This document shows, in pieces, positions 1-42,508 of a stretch of DNA of 42,508 bases. Origin of the DNA: a virus. The translations under genes were made by a program, and so were the position numbers. Each line of letters opens with the position of its first letter. The stretch's first letter is position 1. The stretch lies in IMG/VR virus record IMGVR_UViG_3300031963_000320, positions 1-42,508 of that record. One strand, 5' to 3'. Below the pieces are notes generated by a model that saw nothing but the letters and a program-made list of their open reading frames with translations, was not told the origin of the DNA and ran no database searches.

Positions 1-143
1 GTATTTTCAGCAATTGTTCTTATATAGTCTTTTTGATTTTCGCTCCTTGGTTTTAGTCTATTTCTAAACGCATGACCAGTTTGTGCATTTTCAATATTAT
101 TTGTTAAATCTATTGGTTTTTTCTTTTTGTTATTTTTTCTCAA
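1..143 (-). CDS. phoH: PhoH-like ATPase, N-terminal fragment (cut by window edge)
   Basis: About 47 residues are visible before the window ends. They contain AFRNRLKPRSENQKDYIRTI, which resembles the segment just before the Walker A loop in phage PhoH-like proteins (typically 'KPRTENQK.Y...I.END..F..GPAGTGKT'). The P-loop itself would lie outside the window, so the assignment rests on this short match. The frame has no ATG; I chose TTG at 143 because AAAGGG sits 7 bases upstream of it. The gene follows the ribonucleotide reductase stop by 22 bases, probably in the same transcript. PhoH-like proteins are common in aquatic phages and their role is unclear. Confidence 0.6.
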   Translation of the reverse strand, partial: MRKNNKKKKPIDLTNNIENAQTGHAFRNRLKPRSENQKDYIRTIAEN

Positions 144-165
144 GTTATACCCTTTGCGAATAAAG

Positions 166-2358
166 TTAAATTAGACATGCACCACCAGCGCAACTAATTT
201 CCTCTATTCCCGCGGTATTATCCTCTGTTTCTGATAGTTGCGTATAATCAACCTTCTTGAAACTATTAAATAGATCACAATATATTTTCCAATTATAAAC
301 ATCTTTCATGCAATATGTTAAGCGTCTAGTATCTCCATCAAAATACTTACCAGCAAAATTTTTCATTTTGGTTACAAACATTAGTTTGGATTCATGATGA
401 TCTTTATTAGCTTGATTTAATGTTACATAATCACAAGCAGCCCATAGATTATTATCAAAAGCATTTAAGGCTAATTCTATTAATCCAGAACACCATAATG
501 CAGCATCTCCGTATTCTTTTACAATTTCTCTACTTGAGTAGACTGTGGTAAATGGCGCTTGTGGATAATCTTTATCTCCGCTTTGTGGGATAAGACTAAT
601 ACCAGCAAAATATTTTCTATTATTATAAATATATTCTGTAACGCTATCCCACTCATCTGGTTTAACTGTTACGGTGTTACTAACATTATGACATAAATAT
701 TCTTTTGTACAAAGAGCTTTGTTTTTACCTGTTTGAACCCAATTTTTTTGTGTTTGTTTAACAATTTCCAACATTTCTACTGCTGGTAATTGGTTTTTGA
801 GTTTGGATCCGTCAGGTACTTCTATTGGAAACTTTATAACTTCATCAGTATTATTTGCTGACCAACTAGATTTTTCACACGCTTGAGGATTTAGTTTTTT
901 AAAATGTTGGTACGGAGCTTCTAAAACATTAGCCTGTACATGACGTATATAGCGTTTAGCATGATGAGGGTGGATGCCCGAGCTTGTACCCAACATCGAA
1001 CTAGAAGTTCCCTCCGGTTTTAAGCATGTTACTCTAGCAGCTTGATTAATTTCTATTGCTTTAGCCATTAATTTATTTGTTTCGACTGCTATTTTTGCTC
1101 CGTTCTTTAATACCTTTTCTGTTAAAACTAATTCATGTTTTTCCATTGTTCCAGTCAAGGAAACACCTAGTAGGGCTTCTCTTTCAAAGATTTCTTCACT
1201 ATTTTTCCCTAAATATTCTAGTTTTGTAAAACCAGCTTGTAGGGTGCCTATAATAGCAGCAGCTTTGCATCTTTCATAAAAATCATTTTCATCTTCAATT
1301 GAAGAACAATTGATAGTAGATAAATTACATCCTTGCCATCCAGACTCTCCTGTTTTTTCATTTACGGGATATAAACTAATTTCTACACAAGGATTAAAAA
1401 CCATCTCTGTTGAATCGCTCCAGATAAATCCTGGTTCTCCAAATTCCTTAACACTATTCATCAATTCTTGAAATTGCTCAAATTTTGTTTCGTCTTTTAA
1501 TAATAATGCGGAGTTATTGCTTCTTGCTCTTTGTGGGTTTTCTATGTACCAGTTTCCAGTTTTAGCTTTAGCCATTTCTTCATCGTCTGGACTAAATAAT
1601 GCTAGACTAGCCGATCTTCTTACTCCACCACTTAAAACAGCATCACTACTATGCATCACAATATCATATGCGTCAATTGGTCTAAGTTTTTTCTGTCCAT
1701 TATTAATGCAGCGATCTAGTAGTGCTCGTATTTTTTCTAATCCGTTTGCTAATGGTTCATAGCCCGGAGCTTTGCCCACTCCACTGGCGAGAGATGATCC
1801 TTTAGGTCTAATATTACTATAGTCAAATAGTATGTGAGAGTTTTTATATTGTTTGAATTCTTCTACAGGCTTACTGAAATAAGAACTTAAAAGGACACCC
1901 AAAGCATCAGCCCATCCTTCGATACTATCGTCGATAACATATTTGACACCCTGATCTTCTGGAGGATTATGTTCTAATGTTGGCAACTTAGCCACATGAT
2001 GTTTTTGTACACTAAACCCTGTGCCACTACCACACAATAATAGCCAGAAACATTCTTGAAAAAATCTTAATCTATCACAATAGCTTGCAGTACAGTTATA
2101 TAGTTTTGCATTACGTTTTAAAATTGGTTCGCCACCGAATTGTAAACATCTTTGAGAACCTAATATTTTCTTTTTGTACATCATATCATATGCCCAATTA
2201 ATATCATCAGATATACCAAAATTGGCATATTTAATATGCATCATATTTTTAACGCGTTCTACGGCTTCTTTCCATGTTTCTCTACGATTTTTATCTTCCA
2301 ACCAACGAGCATATTTACTAACAAATGTATAATTTTGTAATTCTTGTAGAGCCGACAT
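166..2358 (-). CDS. nrdJ: Adenosylcobalamin-dependent (class II) ribonucleotide reductase, monomeric type
   Basis: Reduces ribonucleotides to deoxyribonucleotides for phage DNA synthesis in the host cytoplasm, using coenzyme B12 instead of a NrdB radical subunit. Visible signatures are NPCVEISL (C324 as the thiyl-radical cysteine, E326), the partner cysteines C89 (YNCTAS) and C344 (GCNLSTIN), and a C-terminal CAGGACLI with the shuttle pair C723/C728, matching the CxxxxC tail of Lactobacillus leichmannii RTPR. The 730-residue length fits the monomeric RTPR class. C324 and C344 are separated by 20 residues rather than the 11 of the Lactobacillus enzyme because of an inserted YPVNEKTGESGW-type segment. 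Start: ATG with GGAG 5 bases upstream. It follows dCMP deaminase after a 144-base spacer, and together they form a deoxynucleotide supply unit. Confidence 0.95.
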   Translation of the reverse strand: MSALQELQNYTFVSKYARWLEDKNRRETWKEAVERVKNMMHIKYANFGISDDINWAYDMMYKKKILGSQRCLQFGGEPILKRNAKLYNCTASYCDRLRFFQECFWLLLCGSGTGFSVQKHHVAKLPTLEHNPPEDQGVKYVIDDSIEGWADALGVLLSSYFSKPVEEFKQYKNSHILFDYSNIRPKGSSLASGVGKAPGYEPLANGLEKIRALLDRCINNGQKKLRPIDAYDIVMHSSDAVLSGGVRRSASLALFSPDDEEMAKAKTGNWYIENPQRARSNNSALLLKDETKFEQFQELMNSVKEFGEPGFIWSDSTEMVFNPCVEISLYPVNEKTGESGWQGCNLSTINCSSIEDENDFYERCKAAAIIGTLQAGFTKLEYLGKNSEEIFEREALLGVSLTGTMEKHELVLTEKVLKNGAKIAVETNKLMAKAIEINQAARVTCLKPEGTSSSMLGTSSGIHPHHAKRYIRHVQANVLEAPYQHFKKLNPQACEKSSWSANNTDEVIKFPIEVPDGSKLKNQLPAVEMLEIVKQTQKNWVQTGKNKALCTKEYLCHNVSNTVTVKPDEWDSVTEYIYNNRKYFAGISLIPQSGDKDYPQAPFTTVYSSREIVKEYGDAALWCSGLIELALNAFDNNLWAACDYVTLNQANKDHHESKLMFVTKMKNFAGKYFDGDTRRLTYCMKDVYNWKIYCDLFNSFKKVDYTQLSETEDNTAGIEEISCAGGACLI

Positions 2359-2497
2359 TTTATCTCCTGTGTTCTGTTATTAAAGTGAGAAAACCCAGTA
2401 TTACTAGGCCATGAAAAGAATAATTTAAAAAATCTATATTATGAGTAATCCATCTATGATAAAAATATATTATAATATGTAAATAAAATGCTACCTT

Positions 2498-2514
2498 GTA
2501 CATTACAATACACC
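2498..2514 (-). promoter_or_regulatory. Weak candidate late promoter upstream of nrdJ
   Basis: GGTGTATTGTAATGTAC on the minus strand differs at only two positions from the candidate late promoter at 4201-4220 (GGTGTATAGTAATATAC). It overlaps the last codons of the dCMP deaminase gene, so its match may be partly coincidental. It lies about 140 bases before the nrdJ start. The rest of the spacer (2359-2497) is AT-rich with TATAAT-like strings but no convincing -35 element. Confidence 0.3.
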
Positions 2515-2970
2515 GCATAATTGTTTCAGCCAAGAAAGATCTTGATCAACATACTGAATATTAATTTTACTCATTTTGACAAAAGTATCAAATCTTTTTT
2601 TTGCATCATTATCAAATAATTGTGTTCCATGATTATTTGCCATGATAACGGTCTTTATTCCTTCTTGCCATAATGCAATTATACAATCATTACAGCATTG
2701 ACCGGTAACATACGCTATTCCATTTTCTGGCCTTATGATACAATTAGCTAATGCATTACGTTCAGCATGTGTCATCCAGAAATATTTTTCTGGTCTTGAT
2801 GTTGGTAATTGACTATCATCTAAGCCTTTTGGAAAACCATTATATCCAACACCTAGAATTCTATTATTAGAGTCCGTAATTACACATCCATGTTGGGTAT
2901 GTATATCATGACTACGTTGAGAAACAACTTTAGCCAAACCTAAAAAATAATCTGTCCACGATGGTCTCAT
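2503..2970 (-). CDS. dCMP deaminase (zinc-dependent)
   Basis: Deaminates dCMP to dUMP, feeding thymidylate synthesis. The 155-residue protein has the cytidine/deoxycytidylate deaminase zinc site: HAERNA (H68, catalytic E70) and C93-x2-C96 in QCCNDC. The usual proline before the first cysteine (PCxxC) is replaced by cysteine. The N-terminus MRPSWTDYFLGLAKVVSQRS matches how phage and bacterial dCMP deaminases begin, so the ATG at 2970 is well supported. There is no Shine-Dalgarno sequence before it; instead a sigma70-like promoter ends seven bases upstream, which suggests a leaderless message. Downstream gene is the ribonucleotide reductase. Confidence 0.92.
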   Translation of the reverse strand: MRPSWTDYFLGLAKVVSQRSHDIHTQHGCVITDSNNRILGVGYNGFPKGLDDSQLPTSRPEKYFWMTHAERNALANCIIRPENGIAYVTGQCCNDCIIALWQEGIKTVIMANNHGTQLFDNDAKKRFDTFVKMSKINIQYVDQDLSWLKQLCGVL

Positions 2971-2976
2971 GAAAGT

Positions 2977-3004
2977 ATTATAGTGAATAGATCTGAATCG
3001 TCAA
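2977..3004 (-). promoter_or_regulatory. Sigma70-like promoter of dCMP deaminase
   Basis: Minus-strand TTGACG (2999-3004), 16-base spacer, TATAAT (2977-2982). It fills the 37-base gap between the GlsB-like gene and the deaminase. The predicted transcription start falls on or next to the A of the deaminase ATG. Confidence 0.65.
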
Positions 3005-3007
3005 GCC

Positions 3008-3256
3008 TTATTTTGTAATAAGCTTGTTATACAACACCAGTGTGAGTATAGATCCAGCAACTCCCATAATAATACCTGCTGGAGATACAGCGTCATAACT
3101 TCCTAATAGATACAGTATTGCTCCACCCATATAGGAACCAGCAACCCCTAATGCTACTGTTTTTACAAAACCGAAATTTTCTTCTCCTGGCACTATACTT
3201 TTAGCAATAGAGCCTACAAATAAACCATATACACACCATACTAAAATATTAAACAT
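3008..3256 (-). CDS. GlsB/YeaQ/YmgE-family small membrane protein
   Basis: The 82-residue protein has the family pattern: N-terminal helix with GLFVGSIAKSIVPGEE, then FVKTVALGVAGSYMGGAI and a third hydrophobic segment ending in LYNKLITK. These proteins (the old 'transglycosylase-associated' family) are integral inner-membrane proteins linked to stress in bacteria; their role in phages is unknown. ATG with GGAGG 6 bases upstream. It overlaps the previous gene by 8 bases, as the last member of a run of small membrane protein genes starting at 4188. Confidence 0.8.
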   Translation of the reverse strand: MFNILVWCVYGLFVGSIAKSIVPGEENFGFVKTVALGVAGSYMGGAILYLLGSYDAVSPAGIIMGVAGSILTLVLYNKLITK

Positions 3257-3641
3257 TTGCTGCCTCCACTAAGCATATAACTTCTTGATTATTTAAATTT
3301 TCTCCAGTATCTAACAAGGCGCTAACAAGCGCCAAACCATATTTTTCATATTCTTCTTGATTAAGTTTTTGGCGTAATATTTTTTTAATTCTCATTTTTG
3401 TAAACCATCCTCTGCGCAAACTATATTCTTTTATTTCTTGTCCATATAATTCATATTTATCAGATGACGAGCAGTTACTTGGTAATTTATTTTTATTGCA
3501 TTCTTGTAAAACTCTAATCACTGTTAAAATAATACTGATAATCATTAAGATAGCTATTACGCTACCAAATTTTTGATCTTCTGATATGCCAGCTTTGACT
3601 AGTACTTTAGACGCTATAGCATTTAATTTAGGATCATTCAT
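3249..3641 (-). CDS. Hypothetical membrane-anchored protein
   Basis: 130 residues that I do not recognise. One clear membrane helix near residues 25-46 (FGSVIAILMIISIILTVIRV), then a short cysteine pair (C48, C57), a basic stretch and a charged, probably cytoplasmic, C-terminus. The ATG overlaps the upstream stop as ATGA, so translation is probably coupled. The neighbours are also small membrane or exported proteins. Confidence 0.7.
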   Translation of the reverse strand: MNDPKLNAIASKVLVKAGISEDQKFGSVIAILMIISIILTVIRVLQECNKNKLPSNCSSSDKYELYGQEIKEYSLRRGWFTKMRIKKILRQKLNQEEYEKYGLALVSALLDTGENLNNQEVICLVEAANV

Positions 3642-4030
3642 CTTAAGAGCCTTTTTCTATATACTGGTAATGATGAAGGATTGCCGGATTTAATTTTACA
3701 CTCTGGACCGTCACAATAAGGTGCTTGGTGAAGCATTATGGGCGGATGAATAATTTCTTTGGTTTGAATAGGTGGTGGGGTCGATTCTTTTTTAGGTTTT
3801 TCATCTTCACAATAACCACAATCTACCATTTTGATACCATCTCCACTTAAATACTTACCGGTACCTTTGCATACTGGACAGTTTTTTCTTTTATATTTTA
3901 CTTCTGGTTGTTCTATATGAGTAGACTTAATAATACCACCAGCCAATACAACAGAAGCTATTGTTGATCCTTCATATCTAGATCCATAAAAACATAATGA
4001 TGCTAAAAGTACTACTGATATAAATTTCAT
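3638..4030 (-). CDS. Exported zinc-ribbon-like protein (DnaJ-type CxxCxGxG motif)
   Basis: About 130 residues from the ATG at 4030. N-terminal MKFISVVLLASLCFYGS looks like a signal peptide or anchor. It is followed by CPVCKGTGKYLSG...DCGYC, two CxxC pairs with a CxGxG element as in the DnaJ zinc finger, and by a proline-rich tail with two further cysteines (CDGPEC). A longer reading from 4057 is open, but 4030 is preferred: GGAG lies 9 bases upstream and the ATG overlaps the stop of the upstream small gene as ATGA. Function unknown; possibly a secreted or envelope-facing zinc protein. Confidence 0.72.
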   Translation of the reverse strand: MKFISVVLLASLCFYGSRYEGSTIASVVLAGGIIKSTHIEQPEVKYKRKNCPVCKGTGKYLSGDGIKMVDCGYCEDEKPKKESTPPPIQTKEIIHPPIMLHQAPYCDGPECKIKSGNPSSLPVYRKRLLR

Positions 4031-4188
4031 TTTCTTTTTCTCCAGCGAGGAATCCATTTGCGTCGTTCTTCAACTGGCTTAAGAATATCTTCTGTAGTTT
4101 TTGGTACTACTAATTTTAGTACTGCTAGTATAAAATTTAATATTAAAGAAATTAATCTTTGTAAAGCTATTTTATCTAATAGTCTCAT
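4027..4188 (-). CDS. Small membrane protein, 53 residues
   Basis: A short gene beginning MRLLDKIALQRLISLILNFI, with one hydrophobic helix (about residues 12-28) and a strongly basic end (VEERRKWIPRWRKRK). Support comes from GGAG 8 bases before the ATG, an ATGA overlap with the next gene, and a candidate late promoter directly upstream. The shape (one helix plus basic tail) is seen in small holin- or antiholin-like and accessory membrane proteins, but nothing specific is recognisable. Confidence 0.7.
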   Translation of the reverse strand: MRLLDKIALQRLISLILNFILAVLKLVVPKTTEDILKPVEERRKWIPRWRKRK

Positions 4189-4200
4189 TATAATATCTCC

Positions 4201-4220
4201 AGTATATTACTATACACCAA
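4201..4220 (-). promoter_or_regulatory. Candidate phage late promoter
   Basis: Minus-strand TTGGTGTATAGTAATATACT in the 36-base gap between the papain-like protease and the small gene at 4188. It shares GGTGTATA and an AATATA core with motifs at 6701, 13349, 14391, 22151 and 31620. It would drive the four genes 4188-3008. Confidence 0.55.
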
Positions 4221-4224
4221 AGAA

Positions 4225-5151
4225 TTATAGGTAACTATCAAACCCGTAATCTGGTAATTTTTGAACAGGAAAGCCATCAAAATTGCTAAAAGCATAGGCA
4301 CCATTTTGGGCCAACATACCTGCGGCAACATCACTATGAATTAAAAAAGATCCGTCTGGAACTGGACCCCATTCTGGATGACCACCATCATTCCATTTAC
4401 CCCAAGAGTTTTGTACCAAAAAACTTAAATCTCCACTAGTATCATCACAAGCTATCCATGCCATAGCATGGGCCCAACTTCCACTAACTTTAGCAAATCC
4501 CTTTTTATCTCTTGTGTTACTGAAGCCATAACTAGAACACACCGCTAATCCATAACCGTTAGCTAATGCGTCTCGTGCTTCTTCTATTGTTTTTACAAGA
4601 CTAACCGTTTTTATTTGATGGTCATTAGCAAGATCTATTACTTTGTCAGGTAAACCCCTACCTCCCCATCCTGCCCCCAAATTACCATTATATTTAGTTA
4701 GATCTACAATTCCTTTATAATCTTTTCTTACTAATATCCCACCAATTTTACTTACAAATTCTGCTGCTCTAGCACAACTCATGCCTTGACCAGCCCATCC
4801 GCGAGCACCATAAATTCCTTCGGTAGCGCCTCGTGCTATCCAACTTTCTCTTTCTCTATGAATATCTATTTCTATAGCTCTACTAATATCACAAGCATTT
4901 CTTGTAGCATGACTTACACAGTCTCCTGTTGTTTGTCTCTCATTATATGGGTTTTTATCAAACTTTAATACGCTTTTATATGGAACAGAGAGTTTACCTT
5001 TACCGCTGCCATTAATACGCTTTGCTCCATCTCCAAAATATGCATATTTAGATTCTTCTAATAATCTATTAAATATGTGTTCTTCAAATATACAACCACT
5101 AAATCCTTGACGATATCGATCATATAATTCTTTTGGAGATAATCTTGCCAT
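4225..5151 (-). CDS. Papain-like (C1 family) cysteine peptidase
   Basis: A 308-residue protein with the full papain catalytic layout: oxyanion glutamine and nucleophile in QTTGDCVSHAT (Q73, C78), histidine in GSWAHAMAWIACDD (H228), and NSWG (N248). WG-containing segments around residues 119-120 and 161-164 fit the fold. No signal peptide is visible. Papain-fold peptidases in phages can be virion proteins, maturation enzymes or cell-wall amidopeptidases. Here the gene ends a run with a holin-like protein and small membrane proteins, and no lysozyme or amidase is seen in this window, so a lysis role is possible but is inference. The ATG overlaps the upstream stop by one base (TAATG). Confidence 0.85.
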   Translation of the reverse strand: MARLSPKELYDRYRQGFSGCIFEEHIFNRLLEESKYAYFGDGAKRINGSGKGKLSVPYKSVLKFDKNPYNERQTTGDCVSHATRNACDISRAIEIDIHRERESWIARGATEGIYGARGWAGQGMSCARAAEFVSKIGGILVRKDYKGIVDLTKYNGNLGAGWGGRGLPDKVIDLANDHQIKTVSLVKTIEEARDALANGYGLAVCSSYGFSNTRDKKGFAKVSGSWAHAMAWIACDDTSGDLSFLVQNSWGKWNDGGHPEWGPVPDGSFLIHSDVAAGMLAQNGAYAFSNFDGFPVQKLPDYGFDSYL

Positions 5152-5636
5152 TATTTAGACCCTTCATTACAAGCCCATGCTAATGCCTTAAAGCCATCTA
5201 CAGCCTGTTGTCTTAATTTATTGTCTAACATTAAGCTATCATCTCCTAAACTAGCCACAATAACGCTGTTAGTCGCCTTGGCTAATTTTGGATATCTTCC
5301 TTTTATATCTAGCTGAAGCATAACCCCAGCCAACTTATTAGCCTGTCTAACCTCTTCGGTATTTTTTATTACCATATCTTCATTATCTAAACTTATTAAA
5401 GTAGCTAAATCATTATATAATGAGGCTAGTCTTAACCCATCCTTTTTTCTATCTTGATTTTCTTTGAGAGCATCAACTACGGTTTGACATTCATCTAATA
5501 ATTCTACATTAGATGGTTTTTCTACAACAACAGTAGTATTATTAGAAGGAGAAACATTAATAATATTTGATAAGTCTGGCTTAAATAAACCTATCAGGAT
5601 TAGTATAGCGGCTAATGATAGAACTAAGTTTTTCAT
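5151..5636 (-). CDS. Hypothetical exported or membrane-anchored protein
   Basis: 161 residues from ATG 5636, chosen over 5654 because AAGGA lies 6 bases upstream and the ATG overlaps the upstream stop as ATGA. The N-terminus MKNLVLSLAAILILIGLFKP is a signal peptide or anchor. The rest is helical and polar (ELLDECQTVVDALKENQDRKKDG, then RQANKLAGVMLQLDIKGRYP) and would face the periplasm. No family recognised. It belongs to the holin-protease gene run and could be a lysis accessory (spanin-like) protein, which is inference only. Confidence 0.7.
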   Translation of the reverse strand: MKNLVLSLAAILILIGLFKPDLSNIINVSPSNNTTVVVEKPSNVELLDECQTVVDALKENQDRKKDGLRLASLYNDLATLISLDNEDMVIKNTEEVRQANKLAGVMLQLDIKGRYPKLAKATNSVIVASLGDDSLMLDNKLRQQAVDGFKALAWACNEGSK

Positions 5637-6007
5637 ACTTCTTCCTTTGTGCAAACTACTGGAGATAAATATGGGAACATTTGATCAGCAACCTTTACCG
5701 CTTCTGTACAGCCACACTCATTTGCTAAATCTCTTGTTTGTTTCCAACTAACAACCAACTTAAAGAAAATATCTTCTTTGCTTGTAACCACAGGTTTAAC
5801 ATTTGGCACTACTACTGCTACAGGAGTTATGGGTTTTAGTGGAGAAACGTTCTTCAGTTTTTCTACTAATCCACCCAAGAACTGTTGTGCTGGACTTAAT
5901 TTATCCTTAAATAATACCCACAATACTATACCAACACCAGCATATAAGGCCAAATCCATTGGACCAACTTTACTTGCAAATTGTTCAAAACTTTCTGCGT
6001 AATTCAT
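5633..6007 (-). CDS. Hypothetical single-helix membrane protein
   Basis: 124 residues. One membrane helix (about 17-31, DLALYAGVGIVLWVLF), a proline/valine-rich linker (PLKPITPVAVVVPNVKPVV) and a C-terminal helical part with a CGC cluster and another cysteine. ATGA overlaps with both neighbours place it in one coupled unit with the genes 6673-4225. Function unknown. Confidence 0.7.
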   Translation of the reverse strand: MNYAESFEQFASKVGPMDLALYAGVGIVLWVLFKDKLSPAQQFLGGLVEKLKNVSPLKPITPVAVVVPNVKPVVTSKEDIFFKLVVSWKQTRDLANECGCTEAVKVADQMFPYLSPVVCTKEEV

Positions 6008-6390
6008 ATTCCGGCCTCTCTTTTAATAAAAACACCAGTATTTCTAAAAATTGTAACGGTAGCATCAATAGTAGCACTCACCATGATCATGAGTATATTT
6101 TTGATGTACCTATGTATAATAGGTTCTATCATGTTTGGAACAAATGGGATATCTATTATTAAAAATATTTTATCATAAAAACCATTGAGAAGATCCATTG
6201 CTAATGTTTTTTTATCAGGTCCACTTAAGTCATTTCCAATAGCTTCTATTATTTGTACAATACTAGCGGTAGTTAATTGCAAAAGTTTCCACGCTTCAGC
6301 AAGAGCGAATCGCTGAACTTCTTTAAATTTATCTTTACTATTATTTATTAGTTTTTCTACTTCGAGTTTTATTAGATCTTGACTTGACAT
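6004..6390 (-). CDS. Hypothetical protein with C-terminal hydrophobic segments
   Basis: 128 residues. The first two thirds are helical (VEKLINNSKDKFKEVQRFAL, then LLQLTTASIVQIIEAIGNDL); the end has hydrophobic stretches (IFLIIDIPF and NILMIMVSATIDATVTIF). It starts at an ATG with AGGAG 8 bases upstream, inside the last 50 bases of the upstream holin-like gene in a different frame, and ends with an ATGA overlap. No family recognised. Confidence 0.68.
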   Translation of the reverse strand: MSSQDLIKLEVEKLINNSKDKFKEVQRFALAEAWKLLQLTTASIVQIIEAIGNDLSGPDKKTLAMDLLNGFYDKIFLIIDIPFVPNMIEPIIHRYIKNILMIMVSATIDATVTIFRNTGVFIKREAGI

Positions 6391-6673
6391 TATTTTTTCT
6401 CCTAGTTATCTTAATTGGCTCTTGTTGTTTTATCAATTCGTTATTATTTTCTGAAACAATTTTTTTAATTTCATTACGTCCTTTTATATATCTAAATAAA
6501 ACTGCTAGTTGGCCTATGATTAGTATAAGAGCTTCTAGACCCTTGCTAGTTTCTGCTATAAGATCTTCTTTTTGAGAATTATTGCTAATTACTCCTAATA
6601 AAAAAGCTCCACTAAATATAAAACTTACCAGAGTAAACCAAAATTCACTCGTTTTATAGCCGGGTTTTATCAT
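6341..6673 (-). CDS. Putative holin
   Basis: 110 residues beginning MIKPGYKTSEFWFTLVSFIF, the 'KPGYKTTEFW' start seen in a family of phage holin-like proteins. Two membrane helices (about 10-28 and 47-62) are separated by a short polar loop, and the C-terminus is strongly basic (ITRRKNNVKSRSNKTRSRKT). Holins form the inner-membrane lesion that triggers lysis. It is the first gene after a candidate late promoter at 6701-6722 and precedes the papain-like protease by three genes. Ribosome-binding site is weak (AGAGA). Confidence 0.6.
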   Translation of the reverse strand: MIKPGYKTSEFWFTLVSFIFSGAFLLGVISNNSQKEDLIAETSKGLEALILIIGQLAVLFRYIKGRNEIKKIVSENNNELIKQQEPIKITRRKNNVKSRSNKTRSRKTNK

Positions 6674-6700
6674 AATATTATCTCTAGATAATGATGATAT

Positions 6701-6722
6701 GCAATATATTTATATACACCAA
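6701..6722 (-). promoter_or_regulatory. Candidate phage late promoter
   Basis: Minus-strand TTGGTGTATATAAATATATT, containing TATAAATA, the T4 late promoter consensus, preceded by the GGTGTA common to the other copies. It lies in the 108-base gap before the putative holin gene. The rest of this gap (6723-6781) shows no gene and no clear terminator. Confidence 0.6.
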
Positions 6723-6781
6723 TACAGATCCTTCAACGATCTCAATTAGATCTCATTTAAATTGATATTTGGACTATCTGT

Positions 6782-7102
6782 TTATAAGATAGTCACGGTA
6801 CCATCTTCATTTATAGTGAATTGACCAACAACACCGGAACCTTCTGAGATAGCTTCTGGTTTTACGCTAGATAATAAAGCTCCTAGTTTAGCGTGTAGTT
6901 CAAAAACTTCTTTAGCATCAGACCCAAGAGCCTCAGCAATTTCTGCTGGAGTAGCTCTAGGATTTTTCCAAAAATTATTAGCTCCTTGATTAAAGGCCAT
7001 TGCCATTTGTTGAAAAGTTTGACGAGTTTGATTTTTGAGCATATTGGCCGCACGAACTGCTGGGTCTACTTCTGGAACTGATGGTTGGTTAAGAATACTC
7101 AT
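6782..7102 (-). CDS. Hypothetical protein, probably virion- or fibre-associated
   Basis: 106 residues, soluble, beginning MSILNQPSVPEVDPAVRAAN; an alanine/glutamine-rich helical middle is followed by AKEVFELHAKLGALLSSVKP and a short beta-like end (GVVGQFTINEDGTVTIL). Similar small proteins sit beside tail-fibre genes in other aquatic phages as far as I recall, but no function is established. GGAG 8 bases before the ATG; the gene starts one base after the sulfotransferase stop. Confidence 0.65.
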   Translation of the reverse strand: MSILNQPSVPEVDPAVRAANMLKNQTRQTFQQMAMAFNQGANNFWKNPRATPAEIAEALGSDAKEVFELHAKLGALLSSVKPEAISEGSGVVGQFTINEDGTVTIL

Positions 7103-7103
7103 T

Positions 7104-7904
7104 TTAATTTCTCCATATTTCTTGGTTGCTATATTTTTGTACTAGGAACTGCCCTAGTATCTTATTACTATCATGAGGAACTGGCAAAATTTGTGGTCTT
7201 ATAGAATGTAGATTTGGAATTCTATGAACTCCTTCATCATCTTCTTTTGTATATTGCTCAACATTATTAAAATTATGTTGGAAATATGGTACGTCTAGAT
7301 AATCATACACTCTTTTTAAGCTATGAGACGGATTTGAGGTAAGTTCATCAAATTCTAAAAACAATAATTTATCACCATAACCCCTACTAATAGCATCTTT
7401 AACTCTATTATAGGCCAATCCAACTGGTTGAGATGAATTTGACCAAATATCACATCGTCCTTCTACTGTTTGGGCTTTAAAATAATCGCTTTGTTCAAAA
7501 TTCCACTGAGAGAATCCTGTGCTTTTGCGCCACAATTTTTCAAAACTACTTAATATTTCAGAAAGATTTCGTACTGGTACAATAATTTTGGGAGTTTGGC
7601 CCGTTATAAACTCTATCATTTCTATTAAACTTAGCCATCCTCGTCCTTTATCAATAATAATATTTTTATCTGTTGAATGATAGCTATTTAATATGTTTTG
7701 TAATACTCTTTTGAGCTGATTATAATCAACGCCTTCGGCCTGATGTTCAATTAATCTGTCCCATTGATTTCTTACATTAAATAAAATATCATGACATCCA
7801 CTAGTAGCTTTGCTAACAAATAAATTATTGTTTTGAGCTAATATATTGCACAATAATGTGCTACCGGAACGAGGTAGGCCGCTAATATAATAAAAGTTTT
7901 TCAT
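7104..7904 (-). CDS. Sulfotransferase-family protein
   Basis: 266 residues with the PAPS-binding signatures of sulfotransferases: a 5'-phosphosulfate loop SGLPRSGSTLL (residues 8-18) and the 3'-phosphate segment IIVPVRNLSEILSSFEKLW. The family moves sulfate from PAPS to sugars, proteins or small molecules. Placed immediately downstream of the fibre genes, it may modify a virion component or a host surface glycan; that is inference. The ATG has no recognisable Shine-Dalgarno sequence within 20 bases, unlike its neighbours. The 74-base gap before it holds a short hairpin (about 7966-7982) and a T-rich run but no clear promoter. Confidence 0.85.
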   Translation of the reverse strand: MKNFYYISGLPRSGSTLLCNILAQNNNLFVSKATSGCHDILFNVRNQWDRLIEHQAEGVDYNQLKRVLQNILNSYHSTDKNIIIDKGRGWLSLIEMIEFITGQTPKIIVPVRNLSEILSSFEKLWRKSTGFSQWNFEQSDYFKAQTVEGRCDIWSNSSQPVGLAYNRVKDAISRGYGDKLLFLEFDELTSNPSHSLKRVYDYLDVPYFQHNFNNVEQYTKEDDEGVHRIPNLHSIRPQILPVPHDSNKILGQFLVQKYSNQEIWRN

Positions 7905-7978
7905 ATGTATATGATAGAATCAAAAAAAATTTTTCAAAGTGCTAAGTCGATATTATTGAATTCTTCTAAACTAATTGT

Positions 7979-9868
7979 TTAGCCATAGGAGATCTCAACA
8001 CCCTCAACATGAGCAACCCATCGTATAGTTTCTTCATCTTTACCAGTTACATTTATCTGTAGTGCGCTATTTGAGTTATCGGCAGTAATCTCTACATCAT
8101 AAGCTATATCATCTTTAATATCTGTGCCAAGCGTACTTACGGTGCCAATCAAACTGGTTGTTCCATCTTCATTCTTGATCGCAACTTTACGAATACAATG
8201 AACAGCTTTGCTACCGCCATTAATAATACCAGCGATATTTATTGTAGCAAATAGTGCTTTACCAGATGGTATAGTTAATTGAATACTACTTCCATCTAAA
8301 AATAATGTGGTAGCAGTATTGCTTGAGGTAATATTTCGTAAAACAAAATCCACACGTTGGGCGTCCCCATTATTTGCGAATGATCCAGCAGAGTTTGCTT
8401 CCATACCAAAACGGTCTGCGACAGCATTAAGACCACCATTGACTGAACTGTAGTAACCGCTTGCGGTGTTGTTGAATCCGCCGCTGACTGCGCTGCCAGT
8501 TCCCGCGGCGACGTTAAATGAGCCGCCGCCGACTACGCTGTAGTTGCCGCTAGCGGTGTTGTTGGTACCGCCGCCAACGGTGCTGTACCAGCCGCTGGCG
8601 GTGTTAAATGAGCCGCCACCTACGGTGGCGCATTCTGCGGCGGCTGTGTTAACACCGCCCCCACCGATAGTGCCGCCACCGCCGCTGGCGGTATTGTTCA
8701 AGCCGCCGCCGATTGTACTGAAATTGGCAGTGGCAGAGTTATTATCTCCTCCTCCAACTGTGGCCCTACCACAGAAGCTAAGCGTCGGATCAGAACCACT
8801 AGCGGTATTATTATTTCCTCCACCAACTGCGCTGAACCAGTTGGTGGCAACATTATCTCTTCCGCCATTGATCACGCTGTATTGGCCGCTGGCAGTATTG
8901 TTTTTGCCTCCGGTAATAGCGCTATAAGTTTTGCTAGCGCTGTTCTGTGCGCCGCCACCGACTACGCTGTAGTTGCCACTTGCAGTGTTGTTGCTGCCGC
9001 CACCAACTGTGCTTCGGCCATATTGCGCCCGATTAGTTGCAGTATCACGTTCACCAGAAGTAATGTTGTTTTTGCCGCCGCTAATGGTGCTGTACCAGCC
9101 GCTACTGGTATTATTCATTCCTCCACCAACGGTACTACGAGGAGAGCTACTAGTGTTGTCTGATCCGCCACCAATAACGCTACCATCTCCACTAGCAACC
9201 ATATTGCCACTAGCTCTTATTAGTTGCCAATCAACAGCATAAGTTCCTCTAGGATCTCCACCACCATCTCTTTGTAAAGCTCCATTTCCGCTGGGGCTAA
9301 TAATTATATTACCACTAGAACTACTAATAGTATTATTATCTAAAATAAGATTATCTACACTAATAGACCCTACAACATTTAATCGATTGCCATCAAATGT
9401 TATATTACTTTCAGCATTAATACCAGTACTAGTACCTGTGCTAGTAAGCAATCTATTATCACCACTATTGCTTATGGTTGGAAGCAAACCGCTAACACTA
9501 CTATTAAAATTAGTAATATCGCTGGCAACATGATTATGACCAACAAAACTTACTCCTGATGTACTAATAGTTAAACTATTAAGATTATCATTATAAGATA
9601 TATTAATGCCTGATCCACTAACTAAAAAACCATTTCCTATAATATCTTGTATATCTTCTGGATTAATGACAATATCACCACCATCTCCACCGATATATGG
9701 TAAACTATTCCATGGAGTTATTCCATCTCCTATTTTTAGCTTTTTTGTATCTTTTTCGTAGCCTGGCTCTCCTAGTTTTAGTATCTCTCCACCAGGCTGT
9801 GGTTCGCTTGCTGCCCATTCAGCTGCGGTCCCTCTTCTTAATTTTATTATAGTGTGTTTATTTGACAT
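7979..9868 (-). CDS. Tail fibre / adhesin with YadA-like head repeats
   Basis: 629 residues. The N-terminus (IIKLRRGTAAEWAAS ... KLKIGDGITPWNSLPYIGG, residues 7-61) is the domain seen at the start of many phage fibre and tropism-determinant proteins. Residues 107-131 carry a VGHNHVASDITNFNSSVSGL module shared with the 799-residue fibre upstream. Residues 231-486 are about 16 repeats of 15 residues (VGGGxNNTASGxYSx), the left-handed beta-roll repeat of YadA-type trimeric adhesins. A conserved-looking C-terminal domain follows (residues 490-629). It most likely forms a trimeric receptor-binding fibre. AAAGG precedes the ATG. The repeat block is much richer in G+C than the flanking DNA. Confidence 0.85.
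   Translation of the reverse strand: MSNKHTIIKLRRGTAAEWAASEPQPGGEILKLGEPGYEKDTKKLKIGDGITPWNSLPYIGGDGGDIVINPEDIQDIIGNGFLVSGSGINISYNDNLNSLTISTSGVSFVGHNHVASDITNFNSSVSGLLPTISNSGDNRLLTSTGTSTGINAESNITFDGNRLNVVGSISVDNLILDNNTISSSSGNIIISPSGNGALQRDGGGDPRGTYAVDWQLIRASGNMVASGDGSVIGGGSDNTSSSPRSTVGGGMNNTSSGWYSTISGGKNNITSGERDTATNRAQYGRSTVGGGSNNTASGNYSVVGGGAQNSASKTYSAITGGKNNTASGQYSVINGGRDNVATNWFSAVGGGNNNTASGSDPTLSFCGRATVGGGDNNSATANFSTIGGGLNNTASGGGGTIGGGGVNTAAAECATVGGGSFNTASGWYSTVGGGTNNTASGNYSVVGGGSFNVAAGTGSAVSGGFNNTASGYYSSVNGGLNAVADRFGMEANSAGSFANNGDAQRVDFVLRNITSSNTATTLFLDGSSIQLTIPSGKALFATINIAGIINGGSKAVHCIRKVAIKNEDGTTSLIGTVSTLGTDIKDDIAYDVEITADNSNSALQINVTGKDEETIRWVAHVEGVEISYG
8411..9178 (-). repeat. Tandem 45-base coding repeats (YadA-like, about 16 copies)
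   Basis: In-frame repeats in the fibre gene, each encoding about 15 residues built on VGGGxNNTASGxYS. Two units carry inserts (residues 271-286 and 359-369), giving 23-26 residue spacing. The third-position bases are mostly G or C here, in contrast with the AT-rich surroundings. Divergence between copies is moderate at the DNA level. Confidence 0.9.
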
Positions 9869-9893
9869 ATTTATATACCTTTATTAAATGAAT

Positions 9894-10388
9894 TTATAGT
9901 TGTGCAGCCGCAACAAAGCCTTGGTCAATTTGTTCTTTAGATAAGCCTAGATATTGAGCTAGACTTTCTATTAAAGGATGATTTCGTTCTATATATGGAG
10001 CATATTCCCACTCTATTTTTGTTTTTTCTCTTAATTTTAAATCATTAATTGTATTAATTGCGTCTTCGACACTATTAAGACTAATATTATTATCTATTAA
10101 CCATAATCTTATTTGACGAGCGCTAATAGTTTCTGGAACAACAACTGGAATAGGAACCCAGGTTCTAACTATATCAACGTATGGCTTATCTAAGTTTATA
10201 ATTCTTGCGCTAATATCTTCTATTGTATTTTCTGGTTGAGTAGGACTGTCATTACGAATAATATAATATCCAGCATCTATTAAGATATTAGTATCAAAAG
10301 TTTCGCCAGTAATTGCTGTGCCATTACTAAGAGTTAATGAGGAAGGATAAGAGTTAGTAATTTGCTGATTATTTATATTATAATACAT
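9894..10388 (-). CDS. Phage tail-associated protein with C-terminal 'ARQIRLWL...' domain
   Basis: 164 residues in two parts. The N-terminal part (about 1-80) resembles the neighbouring 89-residue protein: GYYIIRNDSPTQPENTIEDI against GYFSIRTDSPAKPSDAYEEE. The C-terminal part (ISARQIRLWLIDNNISLNSV, then EWEYAPYIERNHPLIESLAQ and LGLSKEQIDQGFVAAAQL) is a domain common at the ends of phage tail proteins near fibre genes. The exact role is not known; an assembly or fibre-attachment role fits the context. Confidence 0.7.
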   Translation of the reverse strand: MYYNINNQQITNSYPSSLTLSNGTAITGETFDTNILIDAGYYIIRNDSPTQPENTIEDISARIINLDKPYVDIVRTWVPIPVVVPETISARQIRLWLIDNNISLNSVEDAINTINDLKLREKTKIEWEYAPYIERNHPLIESLAQYLGLSKEQIDQGFVAAAQL

Positions 10389-10403
10389 TGTACTGCCCTA
10401 TAT

Positions 10404-10673
10404 TTAAATTTCTGTAGAATCTATTACTTGTTTCCATACTCTTATAACGTCAGCATACGGATAATCAATAGTGACCTGTCTTTTTAAGATTTCTTCTTCA
10501 TAAGCGTCAGATGGTTTGGCTGGACTATCCGTTCTGATACTAAAATAACCATGATCAGCCCATAGATTTATGTTATCAGCAGAGTCGAAATTGATATAAA
10601 ATTGACCATCAGACCCAATACTGTTTTTAGGTAATTTACTGATAATAATATTATTTTTTCTATCATAAAACAT
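10404..10673 (-). CDS. Short paralogue of the adjacent tail-associated protein
   Basis: 89 residues matching only the N-terminal half of the next gene (GYFSIRTDSPAKPSDAYEEE and YPYADVIRVWKQV against YVDIVRTWVPI). It stops where the 'ARQIRLW' domain would begin. This looks like a tandem duplication with loss of, or independent gain of, the C-terminal domain. AAGGA lies 7 bases before the ATG. Lies between the 799-residue fibre and the 164-residue protein. Confidence 0.68.
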   Translation of the reverse strand: MFYDRKNNIIISKLPKNSIGSDGQFYINFDSADNINLWADHGYFSIRTDSPAKPSDAYEEEILKRQVTIDYPYADVIRVWKQVIDSTEI

Positions 10674-10683
10674 AATTTATTCC

Positions 10684-13083
10684 TTAGTTGGTTTTTTTGC
10701 CCATATAGTGACCCTGTACTATGCCAACCCCCATACTTCTTAATAAGACTAAATATTTACCAGAAGAAAAAGTTGGTAATGGATTATACCAATCTGTTAC
10801 AAAATTAGAATCAAAAGAAACTGTTGTGGTGGAGGACACCGTTATTTCTAGCATCACATCTACGCTTCTGTTTATTAAATCCCAACCCGTTCCTTCTGTA
10901 AAGTTTACGGCAGAACCATTCAATGTTAACTGTTGAATTTGTCTATCAACATCATAGTTTATAGCAACATTACCGCTAACAGAACCCAGAGATAGTATTG
11001 GTGTTGGTGCCGATAGACCATCTTCTATTATCATATATCTATTATAACTTAATTTACCATTTGAATATAAGACAAGACTATTATCTAATTGATTTGGGCC
11101 AGAACTTGTGTGAAATGTCATTCTAGTAGGAGTATATAAATTAACACCGGTGGGCTCGCCATCTGCTTGTGTTAATATTCTACCAACAACAGAATTCACT
11201 CCACTAGCATTAAGAGTAAATGTTCTGATAACGCTAAGAGTATCATTATTTATAACTCCGGATGGACTATTCAATGTACCCCTGTTTCTGATAAGCTGTA
11301 TTCGTGCTCCGGTGGTAGGCTCTATATTATCATATGCTTCTAAATTACATAGCGCACTTAGTCCAGTATGACCAACACTATTATCATATATTAATTGTAA
11401 AGAACTAGTTAAATCATTAAATCTAAGATAAGTTTCGGCATTAATATCAGTGTTAGCACCACCACTAGTTAATAATCTATTATTACCACTATTAGTTATT
11501 TTTGGTAATAGTCCACTAACAGCACTATTGAAATCAGTAATATCTAAAGACTGGTGTTGATGACCACTAATACTAACATTAGTTCCATTAACACTCAGTG
11601 TTGAAAAATTTCCACTACTACTTGGTATCCACAATGAATTATTGCTATTATATTGTAAAAATTGACCATTAGAAACTCCACTAATAGCCACATTGTGTAA
11701 CTCTTCTAATTCAAAACCATTTTGAACTCTTACTTCTATTATGCCTTCATTTTGATGAGTTCTTATAATAGTACCAATTGCCACCATATGATCGGGAGCA
11801 GATGGTTTCGTTTTTGTTAAGCCTCCAGCAACTGTGGGACTTAAGTATAGAGTAGTTCCATTAACATCTCCAGTTGGGGCAGTAGGATTAAACTGATCAG
11901 TATCTAGTCCGGTTAAAGCTCCAAAAACAATAACTTTCCCGGTACTCATATTACTAATATTTTCTGCTGTTAATCCATAAGTTTTACTACTTGTTAATTC
12001 ACCACTAGCTTGAGCTAAAGAGATTGTGGGCATATCTCCTTGACCACCGTTAATATAAACAGCAGTCATTTTTGGAATTGGCGAACCAGTTTTATTGAAT
12101 ACTGTTGTAACTAAAGATTTAGCCTCATTTAATAATACTCCTGATCCAGTAGCTTCTATGGTATAAACTCCACTAGCATTATTAACATTTATACCAGTGC
12201 CAGACAGTATGTTTTTCACTGGAAGTAATCCGCTAACAGCACTATTAAAGTCTGTTATGTTTGTTGATATATGATTGTGTCCAACAACACTATAGTTGCC
12301 GCTAGGCTGTAACCCTGTAACTGAGATTGTATATGTGTTATTATTAAATGATGAATTAACATATCCAGAACCACTAATGCTTGGTAATAAGCCACTGACG
12401 CTGCTATTAAAATTAGTAATATCATTCGCTGTATGATTGTGTAATTTATCTAAACTATAATCTTTCCAAGATGCTGAAAATATACTATTTCTACTATAAA
12501 CTCTATAAAGATAGACACCAGATAATCTATTATAAAGTGTTCCTCCTATAGAGGTACCATTAAGTCCACCCGCTCCACTAGGCTTAATAACTACATACCA
12601 GTCTCCGTGTGTTGGAGAAGGAGGATCCGAAATTGTAGTTAGTAATGGTGCTGTAAAATCTGTTGGAATTATATATTGGCCGCCAGGTTCAGCAGTCGTA
12701 TTGGTAGCACTTATAATTTGCCATCCTAGCTTATTTTGTGCTGCATATGATGAGGCTGTCAATATTGCTCGACCAAAACTAGTAGAATCAATAATATCTG
12801 TAGAGGGATGAGTATGACCAACCAGACTATAATTACCGCTTGGTTGTAATCCAGTTACGCTAATAGTATATGTATCATCTATTAAGTTAGATGATATATA
12901 ATCACCACCAACAATTGTTATAGGATTGGTTATGCCACTTCCAATTAAATTACTAATTTCACCAAAAGTAATTTTTTTAGTTGTGCCACTACCAGATGGA
13001 TCATCCATAAATACTAAGATATCATCATTAGATAATAATCCACTACCTTCTGGAAGATCTTTAAGTCTTATTATATTAATCAT
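10684..13083 (-). CDS. Large tail fibre protein with GHxH modules
   Basis: 799 residues, glycine/serine/asparagine/threonine-rich and beta-structured. Four modules of the type VGHxHxSxDITDFNSAVSGLLP contain HxH motifs at residues 90-92, 215-217, 269-271 and 508-510. HxH motifs in T4 long-tail-fibre gp37 bind iron between chains, and a similar metal-stapled trimer is plausible here. The segment YTISVTGLQPSGNYS occurs twice (residues 72-86 and 251-265). The N-terminus MINIIRLKDLPEGSGLLSND is a typical phage fibre start. The ATG overlaps the upstream stop as ATGA. Likely a receptor-binding or side-fibre protein. Confidence 0.82.
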   Translation of the reverse strand: MINIIRLKDLPEGSGLLSNDDILVFMDDPSGSGTTKKITFGEISNLIGSGITNPITIVGGDYISSNLIDDTYTISVTGLQPSGNYSLVGHTHPSTDIIDSTSFGRAILTASSYAAQNKLGWQIISATNTTAEPGGQYIIPTDFTAPLLTTISDPPSPTHGDWYVVIKPSGAGGLNGTSIGGTLYNRLSGVYLYRVYSRNSIFSASWKDYSLDKLHNHTANDITNFNSSVSGLLPSISGSGYVNSSFNNNTYTISVTGLQPSGNYSVVGHNHISTNITDFNSAVSGLLPVKNILSGTGINVNNASGVYTIEATGSGVLLNEAKSLVTTVFNKTGSPIPKMTAVYINGGQGDMPTISLAQASGELTSSKTYGLTAENISNMSTGKVIVFGALTGLDTDQFNPTAPTGDVNGTTLYLSPTVAGGLTKTKPSAPDHMVAIGTIIRTHQNEGIIEVRVQNGFELEELHNVAISGVSNGQFLQYNSNNSLWIPSSSGNFSTLSVNGTNVSISGHQHQSLDITDFNSAVSGLLPKITNSGNNRLLTSGGANTDINAETYLRFNDLTSSLQLIYDNSVGHTGLSALCNLEAYDNIEPTTGARIQLIRNRGTLNSPSGVINNDTLSVIRTFTLNASGVNSVVGRILTQADGEPTGVNLYTPTRMTFHTSSGPNQLDNSLVLYSNGKLSYNRYMIIEDGLSAPTPILSLGSVSGNVAINYDVDRQIQQLTLNGSAVNFTEGTGWDLINRSVDVMLEITVSSTTTVSFDSNFVTDWYNPLPTFSSGKYLVLLRSMGVGIVQGHYMGKKTN

Positions 13084-13322
13084 GGGCCTAGTACATCCAC
13101 TGAGACATCACCGCCATCAATATCTCCGCCACCACCATAATAGTAAGTTACATCATCAAATCTGTTATCAAACTTACTTTCAATATTTGTTATAGTAAGA
13201 TTTTTAGGATAATTACCCCTAACTAATCTTTTACTATAAAAACCAGTAGGTAATGCAGAGCAGATAGCATATTTATTATTAATTGGTTTGGTGGGATCAA
13301 TTGCTATAATATCATTAGCCAT
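13080..13322 (-). CDS. Small probable virion protein
   Basis: 80 residues (MANDIIAIDPTKPINNKYAI...) ending in YYYGGGGDIDGGDVSVDVLG, a glycine/aspartate-rich tail. Translation is coupled to the fibre by ATGA. Small proteins with this 'MANDI..IDPT.P....' start occur before fibre genes and may connect the fibre to the baseplate; that is inference. Downstream of a candidate late promoter at 13349-13368. Confidence 0.65.
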   Translation of the reverse strand: MANDIIAIDPTKPINNKYAICSALPTGFYSKRLVRGNYPKNLTITNIESKFDNRFDDVTYYYGGGGDIDGGDVSVDVLGP

Positions 13323-13348
13323 AATTATTTTGCCTTTATTTAATAGAG

Positions 13349-13368
13349 TTATTTAACTATACACCTAA
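13349..13368 (-). promoter_or_regulatory. Candidate phage late promoter
   Basis: Minus-strand TTAGGTGTATAGTTAAATAA in the 42-base gap between the genes at 13365 and 13322; it overlaps the last codon of the upstream gene. Shares GGTGTATA with the other copies and would drive the fibre module. Confidence 0.5.
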
Positions 13369-13682
13369 TGATCAATTCTGTCTTCAAGAGCCTCTAATGT
13401 TTTTCCCAGAGTAGCTATTTGAATCTTAAGTTCGTTCATAACTTCTGTATTTCTTTGTAGTGCGGAAGCGAAGGCTGCTTGTGTTTCTTTATTAATAGCC
13501 AGTCGTTCCATAATAAACTGACGATCTTGATTATATGGACTCTCATTTTTAATTAATTGAGCAACCTCACTTTTTGTGACCATATTACGACCTATGGCAA
13601 CCCAAAAACCCATCATAGTCACAATAATACCAATACTAGTAGTAGCAAGATTTTCCCAGAAATGAATAATAGTATCTGTCAT
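13365..13682 (-). CDS. Membrane-anchored coiled-coil protein
   Basis: 105 residues: one membrane helix at about 12-30 (ATTSIGIIVTMMGFWVAIG), then a long charged helical region with heptad-like spacing (residues 37-105, ending LKIQIATLGKTLEALEDRID). The layout resembles phage holin-associated, haemolysin XhlA-like or i-spanin-like proteins, but the sequence does not decide between them. Located between a 197-residue virion protein gene and the fibre genes. The ribosome-binding site is weak. Confidence 0.65.
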   Translation of the reverse strand: MTDTIIHFWENLATTSIGIIVTMMGFWVAIGRNMVTKSEVAQLIKNESPYNQDRQFIMERLAINKETQAAFASALQRNTEVMNELKIQIATLGKTLEALEDRIDH

Positions 13683-13701
13683 AAATAATAATTCCCATAA
13701 A

Positions 13702-13740
13702 AATATAAGCTAGCGATATTATATACCACTAGCTTATATT
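13702..13740 (-). terminator. Perfect 12-bp inverted repeat, terminator-like, with a late-promoter-like loop
   Basis: Arms AATATAAGCTAG and CTAGCTTATATT (13702-13713 and 13729-13740) enclose 15 bases. On the minus strand the second arm runs into a T-rich stretch (TATATTTTTAT), as in a factor-independent terminator, just after the structural gene that ends at 13772. The 13711-13730 stretch reads AGTGGTATATAATATCGCTA, a weaker relative of the candidate late promoters, so the same element could end one unit and begin the next. Confidence 0.55.
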
Positions 13741-13771
13741 ACACTAAAACTGATTATAAATTCTCAATACA

Positions 13772-14362
13772 TCAGCCAGTTTTTTCTTTATATGTATCAT
13801 TGACAACATTAGATCCTGAAGACATAAATGTTAAATTACCTGGAACAGATCTAGTTGGTAAAGCAGCATTATCGTCTGCAAAAACATCTACGCTCACAAC
13901 AGGATATCCAGATTCGAATTTACCAGTATAGTCATTCCATTTGTTTTCACGAATAGCAGACGTAAAGCGTCTAGTTCTAACGCCTTGAACATAACTACTA
14001 CCATTTTTAACTTTTTGATAATGAATACTATGTATTAAGTTGGGAACCAAGGCTCCACTTAATAAGAAAGTATTAGCTGATCCATTGATATTAGTAGTAA
14101 CTCTTTTTGAAATTGGACCAGGATTGTTATATGCTAATGCGCCAGAACTGTATACTTTGTCAATATCATTAGTATCAACAACAGCAGAACCAAAAACACC
14201 AGCATCATATCTTGAAACTTCTACTCCATCTAAAAGATTTGTATTAGATGCTTTTGCTACAGATCCACCATTTCCGCCAGCACCACTAGCAGTAGCATTT
14301 GGAGGAACTGTATCATATGGATTACCATTAGTTTGAATTGCAACTACTTGTGAAATAGCCAT
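13772..14362 (-). CDS. Probable virion structural protein
   Basis: 196 residues from ATG 14362, where GGAG lies 6 bases upstream; a longer frame to 14413 would run through the candidate promoter and is rejected. The sequence (MAISQVVAIQTNGNPYDTVP) is rich in Gly, Ala, Asn, Ser and Thr, with almost no cysteine, as in capsid- or tail-type proteins. It has its own candidate promoter (14391-14410) and a terminator-like hairpin behind it, which suggests a separately and strongly expressed protein. I do not recognise the family. Confidence 0.68.
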   Translation of the reverse strand: MAISQVVAIQTNGNPYDTVPPNATASGAGGNGGSVAKASNTNLLDGVEVSRYDAGVFGSAVVDTNDIDKVYSSGALAYNNPGPISKRVTTNINGSANTFLLSGALVPNLIHSIHYQKVKNGSSYVQGVRTRRFTSAIRENKWNDYTGKFESGYPVVSVDVFADDNAALPTRSVPGNLTFMSSGSNVVNDTYKEKTG

Positions 14363-14390
14363 TTTTTTCTCCATTAAATTAGGTAAATAA

Positions 14391-14410
14391 TCAATAATTT
14401 TTACACCAAT
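14391..14410 (-). promoter_or_regulatory. Candidate phage late promoter
   Basis: Minus-strand ATTGGTGTAAAAATTATTGA, 29 bases before the structural gene start at 14362. It keeps GGTGTA but has AAAAATTA instead of TATAATA, so it is a weaker match. The rest of the 148-base gap (14411-14510) is very AT-rich with no gene. Confidence 0.45.
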
Positions 14411-14510
14411 CACTCTAAATATATTACATTTTAGAATTAATCAAATAAATATAATCAATTTAAATATTAGTATTTTAGATAAATTTAGAGCCAATTAATA
14501 TAATCACATA

Positions 14511-15671
14511 TTAGGAACAAGAGTATAGAGGTATCTCAATAGTTGTAATATCTGTTACATCATCAAATATAGATCCAGCAATATGAATTTGAACAAATTT
14601 AAGACCATCATTATCTAAAACTGCGGAACATATTAATGGAATAACATTACCATTCGTAACTTCAGTATCGTCCAAGCCTCTATTTCCAGAAATATTATTA
14701 ACCAAACAGTCAGTTATTGGTATAATAATATTGTTAGTAGCAAGAGGAGTATAATTTATAGATACTTTTTTAAACGCTAAAGCGTTAGATTGTGAAAAAG
14801 TTACATTTGTTAGAACATCTCCTACCGCATATTCATTAGGTACATAAGTTGGAATGGGATCCTGAGATCCACATAGTTGAACAGGAATATTAAATGGTAT
14901 TTTTTCAGATATCACTGTAAAAGGTAATCTTCCTATGGTAAAGTTTAATGCGGAGCTTAAACTACCAGTTGGAGACATATAGACATCTAAAATTACCTGT
15001 AAGCCAATACAAACATCTTCACATTCTTCCTTAGTATCATAAAGAACTACCGGATCTCTATGAGGAAATATAGAGTCTAAAACATTTTGTGGTATAGTAT
15101 GAAATTTTCTGCATTTTTTAATCGATAAGAATGGATGATTAGAATCTTCTGGTCCTAAACATGTCCAACGAATACAACGAGCAGGAAAGAACACCCCGAT
15201 ACCGCCGGTCGGCTCACCATCGGGGTCGAGTAAATTTTCATTAACTTCATCAAGCTTATTTTGAGCTAATTGCATAATTTCATTAATATAGTTTTGATCA
15301 GCATTTTTGCAATTATCATCTTCTGAGCATAGCCAAGGCATAGTTTCGACTACTTGAGGTGGTCGTGGCGAACCATCAGGATTATTTGCTGCGCTAAAAA
15401 AATATTTTAAAGTTAATGTTTCATTGTCTGTTTTCCAATATCGATCTTCATTATTCAGTTCTGGAATATTTTCTAAATCTACACAATCATAATATAATAT
15501 TGGTTTGTTTTCGTCATCCTTTTTTATTTCCCATGTTCTATGGTTAGAGCAATCTGCTTCAAAATGATAAACACAAAACTTTTCACACTCTTTACAATTG
15601 TTATCAACTGAACATAATTTACGATTACGATTGAGTTTATTATAATAAAGCTTTTGTCTTGACCTATTCAT
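14511..15671 (-). CDS. Cysteine-rich hypothetical, probable virion protein
   Basis: 386 residues, not recognised. The N-terminal half is rich in cysteines in short groups (CSVDNNCKECEKFC, CSEDDNCKN, CIRWTCLGPE, KKCRKFH, YDTKEECEDVC), a pattern of small disulfide- or metal-held modules. The C-terminal half (about 230-386) is beta-rich with few charges. The position between head/tail-like genes and fibre genes suggests a structural or adhesion role. The 5' end is basic (MNRSRQKLYYNKLNRNRK). No signal peptide. Confidence 0.68.
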   Translation of the reverse strand: MNRSRQKLYYNKLNRNRKLCSVDNNCKECEKFCVYHFEADCSNHRTWEIKKDDENKPILYYDCVDLENIPELNNEDRYWKTDNETLTLKYFFSAANNPDGSPRPPQVVETMPWLCSEDDNCKNADQNYINEIMQLAQNKLDEVNENLLDPDGEPTGGIGVFFPARCIRWTCLGPEDSNHPFLSIKKCRKFHTIPQNVLDSIFPHRDPVVLYDTKEECEDVCIGLQVILDVYMSPTGSLSSALNFTIGRLPFTVISEKIPFNIPVQLCGSQDPIPTYVPNEYAVGDVLTNVTFSQSNALAFKKVSINYTPLATNNIIIPITDCLVNNISGNRGLDDTEVTNGNVIPLICSAVLDNDGLKFVQIHIAGSIFDDVTDITTIEIPLYSCS

Positions 15672-15681
15672 AGTAGTTTTT

Positions 15682-17286
15682 CTATTGGTTTTTTATAATA
15701 ATTAATTTTTTTGTTTTATCGTCTGGATCTAATTCTAGATTAGGAGTATAATCTTTAGATGGAACATATACGCTCTTATTTACATTCTCTTCTAAACGTC
15801 CACTACTATTTAAATTATTAACATAGGTAGCAGGATGCTCACCAAATTTATCCCATTCTCTAACCCATCCAACATTATCTATAAAAAATATTTGATTACC
15901 TTCTTGGTCGGTGGGAGTTAATAGACTAGAATAAAAAACATTAGCATCAGAAGAATTTTCTTGTTTTATTGGATCAAGATTATATGGTCGAGACATATTT
16001 TTAGCATCAGAATCGGTAAAAGAGGGTATATCATTGAGGTTAATATCTCGTGTTGGTTTATCAAAAACTATGCTTATAGTGCTTTGTTCCATACGATTAT
16101 TAAGAACCGCAGATTGCGCTATACTTATAGAAGATATATAGCATTCGTTGATTATGTCACAATCTGTAAATTGATAACAATAGCCAGTATATTTACATAC
16201 TTTCTTATTATTATCACATTTTGGCATAACAGTAAAACTGCCTTGAATTTGATTTATTGTGTCTTGTAAAAGATTAGCTATTTTAATTTTATTTTGAATA
16301 ATTATATTATCATTATGTGGCACTTGATTATTTTGAAATAGTTTAAAAAAATTATTCCACGTAAGAGAATTGAGATTTAAAACTTTCTCTAAATTATTTC
16401 TCATATATGCTACAGCTTCTTTTTTTGACCATTGTGTATTATAATCAGCTGGCATTTTAAGAGCTGGTATTATTGATGATTTGACATCGACTACTCTTTG
16501 CATACCTGGAGAATCTTTTGGTCCATCTGTTAGTGTAGAACTAAATACTTTATGATATTTAAGTTTAGCAAGAAGTTTTCCGTCTGGAATATTAATTTTA
16601 TCAAAATATAATATAGCTGATGTTACTTCTTTAAAAGAGACTTTTATTACTATTTCTCTTTCTCTACTAGGATCAACTAGATTATTAAAACTACATAATA
16701 ATTTAGCAGGCATACCCCTATTATCATCGTCTGGACAACTAAATGATTGTGTGCAAGGTCTCATGTCTAGATCTAATGCTGATGGCGCTAAATATAAACT
16801 TAACCTCATCCAATCTGTAAAATTTAATTCTACTCTATCTTTATTACCAGTATCAATACTAAATAAAAGATTGAATTTTTCTTTTCCTTTATCATATAAA
16901 CGGAGTGTTTTACTACTTGGTAGTTTAAATGTTTTTGATTTATTATTAATATATGTCGTTATCCTAGATACGTTTTGTTCTTCAAAACATTGCTTAAATA
17001 TATTTTCAAAATTACTATTTTTTATCGAATGTAGTTGTGTTTCGTAGTTGTTGAGATATATGCTTGGAGATTGGGCTGGTTTTTTTCTCCAATATCCACC
17101 ACAGTCACCATCGTTTGCTTCTCGTTGTTCTTCTTTTGGAATTCCTTTATCATTAACAGATGCAGCATCAAACGCATACTCATCATATCTAGGTTCACCA
17201 TCAGAAAACAAGCCATTATGGAGAATTATTAAATCAAAATCTTCTTTCATTTCTTCAATTTCTGCATCTGTAAAATTTTTTGACAT
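15682..17286 (-). CDS. Large hypothetical, probable virion protein
   Basis: 534 residues that I cannot assign. Acidic start (MSKNFTDAEIEEMKEDFDLI), a mixed alpha/beta middle and several scattered cysteines, including CDNNKKVCKYTGYCYQFTDC near residue 350. The sequence contains no enzyme motif I can name. The ATG overlaps the upstream stop by one base (TAATG), and the next gene follows after 10 bases, so it is part of the virion gene run. Confidence 0.68.
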   Translation of the reverse strand: MSKNFTDAEIEEMKEDFDLIILHNGLFSDGEPRYDEYAFDAASVNDKGIPKEEQREANDGDCGGYWRKKPAQSPSIYLNNYETQLHSIKNSNFENIFKQCFEEQNVSRITTYINNKSKTFKLPSSKTLRLYDKGKEKFNLLFSIDTGNKDRVELNFTDWMRLSLYLAPSALDLDMRPCTQSFSCPDDDNRGMPAKLLCSFNNLVDPSREREIVIKVSFKEVTSAILYFDKINIPDGKLLAKLKYHKVFSSTLTDGPKDSPGMQRVVDVKSSIIPALKMPADYNTQWSKKEAVAYMRNNLEKVLNLNSLTWNNFFKLFQNNQVPHNDNIIIQNKIKIANLLQDTINQIQGSFTVMPKCDNNKKVCKYTGYCYQFTDCDIINECYISSISIAQSAVLNNRMEQSTISIVFDKPTRDINLNDIPSFTDSDAKNMSRPYNLDPIKQENSSDANVFYSSLLTPTDQEGNQIFFIDNVGWVREWDKFGEHPATYVNNLNSSGRLEENVNKSVYVPSKDYTPNLELDPDDKTKKLIIIKNQ

Positions 17287-17534
17287 TAATAATATATCCT
17301 GATTGGGTAATTGGGTGAAAATGTAATTATATTATTGTGTGATAATTCAGGAGATATTGATAGTGATCTATATAATATATTATTTCTACCAATAATAGAT
17401 CTAGAATAATGAATAAAGCCATTGAAATTATTATTGTTGGTAATATTATTATTGGTACTATAATTTATAAATTGACCAAAATAAGTTATTAACTTATTAT
17501 TATTTATAGTAGAATTAATAATAAAATTAGACAT
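17286..17534 (-). CDS. Small asparagine/isoleucine-rich hypothetical protein
   Basis: 82 residues, low complexity (NNNITNNNNFNGFIHYSRSI). It is accepted as a gene because it fills the space between two coupled genes: it overlaps the upstream stop by 8 bases and its stop overlaps the next ATG by one. No function can be suggested. Confidence 0.5.
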   Translation of the reverse strand: MSNFIINSTINNNKLITYFGQFINYSTNNNITNNNNFNGFIHYSRSIIGRNNILYRSLSISPELSHNNIITFSPNYPIRIYY

Positions 17535-18171
17535 AATTAAGCTTTATGCTTTCTATTTGATTTGTACTAAATCCAAATGGTGACATTTTTTGAATATGTT
17601 GAATTTGATCATTTTTCCACACATTACCATTCACAATAGTATTAATACCTGTTTTATTATTTAAATAAGCACAAGCAATTATATTGTCATCAATATTATC
17701 TAAAAATAATCCAGTTGATGGATAAACAATATTTACACCACACTCTAATAATATTTCACAAGCTTTAATCAATAATTGGTGATCAAATTTGCGATATTCT
17801 AATATATATCTAAGTTGAATATTATGATTATTACATAATGCTATATTTTTTTTAATATCATCTCTAAATTTAGCGTATTTTCTATTTACTACGTTAAAGT
17901 ATGGCATAGTAACACTGACAAAATTTATGCCAATATTTATTGTATCTACGATTAGATCCTGTCTACGCTCTATATCAGAAGAAGCTAATGGATAATCTAC
18001 AAAACAACCTAGTTGAATTTGAGATGATAATGAACAATTTTTTTTTATATATTTAATATGATGAATTGTTCCAAGAATACTAGATATTGGATACTGAATA
18101 ACTGTTTCTATATTATTTTTAATATCGATTTCTTTATCGTCAATATTATTAAGATAATATTCTATAAACAT
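17527..18171 (-). CDS. DeoC-fold (deoxyribose-phosphate aldolase-like) protein lacking catalytic residues
   Basis: 214 residues that line up along much of E. coli DeoC. Matches: CFVDYPLASSDIERR against TNFPHGNDDID; FVSVTMPYF against EVDVVFPY; LRYILEYRKFDHQLLIKACE against [20 protein letters not shown]; YPSTG against KTSTG; PFGFSTNQIESI against RFGASSLLASL. The Schiff-base lysine (E. coli K167) is Y150 here, the proton-relay D102 is S86, and the K201 region (FKPAGGVRT) has become TIVNGNVWK. It is therefore unlikely to be an aldolase. Situated among virion genes next to a ClpP-like protease, it may be a recruited TIM-barrel structural or regulatory protein. The alignment is by eye. Confidence 0.6.
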   Translation of the reverse strand: MFIEYYLNNIDDKEIDIKNNIETVIQYPISSILGTIHHIKYIKKNCSLSSQIQLGCFVDYPLASSDIERRQDLIVDTINIGINFVSVTMPYFNVVNRKYAKFRDDIKKNIALCNNHNIQLRYILEYRKFDHQLLIKACEILLECGVNIVYPSTGLFLDNIDDNIIACAYLNNKTGINTIVNGNVWKNDQIQHIQKMSPFGFSTNQIESIKLNYV

Positions 18172-18836
18172 TTAGTAAGTTTTTTCTTAATATGATCAAT
18201 AGATTGATATGGACTTTCTCCAAAAATACCATCAGCAAAACCATAATACACCGATTCTTCCGAATTTAATATCCAATCAGATTTATTAGATAATTGAGAA
18301 GTTATATGTTTTTTTACCATAGATCTCTTCCAGCTTTTTTCTTTAGCCATTGGGGATGTGATACTTTTTTCCGTAAAAATATCAATCATTTTAGAAGCTT
18401 CTTTTTCGGTCCATTTTAAATTACTCAATGCCGCTTTGTGTTCGCCATCCAAAGTTAATGAGCCGTAATGTATTAACATATAAGCATTGGGCATTAAAAT
18501 TCTAATATCAGCAGCTTGAAAAATAACACCGCTAGCAGACTCGGCTTTAGCATAAGCTAAACAACCAATTGGAGATTCTGATTGTTGAATAGCGTCATAA
18601 ATACCCAAACAATCAGACCAGTCTCCTCCAGGCATGTGCATATGAATAACTATTGGATCATATGATAATGTATTTAAATATCTTAAATTTTTTTCGAAAG
18701 CCACAGCACATCGATAATCAACACCATTTTCGTCTTCACTGTCCATTAGGTAAGAATGCAAATAAATTTCTCTATTTTCTGGATCAATACCATAATGGTG
18801 CAAATTTGTAAGTTTTTGTTCAAAATTAGATGTCAT
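18162..18836 (-). CDS. ClpP-like (S14) serine protease
   Basis: 224 residues with the ClpP fold signature: IVIHMHMPGGDWSDCLGIYD (residues 62-81), nucleophile region AYAKAESASGVIFQAAD (S100), and MLIHYGS with H123. The C-terminal segment SDWILNSEESVYYGFADGIF matches ClpP 'RDRFLSAPEAVEYGLVD'. The usual catalytic aspartate four residues earlier seems replaced by serine or asparagine, so activity is uncertain. In phages such proteins can be prohead proteases or ClpP mimics; a position near scaffold-like genes favours head maturation. ATGA overlap upstream, 10-base overlap with the DeoC-like gene downstream. Confidence 0.8.
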   Translation of the reverse strand: MTSNFEQKLTNLHHYGIDPENREIYLHSYLMDSEDENGVDYRCAVAFEKNLRYLNTLSYDPIVIHMHMPGGDWSDCLGIYDAIQQSESPIGCLAYAKAESASGVIFQAADIRILMPNAYMLIHYGSLTLDGEHKAALSNLKWTEKEASKMIDIFTEKSITSPMAKEKSWKRSMVKKHITSQLSNKSDWILNSEESVYYGFADGIFGESPYQSIDHIKKKLTKCL

Positions 18837-19237
18837 AAAAGTATTTCTTTGATTTTATGATTTATAGTATCCATAACTTTACGATCTTCAAATGCTTTAC
18901 CAAAAGAAATTCTAAATCTATATCTTGTAAAAATATCTAATGTTTCTACACCACTAATAGATTGTAATAATTCTGCAACAGTTTTAGTAATATCAAAATT
19001 AGTATGCCCAATCCAAAAATTAAAAATTTTAGTGCAATCTGTGTGTTCATTGAATGGGATGATACCCATAGTTGTTGCTAAAACATTATTTTTTTTGTAT
19101 GTAGGTTGTTCTATATATTCTTCATTATCCTCGATAATAGTGCTTTGATCATATCCTGGCCATTCAACAGCATCTGGATCACTACCATATGGATCTACCC
19201 ATTTTTCCCAAATGATAACTGGTTCAAGATTTAACAT
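18833..19237 (-). CDS. Conserved-type phage hypothetical protein
   Basis: 134 residues. It starts MLNLEPVIIWEKWVDPYGSD and has a conserved-looking core TTMGIIPFNEHTDCTKIFNF followed by WIGHTNFDIT. Proteins with this 'MGIIP..EHT...KIFNFW.GHTNFDI' core occur in other large phages in my memory, without a known function. Its place in the virion gene run suggests a structural or assembly role. Confidence 0.7.
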   Translation of the reverse strand: MLNLEPVIIWEKWVDPYGSDPDAVEWPGYDQSTIIEDNEEYIEQPTYKKNNVLATTMGIIPFNEHTDCTKIFNFWIGHTNFDITKTVAELLQSISGVETLDIFTRYRFRISFGKAFEDRKVMDTINHKIKEILL

Positions 19238-19559
19238 TTTTTTGAAAAGTTTCTAGTGGTTTAATAATAGCTGTATTATTGTTTAATGTATAATAATGAT
19301 TTAGTTTATTTAAAATAAGATTAATAAAATGTTCATCGATATTATTCTTATCTTGTAAAGATTTAATAATAGCGTTAAACAATAAACCATTATTTATGGC
19401 ATATAACATAATAGCAATTTGATTAGCACTATCATCAGAATAGTCATTATGATTAATAATAGTTTCAATACTGTCGTTGTCTATATGAAAAATTAGTTTA
19501 AAAATATTTTTAGATTTAGATTTTTTGCGGGAAAATAAATTAAACATATTATAATCCAT
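19224..19559 (-). CDS. Small hypothetical protein
   Basis: 111 residues (MDYNMFNLFSRKKSKSKNIF...), helical, with a basic N-terminus and an acidic middle. Two starts are possible: ATG 19559, or ATG 19547, which lies one base past the upstream stop with GGA 7 bases before it. The longer form is listed. It overlaps the next gene by 14 bases. Function unknown. Confidence 0.6.
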   Translation of the reverse strand: MDYNMFNLFSRKKSKSKNIFKLIFHIDNDSIETIINHNDYSDDSANQIAIMLYAINNGLLFNAIIKSLQDKNNIDEHFINLILNKLNHYYTLNNNTAIIKPLETFQKNVKS

Positions 19560-19938
19560 ATTTTATAGTGTCACCAATAATTGATAATTCATTTGGAATA
19601 TTGGTATCTATAAAATTAAAAGTTTTCCAAAAGTATCCATCATGAGTATCTAATGGGGGTAATGTTAAACCATATAGTATATTTATATTATTATTATCAA
19701 ATAAATTATTTAATATATCATTATTAATAGCTAATAATTGTACTCGATCTTCATAATTATCTATATATTTATCATTAATAAATATAGTTTTAATAAATGT
19801 AATGATATTTTTTTGTAAATTTTTATAATTATTTGGTGTAAATTTTGGAAAAATAATCTTATTTTGATCTATAGATAAAATATATTTTTCATTATTTTTT
19901 AAATTGGCACTAACTATACTTAGAATAATATTAATCAT
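19549..19938 (-). CDS. Hypothetical protein
   Basis: 129 residues, rich in Ile and Asn, no family recognised (ILYGLTLPPLDTHDGYFWKT is the most distinctive segment). It begins two bases after the sigma-factor stop and overlaps the following gene by 11 bases, so it is translated as part of the same transcript. Confidence 0.6.
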   Translation of the reverse strand: MINIILSIVSANLKNNEKYILSIDQNKIIFPKFTPNNYKNLQKNIITFIKTIFINDKYIDNYEDRVQLLAINNDILNNLFDNNNINILYGLTLPPLDTHDGYFWKTFNFIDTNIPNELSIIGDTIKYGL

Positions 19939-19939
19939 A

Positions 19940-20587
19940 TTAATTACTCATATTACGAATTTTATCAATGGCTTTTTTAATCCCTTGTCTAACTGCTTCT
20001 CTAGTAATAGAAAATTTTTGACCAATTTCAGCAAATGTTTTATTTTCAAAATAATACATTCTAATATATTCACATTGTTTTTCAGATAAAATATTATTTT
20101 TTGGCGATAATATTGTTTCAAAATATTCTTTGAGATTTTTATCACTTTCTGCTTTTAATATAATATCAACTGGATTTTGCTTTTCAACACATAAAATATC
20201 TAATAATGAACATTCTTCAGTATTGTCAAAACCACTATGAATGTCTATGCCTCTTTTGCTTTTTTTATTTTTTTTACGACTAACATAGCTTTTTATAGCC
20301 CATATCGCACATTGATTTCGATATGAATATTTAGTTTTCTGTTGACCAGTTTCTCCTTTGCGGTCTTTATCCCATCTCCAATCTGCCATCATAATACAGT
20401 TGGCTACACTGGAAATAGCATCTTCACTCTTCAGCATTTCTTTACCGATATTTCCTGGAAAATTTTTGCCAAATTTAGAGATAGCTTTTTGTGCTAGATT
20501 AATGTAAAAATCTAAAGATTCAAACTGTATATTTTGATGATCCTGATAAGCAAGTTTTCTATTACCAACAGATACAATATCTATCAT
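19940..20587 (-). CDS. Sigma-70-family RNA polymerase sigma factor (phage late-type candidate)
   Basis: 215 residues with a region-2-like helix block (residues 56-103, SSVANCIMMADWRWDKDRKG, then YSYRNQCAIWAIKSYV) and a C-terminal region-4 helix-turn-helix (residues 166-211, LSEKQCEYIRMYYFENKTFA, then EIGQKFSITREAVRQGIKKA). It lacks regions 1 and 3, like T4 gp55 and ECF-type factors. It would bind host core polymerase and redirect it to phage promoters; the GGTGTATA motifs in this window are the natural candidates. AAGGA lies about 8 bases before the ATG. It sits in the head-gene transcription unit, which would give positive feedback if that unit is late. Confidence 0.82.
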   Translation of the reverse strand: MIDIVSVGNRKLAYQDHQNIQFESLDFYINLAQKAISKFGKNFPGNIGKEMLKSEDAISSVANCIMMADWRWDKDRKGETGQQKTKYSYRNQCAIWAIKSYVSRKKNKKSKRGIDIHSGFDNTEECSLLDILCVEKQNPVDIILKAESDKNLKEYFETILSPKNNILSEKQCEYIRMYYFENKTFAEIGQKFSITREAVRQGIKKAIDKIRNMSN

Positions 20588-20641
20588 ATATTTTCCTTAT
20601 TAAGAAGTCCTAATTTAATTATTATTTGAAGTCTAAACTAA

Positions 20642-21604
20642 TTACTTAGTTAATTTTTTCCATTGTTCTGGATCTGGTCTATCCGGATCGCCTGGTTTTG
20701 CAGGTCGATATTTTTTGCCTTCTCGTTCTTTTTTCTTTCTAATATTATCCCATAGTCCAGGTTTATCACCAGACATGGTTTCCTCAACAGGGGCGGTAAC
20801 TATAGTATCGTCCTTTGAGGGTTGAAAAGTATAGTGCGGAAGATTTTTTATCTTAACTTTTTTTTTACGTTCAGATGCTTCTGTATCAGTCTCTGTGCGA
20901 CCGAACATAACAAAATTATGGATTGTTAACATATAGTCTTCCGTCACAGCAATTTTACCCTGTAGCCAGCTTTCTGTCAAGGCTTCTTTTACCGCAGGAT
21001 TGTCTAATGCTTGTAATATAATATTTGCATGTGTCGCAATAGATTTAATAGAACCCACACTCATTTCATAAAAATCATTTTTGTATTCCATAAGTTCTTG
21101 TTCTACTGTTTCTTGTTCCATCTCTTCAACCTGTGTAAAGTCTTGACCTTTAGATTTTTTAATTTCCATTAGTTTTTTCTTTAAAAGTTCTAATTCTATT
21201 TCTTTTTCAATTTTTTCCATTTCTATTTCTATTTGGTCATTTTCTTCTTCATCTTCCTTCATATCATTTTCATATTCATTATTCATTAATTCGCAAGCTT
21301 TAATATTTAATTTTTCTTTGGTAGCTTTTGGTAAAGCTGCGACAAATTCTGGGCCTTTCTTTTTAGCAAAGTTATAGAGTTTCTTTAAGAAAGCATCATA
21401 ACTCATTTGACCCTTCATGCGACCAAAATTGCTGATAGCATCTGGAATATCTTGTGGACTAACAATTGGAAATGAGCGAGTTTGTGGAAATAAGAAATCG
21501 CTGTCCTTTAAATCGCTTCTTTTTTTGCCTTTGTATGTTTTTTGTGCAGCTTCTGACAATGTCTCATTTACTGAACCTAAAATATCTTTGATTCGCTCAC
21601 TCAT
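20642..21604 (-). CDS. Head scaffold- or protease-associated phage protein
   Basis: 320 residues. The N-terminal domain (KKRSDLKDSDFLFPQTRSFP, then IVSPQDIPDAISNFGRM) is the 'DFAFP..R.FPI....V..AI..F' module seen in phage head morphogenesis proteins. The middle (about 115-170) is a highly charged coiled coil typical of scaffolds. A helical domain (residues 175-245) and a basic, proline-rich tail follow. It likely assists capsid assembly. AAAGGGG precedes the ATG. The 54-base spacer downstream leads to the sigma factor. Confidence 0.65.
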   Translation of the reverse strand: MSERIKDILGSVNETLSEAAQKTYKGKKRSDLKDSDFLFPQTRSFPIVSPQDIPDAISNFGRMKGQMSYDAFLKKLYNFAKKKGPEFVAALPKATKEKLNIKACELMNNEYENDMKEDEEENDQIEIEMEKIEKEIELELLKKKLMEIKKSKGQDFTQVEEMEQETVEQELMEYKNDFYEMSVGSIKSIATHANIILQALDNPAVKEALTESWLQGKIAVTEDYMLTIHNFVMFGRTETDTEASERKKKVKIKNLPHYTFQPSKDDTIVTAPVEETMSGDKPGLWDNIRKKKEREGKKYRPAKPGDPDRPDPEQWKKLTK

Positions 21605-21626
21605 TATTTGCCCCTTTATAAATTAA

Positions 21627-22136
21627 TTACCATGCTTTGCAAGACCAATATCTTGCTTTCCACTTTGGACCAGGATTATCACAATTGTGTCTAGCTCTAA
21701 AACTTTTTCTACGTTCTGGAATATTCTTTTTGATAGTCATATTAGGATCGCCAAAATTAACTTTAACAACATTACCATTTTCGTTTTTAACATAAACACT
21801 AAATTTTTTAGGACCATCTGGTGTTCTAAATGGCTTATTAAGAGTGACTTTACGGCCCTGATATTCTGATCCTAAAATTTTGCCTTCTTCATCATATATC
21901 TCTGAGGCTTCTATCTCCCATACAAACTCATCCCATTCATCATCCCATGAACAATTTTGTGCAAAAAGTTCATCATGAACTTCTTCTATTAAATTACCTT
22001 TTGTGCGCGTTTGACCTAAACAAATAGCTACTCTTTGTTTAGTATCTGGATAATCCTTTTTCATTGTCTCATTACTCATACAGCGAGACACATACTTATT
22101 TTTATCTTCGTTTTGTTTTCTTTTTGGAATGGGCAT
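21627..22136 (-). CDS. Phage head-associated protein with DUF6321-like C-terminus
   Basis: 169 residues. The N-terminal motif MPIPKRKQNEDKNKYVSRCM, then KKDYPDTKQRVAICLGQ, is common as a tail on phage portal, protease or scaffold proteins. The C-terminal domain (FSVYVKNENGNVVKVNFGDP, then ERRKSFRARHNCDNPGPKWK and ARYWSCKAW) is a small domain found in many head-assembly regions; I believe it is DUF6321. The function is unproven, with prohead assembly likely. First gene after the candidate late promoter at 22151; GGAG 7 bases before the ATG. Confidence 0.7.
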   Translation of the reverse strand: MPIPKRKQNEDKNKYVSRCMSNETMKKDYPDTKQRVAICLGQTRTKGNLIEEVHDELFAQNCSWDDEWDEFVWEIEASEIYDEEGKILGSEYQGRKVTLNKPFRTPDGPKKFSVYVKNENGNVVKVNFGDPNMTIKKNIPERRKSFRARHNCDNPGPKWKARYWSCKAW

Positions 22137-22150
22137 ATATTATCTCCTTG

Positions 22151-22170
22151 ATAGTATATTATACACCAAA
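22151..22170 (-). promoter_or_regulatory. Candidate phage late promoter
   Basis: Minus-strand TTTGGTGTATAATATACTAT in the 42-base gap between the glycosyltransferase stop and the first head gene (start 22136). It contains TATAATATA, close to the T4 late consensus TATAAATA, preceded by GGTG. Confidence 0.6.
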
Positions 22171-22178
22171 TAATTGGT

Positions 22179-23249
22179 CTAATTATTCATATGATCATAT
22201 ATAATATTAGCTGTTTTTTGCCATGTTAAATTTTGAGCAGTTTTTAAGCCATTATTATTTGTTCTAATATTATTTTTATATACATATCTCATATATTCAA
22301 TAGCTTGATCTATCTGATTTTGTCCGATAGTTGCCCAGTTGCCGCTCTTGCCATGAAACCATATATTATCAATAGCTGATTCTATTTGATCAATATTAAT
22401 TAGATAAGAATTATTACTATTACAATATTCTGTATGCGCTGAATAATTAGTTATAATAATAGGCTTATTCATAGCCATTAATTCTATAGCTTCATTATTC
22501 CATCCTTCACCCCTTGAAGGGAAAATACCACAATCAGCATAAGACATAACATTTGCTACAGTTTTTTGATTTGGTAATCTAGGGAAAAATCTAATTTTAT
22601 CAGATAATTTACTATTTTTATAAAATTCTATCCATTTGTTAGTTTGTTCTGTATTCAAAAATGGATTATGATTCACCATCCATAGTTCTACATCATCATG
22701 AGATTCGAACGCACTATTAAATATTTCTATTAAAATATCATGACCTTTTCTAATTTCCCATTTACCTATATTAATAAATATATAAGTATTATTTTCTTTT
22801 TTATCTTCTGGTACTATTCCATTAAAAATATTAGTATCTACTCCTTGTGGACATACTACTATTGGTTTGGTAATACCATTTTGTTCTAAAACGTTTTTAG
22901 CCCATTCAGAAGGCATAAAAATTATATCTGCTAAATTATAACTTTTTTTATCTAGTTCTTGAATTTTGTCTGTTTCAAAAAATGATAATACTCCATATTT
23001 AGAATTACCATATGGCTTAGTAAAAAAATCATTACTATGCCACAGCTTAAAAGATGGTTGGTTTGGGTCAAAATGAATTTTATTATCAATACCATGTTTA
23101 ATACAATCGGTATTCCAATCAGATTCTACATTAGGATGGGCTACAGGAAATAATACTGATTGATTATTTATATCAAATATATGCTTCCATATATTATATC
23201 CAGTAATACCATATCCAGTATAACAATCAATTGGCGAGACTATATTCAT
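22179..23249 (-). CDS. Glycosyltransferase, GT4-like (GT-B fold)
   Basis: 356 residues. The C-terminal donor-binding half has the family motifs INIGKWEIRKGHDILIEIF (residues 160-177) and FPSRGEGWNNEAIELMAMNK with the E-x4-E pair (E248, E253), followed by PIIITNYSAHTEY. The N-terminal half begins MNIVSPIDCYTGYGITGYNI. GT4 enzymes add sugars from nucleotide donors; the acceptor is unknown. ATGA overlap with GMP reductase upstream and the nearby UDP-galactopyranose mutase suggest a shared glycan pathway. Confidence 0.85.
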   Translation of the reverse strand: MNIVSPIDCYTGYGITGYNIWKHIFDINNQSVLFPVAHPNVESDWNTDCIKHGIDNKIHFDPNQPSFKLWHSNDFFTKPYGNSKYGVLSFFETDKIQELDKKSYNLADIIFMPSEWAKNVLEQNGITKPIVVCPQGVDTNIFNGIVPEDKKENNTYIFINIGKWEIRKGHDILIEIFNSAFESHDDVELWMVNHNPFLNTEQTNKWIEFYKNSKLSDKIRFFPRLPNQKTVANVMSYADCGIFPSRGEGWNNEAIELMAMNKPIIITNYSAHTEYCNSNNSYLINIDQIESAIDNIWFHGKSGNWATIGQNQIDQAIEYMRYVYKNNIRTNNNGLKTAQNLTWQKTANIIYDHMNN

Positions 23250-24385
23250 TTTTCATAAACCTTATTGTGAGTATTATTAACTTGTATAAAAGTTGTTTTT
23301 TTACCAAAATCTTTAATATTGTTAGCGCCAATATAAGTACATGCGCTTCTTAGTCCACCATAGATATCTTGTATAATATCTTGTGCTGTTCCTTTGTATG
23401 GTACTATCACGCATTTGCCTTCATCTGTTCTATAATCCGCCACTCCATTATGGTGTTTATTCATAGCATCTTTGCTACTCATACCATAATATTTCAATGA
23501 TACTTTTCTTTTTGGTGAGTTATTGCCTGGATCAAAAGGTTGCCAAAATAAATAATCTGTATCTTTGCCTCCCAAATATTCATATTGCCATTCTCCTTCA
23601 CACTCGTCAACACCAGCAAACATACTTCCCAACATTACAAAATCCGCATTTCCACCAAGAGCTTTCGCAATATCTCCGACTACTTTACAACCTCCATCGC
23701 TACAAATATGACCACCTAGACCATGAGCAGCATCGGCACATTCCATGACTGCGCTCAACTGTGGGTATCCAACACCAGTTTTTAAACGAGTGGTACAAAC
23801 ACTGCCTGACCCTATACCGACCTTGACTATATCCACACCTCCATGAATAATTAATTCTTCTGTCATTTCTGGGGTAACAACATTACCAGCCATAATTATA
23901 GAATTAGGAAAAAGTTTTCTTAAAGATGCTGCTTTTTTAACAAATTGTTCCGTATATCCGTTAGCCACATCTAAGCAAATATTAGGATATGGGTGATGAT
24001 GTTGGATCGCACTAAATACAGTTATAGCCTTTTCAAAGTCTTTATCACTAGTACCAATAGAGTAAAATACTAAATCTCTATATATGATATTGCTTTCTTT
24101 ATCATATAATTCTTGTTTATAAAAATCAATATATTCTTGTGCTGAATAGTGTTTGTGTAAACAAGTTATGGCTTGGTGCTTACCTATTGATTTAGCCATT
24201 TGCATTGTTCCAACAGTATCCATATTAGCTACCATAATTGGTGATGCTAATAATTTGCGCTTAGAATATTTGAACTTATATTCTCGCTGAATACAAACCT
24301 CGGATCGACTATTTAGTGTGGATCTTTTTGGACGTATTAACACATCATCAAAGTCCAACTTTAATTCATTAATTATTTTTTGCAT
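23246..24385 (-). CDS. guaC: GMP reductase
   Basis: 379 residues, IMPDH/GMPR family without CBS domains. The GMPR signatures are clear: ANMDTVGT (residues 53-60), HKHY (K78), GIGSGSVCTTRLKTGVGYPQ with catalytic C197, ECADAAHGLGGHICSDGGC, and MLGSMFAG. The enzyme converts GMP to IMP with NADPH, linking guanine to adenine nucleotide pools. About 30 residues longer than the E. coli enzyme. It overlaps the upstream gene by 17 bases and the glycosyltransferase by ATGA. A purine-balancing or guanine-salvage role during infection is likely. Confidence 0.92.
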   Translation of the reverse strand: MQKIINELKLDFDDVLIRPKRSTLNSRSEVCIQREYKFKYSKRKLLASPIMVANMDTVGTMQMAKSIGKHQAITCLHKHYSAQEYIDFYKQELYDKESNIIYRDLVFYSIGTSDKDFEKAITVFSAIQHHHPYPNICLDVANGYTEQFVKKAASLRKLFPNSIIMAGNVVTPEMTEELIIHGGVDIVKVGIGSGSVCTTRLKTGVGYPQLSAVMECADAAHGLGGHICSDGGCKVVGDIAKALGGNADFVMLGSMFAGVDECEGEWQYEYLGGKDTDYLFWQPFDPGNNSPKRKVSLKYYGMSSKDAMNKHHNGVADYRTDEGKCVIVPYKGTAQDIIQDIYGGLRSACTYIGANNIKDFGKKTTFIQVNNTHNKVYEK

Positions 24386-24908
24386 TGAAGAAATACCATC
24401 TTTTATGAGTATCTATATTTTCAGAATTATTAATATGCTCTAAGTAGTGTTTGATTTCATCCCAATTGGAAAAAATCATTTGGTGAGGAATCATGCCGAA
24501 TAACCAATCTGGAGCATGATTTTTACCTTGAGCCATATGTATTATGATAGGTTTTTTCTGGCGGTTTGCCAGACTTATTTCTTCATATGTTCCACAAGCA
24601 TAGTGATCTAAATCCAAATTAACTACAAGAAAATCACTTATATCAACCAGTCTTAAGTCTACTGCTCGTATAGTTTTCATCATAGCAGATAATTCATCAT
24701 ATCGTCCCATATGTTTTAATTTAGTTTTGATTTGATGAGTATCACTATCTTCTAATCCTATATCTGTTGGTTTGCTAATAGGATTAAAAACTATCACACC
24801 TAAATTTTCTAGAAAAGGAGTTATACTATCTCTCCATCCAGTACCACGGTCAGCAACCCTATCCATAGCACCAGCAAGATAAACTCTTTGATTTTTAAGT
24901 CTATTCAT
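24369..24908 (-). CDS. Nucleoside 2-deoxyribosyltransferase-like protein
   Basis: 179 residues. RVYLAGAMDRVADRGTGWRD at the N-terminus and a FLVVNLDLDHYACGTYEEIS element, then LANRQKKPIIIHM, match the NDT/DUF4406 fold, which binds nucleosides or nucleotides and cleaves or transfers the N-glycosidic bond; E of GTYEE is the candidate nucleophile. The C-terminus (residues 125-179) is unassigned. It neighbours GMP reductase, so a nucleotide-salvage or base-exchange role is plausible. No Shine-Dalgarno sequence is visible before the ATG. Confidence 0.75.
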   Translation of the reverse strand: MNRLKNQRVYLAGAMDRVADRGTGWRDSITPFLENLGVIVFNPISKPTDIGLEDSDTHQIKTKLKHMGRYDELSAMMKTIRAVDLRLVDISDFLVVNLDLDHYACGTYEEISLANRQKKPIIIHMAQGKNHAPDWLFGMIPHQMIFSNWDEIKHYLEHINNSENIDTHKRWYFFNAKNN

Positions 24909-24914
24909 AATAAT

Positions 24915-25562
24915 TTATTTTGGCTTTCTGAATATCCAGAAATTATTCTGATATATTTCTATGTCTTTTCCCAAGGAATCTTCTACTGCCTTCCCAACAT
25001 CCTTCCAGGTTATCATATCGTCACCGAACATGATTCCGCCTGGATTGAGCAACGGTATGTAATCTTGAATATCGTTCTTGACATCTACGTACTCATGCGA
25101 TCCATCTATGTATATTAGATCGGCCATTAGTCTATAATGGGAAAGAATTATGGAACCGATATGACTTGTATTGGGTATTGGTACTATTATATCCTGCATG
25201 CCATGCTCTATGACATTGGACAAGAAATCAAAGTAAATCTGTGGGTATCCGTTCTTTATTTTAAGATTCCTTTCAGCATCGTTTTTACCCGTTGTCCAGA
25301 ACTCTTCCGCTCCTAACCAAGTGTCAACACAATATATCTTTATGTCAAGTGATATACTTTTAGCGTGATGGGCCATATTGATAGCAGATGCTCCTAGCCA
25401 AGTTCCGACTTCGAATATAATGGATGGTCTAATCTCATCAATTAGCTTCATAAAGACTTCACTGTTGCTGTTCCATCCGGGAATTTCTTTGTTTCCAGAT
25501 GGTACTATACCATCATATAAGTCGTAAGGATGTATTAAGTTAGCCATTTGTTTGTTCATCAT
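24915..25562 (-). CDS. Class I SAM-dependent methyltransferase (Methyltransf_24 type)
   Basis: 215 residues. Motif I IIFEVGTWLGASAINMA (residues 48-64), an acidic motif II IYCVDTWLGAEEFW, and LIYIDGSHEYVDVKNDI, then LLNPGGIMFGDDM, which are typical of the Methyltransf_24/cephalosporin hydroxylase-like group often acting on sugars. The DNA of this gene is visibly richer in G+C and uses more C/G-ending codons than the very AT-rich genes on both sides, which suggests recent acquisition. Start ambiguous (ATG ATG at 25562), no clear ribosome-binding site. The 69-base gap upstream holds TATAAATA at 25578-25585 but nothing else convincing. Confidence 0.8.
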   Translation of the reverse strand: MMNKQMANLIHPYDLYDGIVPSGNKEIPGWNSNSEVFMKLIDEIRPSIIFEVGTWLGASAINMAHHAKSISLDIKIYCVDTWLGAEEFWTTGKNDAERNLKIKNGYPQIYFDFLSNVIEHGMQDIIVPIPNTSHIGSIILSHYRLMADLIYIDGSHEYVDVKNDIQDYIPLLNPGGIMFGDDMITWKDVGKAVEDSLGKDIEIYQNNFWIFRKPK

Positions 25563-25631
25563 CTAGATATTATTGATTATTTATAGTTTGTATGGAATGA
25601 GAAAGATTATAAATAGTCATATTTAATTGTA

Positions 25632-26264
25632 TTAATTTAATATAAAGTTTTTATATTTATTAGATAGCTTAATATTATTATTAAATATATATAGCCATAA
25701 TCTTTCAAAGATATAGCCTTCTATTGGATTAGTTTCATATGATACAAATTTAAGTAAAAATTCATAAAATTCACGAGGTCTACTCAATATAGCTTGTTTA
25801 GTACAAGCAAATTGAGCACCATATGTTACATTAACTGTTTGATTGATATCCATTTTAATACCAAATAATAAATCCATAAAATATGCTAAAAATAAACCAT
25901 GTGGATGTAATGTTTTGTGTTTTCTATTTATAGAATATTCATTTTCTACTATGATAGTATTTAATGATAATATACCATTCTGTAAATTATTAATATTATC
26001 TATGATAGAATATAGATTACAACAATGAGGAAAAGGATTTCCTTGTAAGAAGATAGTAATATCATTTAAATTATTATAATTATTAACTATATGATACAAA
26101 TATGTGTGAGCCTCTCTGCCAACGTTCGGTAATTTTATATTTAACTCATAGAATTTATTATATAGATAAATATTTTTAATTATAGGATTAGATTTAATAT
26201 TATTTATCCAGTCTATATTTTCTTTATATCTAGATATGACAATATCAATATTTTGATAATTCAT
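25632..26264 (-). CDS. DUF3431-family protein (glycosyltransferase-like), copy 2
   Basis: 210 residues. Family pattern: DIVISRYKENIDWINNI, IYLYNKFY, LPNVGREAHTYLYHIVNNYN and ITIFLQGNPFPHC. DUF3431 occurs in viruses, fungi and bacteria beside sugar-modifying genes; its activity is not established but a glycosyltransferase-like fold is suspected. It is a divergent tandem copy of the next gene upstream (start 26264 is 8 bases after that gene's stop). Extremely AT-rich. Confidence 0.72.
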   Translation of the reverse strand: MNYQNIDIVISRYKENIDWINNIKSNPIIKNIYLYNKFYELNIKLPNVGREAHTYLYHIVNNYNNLNDITIFLQGNPFPHCCNLYSIIDNINNLQNGILSLNTIIVENEYSINRKHKTLHPHGLFLAYFMDLLFGIKMDINQTVNVTYGAQFACTKQAILSRPREFYEFLLKFVSYETNPIEGYIFERLWLYIFNNNIKLSNKYKNFILN

Positions 26265-26271
26265 AAATATT

Positions 26272-26994
26272 CTAATAAAAAATAGTATACCATAATCTTT
26301 CTAAGATATATGCATGAACATCATCTTGTGAAGAAAAATCATATAATTTTTGATAAAATTTTAAATCATGCTGTATAATATTATCTTTTTTAACACCAAA
26401 TATAGCTCCATAATTAAATTTAATAAATGTTGTAGTAATTTTATTATGTAAACCAAGAAGATCTTTTATATATGGTACTAAATAATCAATATTTTTAAGT
26501 TTATGTATTTTTCTAAAACGGTCTAATAAAGGAAATAAGCCATGATCTATATGAAAATATGGCATTAAATTATAATCGCATACATCCATATATATAGGAT
26601 AATTTTTAATATAATTAGATTTATCGTATAAAATATGATTTGGTGGCGGAACATTTGAATTTTCAAGCCAGTATGTAGTTAATGGTTGAAAATCACGATA
26701 ACCATGAATATCACAATATCGAATAATATCTATAAAATATTTAGAATGTTTAAATGGATCGGCCTGTGTAAATATTGTATAATCATCTAATCTATCATAA
26801 TTATTAATTATATGATATAGATATGTATGTGATTCTCTTCCTATATTTTTTAATGGAATAACTTTATATTTACTATTATTTAGATCATAGCCTTTATTAT
26901 AAATAATAAATCTATCTAAATCAGTAGAAAAATATTTATTTATCCAATCTACATTTTCTCTATATTTTGCTATTACTATTTTAGTATTATTCAT
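26272..26994 (-). CDS. DUF3431-family protein (glycosyltransferase-like), copy 1
   Basis: 240 residues with KIVIAKYRENVDWINKYF, IIYNKGYDLN, LKNIGRESHTYLYHIINNYD and YTIFTQADPFKHSKYF, the same pattern as its neighbour but with about 30 extra residues in the middle. It overlaps the DUF5672 gene by 8 bases. It likely acts with the mutase and DUF5672 protein on one glycan. Confidence 0.74.
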   Translation of the reverse strand: MNNTKIVIAKYRENVDWINKYFSTDLDRFIIYNKGYDLNNSKYKVIPLKNIGRESHTYLYHIINNYDRLDDYTIFTQADPFKHSKYFIDIIRYCDIHGYRDFQPLTTYWLENSNVPPPNHILYDKSNYIKNYPIYMDVCDYNLMPYFHIDHGLFPLLDRFRKIHKLKNIDYLVPYIKDLLGLHNKITTTFIKFNYGAIFGVKKDNIIQHDLKFYQKLYDFSSQDDVHAYILERLWYTIFY

Positions 26995-27616
26995 ATAGTA
27001 TTATATGCTTTTTAAATTGTGGATGATATTGAAAATCATGAAATCCAAAAGAATGAAATTGATTATAGTCACCATATTCTGTAGAAAACTGATATGCAAT
27101 TTCTGGAGGTGCATATAAACAATTATGTTCAATAAATTTTTGTCTTGCTTGTATACATAATGATACATCATCTGGTAGGGTAGTATCTAGATCATTTATA
27201 ATTTTAAGTTGGGTATCAATAAATTTTTGGCTTTTTAGACAAAAGCCACCATTACCACACATAAAATAATACCAAGGCCACGCAGCACCGATATAGTCAT
27301 AGTTTAAAAATTCATCTGTCCAAGCATCTGGATTCACTATAAATCCATCCCAATGTATTGTTAAATAAAAATTTGATCTACCAGATAGATAGTATGGTAA
27401 TTTTTTTAATACAAAATAATCATAATCTTTAATAGAATTTAATTTATCTATATATATTCCAGATATTTGTTTATTAGTAATAAGGTGTGGGGTATCTGTA
27501 AAAAATAAAATTTCTTTGAAAGAGCATTGCTGCGTACAAATTTCTATTGCTTTCTGTGTTTCGTTTATTCTGTTAGAACTAATAGATAATAAAACGATAT
27601 TACTTAAATCAAGCAT
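26987..27616 (-). CDS. DUF5672-family protein (glycosyltransferase-like)
   Basis: 209 residues. The family core is clear: YLTIHWDGFIVNPDAWTDEF, LNYDYIGAAWPWYYFMCGNG, GFCLKSQKF, a PDDVSLC segment and a final FHSFGFHDFQYHPQFKK. DUF5672 proteins are found in surface-polysaccharide loci and are thought to be glycosyltransferases; this is not proven. GGGGAT lies upstream of the ATG, which overlaps the mutase stop by 8 bases. Confidence 0.78.
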   Translation of the reverse strand: MLDLSNIVLLSISSNRINETQKAIEICTQQCSFKEILFFTDTPHLITNKQISGIYIDKLNSIKDYDYFVLKKLPYYLSGRSNFYLTIHWDGFIVNPDAWTDEFLNYDYIGAAWPWYYFMCGNGGFCLKSQKFIDTQLKIINDLDTTLPDDVSLCIQARQKFIEHNCLYAPPEIAYQFSTEYGDYNQFHSFGFHDFQYHPQFKKHIILYE

Positions 27617-28709
27617 ATATTATATCCCCAGCCTGTTTCATCGCTGCTCCAATTATCTGATGCATATCATAATACTTATAAGATCCTAATCTGCCTCCAA
27701 AAGTAATATTATTAAGATTTTTTGTTAAACTTTGATATCTATTATATAGATCTGTATTATGCTTATTATTAATTGGATAATAAGGTTCGCTATTTTTAGT
27801 GAAATTGGCTGGAAATTCCTTAGTAATTATAGTATGATGATTAATTAATTTATTATTAAAGTGTTTGTGTTCTATAATTCTAGTATATGGTATATTTTCT
27901 GATGTATAATTAATGATAGCATTACCTTGATAATCTTCTATATTTATTTTTTCTGTTATGAACTCAAGACTTCGATAATCTAAATTACCATATATATAAT
28001 TAAAATAACTGTCTATACATCCAGTATAGATTATATGTTTTGCTAAATTATTCCAATAATCTTTATTTAAAAGATAATCAGTTTCTAATACTATTTCAAT
28101 ACCATCAATCATATTTAACATCATTTGAGAATAGCCATCTCTAGGTATACCCTGATATATATCATTAAAATAATTATCATCAAAAGTTAATCTAATAGGT
28201 AGTCTTTTAATAATAAATGATGGTAAATTTTTTGGTTCTGTATTCCATTGTTTTTTAGTGTATCCATATATAAATGTATAATAAATTTCTTCACCAACTT
28301 GACTTAGTATCCATTCCTCTAAGTTCTGTGGATTTTCAATTGGTATTCTTTCTTTTTCTAATTTAGTCTTAGCTTCTACTGGATTATTAATTCCCCATAA
28401 TTGATATATAGTAAATAAATTTATAGGAAAAGAATATATTTTATTATTATAATTTACTTTTGGCCTATTAATATAATTATTAAAAGTACAGAATTGATTC
28501 ACATAATTCCATATTTTTTCATTAGAAGTATGAAATATATGAGGACCATATTTATGAATATCTATACCATTAATATTCTCTGTATAGCAATTACCGAAGG
28601 GGTGATTTCTTTTTTCTATTATTAGACATTTTTTTCCTTTTGATTTAGCTATATTGGCAAATGTACAAGAATATAATCCTGCGCCTACAAATAGAAAATC
28701 ATATTTCAT
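27609..28709 (-). CDS. glf: UDP-galactopyranose mutase
   Basis: Converts UDP-galactopyranose to UDP-galactofuranose using reduced FAD. The 366 residues show an N-terminal dinucleotide fold (FLFVGAGLYSCTFANIAKSK), the EKRNHPFGNCYTENINGIDI stretch, HKYGPHIFHTSNEKIW (FAD/substrate site), GYTKKQWNTEP, and a C-terminal GGRLGSYKYYDMHQIIGAAM that closes the FAD site. The length is typical of bacterial Glf. It supplies galactofuranose donor for the adjacent transferase-like genes. The ATG follows the upstream small gene's stop by one base. Confidence 0.94.
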   Translation of the reverse strand: MKYDFLFVGAGLYSCTFANIAKSKGKKCLIIEKRNHPFGNCYTENINGIDIHKYGPHIFHTSNEKIWNYVNQFCTFNNYINRPKVNYNNKIYSFPINLFTIYQLWGINNPVEAKTKLEKERIPIENPQNLEEWILSQVGEEIYYTFIYGYTKKQWNTEPKNLPSFIIKRLPIRLTFDDNYFNDIYQGIPRDGYSQMMLNMIDGIEIVLETDYLLNKDYWNNLAKHIIYTGCIDSYFNYIYGNLDYRSLEFITEKINIEDYQGNAIINYTSENIPYTRIIEHKHFNNKLINHHTIITKEFPANFTKNSEPYYPINNKHNTDLYNRYQSLTKNLNNITFGGRLGSYKYYDMHQIIGAAMKQAGDIIYA

Positions 28710-28710
28710 A

Positions 28711-28845
28711 TTATTTACCTAAAAAATAACTTAATAAGTTTTTACTAACTATAGTAGGCTCTATATGTTGTAATTTAATATGCGTAGAAATTATACCTAC
28801 TATAAATCCAATTACTATTAATAGTTGTAGTTTTATGGAGCTCAT
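28711..28845 (-). CDS. Very small membrane protein, 44 residues
   Basis: MSSIKLQLLIVIGFIVGIIS followed by THIKLQHIEPTIVSKNLLSY and FLGK. One membrane helix (residues 6-20) and a short tail. The ATG overlaps the macro-domain gene's stop as ATGA and the stop lies one base before the glf ATG, with AGG of its last codons serving as the glf ribosome-binding site. The exact fit between two genes is the main support. Function unknown. Confidence 0.62.
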   Translation of the reverse strand: MSSIKLQLLIVIGFIVGIISTHIKLQHIEPTIVSKNLLSYFLGK

Positions 28846-29384
28846 TTTAAATAAATAAATGTATTATATTTATTCCATGAGTCACTAATTAATTCTGATA
28901 TAAAAGACCAATTTCCTCCGGCCAATCCACTACCGAATTTTGGAGCATGAATTTCTACATCAAAATCACTATTTTGCTTTAAACTAGAAATATAATTAGT
29001 TATTTCGTTTATACAATAAGATAATGCTATATAATTTAATGGTCTTGGATTTTTTGTTGATATAATACCATTTTGTGCTATCATATTGGCAAAAATAATT
29101 TGGTGACCATAGGATTTATTAGTGTCAGCAATAACAAATTGTGTTTTGCCTAATTTTGCCGATTTTCCAAGCATATGAAAATTTTCGCCAACAATAGGAT
29201 AATAAATATTTATGTCTTTAGTAAAACCACCACCAAAAACATTAATATTATTACACACATGAGGAACTATAACAGTACAGCCATTAACTTCTGCATTAAT
29301 ACGATCTTGAATAGATTCAAAAATATTTCTTTTAGAATAAGAAATGTTTTGTTTTTGACTATTGTGTTGTTTAATTTTTGTCAT
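28842..29384 (-). CDS. Macro-domain protein (ADP-ribose-binding type)
   Basis: 180 residues. VIVPHVCNNINVFGGGFTKD (residues 38-57) matches the ADP-ribose pyrophosphate-binding start of macro domains ('I.H.VN....G.GF'), and HAPKFGSGLAGGNWSFISEL (146-165) matches their second glycine loop. Macro domains bind or hydrolyse ADP-ribose derivatives (ADP-ribose-1''-phosphate, ADP-ribosylated targets, NAD-derived signals). In a phage it could reverse host ADP-ribosylation or recycle NAD products; that is inference. ATGA overlaps on both sides. Confidence 0.78.
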   Translation of the reverse strand: MTKIKQHNSQKQNISYSKRNIFESIQDRINAEVNGCTVIVPHVCNNINVFGGGFTKDINIYYPIVGENFHMLGKSAKLGKTQFVIADTNKSYGHQIIFANMIAQNGIISTKNPRPLNYIALSYCINEITNYISSLKQNSDFDVEIHAPKFGSGLAGGNWSFISELISDSWNKYNTFIYLK

Positions 29385-29635
29385 ACTATTTTATTCCATT
29401 TATTTAATGGACACTGTTGATCTGCCCATGCTAATTTATTCATAAATATTTTTTTATTATTTATATTACATCCACAAACATCACATTGAGATAATTCTAT
29501 ATTATATTTATCACAACTTCTACATATATTATATCTTTCCTGTATTTGTTTTTTACTACATTTAGGAAATCCAGAATATATATGAAATATTAATGATTTA
29601 ATAAATGTTGTTAACTTTAACAAATATTTATTCAT
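29381..29635 (-). CDS. Small zinc-ribbon protein
   Basis: 84 residues from ATG 29635. ICRSCDKYNIELSQCDVCGC with a later K...CPLNKW tail is a common phage zinc-ribbon (CxxC...CxxCGC...CPxxKW) of unknown function, perhaps DUF6171-related. A longer frame reaches a TTG at 29677 and an ATG at 29665 with AGG upstream, so the start is uncertain. It overlaps the macro-domain ATG as ATGA. Confidence 0.68.
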   Translation of the reverse strand: MNKYLLKLTTFIKSLIFHIYSGFPKCSKKQIQERYNICRSCDKYNIELSQCDVCGCNINNKKIFMNKLAWADQQCPLNKWNKIV

Positions 29636-29819
29636 GTTTATAAAGATCCCAATTTTTCCAGTCATCGTCATCCTCAATAATAGATTTTTTCTTATGTTTA
29701 AATTCTTTATTGATTTTTTGTTTCAAAAATTGATCTTCATCAAAAAAATGCTTTTGATGTTTTTTCTGATCTTTATTGATTTTTTTTCTGTTGTTTTTTT
29801 GATTATCGTCGTAATTCAT
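29628..29819 (-). CDS. Small, highly charged hypothetical protein
   Basis: 63 residues from ATG 29819 (MNYDDNQKNNRKKINKDQKK...), dominated by Lys, Asp, Asn and Gln, and ending WKNWDLYKHE. Low complexity makes the call uncertain, but it starts about 14 bases after the predicted start site of a good promoter and overlaps the zinc-ribbon gene. It may bind nucleic acid or protein non-specifically; nothing more can be said. Confidence 0.5.
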   Translation of the reverse strand: MNYDDNQKNNRKKINKDQKKHQKHFFDEDQFLKQKINKEFKHKKKSIIEDDDDWKNWDLYKHE

Positions 29820-29839
29820 AATATGGCTCAATACAAATT

Positions 29840-29867
29840 ATCATAGAAGCAAATATCAGAAAGTCAA
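29840..29867 (-). promoter_or_regulatory. Sigma70-like promoter for the macro-domain/glf region
   Basis: Minus-strand TTGACT (29862-29867), 16 bases, TATGAT (29840-29845). The -35 box forms one arm of an inverted repeat (ACTTGAC here, GTCAAGT at 29889-29895 read on the minus strand), possibly an operator. It would drive the genes from 29819 leftward. Confidence 0.55.
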
Positions 29868-29889
29868 GTGGTCTTAAAAAATTCCTGAC

Positions 29890-29918
29890 TTGACAAATAA
29901 CACATTCATAAATATATA
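29890..29918 (+). promoter_or_regulatory. Possible plus-strand promoter, antisense to the subtilisin gene
   Basis: TTGACA (29890-29895), 17 bases, TATATA (29913-29918). It faces into the 3' end of the subtilisin-like gene, where no plus-strand gene exists. It may be fortuitous in AT-rich DNA, or may give an antisense RNA. Confidence 0.25.
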
Positions 29919-29942
29919 TTATGCAGGTCCGGGATTAATATA

Positions 29943-30860
29943 CTAATACAGTACTGGGTTTATAATCCCATATCCTTCATATTCTCTCTTACCAGCGTAT
30001 CTTTCATTTTTCAGTTTCGTTGTATTTTTCTTGAATAAATTTATGTAGTCTTGTTTATTTTTAAGTTGTACTTTTCTATGTTGTTTGTTATAGGATAATG
30101 CCAAACTAGCACAACCAACAACAAATGGATTAGCCATACTGGTTCCACTCATTACTGCATAAGTATTATCTGGTACACAACTCATTATATCCTGTCCAGG
30201 TGCTAAAAAATCTAATTCTTCTCCTTTGCAAGTAAAATCTGACCTATCAAAAAATCTATTTATTGAACCTATTGCTATTGTTTCATCATATCTTGCTGGA
30301 TACATTATTGGACTATTTATTCCGCTATTGCCAGCAGCACAAAAAATAACACAACCCTTATTAATAGCATATAAAATGCTATTATATAGATCTATTGAAT
30401 GATCTGGTGAGCCTAAAGACATAGCAATAAAATCACAATTATTATCAGCAGCAAATTGAACTCCTTTAGCAATTATTTTATTATTTCCACTACCATCACC
30501 ATTAAGGGCTTTAATTGGTAATATTTTACTTTTTGGTGCTATGCCAACAATTCCTAACCCATTATTTTCTGCTGCAATAGTTCCAGCAACATGAGTACCA
30601 TGACCATTATCATCAATTGGATCTTTCTTAGGATTAATTAAATTAATACCTTGTATTAAATTATTTTTTAAATCTGGATGATCAATATCGCAACCTGTGT
30701 CTATTACTGCGATCCTTACGTTATCTCCGTCACTTTTATTCCATAATTTATCAATATTAAATTTAGTTATTTCCCATCCTAATATTTGACACTTATCAGG
30801 GGATAATCCATATATATTTTCTCTATAAAATGGCAATAAAGAACAATCATTTTTTTTCAT
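29943..30860 (-). CDS. Subtilisin-like (S8) serine protease
   Basis: 305 residues with the complete S8 catalytic set: IAVIDTGCDIDHPDL (D54), DDNGHGTHVAGTIAAENN (H87), AAGNSG (oxyanion N178) and SGTSMANPFVVG (S241). No signal peptide or propeptide is seen, so it would act inside the cell or on the virion; an N-terminal extension of about 40 residues precedes the domain. It overlaps the trypsin-like gene by 14 bases and is probably co-expressed with it from the motif at 31620. The target is unknown. Confidence 0.92.
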   Translation of the reverse strand: MKKNDCSLLPFYRENIYGLSPDKCQILGWEITKFNIDKLWNKSDGDNVRIAVIDTGCDIDHPDLKNNLIQGINLINPKKDPIDDNGHGTHVAGTIAAENNGLGIVGIAPKSKILPIKALNGDGSGNNKIIAKGVQFAADNNCDFIAMSLGSPDHSIDLYNSILYAINKGCVIFCAAGNSGINSPIMYPARYDETIAIGSINRFFDRSDFTCKGEELDFLAPGQDIMSCVPDNTYAVMSGTSMANPFVVGCASLALSYNKQHRKVQLKNKQDYINLFKKNTTKLKNERYAGKREYEGYGIINPVLY

Positions 30861-31596
30861 ATCTATTCTCTATTATCCATGATCTAAATTTAGATATTCT
30901 GGTATGTCCGCTCTCGTCTGTGAATGTTGAGTCTGGTTTCTTGTCTATAGCCATCACGCAGGAATTGATACCAGCGAGTTTGCCGTCAATAAATAAACCT
31001 CCTCCACTGTCACCGCTAGCAATTAAAAACTCCAGACTGGTATGATTTTTGGATCCTTTGCGTGTTGGTGTGCAAATTAATAAATCTTTATTTATTTCAT
31101 CAATTTTATTATATCCTGCTCGTCTTTTATTATCAGATTGTTTTGCCCCAGTATTAAAAGTTCCATATATTCCAAACCCAGATATAGAGCATAATTTACC
31201 AATTTCATCTTCTTGTTCATACAAGGATGGATAAAAATTCATATTAAAAGATATATCAGAATGACCAATTGCTATATCACACAAACCAAAAGTAGAACTA
31301 AATTCTGGATGTATTATCATTTTTTCAATAATAATGGATTTATCATCTATATTAATAGTTAATGTTTTATAATTTTTGACAACATGAGCAGCAGTTAAAA
31401 AATTATGATTATCTATCAATACCGCCGATGCACAAAATGGAGTATTATCTTTATATAAACCACATAATTTTACAACATATTTAAATTGTGATCCATACTC
31501 TAGATATTTAGAATCATTATTTTCTGGATCTATAGTACCAGCGATACATATACAAGATAAAACTATAGATAGTAATAATATTATCAAGGGTTTCAT
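30847..31596 (-). CDS. Secreted trypsin-like (S1) serine protease
   Basis: 249 residues. N-terminal MKPLIILLLSIVLSCICIAG is a signal peptide; VLSC could be a lipobox (C15). The chymotrypsin-type triad is intact: LTAAHVV (H71), LCDIAIG (D107) and ASGDSGGGLF (S197). C45 and C55 could form the usual disulfide near the active site. It would be exported to the periplasm or attached to the envelope, unlike the cytoplasmic subtilisin-like product of the next gene. AGGG lies 6 bases before the ATG. Confidence 0.88.
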   Translation of the reverse strand: MKPLIILLLSIVLSCICIAGTIDPENNDSKYLEYGSQFKYVVKLCGLYKDNTPFCASAVLIDNHNFLTAAHVVKNYKTLTINIDDKSIIIEKMIIHPEFSSTFGLCDIAIGHSDISFNMNFYPSLYEQEDEIGKLCSISGFGIYGTFNTGAKQSDNKRRAGYNKIDEINKDLLICTPTRKGSKNHTSLEFLIASGDSGGGLFIDGKLAGINSCVMAIDKKPDSTFTDESGHTRISKFRSWIIENRYEKK

Positions 31597-31619
31597 AATA
31601 TACCCTATTTAAAATGATA

Positions 31620-31637
31620 ATATTATTTACACCTCAA
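31620..31637 (-). promoter_or_regulatory. Candidate phage late promoter upstream of the protease pair
   Basis: Minus-strand TTGAGGTGTAAATAATAT in the 37-base gap after ruvB, overlapping its last codon. It has GGTGTAAATAAT instead of GGTGTATAATAT. Located 24 bases before the trypsin-like ATG. Confidence 0.45.
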
Positions 31638-32530
31638 CTTAAATTTCCTATAATTCTGCCCTTTTGAGTTCTATAAACATAACCTTTTCTAACTAAGAAT
31701 GGCTCTATACTATTTTCAATGGTTTCAATAGAAATACCAGTTAAAGAAGATATAGTTTTTAATCCTAATGGATTACCTTTATGCTTTTTTAAGGCTTCTA
31801 GATATAATCTATCATATACATCAAAGCCATATTTATCAATACCTTGAATATTGAATATTTCATCTATATTTTTTGTGTTTGATGTATCACATAATTTATA
31901 ATTTTTATACCATTGTAATCTAGCATTTAAAATTCTTGGAGTACCTTTACTTCTCTTAGCAATTTCAATCAGATCATTTTCACAAAGTATTAGTCCAAGT
32001 TTTTCGGCGTTCAACCCTGCTAGTTTAGCTAACTCATCGTCATTATAAAAAGACAGATGTTCTTTGATCGCAAATCTATCATAGAAAGGCTGACTGAGAC
32101 TTCCACCACTAGTAGTAGCACCAATCAATGTAAATACTGGAATATCAATAGTTTCAGCATTACCATCAACTATCATACTCAATTTAAAATCTTCCATTAC
32201 TGGATAAAGAAATTCTTCTACTAGTTTTGGCAATCTATGGATTTCATCAATAAATAATACTGATCTAGGTGCCATACCAGTTAAATATGGAATAATATTT
32301 TTAATACTTCTTAGGTTGGCCGCATTAGCTGTATATAAATTAGTACCCATTTCCTGTGAAATTGCATTTGCTATGGTAGTTTTACCAAGGCCAGGAGGTC
32401 CATCTATTAAAATATGAGGAAGCACACTCGTAGACTGTTTGCATCCTATTACATTAACTTTGAGCCTCATAATAACATCAGACTGACCAATAATATCATC
32501 AAATTTTGATGGCCTTATACTATTTGACAT
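31634..32530 (-). CDS. ruvB: RuvB-like Holliday junction branch-migration ATPase
   Basis: 298 residues from ATG 32530 (GGAG 6 bases upstream; a TTG at 32542 overlaps the ribosome-binding site and is rejected). RuvB hallmarks: RPSKFDDIIGQ, Walker A DGPPGLGKTT (residues 43-52), Walker B LFIDEIHRL, sensor IGATTSGG, FYDRF with the arginine finger, and a C-terminal winged-helix part (GLKTISSLTGISIETIENSI, then PFLVRKGYVYRTQKGRI). It drives branch migration with RuvA and RuvC in bacteria; neither is in this window. It may use host RuvA or serve recombination-dependent replication. Confidence 0.93.
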   Translation of the reverse strand: MSNSIRPSKFDDIIGQSDVIMRLKVNVIGCKQSTSVLPHILIDGPPGLGKTTIANAISQEMGTNLYTANAANLRSIKNIIPYLTGMAPRSVLFIDEIHRLPKLVEEFLYPVMEDFKLSMIVDGNAETIDIPVFTLIGATTSGGSLSQPFYDRFAIKEHLSFYNDDELAKLAGLNAEKLGLILCENDLIEIAKRSKGTPRILNARLQWYKNYKLCDTSNTKNIDEIFNIQGIDKYGFDVYDRLYLEALKKHKGNPLGLKTISSLTGISIETIENSIEPFLVRKGYVYRTQKGRIIGNLS

Positions 32531-32557
32531 ATATATCTCCAATATTATTTTTGTAAT

Positions 32558-32998
32558 TCAATTTGTCTTGGGTTCTTCGTTTTTAGGTTGTGAATCAGAT
32601 ATCCAAAATACAAAGTCATTAGACTTATCATCATATGCTGTTTCTATCAAACCCTTATTTACCAAACTATTTAAAATGTTACTAACCATTCTATCATTAA
32701 GAGCATGAACAATATTCATATATATTGATTCACTTACTAAGAATCTATTTTCTTTTGTTTTTTTATTAATTTGTTTTTTCAAAAATGGATTAATAATAGC
32801 TAATGATTCTTCATAAGATAATACTATATTCATTTCTGATTCATCATCAGTAGACATATTATTTATATTATCTAACATATCATCTATTACGTTTTGATCT
32901 TCTTCTGTAGTATTTTTGCCAAAACTTTGAAAAACCAAACGCCTTGAAGAATCAACAAATTCTTTTAAATCTTTTATTATAAACCATTCTTTATTCAT
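32558..32998 (-). CDS. Hypothetical phage protein, possible winged-helix end
   Basis: 146 residues. Start MNKEWFIIKDLKEFVDSSRR, an acidic middle, and a C-terminal segment MVSNILNSLVNKGLIETAYD, then DKSNDFVFWI, which looks like a winged-helix wing. Proteins with the 'EFVDSSRRLVF.SFGK' start seem conserved in large phages. Its place next to RuvB hints at replication or recombination, without direct evidence. AGGA precedes the ATG. Confidence 0.62.
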   Translation of the reverse strand: MNKEWFIIKDLKEFVDSSRRLVFQSFGKNTTEEDQNVIDDMLDNINNMSTDDESEMNIVLSYEESLAIINPFLKKQINKKTKENRFLVSESIYMNIVHALNDRMVSNILNSLVNKGLIETAYDDKSNDFVFWISDSQPKNEEPKTN

Positions 32999-33007
32999 TT
33001 TTATTTC

Positions 33008-33406
33008 CTAATTAAGTATATCAAATAGTCCTTGATAATAGACTGGTTGTTCTACAAAGTGTTTAGCGTGCGCTTGTAGATGTAATCTATATTCATTATT
33101 TATTGGATCAGATACGAAATATTTCTTTTTCCATATTGGACTACCCTGATAATTGGATCCCAAATACTGGAAGGAATTACCCTTCTCAGTATTGGAGTTC
33201 CAACTATTCACAGGAAACGACACAAAAGGAAAGCCAGGGATAGCAACATCTGATAGGGAATAATATAAGTCTATATCTTTAAAAAGATTATTGATTTGAT
33301 CTATATCAAACTTAAAATAGAACTTGTATGGGTCATATTGATCATTATAATCATAATTATATTGATCATCATCATACTCATCATCTTCATCATATGGTTC
33401 GTTCAT
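33008..33406 (-). CDS. Hypothetical protein with acidic, tyrosine-rich N-terminus
   Basis: 132 residues. The first 27 residues (MNEPYDEDDEYDDDQYNYDY...) are an Asp/Tyr-rich tail very like the C-terminal end of the rIIB-like protein upstream (DPYEDDEDYNDQY). The rest (FKDIDLYYSLSDVAIPGFPF...) is unassigned. AAGG lies about 8 bases before the ATG. The tRNA-like element lies directly between it and rIIB. Confidence 0.65.
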   Translation of the reverse strand: MNEPYDEDDEYDDDQYNYDYNDQYDPYKFYFKFDIDQINNLFKDIDLYYSLSDVAIPGFPFVSFPVNSWNSNTEKGNSFQYLGSNYQGSPIWKKKYFVSDPINNEYRLHLQAHAKHFVEQPVYYQGLFDILN

Positions 33407-33419
33407 ATTAAAATCCTTA

Positions 33420-33485
33420 AAAGTGAGGATGGAATCGAACCATCCAACGAGCCATACGGCACGTTACTCGTCCACAAGCCCACTT
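33420..33485 (-). tRNA. tRNA-like element with noncanonical D/anticodon half
   Basis: The acceptor stem AAGTGGG/CTCACTT pairs over 7 bp (one G-T wobble) and a perfect T arm GATGG-TTCGATT-CCATC follows the tRNA consensus. But positions 8-48 hold only 34 bases instead of about 41, and contain no 5-bp stem with a 7-base loop. That stretch folds instead as one hairpin: either GACGAGT/GGCTCGT-type pairing with a 13-base loop, or AACG-T-GCC/GGC-T-CGTT with a GTAT loop. No anticodon can be assigned and no CCA is encoded. It is either a decayed tRNA or a reduced tRNA mimic. A 26-codon GTG frame with GGAGG upstream also crosses it and ends in ATGA with the next gene. Confidence 0.5.
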
Positions 33486-33492
33486 TACCTCC

Positions 33493-33519
33493 AACGATCA
33501 ATAATTAATACTGATCGTT
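33493..33519 (-). other. 8-bp perfect inverted repeat at the rIIB stop
   Basis: AACGATCA / TGATCGTT with an 11-base loop containing the rIIB stop codon. No T-run follows, so it is not a standard terminator. It could mark an RNA processing point between the rIIB message and the tRNA-like element, or protect the 3' end. Confidence 0.45.
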
Positions 33520-34380
33520 ATAGTCCTCGTCATCTTCGTAAGGATCATAATCATCGTCATCATCTTCATCATCAAACTGATCCCAATAAGATTCATCTAC
33601 ATCATAATCTTCGTCATCATATTCCTCTTCATGTTCATCATAACTAAAATTAGATGAATAAAGAGGCTTGAGTAGTTCGCCTTGATACTCTCCGACCACT
33701 TCATATCGGCAAGTGCGAAGTTTCTCACAGTTGCAATCACTTGGTACACTAACAACATCACGCGGATTAATCTTTACGATAACAATACGATCACCACTTT
33801 CAACACTACCATAGCCAGCAACATAATTCAATGCACCAGCATGAAGTCCATCAGAACAACCTCTTGCACGATCATCGTCAACCTTTGCTCTCTGCATCTT
33901 AACTACCTGACCAACACTGTTATCAAATACGCCACGATACTTATCCTTAAAGTCCCCCCTTACTGCTTTATAGGCCAAGAAATGACCATCCTCAGTAACA
34001 GGTAGATGTTCATGCTCAAGAAAATCATAGAGTTCTTTTTGACTCTGCATACTAGGATTTTCCATAAGATTATTTAGAAAATTAACAAGAGGCTGAAATG
34101 GCAGACCCTTGCTCATAAACTCTAGAATACGCTTACTAATGCTACCATGAACAACTTCACCTTCATAAGTAACTTGACCATCCTTGATCTCAACTAGACC
34201 ATCACTAAATGTAGCCACTGCCTTCTGAATATCTACAACCTTCAACAGTTCTTCCTCTGTAGCAGTAGGTAGGATATCGATAATCATCTTATAATTGAGA
34301 TGATCTGGTAGAACCTGATAACTCTTATTATTAAGTACCAGCGTAAGATTACCATCAACAAACATAAACGGAACGCTCAT
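33505..34380 (-). CDS. rIIB: rIIB-like protein
   Basis: 291 residues. The central region matches rIIB-like proteins of large aquatic phages: NFLNNLMENPSMQSQKELYD, FLEHEHLPVTEDGHFLAYKA, DNSVGQVVKMQRAKVDDDRA, and IVIVKINPRDVVSVPSDCNC, then RYEVVGEYQG. The last 45 residues are extremely acidic and tyrosine-rich (e.g. QFDDEDDDDDYDPYEDDEDY). In T4, rIIA and rIIB are membrane-associated early proteins that guard against prophage-encoded exclusion. AGGAG precedes the ATG, and rIIA is immediately upstream, as in T4. Confidence 0.85.
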   Translation of the reverse strand: MSVPFMFVDGNLTLVLNNKSYQVLPDHLNYKMIIDILPTATEEELLKVVDIQKAVATFSDGLVEIKDGQVTYEGEVVHGSISKRILEFMSKGLPFQPLVNFLNNLMENPSMQSQKELYDFLEHEHLPVTEDGHFLAYKAVRGDFKDKYRGVFDNSVGQVVKMQRAKVDDDRARGCSDGLHAGALNYVAGYGSVESGDRIVIVKINPRDVVSVPSDCNCEKLRTCRYEVVGEYQGELLKPLYSSNFSYDEHEEEYDDEDYDVDESYWDQFDDEDDDDDYDPYEDDEDYNDQY

Positions 34381-34415
34381 AATTAAACTCCTTAGTGTGT
34401 TTAGTACCTGTGAAA

Positions 34416-37088
34416 TTACTTAATCAAACTGCTCAACTGAATTCTGAACAAATCAACATTGTTATCATTCATCTGACTTAGCCAATCGTTATTATTAGAA
34501 TAATAACTACGAGTAGCACTGTTCAAATTAGAGATTGGATTTTTATTATTCAGTTCTCTAAGTTGACCAGTTACCCTATGAGTTCCCATAATATACTTGA
34601 TCATCGGGTTGTTGTCAACCTCAACCTTAATCATTTTTCTCAAATCTGACAACCTATCTAGACTGTGCTTGATCTTGTTGGTATCAGACTTAAATTGATT
34701 AATATAAGGTTCTGAAGTAGTATATAATACATTAAGCATACCGATTAGACTATTATATTCAATATTAGTGGAACGAATAGTCTTACTGTTAATAGTAGAG
34801 ATGCCAATATTATTAAGCAGATCATTGATGTGCTTAAAATAGTCCTCGCTCTTGAATATATTAATATCATACTTATTCATATGAACAGTATTGCTAAAGT
34901 AGTCCATAATAATATACGAATCAATAGCCTTGACCATATTGGTATTCTTGATGAACTTCTTATATTCAAGACCAAAGATATTTAACATATGATAGGCGAA
35001 TTGGTGAACAATATCACCTTCACTATACCAATTATATGAAACATTTTTATCTTTATCGTTAAATTCTTTACGACAAAATTCTACAACAGTATTGTAACCA
35101 GCAATATCTTCAAAACGATCTTTGACAACATTCTTGAGTTTATTTTTCAAAAAATCATTGAACAGAATTAGATTCTTTTCATCTTTTAGAATCTTGACAG
35201 TACTAGATTTAATAGCATATATCTTAGTGTCGCCAATCATATCTTTAATTAGATTTGATAGAAATTCATTTGCGAATAGACTATTGATAGATTCAAGATT
35301 CGGTAGTTCCTCATTAGCAAAAGTGCTATCACTTTGATAACGGAGAATAGGAACATATACGATATCATCCTCATCATCAAAAGAATCTAGTTCGTCTTGT
35401 GTTAGTGTCTTTAGGTATCTAGCATCATTGTATGGGTTGCTAATCGCCCCACTATCTTTAGATGCCCCATGAATAAAAAATACGTCTTGATCACTAACTC
35501 TGCCATTACTAGAACGAGAAGTAATGTTTCGTGGACTATTACTCTTGATCAAGTCCTTAAATTCTGAAATCTTAACGATATTTTCGGCACCAACATCAGC
35601 AATTAGATCCTCAAAACCTTTATTTGAATCATTGATATTCTTGCTATCAATCATTAGATAAGCAAAACAATCATTATCATTACAATAGCGAATAGCAATC
35701 TTCTTTGCAGTTTCTTCGCTCTTTACGTCGCAAACAAAAAATGTGAGTTTACCTGTTTTACGAGAACCATAATAATATTCTCCTTTACCAGAAAGAGTAT
35801 TGATATGGATACTATTAGTCAGATAAACCATTCGTCTTGAACGATACCCAGCGGTTCTATAATTAATAGCATACAAATTTTTGTTAGCAGCAAATTTATA
35901 TTCTAGATCATGCCCGGTATTAATATCATGTGACTTACCCTTGGCGTCTGTCCATGTAGCACCAACACCCCAACCACCAGCAAGATCATTCATAGCATAA
36001 TAAGTCTGAATTGCCTCGACCTTGGTTTTAGCACCAGCAATTTTCTTACTGAATTCTTCCTTCATTTCCATGTAGATATCTTGAGTCTTACTACGAAGTG
36101 CCTTAATAACATCCTTCGTATACTGTAGACCCTCACGACTTACATCCATTTCAAGTTCACCAATATCAAAATCAAGTTCTAGATAAAGATTCTGGTTAAG
36201 AATTTCTGACACGAAGTTCTTCCAGTTATCAATGTCTGCCTTGCCAAATGCCCTATTCCATTTTTGGATATGGTCTGATTGTTCAGCCTTTTGCTCGCCA
36301 ATCAATTGAGATACTACAACAGGATATGCAATATTCCCCATCAATGCAATAACACCACTATCAATATGATGATGAACATTTGGAAACTTATTTGTATCAT
36401 TACTCAAACGACATACTCTCCAACCATCACCACTAATAACAATATTCTTATTGCTATAAGCATGATCCTTGAGAGATGGATTAACTCCACCCTCAATAAT
36501 TGGCTTCATCTTAAAATAGTGGAAAATACGAATAGCCTTGCTACTAAACTCATTAAAATCATATTGCTTTACAGCAAAACTAATTTCAAGACCATTAGCC
36601 TCATTTGTGTCAGAAATATTGAACAGATTTAGTGCTGGAACACCGTTATCATCAATAGATGCAACATAAGTATACTTTTTGCCATTAAAATAAGAAGCAG
36701 TTGTAAAACTCTTGGTATAAGCAAAAGGACTCTTAGAACCTAGACCAAGACAACCAACAAAATCATTGCTATCATTCTTATTAGAAGCACCATATGTTGT
36801 ATAAAGGTTCTCCATATCGGCTTGACTAAGACCAGTACCATAATCACGCACGCTAAAATTAGGATTAGCAGCAGTAGGCAGAGTAACCTTAAAAGGGTTC
36901 TTATTTCCCGCACTAATATGACTGTCATAAGCATTAGTAGACAGTTCACGAATAACCGCCATCACTTTATCTGAATACAGTGAATCAGACAAAATCTTAA
37001 ACATTTTACTGGTTTGTGCAATTGTAAAACCCGATGCACTACGAACACCAGAACTATGAGTATCAATAACTCTATCTGCCAACTTCAT
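34416..37088 (-). CDS. rIIA: rIIA-like protein with GHKL ATPase domain
   Basis: 890 residues. The N-terminal GHKL/Bergerat fold is plain: IRELSTNAYDSH (E48, N52), VRDYGTGLS (D82, G84, G86) and GCLGLGSKSPFAYTKSF (residues 112-128). This matches T4 rIIA-type proteins, which have a histidine-kinase/Hsp90-like ATP site. The long remainder is alpha/beta and specific to this family. It is driven by a strong sigma70-like promoter 47 bases upstream and has GGAG 8 bases before the ATG. Codon use is less AT-biased than in the virion genes. It probably acts with rIIB. Confidence 0.9.
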   Translation of the reverse strand: MKLADRVIDTHSSGVRSASGFTIAQTSKMFKILSDSLYSDKVMAVIRELSTNAYDSHISAGNKNPFKVTLPTAANPNFSVRDYGTGLSQADMENLYTTYGASNKNDSNDFVGCLGLGSKSPFAYTKSFTTASYFNGKKYTYVASIDDNGVPALNLFNISDTNEANGLEISFAVKQYDFNEFSSKAIRIFHYFKMKPIIEGGVNPSLKDHAYSNKNIVISGDGWRVCRLSNDTNKFPNVHHHIDSGVIALMGNIAYPVVVSQLIGEQKAEQSDHIQKWNRAFGKADIDNWKNFVSEILNQNLYLELDFDIGELEMDVSREGLQYTKDVIKALRSKTQDIYMEMKEEFSKKIAGAKTKVEAIQTYYAMNDLAGGWGVGATWTDAKGKSHDINTGHDLEYKFAANKNLYAINYRTAGYRSRRMVYLTNSIHINTLSGKGEYYYGSRKTGKLTFFVCDVKSEETAKKIAIRYCNDNDCFAYLMIDSKNINDSNKGFEDLIADVGAENIVKISEFKDLIKSNSPRNITSRSSNGRVSDQDVFFIHGASKDSGAISNPYNDARYLKTLTQDELDSFDDEDDIVYVPILRYQSDSTFANEELPNLESINSLFANEFLSNLIKDMIGDTKIYAIKSSTVKILKDEKNLILFNDFLKNKLKNVVKDRFEDIAGYNTVVEFCRKEFNDKDKNVSYNWYSEGDIVHQFAYHMLNIFGLEYKKFIKNTNMVKAIDSYIIMDYFSNTVHMNKYDINIFKSEDYFKHINDLLNNIGISTINSKTIRSTNIEYNSLIGMLNVLYTTSEPYINQFKSDTNKIKHSLDRLSDLRKMIKVEVDNNPMIKYIMGTHRVTGQLRELNNKNPISNLNSATRSYYSNNNDWLSQMNDNNVDLFRIQLSSLIK

Positions 37089-37134
37089 CTTAATATCTCC
37101 AATGTTTCCTGTGAATCAACCCTGTGATGCTACG

Positions 37135-37163
37135 AGTATACCATCGGCAAACCCGCTTGTCAA
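37135..37163 (-). promoter_or_regulatory. Strong sigma70-like promoter of rIIA
   Basis: Minus-strand TTGACA (37158-37163), exactly 17 bases, TATACT (37135-37140). The predicted leader is about 40 bases and carries the GGAG ribosome-binding site. Likely an early promoter read by host polymerase. Confidence 0.8.
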
Positions 37164-37405
37164 CCTTGATTCTTTTTTTGTTTTGTTCGCTGAATACTTA
37201 TATATCCAAAGTAGATTGGTATTAATCCTATATACCATATTGGAATACCTATCGAACAGAACCAAATACCCTGAATTATAGATAGGATAGATAATAGATA
37301 AATAATAAAAGATGGAAAATTTAATCTAGATAATAAATATGCTAGTGGTCCAATAAGTAGCGTTACTAATATTATTAATGAAACTATGAACGCTAAACTA
37401 GCCAC
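37160..37405 (-). CDS. Small hydrophobic membrane protein
   Basis: 81 residues with three membrane helices (about 2-25, 29-47, 49-69) and a short basic tail (QRTKQKKNQG). The start is GTG at 37405, overlapping the upstream stop by one base (TAGTG). The rIIA promoter overlaps its last codon. Function unknown; a membrane partner for rII proteins would fit but is only a guess. Confidence 0.65.
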   Translation of the reverse strand: MASLAFIVSLIILVTLLIGPLAYLLSRLNFPSFIIYLLSILSIIQGIWFCSIGIPIWYIGLIPIYFGYISIQRTKQKKNQG

Positions 37406-37737
37406 TAACTTTCATCCTCACGACTACTCCATTCATCATCTTGATAATCATCGTCATTATTTTCGTAATTAAAATTACGCTCATCATAAGGAGTCCAATC
37501 TTCTTCATCGTCTAACTCTTCTTCATTTTCGTCCACTTCTTCGATAAAAACAGTTATATTATTCAGCATTTCAAATACTTTTTCTAGAGTCTCGTCAATT
37601 CTAGATAGTTTATATTCTATAGTCTTGATTTGCTTACTAAGATCAGATATCTCTTTAGACAAACCCTTATCAAGATTATGTAGTTCTTTATTACTTTTCA
37701 TTACTTCTTTCATTATACTATCAATGTCTCTTGACAT
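37405..37737 (-). CDS. Coiled-coil protein with acidic tail
   Basis: 110 residues: a coiled coil over about residues 5-65 (SNKELHNLDKGLSKEISDLS, then IKTIEYKLSRIDETLEKVFE) followed by a very acidic tail (ENEEELDDEEDWTPYDERNF, then DDDYQDDEW). The acidic, Tyr/Trp-containing tail resembles those of rIIB and the 132-residue protein. AGGAG precedes the ATG. Confidence 0.68.
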   Translation of the reverse strand: MSRDIDSIMKEVMKSNKELHNLDKGLSKEISDLSKQIKTIEYKLSRIDETLEKVFEMLNNITVFIEEVDENEEELDDEEDWTPYDERNFNYENNDDDYQDDEWSSREDES

Positions 37738-37746
37738 GGTTTTCTC

Positions 37747-38058
37747 CTAGTTAAGTTTTTTATACTCTTTTATATCTCCATTTTCCAATATCTTATTATT
37801 TTCATAATTTTCGGCCACTCTTCTATAAAATTCTTGCTTTATATTTTCTAATACACCAGTTATCATAGCAATTTTATTATAAGATGGTTCTTTCATAAGA
37901 CCTGCTAAAACCCTGCTAAAACAGTAATTTATTCGTCCCAAATAATTCTGAAAATCATGGGGATTATTTAATGATGTTTTATTATTATAGATACAATCTA
38001 TCATTGAATCAATACAAATATCCAGGTCTGGTCTTTCTTCTTCTTTAATATATGGCAT
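37747..38058 (-). CDS. DUF6899-like phage protein
   Basis: 103 residues from ATG 38058 (GAGGA 5 bases upstream), preferred over upstream alternatives. MPYIKEEERPDLDICIDSMI, GRINYCFSRVLAGLM, and a C-terminal IKQEFYRRVAENYENNKILE, then NGDIKEY, fit a small protein family seen in many large phages (I believe DUF6899). The function is unknown. It overlaps the kinase-like gene by 14 bases. Confidence 0.72.
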   Translation of the reverse strand: MPYIKEEERPDLDICIDSMIDCIYNNKTSLNNPHDFQNYLGRINYCFSRVLAGLMKEPSYNKIAMITGVLENIKQEFYRRVAENYENNKILENGDIKEYKKLN

Positions 38059-38569
38059 AATAATCCTCACATAAGCAGTTATATTTATTACATTCATTAC
38101 AAAATGGGCCAGGAGTCCCCATACCCCAGGCATCACTTAAACTATCAAAACTTTCTTTTCCAGTATCTATGCAAACATATTTTTTATTAATTATACCAAT
38201 ATTATATTCGTGACAATCCCAAAAAGATAGTCGGGTCTTTTTACGAATATCATCAACTAGTTTTTGTATCTTTTGACGAGATAATTTTTTTCTAATTTTA
38301 ACAATTTGAGTCAAAAATCCCCAGCCAGTATATTCAAGCCACCTATCTCCATAGAAAGATCTATTCTCTATTTGTATTTGACAAATTTTACCATAAACTT
38401 TTGGTGCTAAACCAAGTTTTGCTAATTTTAGTTGTGTTTTATATGCAAAAGTGGCATCTTTTTTTGAAAAAAACTCTTTGAACCCTATTGTTTTAGATTC
38501 TTTTAAAGTATAAAATCCTGCTGAACCACCCTCGTCTGTGAGGAATTTTGCAGTAAATTTAGTCCTCAT
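38045..38569 (-). CDS. Small protein-kinase-like (APH-type) protein with C-terminal cysteine cluster
   Basis: 174 residues. The catalytic-loop pattern WDCHEYNIG (D118, H120, N123) with the following YVCIDTG (D135) matches the 'DLHxxNI...IDxG' of aminoglycoside-phosphotransferase/kinase folds. A plausible ATP lysine sits in TIGFKEF (K31), and LGLAPKVYG is typical of the N-lobe in these mini-kinases. The C-terminus has CNECNKYNCLC (C157, C160, C165, C167), a likely metal site not usual for kinases. At 174 residues it is far below the usual kinase length. It may be a reduced kinase modifying a host protein. The start overlaps the upstream gene. Confidence 0.6.
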   Translation of the reverse strand: MRTKFTAKFLTDEGGSAGFYTLKESKTIGFKEFFSKKDATFAYKTQLKLAKLGLAPKVYGKICQIQIENRSFYGDRWLEYTGWGFLTQIVKIRKKLSRQKIQKLVDDIRKKTRLSFWDCHEYNIGIINKKYVCIDTGKESFDSLSDAWGMGTPGPFCNECNKYNCLCEDYYAIY

Positions 38570-38912
38570 GGTTTTCTTTTTTATAAATAGGCACTTCTGT
38601 TTCGGTTATTTTATTCCCAGTCAGATGTTCTACTAAAGATATCGCCTGATGTAAATACTCAAAAGATGCGATAAACTTAGAGGATTCCTTAAAATCAATT
38701 TTTAATGATCCATAAACTAGGTAGTACGGCTCTCCAATCCTCTCATCATTAAAATAATAATCTTCTATATTAGAGACTCTTTCTATAAAAGAACCTCCAT
38801 TATAATCATTTAAATCATGTACGGTTTCTATAATATAGTGCCTAAAGTGCGATCTAATATTTCCATCATTAGAACAAAAACCATAAAAGAATCTATTTGC
38901 GTTAGTTGTCAT
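38559..38912 (-). CDS. Hypothetical protein
   Basis: 117 residues, soluble, mixed alpha/beta (MTTNANRFFYGFCSNDGNIR, then FIASFEYLHQAISLVEHLTG). No family recognised. GGA lies just before the ATG. It overlaps both neighbours by about 11 bases, which supports a genuine gene in the early-type run 39389-37160. Confidence 0.62.
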   Translation of the reverse strand: MTTNANRFFYGFCSNDGNIRSHFRHYIIETVHDLNDYNGGSFIERVSNIEDYYFNDERIGEPYYLVYGSLKIDFKESSKFIASFEYLHQAISLVEHLTGNKITETEVPIYKKENHED

Positions 38913-39174
38913 TTTTCCACAACTTGTATGAATTTTTATCGTAATAAATAGGCATAACCGTATTTGGATCTACATGAGGATTATGATATAATCTTAGATC
39001 ATATGGATCACCATTTTGGTTGATTCTGGCCCAGCCTAAAATCTCAAAACGATCTGTTTTAGATCGTAGTTTTATTAGTTCGTCTTTCGCATTAAGAATA
39101 TCAAAAGTTGATGGAATTAAACCTTGTTCACAACAATTGAGGATGTAGTCAAGAGGATTAGCGTCTTTATTCAT
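38902..39174 (-). CDS. Hypothetical protein
   Basis: 90 residues (MNKDANPLDYILNCCEQGLI...). The C-terminal half (FEILGWARINQNGDPYDLRL, then YHNPHVD) resembles small phage proteins that report 'WARIN..G..YDL.L..NP' without a known role. ATGA overlap with the upstream gene; AGG 6 bases before the ATG. Confidence 0.62.
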   Translation of the reverse strand: MNKDANPLDYILNCCEQGLIPSTFDILNAKDELIKLRSKTDRFEILGWARINQNGDPYDLRLYHNPHVDPNTVMPIYYDKNSYKLWKNDN

Positions 39175-39389
39175 GCAAAACCTATCCTAGTTTTTTCATC
39201 GGTTGTCATAACTAGTTGAGATGGGACAAAAGTATCTCTTGTATAAGATCGTCCACTCCACCATCCAACCTGATATGTTATAGAATTATTATGAGATATA
39301 TTTATGCCAATAATAGTACCAACAACATCATCTTCTAGTTTAACCTTAGTTCCTATAGCATTTAGTTCGATTGTTTCTGGCTTTTTCAT
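39171..39389 (-). CDS. Small SH3-like phage protein
   Basis: 72 residues: IGTKVKLEDDVVGTIIGINI, then ITYQVGWWSGRSYTRDTFVP. This beta-barrel-like pattern ('G..V.l.dd..G.I..I.i....YeV.WW') is widespread in phages as small conserved hypotheticals, probably SH3/KOW-like folds that bind nucleic acid or protein. AAAGGA lies upstream of the ATG. It follows the tRNA-Leu gene. Confidence 0.65.
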   Translation of the reverse strand: MKKPETIELNAIGTKVKLEDDVVGTIIGINISHNNSITYQVGWWSGRSYTRDTFVPSQLVMTTDEKTRIGFA

Positions 39390-39440
39390 AATATTTCCTT
39401 TGATTTCAAATGTAACTGATAATTACCGTGGAAAAATAAG

Positions 39441-39513
39441 TAGGAGCGGTGAGAATCGAACTCACACTTGAAGGATTTTAAGTCCTTTGTCTCTGCCGTT
39501 GGACTACGCTCCC
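39441..39513 (-). tRNA. tRNA-Leu (anticodon UAA) with short variable loop
   Basis: 73 bases that fold fully: acceptor GGGAGCG/CGCTCCT (one G-T), D arm with 3 bp and a GG-containing loop, anticodon stem AAGGA/TCCTT with loop CTTAAAA (anticodon TAA at 39478-39480), variable loop CAAGT, T arm GTGAG-TTCGATT-CTCAC, discriminator A, and no encoded CCA. The anticodon reads UUA, a very frequent leucine codon in these AT-rich genes. Bacterial tRNA-Leu normally has a long class II variable arm; here it is five bases. Confidence 0.9.
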
Positions 39514-39521
39514 GTATAAGA

Positions 39522-39600
39522 CAACCAACTACAATAGTCTATTTAACTGAGGTTGATTATGCGTTTGTGGCCTAGTCATTTAAACTAATGTAGTCAGTTG
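39522..39600 (-). other. Long-range inverted repeat, possible structured RNA
   Basis: In the 110-base gap between the tRNA-Leu and the HTH gene, CAACTGACTACA (from 39600) and TGTAGTTGGTTG (to 39522) read on the minus strand can pair over 12 bp including two G-U wobbles, closing a 55-base loop. There is no open reading frame of note. It could be a small RNA, a processing structure for the tRNA, or a decayed tRNA-like sequence. Confidence 0.35.
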
Positions 39601-39623
39601 CTTATAGTTTTAAATCATGGCTT

Positions 39624-39905
39624 TCAGCCGTTAGCATGAGCCTTCAAACGACGCACAAACTCTGCCATAGCCTCACTATTATCAACAGTCTTTGTTGGCT
39701 TGGCACGTTCCATACTTGGAAGTTCCTCACCCTTCTTAGCAAGAGCGGCCTTTGTACGAGCATAACGAGCCATTGTGGTGGCTACCTTTTGGCCCGTCTT
39801 AGCAGCAACTTCCGCATAAGTCTTAGACGAAAAAACTGCCTCTAGAAACTGTTCATCAGAACAACGAACACGCTTTTGCTTTTCAGCAACATTAACATCA
39901 GTCAT
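39624..39905 (-). CDS. Small helix-turn-helix-like protein
   Basis: 93 residues from ATG 39905 (GGAGG 6 bases upstream). Residues about 14-45 (RCSDEQFLEAVFSSKTYAEV, then AAKTGQKVATTMARY) look like a helix-turn-helix, followed by basic stretches (RTKAALAKKG, KPTKTVD). It is probably a DNA-binding regulator of early expression. It has its own sigma70-like promoter at 39982-40009. The gene is clearly richer in G+C than most of the window. Confidence 0.65.
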   Translation of the reverse strand: MTDVNVAEKQKRVRCSDEQFLEAVFSSKTYAEVAAKTGQKVATTMARYARTKAALAKKGEELPSMERAKPTKTVDNSEAMAEFVRRLKAHANG

Positions 39906-39981
39906 AATCAACCTCCAAAATCATTCCAATTTACAACTCAGTCCCAATCACGCGACTGGCTCAATCCTGTGTTGTATCCTA

Positions 39982-40009
39982 ATTGTACTCTGTTGTATCG
40001 TCTTGTCAA
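39982..40009 (-). promoter_or_regulatory. Sigma70-like promoter of the HTH gene
   Basis: Minus-strand TTGACA (40004-40009), 16 bases, TACAAT (39982-39987). The sequence starting at the -35 box, TTGACAAGACGATAC, is identical to that of the promoter at 41560-41588. Leader of roughly 70 bases. Confidence 0.7.
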
Positions 40010-40028
40010 CACCCCAAACTTGAATTTT

Positions 40029-40196
40029 TTATGCTGCTACTAGATCGTTTTTTTGTTCTAGATATTCAACAATCTTTTTTAAACTTTTATTTTCTGTCTC
40101 TAAAACCTTGATAATATCTTGTGCTTGCTCTAGTGCTTTATGTAGATGGTAGACTTTGTTGCTCAGTTCATCTGCCACATAATTTTTCATTATCAT
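40029..40196 (-). CDS. Small coiled-coil protein, 55 residues
   Basis: MIMKNYVADELSNKVYHLHK then ALEQAQDIIKVLETENKSLK, KIVEYLEQKNDLVAA. Nearly the whole protein is a coiled coil with Leu/Ile at heptad positions. GGAGG lies 5 bases before the first ATG. It follows the 99-residue gene after 29 bases. Function unknown; such short coiled coils often dimerise with host proteins. Confidence 0.68.
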   Translation of the reverse strand: MIMKNYVADELSNKVYHLHKALEQAQDIIKVLETENKSLKKIVEYLEQKNDLVAA

Positions 40197-40225
40197 TTTA
40201 GCCTCCATTAGTTTTTGAGACTATA

Positions 40226-40525
40226 TTAGATACACTTATTAAGGAACTCTTTAAGATTTTGTATCTGATTTTTTTCTAAAACTATTTGGTCACTATATGA
40301 TCTATTATGGCGAATAACTTGCCAGATATATCGTAACTTTTGACGCCAACTCATTTTATTTCTAAAAGAAACACTATGCTCATAAATAGCCAAATCCATT
40401 AGGCCAATTTCTTTATCATATTCTAAAACCAAAACTTCACTTTTGCAACCACAAAGTTCAAAATGAATATTATTTTTTAGATCGTTTTGTTTTGGATTTT
40501 TCCCGAATCCCAAAAATCCTTTCAT
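40226..40525 (-). CDS. Conserved-type phage hypothetical protein
   Basis: 99 residues. ELCGCKSEVLVLEYDKEIGL, MSWRQKLRYIWQVIRHNRSY, DQIVLEKNQIQNLKEFLNKC form a pattern that I recall from small proteins in many phages and some prophages (CGC..E.L...Y, then R...W..L, then D.i.L). Role unknown. Its first 56 bases overlap the end of the 41-residue gene in another frame. Confidence 0.68.
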   Translation of the reverse strand: MKGFLGFGKNPKQNDLKNNIHFELCGCKSEVLVLEYDKEIGLMDLAIYEHSVSFRNKMSWRQKLRYIWQVIRHNRSYSDQIVLEKNQIQNLKEFLNKCI

Positions 40526-40595
40526 AGTTTTTCTCCCATGTTTTATAGTCTACGTTTTTTGGTCTACGTTTAGACCCTTTACCATTTTCGCTCAT
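40470..40595 (-). CDS. Very small conserved-type phage protein (GKGSKRRP family)
   Basis: 41 residues: MSENGKGSKRRPKNVDYKTW then EKNYERIFGIREKSKTKRSK. The 'GKGSxxRP......NYdrIFG' pattern is a small protein found in very many phages, of unknown function. The second of two adjacent ATGs (40595) is preferred, with GAGGA 6 bases upstream. The end overlaps the next gene out of frame by 56 bases. Confidence 0.72.
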   Translation of the reverse strand: MSENGKGSKRRPKNVDYKTWEKNYERIFGIREKSKTKRSKK

Positions 40596-40640
40596 CATTA
40601 TTCCTCAAGAATAAAACTCTAGTATCGATTATACTCTTTC

Positions 40641-40799
40641 TTAGTTGTTTATAAAAAATGTGTTACCAACAATAAATCCTAGTATAAACCCCATCGACAA
40701 TATTACTAAAAACGGGTCGCGTGACCAAAAACAAGAACCCATAAAAATAGCAGTAGCTATATATAATATTATCAGTTTGTGTTTTTCTTGTTTAGTCAT
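40641..40799 (-). CDS. Small membrane protein, 52 residues
   Basis: MTKQEKHKLIILYIATAIFM then GSCFWSRDPFLVILSMGFIL and GFIVGNTFFINN. Two membrane helices separated by a WSRDP turn, cytosolic basic start. AAAGGG lies 6 bases before the ATG. It fills most of the gap between the glycosylase (ends 40830) and the GKGS gene. Unknown role. Confidence 0.65.
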   Translation of the reverse strand: MTKQEKHKLIILYIATAIFMGSCFWSRDPFLVILSMGFILGFIVGNTFFINN

Positions 40800-40829
40800 G
40801 CCAATCCCTTTGACTCATTTAAAAATACT

Positions 40830-41531
40830 TTATTCTTCAAATACATATGACCAATAACGAGAATCACTTTTGTTTTGTTTGGCGTCCCAAAAAATAGATC
40901 GTGCAATATACGCAGGAACACCTATTTTGCCACAATTAACACTCCAGTGTCTTTCCATTTTCTTATACAAATCAAGACCCTTTTTGGATTGATACGTTAA
41001 TGTTTTCATACCATAAAGTTCCAGCATATGAGTATCTCCGCAAAAAACTCTACACTCATTAGGATGGGACTGCTCAAGAGCAAAAGACACTTTAGCAGTT
41101 CCTAGACCAGATATATTATTCACAATCCAGTCTCTTTTCTTAACATGATATTTTTTAGTTGTCAGATAAAAGTTTTTAGGATTGGCCCAAAACTTATCTT
41201 TGAAATCCCAAATAAATTTTGTGCGGTTATTGTAAAGTCCGCATCCACTATTCTTGATCTTTTCTCTTAGAAGTTCTTTATTGTCTAGCCAGTCACCGAA
41301 ATTCTTAATGGCATTATATCCAGCAACATTAGATTTCCATGTTGTATGGACACTCATAAAACTAAATAGATAACGACGAAAAATTTCGTCATTGTTATTT
41401 GGACGAATACTCTCCCAATATTCCTTATAACTAACAACTTTATCTTTAGGAAAACTCTTAAAGAAAAGATCTGCTTTAGTGGTATCCATAGTAGTATTCT
41501 GAACCGGAATAACTGTGTTATCAACAATCAT
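40830..41531 (-). CDS. HhH-GPD-like DNA glycosylase
   Basis: 233 residues from ATG 41531 (GGAGG 5 bases upstream). The helix-hairpin-helix and catalytic residues are visible in ISGLGTAKVSFALEQSHPNE (G142-G144, K147) and CRVFCGDTHMLELYG (D166), parallel to the K249/D268 arrangement of OGG1-type enzymes. It probably excises damaged or modified bases, perhaps 8-oxoguanine, with lyase activity. The C-terminus (YKKMERHWSVNCGKIGVPAY) completes a helical domain. Driven by the promoter at 41560. Confidence 0.7.
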   Translation of the reverse strand: MIVDNTVIPVQNTTMDTTKADLFFKSFPKDKVVSYKEYWESIRPNNNDEIFRRYLFSFMSVHTTWKSNVAGYNAIKNFGDWLDNKELLREKIKNSGCGLYNNRTKFIWDFKDKFWANPKNFYLTTKKYHVKKRDWIVNNISGLGTAKVSFALEQSHPNECRVFCGDTHMLELYGMKTLTYQSKKGLDLYKKMERHWSVNCGKIGVPAYIARSIFWDAKQNKSDSRYWSYVFEE

Positions 41532-41559
41532 AGTTTCCTCCAAATGTGACGATACTACG

Positions 41560-41588
41560 ATTCTACCTTGCTAGTATCGTCTTGTCAA
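41560..41588 (-). promoter_or_regulatory. Sigma70-like promoter of the glycosylase
   Basis: Minus-strand TTGACA (41583-41588), 17 bases, TAGAAT (41560-41565). The -35 box lies inside a perfect palindrome GTCTTG-A-CAAGAC, a possible operator. The stretch TTGACAAGACGATAC is shared with the promoter at 39982. Confidence 0.75.
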
Positions 41589-41599
41589 GACCCGTTTCT

Positions 41600-42508
41600 T
41601 TAGATAGTTCTCTCAGAACCATGCAAAAATTTAAAAGTAGGGAAACGTAAACTCAAGCCACCTTCTTGGTTTTTAGTTTCTTCAAAATACTGCACGGTTA
41701 TTTGCTTGCCGCGAATCTTATTCGGATTCTTATAAAAGTCTTGACGTTGATCAATAGTGAAACCACTACCTACTCTTACGTCATAGCCTTTATGTTTAAT
41801 GGTTACACAACTTAGCATAATTTCTTCGTGTTCTTTTCCATCAAGAACATAACGAAATGGCCCCATTTCAATATCAATCACTTCATATTCGTCATCAAAG
41901 AATTTCTTAACTTTGAGCAAGTCTTTGCTACGCTTACCTTTATATGGCTCATCTGCTCGTAGCATAACTCCTTCCCAACCATTATCTGCTGCTTCTTTGA
42001 CCCATTCCTGAAAATGTTCATTATTATGAATCAGTTCTTGTTCAAGTACAGTCAAGCATGGACACTCGTTTGACTTCATAACTACACAGAGATTAGCGTA
42101 TCTGATTGAATATGGTCTATTTTTTTCTCCCGTCTTACTATAAAATTCATCAATAGTAATCATATCAAAAATCTTGAATGATGGATTGGGAATAGTATGA
42201 TCTTTCTTACGAAGTTCTTTCATTACTCCTTGAAAATCCTCGTTACCATTCTCATCAACCAAACAAAGTTCCCCGTCCAATACTACATTAGAAATTCCAA
42301 GACTCTTAATGCCGTCCCGAACAACATCAAGTGTATCAAAAATTTTGCCGGTACGGGAATAGAAGGTAGTATCACCGCTGCTATCAACAATGCCGATACA
42401 TCTAGCACCATCAATCTTTCTGCTAACATACCAACCATCCTCCCAGTCTACAAGTTTAGGTTCATATTTATCAGCAAGAGCCACACTAAATTCTGGAATA
42501 TGATCCTT
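41600..42508 (-). CDS. ATP-dependent DNA ligase, 5' end beyond the window
   Basis: About 302 residues are visible. Nucleotidyltransferase motifs: I VSRKIDGARC (lysine that takes AMP), III FKIFDMI, IV NGWEGVMLRAD and V DLLKVKKF; then an OB-fold domain with MLSCVTIKHKGYDVRVGSGF and IRGKQITVQYFEE. This two-domain layout fits small phage T7/T4-like or bacterial LigD-like ligases. A GTG lies at 42484, but the frame stays open to the window edge with fitting sequence (HIPEFSVALADKYEP), so the true start is upstream. It seals nicks during phage replication. Confidence 0.9.
   Translation of the reverse strand, partial: KDHIPEFSVALADKYEPKLVDWEDGWYVSRKIDGARCIGIVDSSGDTTFYSRTGKIFDTLDVVRDGIKSLGISNVVLDGELCLVDENGNEDFQGVMKELRKKDHTIPNPSFKIFDMITIDEFYSKTGEKNRPYSIRYANLCVVMKSNECPCLTVLEQELIHNNEHFQEWVKEAADNGWEGVMLRADEPYKGKRSKDLLKVKKFFDDEYEVIDIEMGPFRYVLDGKEHEEIMLSCVTIKHKGYDVRVGSGFTIDQRQDFYKNPNKIRGKQITVQYFEETKNQEGGLSLRFPTFKFLHGSERTI

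Follow-up and report, generated by a model that had tools for sequence, protein, structure and literature searches.

The tRNA-like element downstream of rIIB

The sequence analysed here, referred to throughout as the window, is a 42.5-kb fragment (42,508 nt) of an uncultured large phage (IMG/VR record IMGVR_UViG_3300031963_000320). On its minus strand the order is rIIA, rIIB, an 18-nt spacer, a tRNA-like element, AAGGA and a 132-aa gene (Table 1). Acidic Asp/Glu/Tyr-rich repeats flank the element on both sides, at the rIIB end (33505-33560) and at the start of the next gene (33360-33406). An extended -10 sigma-70-like promoter, TTGACA-17-TATACT, is found at 37135-37163 (-), 47 nt before rIIA. 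Elsewhere in the window (29943-31596, minus strand), adjacent protease genes, a subtilase (S8) and a trypsin-like enzyme, lie beside a RuvB-like helicase gene.

Table 1. Positions in the window of the tRNA-like element, its parts and the neighbouring genes
Feature	Position	Strand	Basis
Whole tRNA-like element, 67 nt, four-way mini-cloverleaf; RNA AAAGUGGG CUUG-UGGA-CGAG U AACG-U-GCC-GUAU-GGC-U-CGUU G GAUGG-UUCGAUU-CCAUC CUCACUUU	33420..33486	(-)	sequence, fold, covariance-model match
Acceptor stem, 5′ strand, AAAGUGGG	33479..33486	(-)	covariation
Mini-D arm, CUUG-UGGA-CGAG, abutting the acceptor	33467..33478	(-)	family-wide UGG loop, covariation
Middle ("anticodon") arm, AACG-U-GCC-GUAU-GGC-U-CGUU	33446..33465	(-)	three compensatory changes in L246
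T arm, GAUGG-UUCGAUU-CCAUC	33428..33444	(-)	covariation, T-loop conservation
Acceptor stem, 3′ strand, CUCACUUU, no encoded CCA	33420..33427	(-)	sequence, covariation
Four-U run at 3′ edge of element	33419..33422	(-)	sequence
Shine-Dalgarno-like AAGGA of next gene, directly 3′ of element	33414..33418	(-)	sequence
rIIB, stop codon 18 nt upstream of element	33505..34380	(-)	PHROG 609, E 5e-73
rIIA	34416..37088	(-)	PHROG 612, E 6e-111
132-aa gene, function unassigned, acidic N terminus, starts 13 nt past element	33008..33406	(-)	

A sequence-only reading of this stretch had described an intact acceptor and T arm on either side of a 34-nt half with room for neither a normal D arm nor an anticodon arm. 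The intact arms were confirmed on the minus strand at 33420-33485 as 13 contiguous pairs, comprising an 8-bp acceptor stem and a 5-bp T stem with the loop UUCGAUU; if the acceptor is counted as 7 bp, exactly 34 nt separate it from the T arm. An acceptor and a 5-bp T stem with a UUCRA loop are hallmarks of tRNA. The D hairpin has 4 bp and a UGGA loop, and the middle arm has 7 bp, a U.U mismatch and a tetraloop in place of the usual 5-bp stem and 7-nt anticodon loop. The minimum free energy structure (RNAfold) is a four-way cloverleaf of -25.4 kcal/mol (z = -2.9 vs. 200 shuffles). Its central part consists of two hairpins, the mini-D arm GCUUG-UGGA-CGAGU and the middle arm, rather than the one hairpin that had been proposed, as forcing a single ACGAG/CUCGU hairpin gives a structure about 4 kcal/mol worse. 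The D stem is backed by covariation across the family described below. In the middle arm, L246 differs from the window by three C-G to U-A double changes that retain the U.U mismatch, a comparison of four sequences that is modest by itself.

ARAGORN called no tRNA at the window element, and no Rfam family matched there. A covariance model built with neither the window sequence nor its subtype matched the window at 33420-33485 with 33.6 bits; its only other match in the window was a tRNA-Leu gene, at 24.3 bits.

Conservation and genomic occurrence

The carriers of the element form a large set of uncultured phages. Among relatives with an rIIB at least 70% identical, it is present in 118 of 122 distinct rIIB 3′ contexts (~97%), a count that combines 117 automatic parses, including L227, in which the parse was wrong and the element present, with L188, in which it lies past an inserted gene. 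The insertion in L188 (280-1030) is an HNH endonuclease-like gene between rIIB and an intact element. The four contexts from which the element is absent are L234, L267, L278 and L281. In a set of eighty close rIIB relatives, all 79 with enough sequence have the acceptor/T-arm element a few bases past the rIIB stop codon. ARAGORN, run on 162 loci, gave no tRNA call at this position, and a normal tRNA follows rIIB in none of the relatives.

The element is absent from rIIB phages at or below 66% rIIB identity, cultured phages included; the cultured phages L163-L168 have no such element, and some of them carry plain terminator-like hairpins. BLASTN searches of the element against cultured phages returned chance matches only, and no match above 26.9 bits was obtained with the model in 24 outgroup records. 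As to the host, one metagenome-assembled genome labelled Chitinophagia contains a relative, possibly through mis-binning.

Association with rIIB was also recovered by pattern-only scans that made no use of rIIB. All 85 matches fell directly after this gene, 83 as identified by tblastn and two at contig starts with a visible rIIB tail. With model R2, 27 of 30 long contigs (up to 238 kb) gave one outstanding match per genome, always at the rIIB end, and the other three (L278, L281, L211) are element-less. Many weaker R2 matches are tRNA genes; of eight others that were read, three are tRNAs and five are chance-like. A general role as a genome-wide punctuation mark was rejected on the basis of the single strong match per genome, at rIIB.

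The sequence-only reading had placed the element between rIIB and a gene whose acidic start is like the rIIB tail. That resemblance is real, but the element is also retained where another gene lies downstream. A function as the leader of the next gene was rejected for the same reason, as the downstream gene is the 132-aa gene in some relatives and a RepB-primase-like gene (MFSDxLGFNPFD; weak Pfam match, E 0.07) in others. In many loci, among them L013, L018, L034 and L250, another conserved hairpin, UUG-N5-GAUAGCA-GAGG-UUGCUGUC-C-CAA, occurs with compensatory variants directly after the element, and lies between it and the optional RepB-primase-like gene.

Two further observations concern tRNA-like sequences elsewhere in these phages. 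Odd tRNA-like genes near tRNA-Pyl/Leu in L173, L178, L180, L205 and L206 share the D arm AGUC-UGGU-GACU and are ARAGORN-negative. In L042 (440-625), a group I intron (Rfam RF00028, 55 bits) is located upstream of rIIA, apparently within a tRNA-Leu gene, and a similar stretch is found in L036.

Constant and variable parts

Across 98 distinct parses the element varies in total length from 46 to 107 nt. The T loop is UUCGAUU, UUCGAUC or UUCGACU in 97 of them, and the one exception, TTCGATA, comes from the wrong parse of L227, in which the actual loop is UUCGAUC; UGG is present within the D loop in 90. What is constant across the family is UUCGA in the T loop together with GG in the D hairpin, corresponding to the tRNA elbow, while the acceptor sequence and the middle arm vary freely. 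The first base of the acceptor is mostly A, not G.

The middle, 2-45 nt in single elements, may be a 2-nt linker (L253, L217, L223), a 13-nt linker (the CCGC type), a 3-6 bp hairpin (L189, L182, L108) or a long arm of up to more than 10 bp, with three-way or tetraloop/long-arm folds and no 7-nt anticodon loop on a 5-bp stem. A UAGUU-like motif is common to several middle arms. Double elements were observed in L155 (2590-2700) and L230 (2085-2189), where a single acceptor encloses, within its middle arm, a second T arm and then a second D arm.

Selection on an RNA structure

Model R1, which was built from 15 AGUC-type sequences only, also recovers the other element types, including that of the window. 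Sequences were aligned with a covariance model started from one subtype; an all-type MAFFT alignment was dropped, as it misplaced the 5′ acceptor strand. Across the 81 elements aligned, standard pairs occupy 95.4% of pair cells, compared with 69.2% in shuffles and 42-54% when pairing partners were slid; these counts lean toward structure, as the alignment is fitted to the model, and the slid controls and an independent parse agree with them. Comparison with relatives for compensatory changes, which had been suggested as a check, revealed two-sided changes in 14 of 16 pairs (7/7 acceptor, 4/4 D and 3/5 T), in addition to the three in the middle arm of L246. G-U or U-G cells number 71 and A-C or C-A cells 10, an excess that places the constraint on RNA of the rIIB strand. 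These data show that selection acts on the element as an RNA structure of the rIIB strand.

Allele exchange at a module boundary

In a quick rIIB tree, element-bearing phages fall in one clade (96% SH-aLRT), which also includes the four element-less rows. Presence of the element requires 3 changes on this tree and architecture type 32, a number inflated by many weakly supported forks. Two single cases are unambiguous. L031 and L022 are 100% identical over the first 700 nt of rIIB and carry different element types, and L012 and L013 have the element in common and differ in everything past its 3′ end. Together with the tree they show that the element is stably kept, that its alleles are exchanged, and that the site lies on a module boundary.

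The sequence-only reading had left three possibilities, a decayed tRNA, a recombination scar or a functional tRNA mimic, and its interpretation as a whole is partly supported. The last gains support from occurrence in 118 of 122 relatives, strong covariation, invariant elbow bases and the sense-strand G-U bias. A scar is not an adequate identity for an RNA structure under selection, although the site itself is a recombination junction, with types swapped behind identical rIIB sequences and gene content that switches exactly at the 3′ end.

Comparison with known RNAs

The layout of the element matches that of mammalian mascRNA and menRNA, of MALAT1 and NEAT1. In its crystal structure, mascRNA has a 7-bp acceptor, an 11-nt D arm, a 15-nt middle arm, a 17-nt T arm, no linkers and two essential G residues in the D loop (PMC11693755). 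Both RNAs are without linker bases and combine a small D arm, in which two G are essential, with a compact loop on the middle arm; both are cleaved by RNase P and RNase Z (PMC11693755). Features in common with the phage element are the 7-bp acceptor, an 11-12 nt GG-bearing D arm that abuts it, absence of linkers, a middle arm with no anticodon loop, the 17-nt T arm, absence of an encoded CCA, and a position at the 3′ end of a longer transcript. In contrast, the phage element sits between protein genes of an operon, its middle arm ranges from absent to more than 10 bp, and its processing is predicted. The Rfam mascRNA-menRNA model gave no match at E ≤ 10 for the window or at E ≤ 5 for 14 relatives. 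The element thus resembles mascRNA in plan, and in the absence of a sequence match membership of that family cannot be claimed.

The tRNA-like domain of tmRNA likewise has an acceptor, a T arm, a reduced D arm with GG and no anticodon; the phage element has no tag frame, pseudoknots or conserved G3.U70 (the pair equivalent to this tmRNA/alanine-identity feature is G-U in only 12 of 80) and is not a separate gene. Phage tRNA genes share the acceptor and T arm, and in some phages the same AGUC-UGGN-GACU D arm, whereas the element has no anticodon arm or linkers, is missed by ARAGORN and is sub-threshold for Rfam tRNA where tested. The best such scores among the relatives were 25.4 bits (L047) and 27.2 bits, against an RF00005 gathering score of 29. 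RNase P substrates within mRNAs (T4 gene 32, polycistronic operon mRNAs) and C4 antisense RNA also represent tRNA-like stretches in bacterial or phage transcripts; those are single biochemical cases, whereas the phage element is a conserved one-locus family recognized from covariation, with cleavage predicted. An intrinsic terminator shares the helix followed by a U run at an operon boundary, and differs in that the element has a branched tRNA fold, a short and variable U run and an ORF immediately downstream.

No Rfam family exceeded threshold for the window element or for those of the 14 relatives, the highest score being tRNA at 25.4 bits, and we found no report of a comparable phage element in the literature searched, coverage of which was partial. 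Conserved covarying tRNA mimics within phage protein-coding operons are absent from Rfam in recognizable form.

A predicted processing tag in the rIIA-rIIB message

The explanation we prefer, with confidence and doubt about evenly balanced, is that the element is a tRNA mimic embedded in the rIIA-rIIB mRNA and processed by tRNA-maturation enzymes. It would be transcribed as part of the rIIA-rIIB message. Sigma-70-like matches just upstream of the element are at background level, with no promoter enrichment, which makes co-transcription with rIIB likely; a promoter of its own is not favoured for the same reason. The 5′ side would then be cut by an enzyme of general tRNA maturation, for which host RNase P is the likeliest candidate, and RNase Z or exonucleases might act at the 3′ side. 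Cleavage just past the rIIB stop codon would define where the rIIA-rIIB mRNA ends and would also free the mRNA of the next gene with its own Shine-Dalgarno sequence, with a small stable RNA as a by-product or second product. The partner is expected to be a general maturation enzyme because the constant part is the acceptor-T stack and elbow, with no acceptor or anticodon identity. These are the features read by RNase P, RNase Z and the CCA enzyme, and none is of a kind that would select a particular synthetase or codon. The elbow is read by both RNase P and RNase Z (PMC4810234), and RNase P also cleaves mRNAs, first that of T4 gene 32, and a polycistronic mRNA (PMC11143913).

Several features fit a processing tag less well. 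Absence of an encoded CCA and a mostly A-initial acceptor are not ideal for bacterial RNase P, general punctuation might recur elsewhere and the element is single-copy, the 3′ U run fits a terminator too, and a tag for processing alone would not lead one to expect frequent type swapping. A more far-reaching proposal, which we offer tentatively, is that large phages arrived independently at an RNA of the mascRNA type. This conserved tRNA mimic without an anticodon would bring host tRNA-maturation enzymes to the end of the rII message, and the trading of its interchangeable alleles between phages would make it a counter-defence or regulatory RNA rather than solely a cut site.

A terminator and/or 3′ stabiliser of the rIIA-rIIB message is a rather unlikely explanation. 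The A-rich 5′ and U-rich 3′ strands of the acceptor helix would stop transcription or block 3′ exonucleases, and the tRNA fold would serve fast folding and nuclease resistance. A T run of at least 4 is found in 87 of 98 elements, the site is the only terminator-like one on the minus strand in 10 kb (scanned as a stem followed by at least 5 T in 8 bases), and a plain hairpin with a U run occupies the same place in some outgroup phages, for example L211, L163 and L164. However, the next ORF often begins 10-20 nt on, too close to leave room for a promoter, so it would be silenced if termination were efficient. The length of the U run ranges from 1 to 7, with the run nearly absent in L182, whereas constancy lies in the elbow bases, which have no bearing on termination. 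T-rich trailers are also present on tRNA genes of the same phages.

It is unlikely, in our estimation, that the element functions as a trans-acting small RNA, a released mimic of the tRNA top half that would occupy a host or defence factor recognizing the elbow or CCA end. The rII genes are known counter-defence genes, and about 30 type exchanges with stable presence are what would be expected of an arms-race locus; L031 and L022, with their 700 identical rIIB bases, carry different types. Swapping can also be explained by neutral recombination at a module boundary; moreover, there is no conserved acceptor or discriminator identity, with the G3.U70-like pair being G-U so rarely, and no anticodon to draw anticodon nucleases.

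A DNA-level recombination junction or attachment-like site, in which tRNA-like sequence is kept as short homology, appears very improbable. It would account for the switch in gene content exactly at the 3′ end of the element (L012, L013) and for the HNH gene between rIIB and the element in L188, but stems that change freely with compensation, together with a 7:1 preference for G-U over A-C, point to single-stranded RNA of one strand. Decay of a former tRNA gene, which the sequence-only reading had itself tied to relatives with a normal tRNA at this site, is refuted despite the tRNA resemblance and the same short D arm in tRNAs of other phages, because the abnormal structure is conserved clade-wide, with covariation and with no such relative, and we give it almost no weight.

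If the element is indeed processed by RNase P, as the preferred explanation predicts, mRNA-end formation by the tRNA machinery in the manner of MALAT1 would have arisen in phages too, and the family would provide a natural 46-107 nt series of how little tRNA suffices. With it, the classic rII locus, which is still poorly understood, gains an RNA component that had not been suspected.
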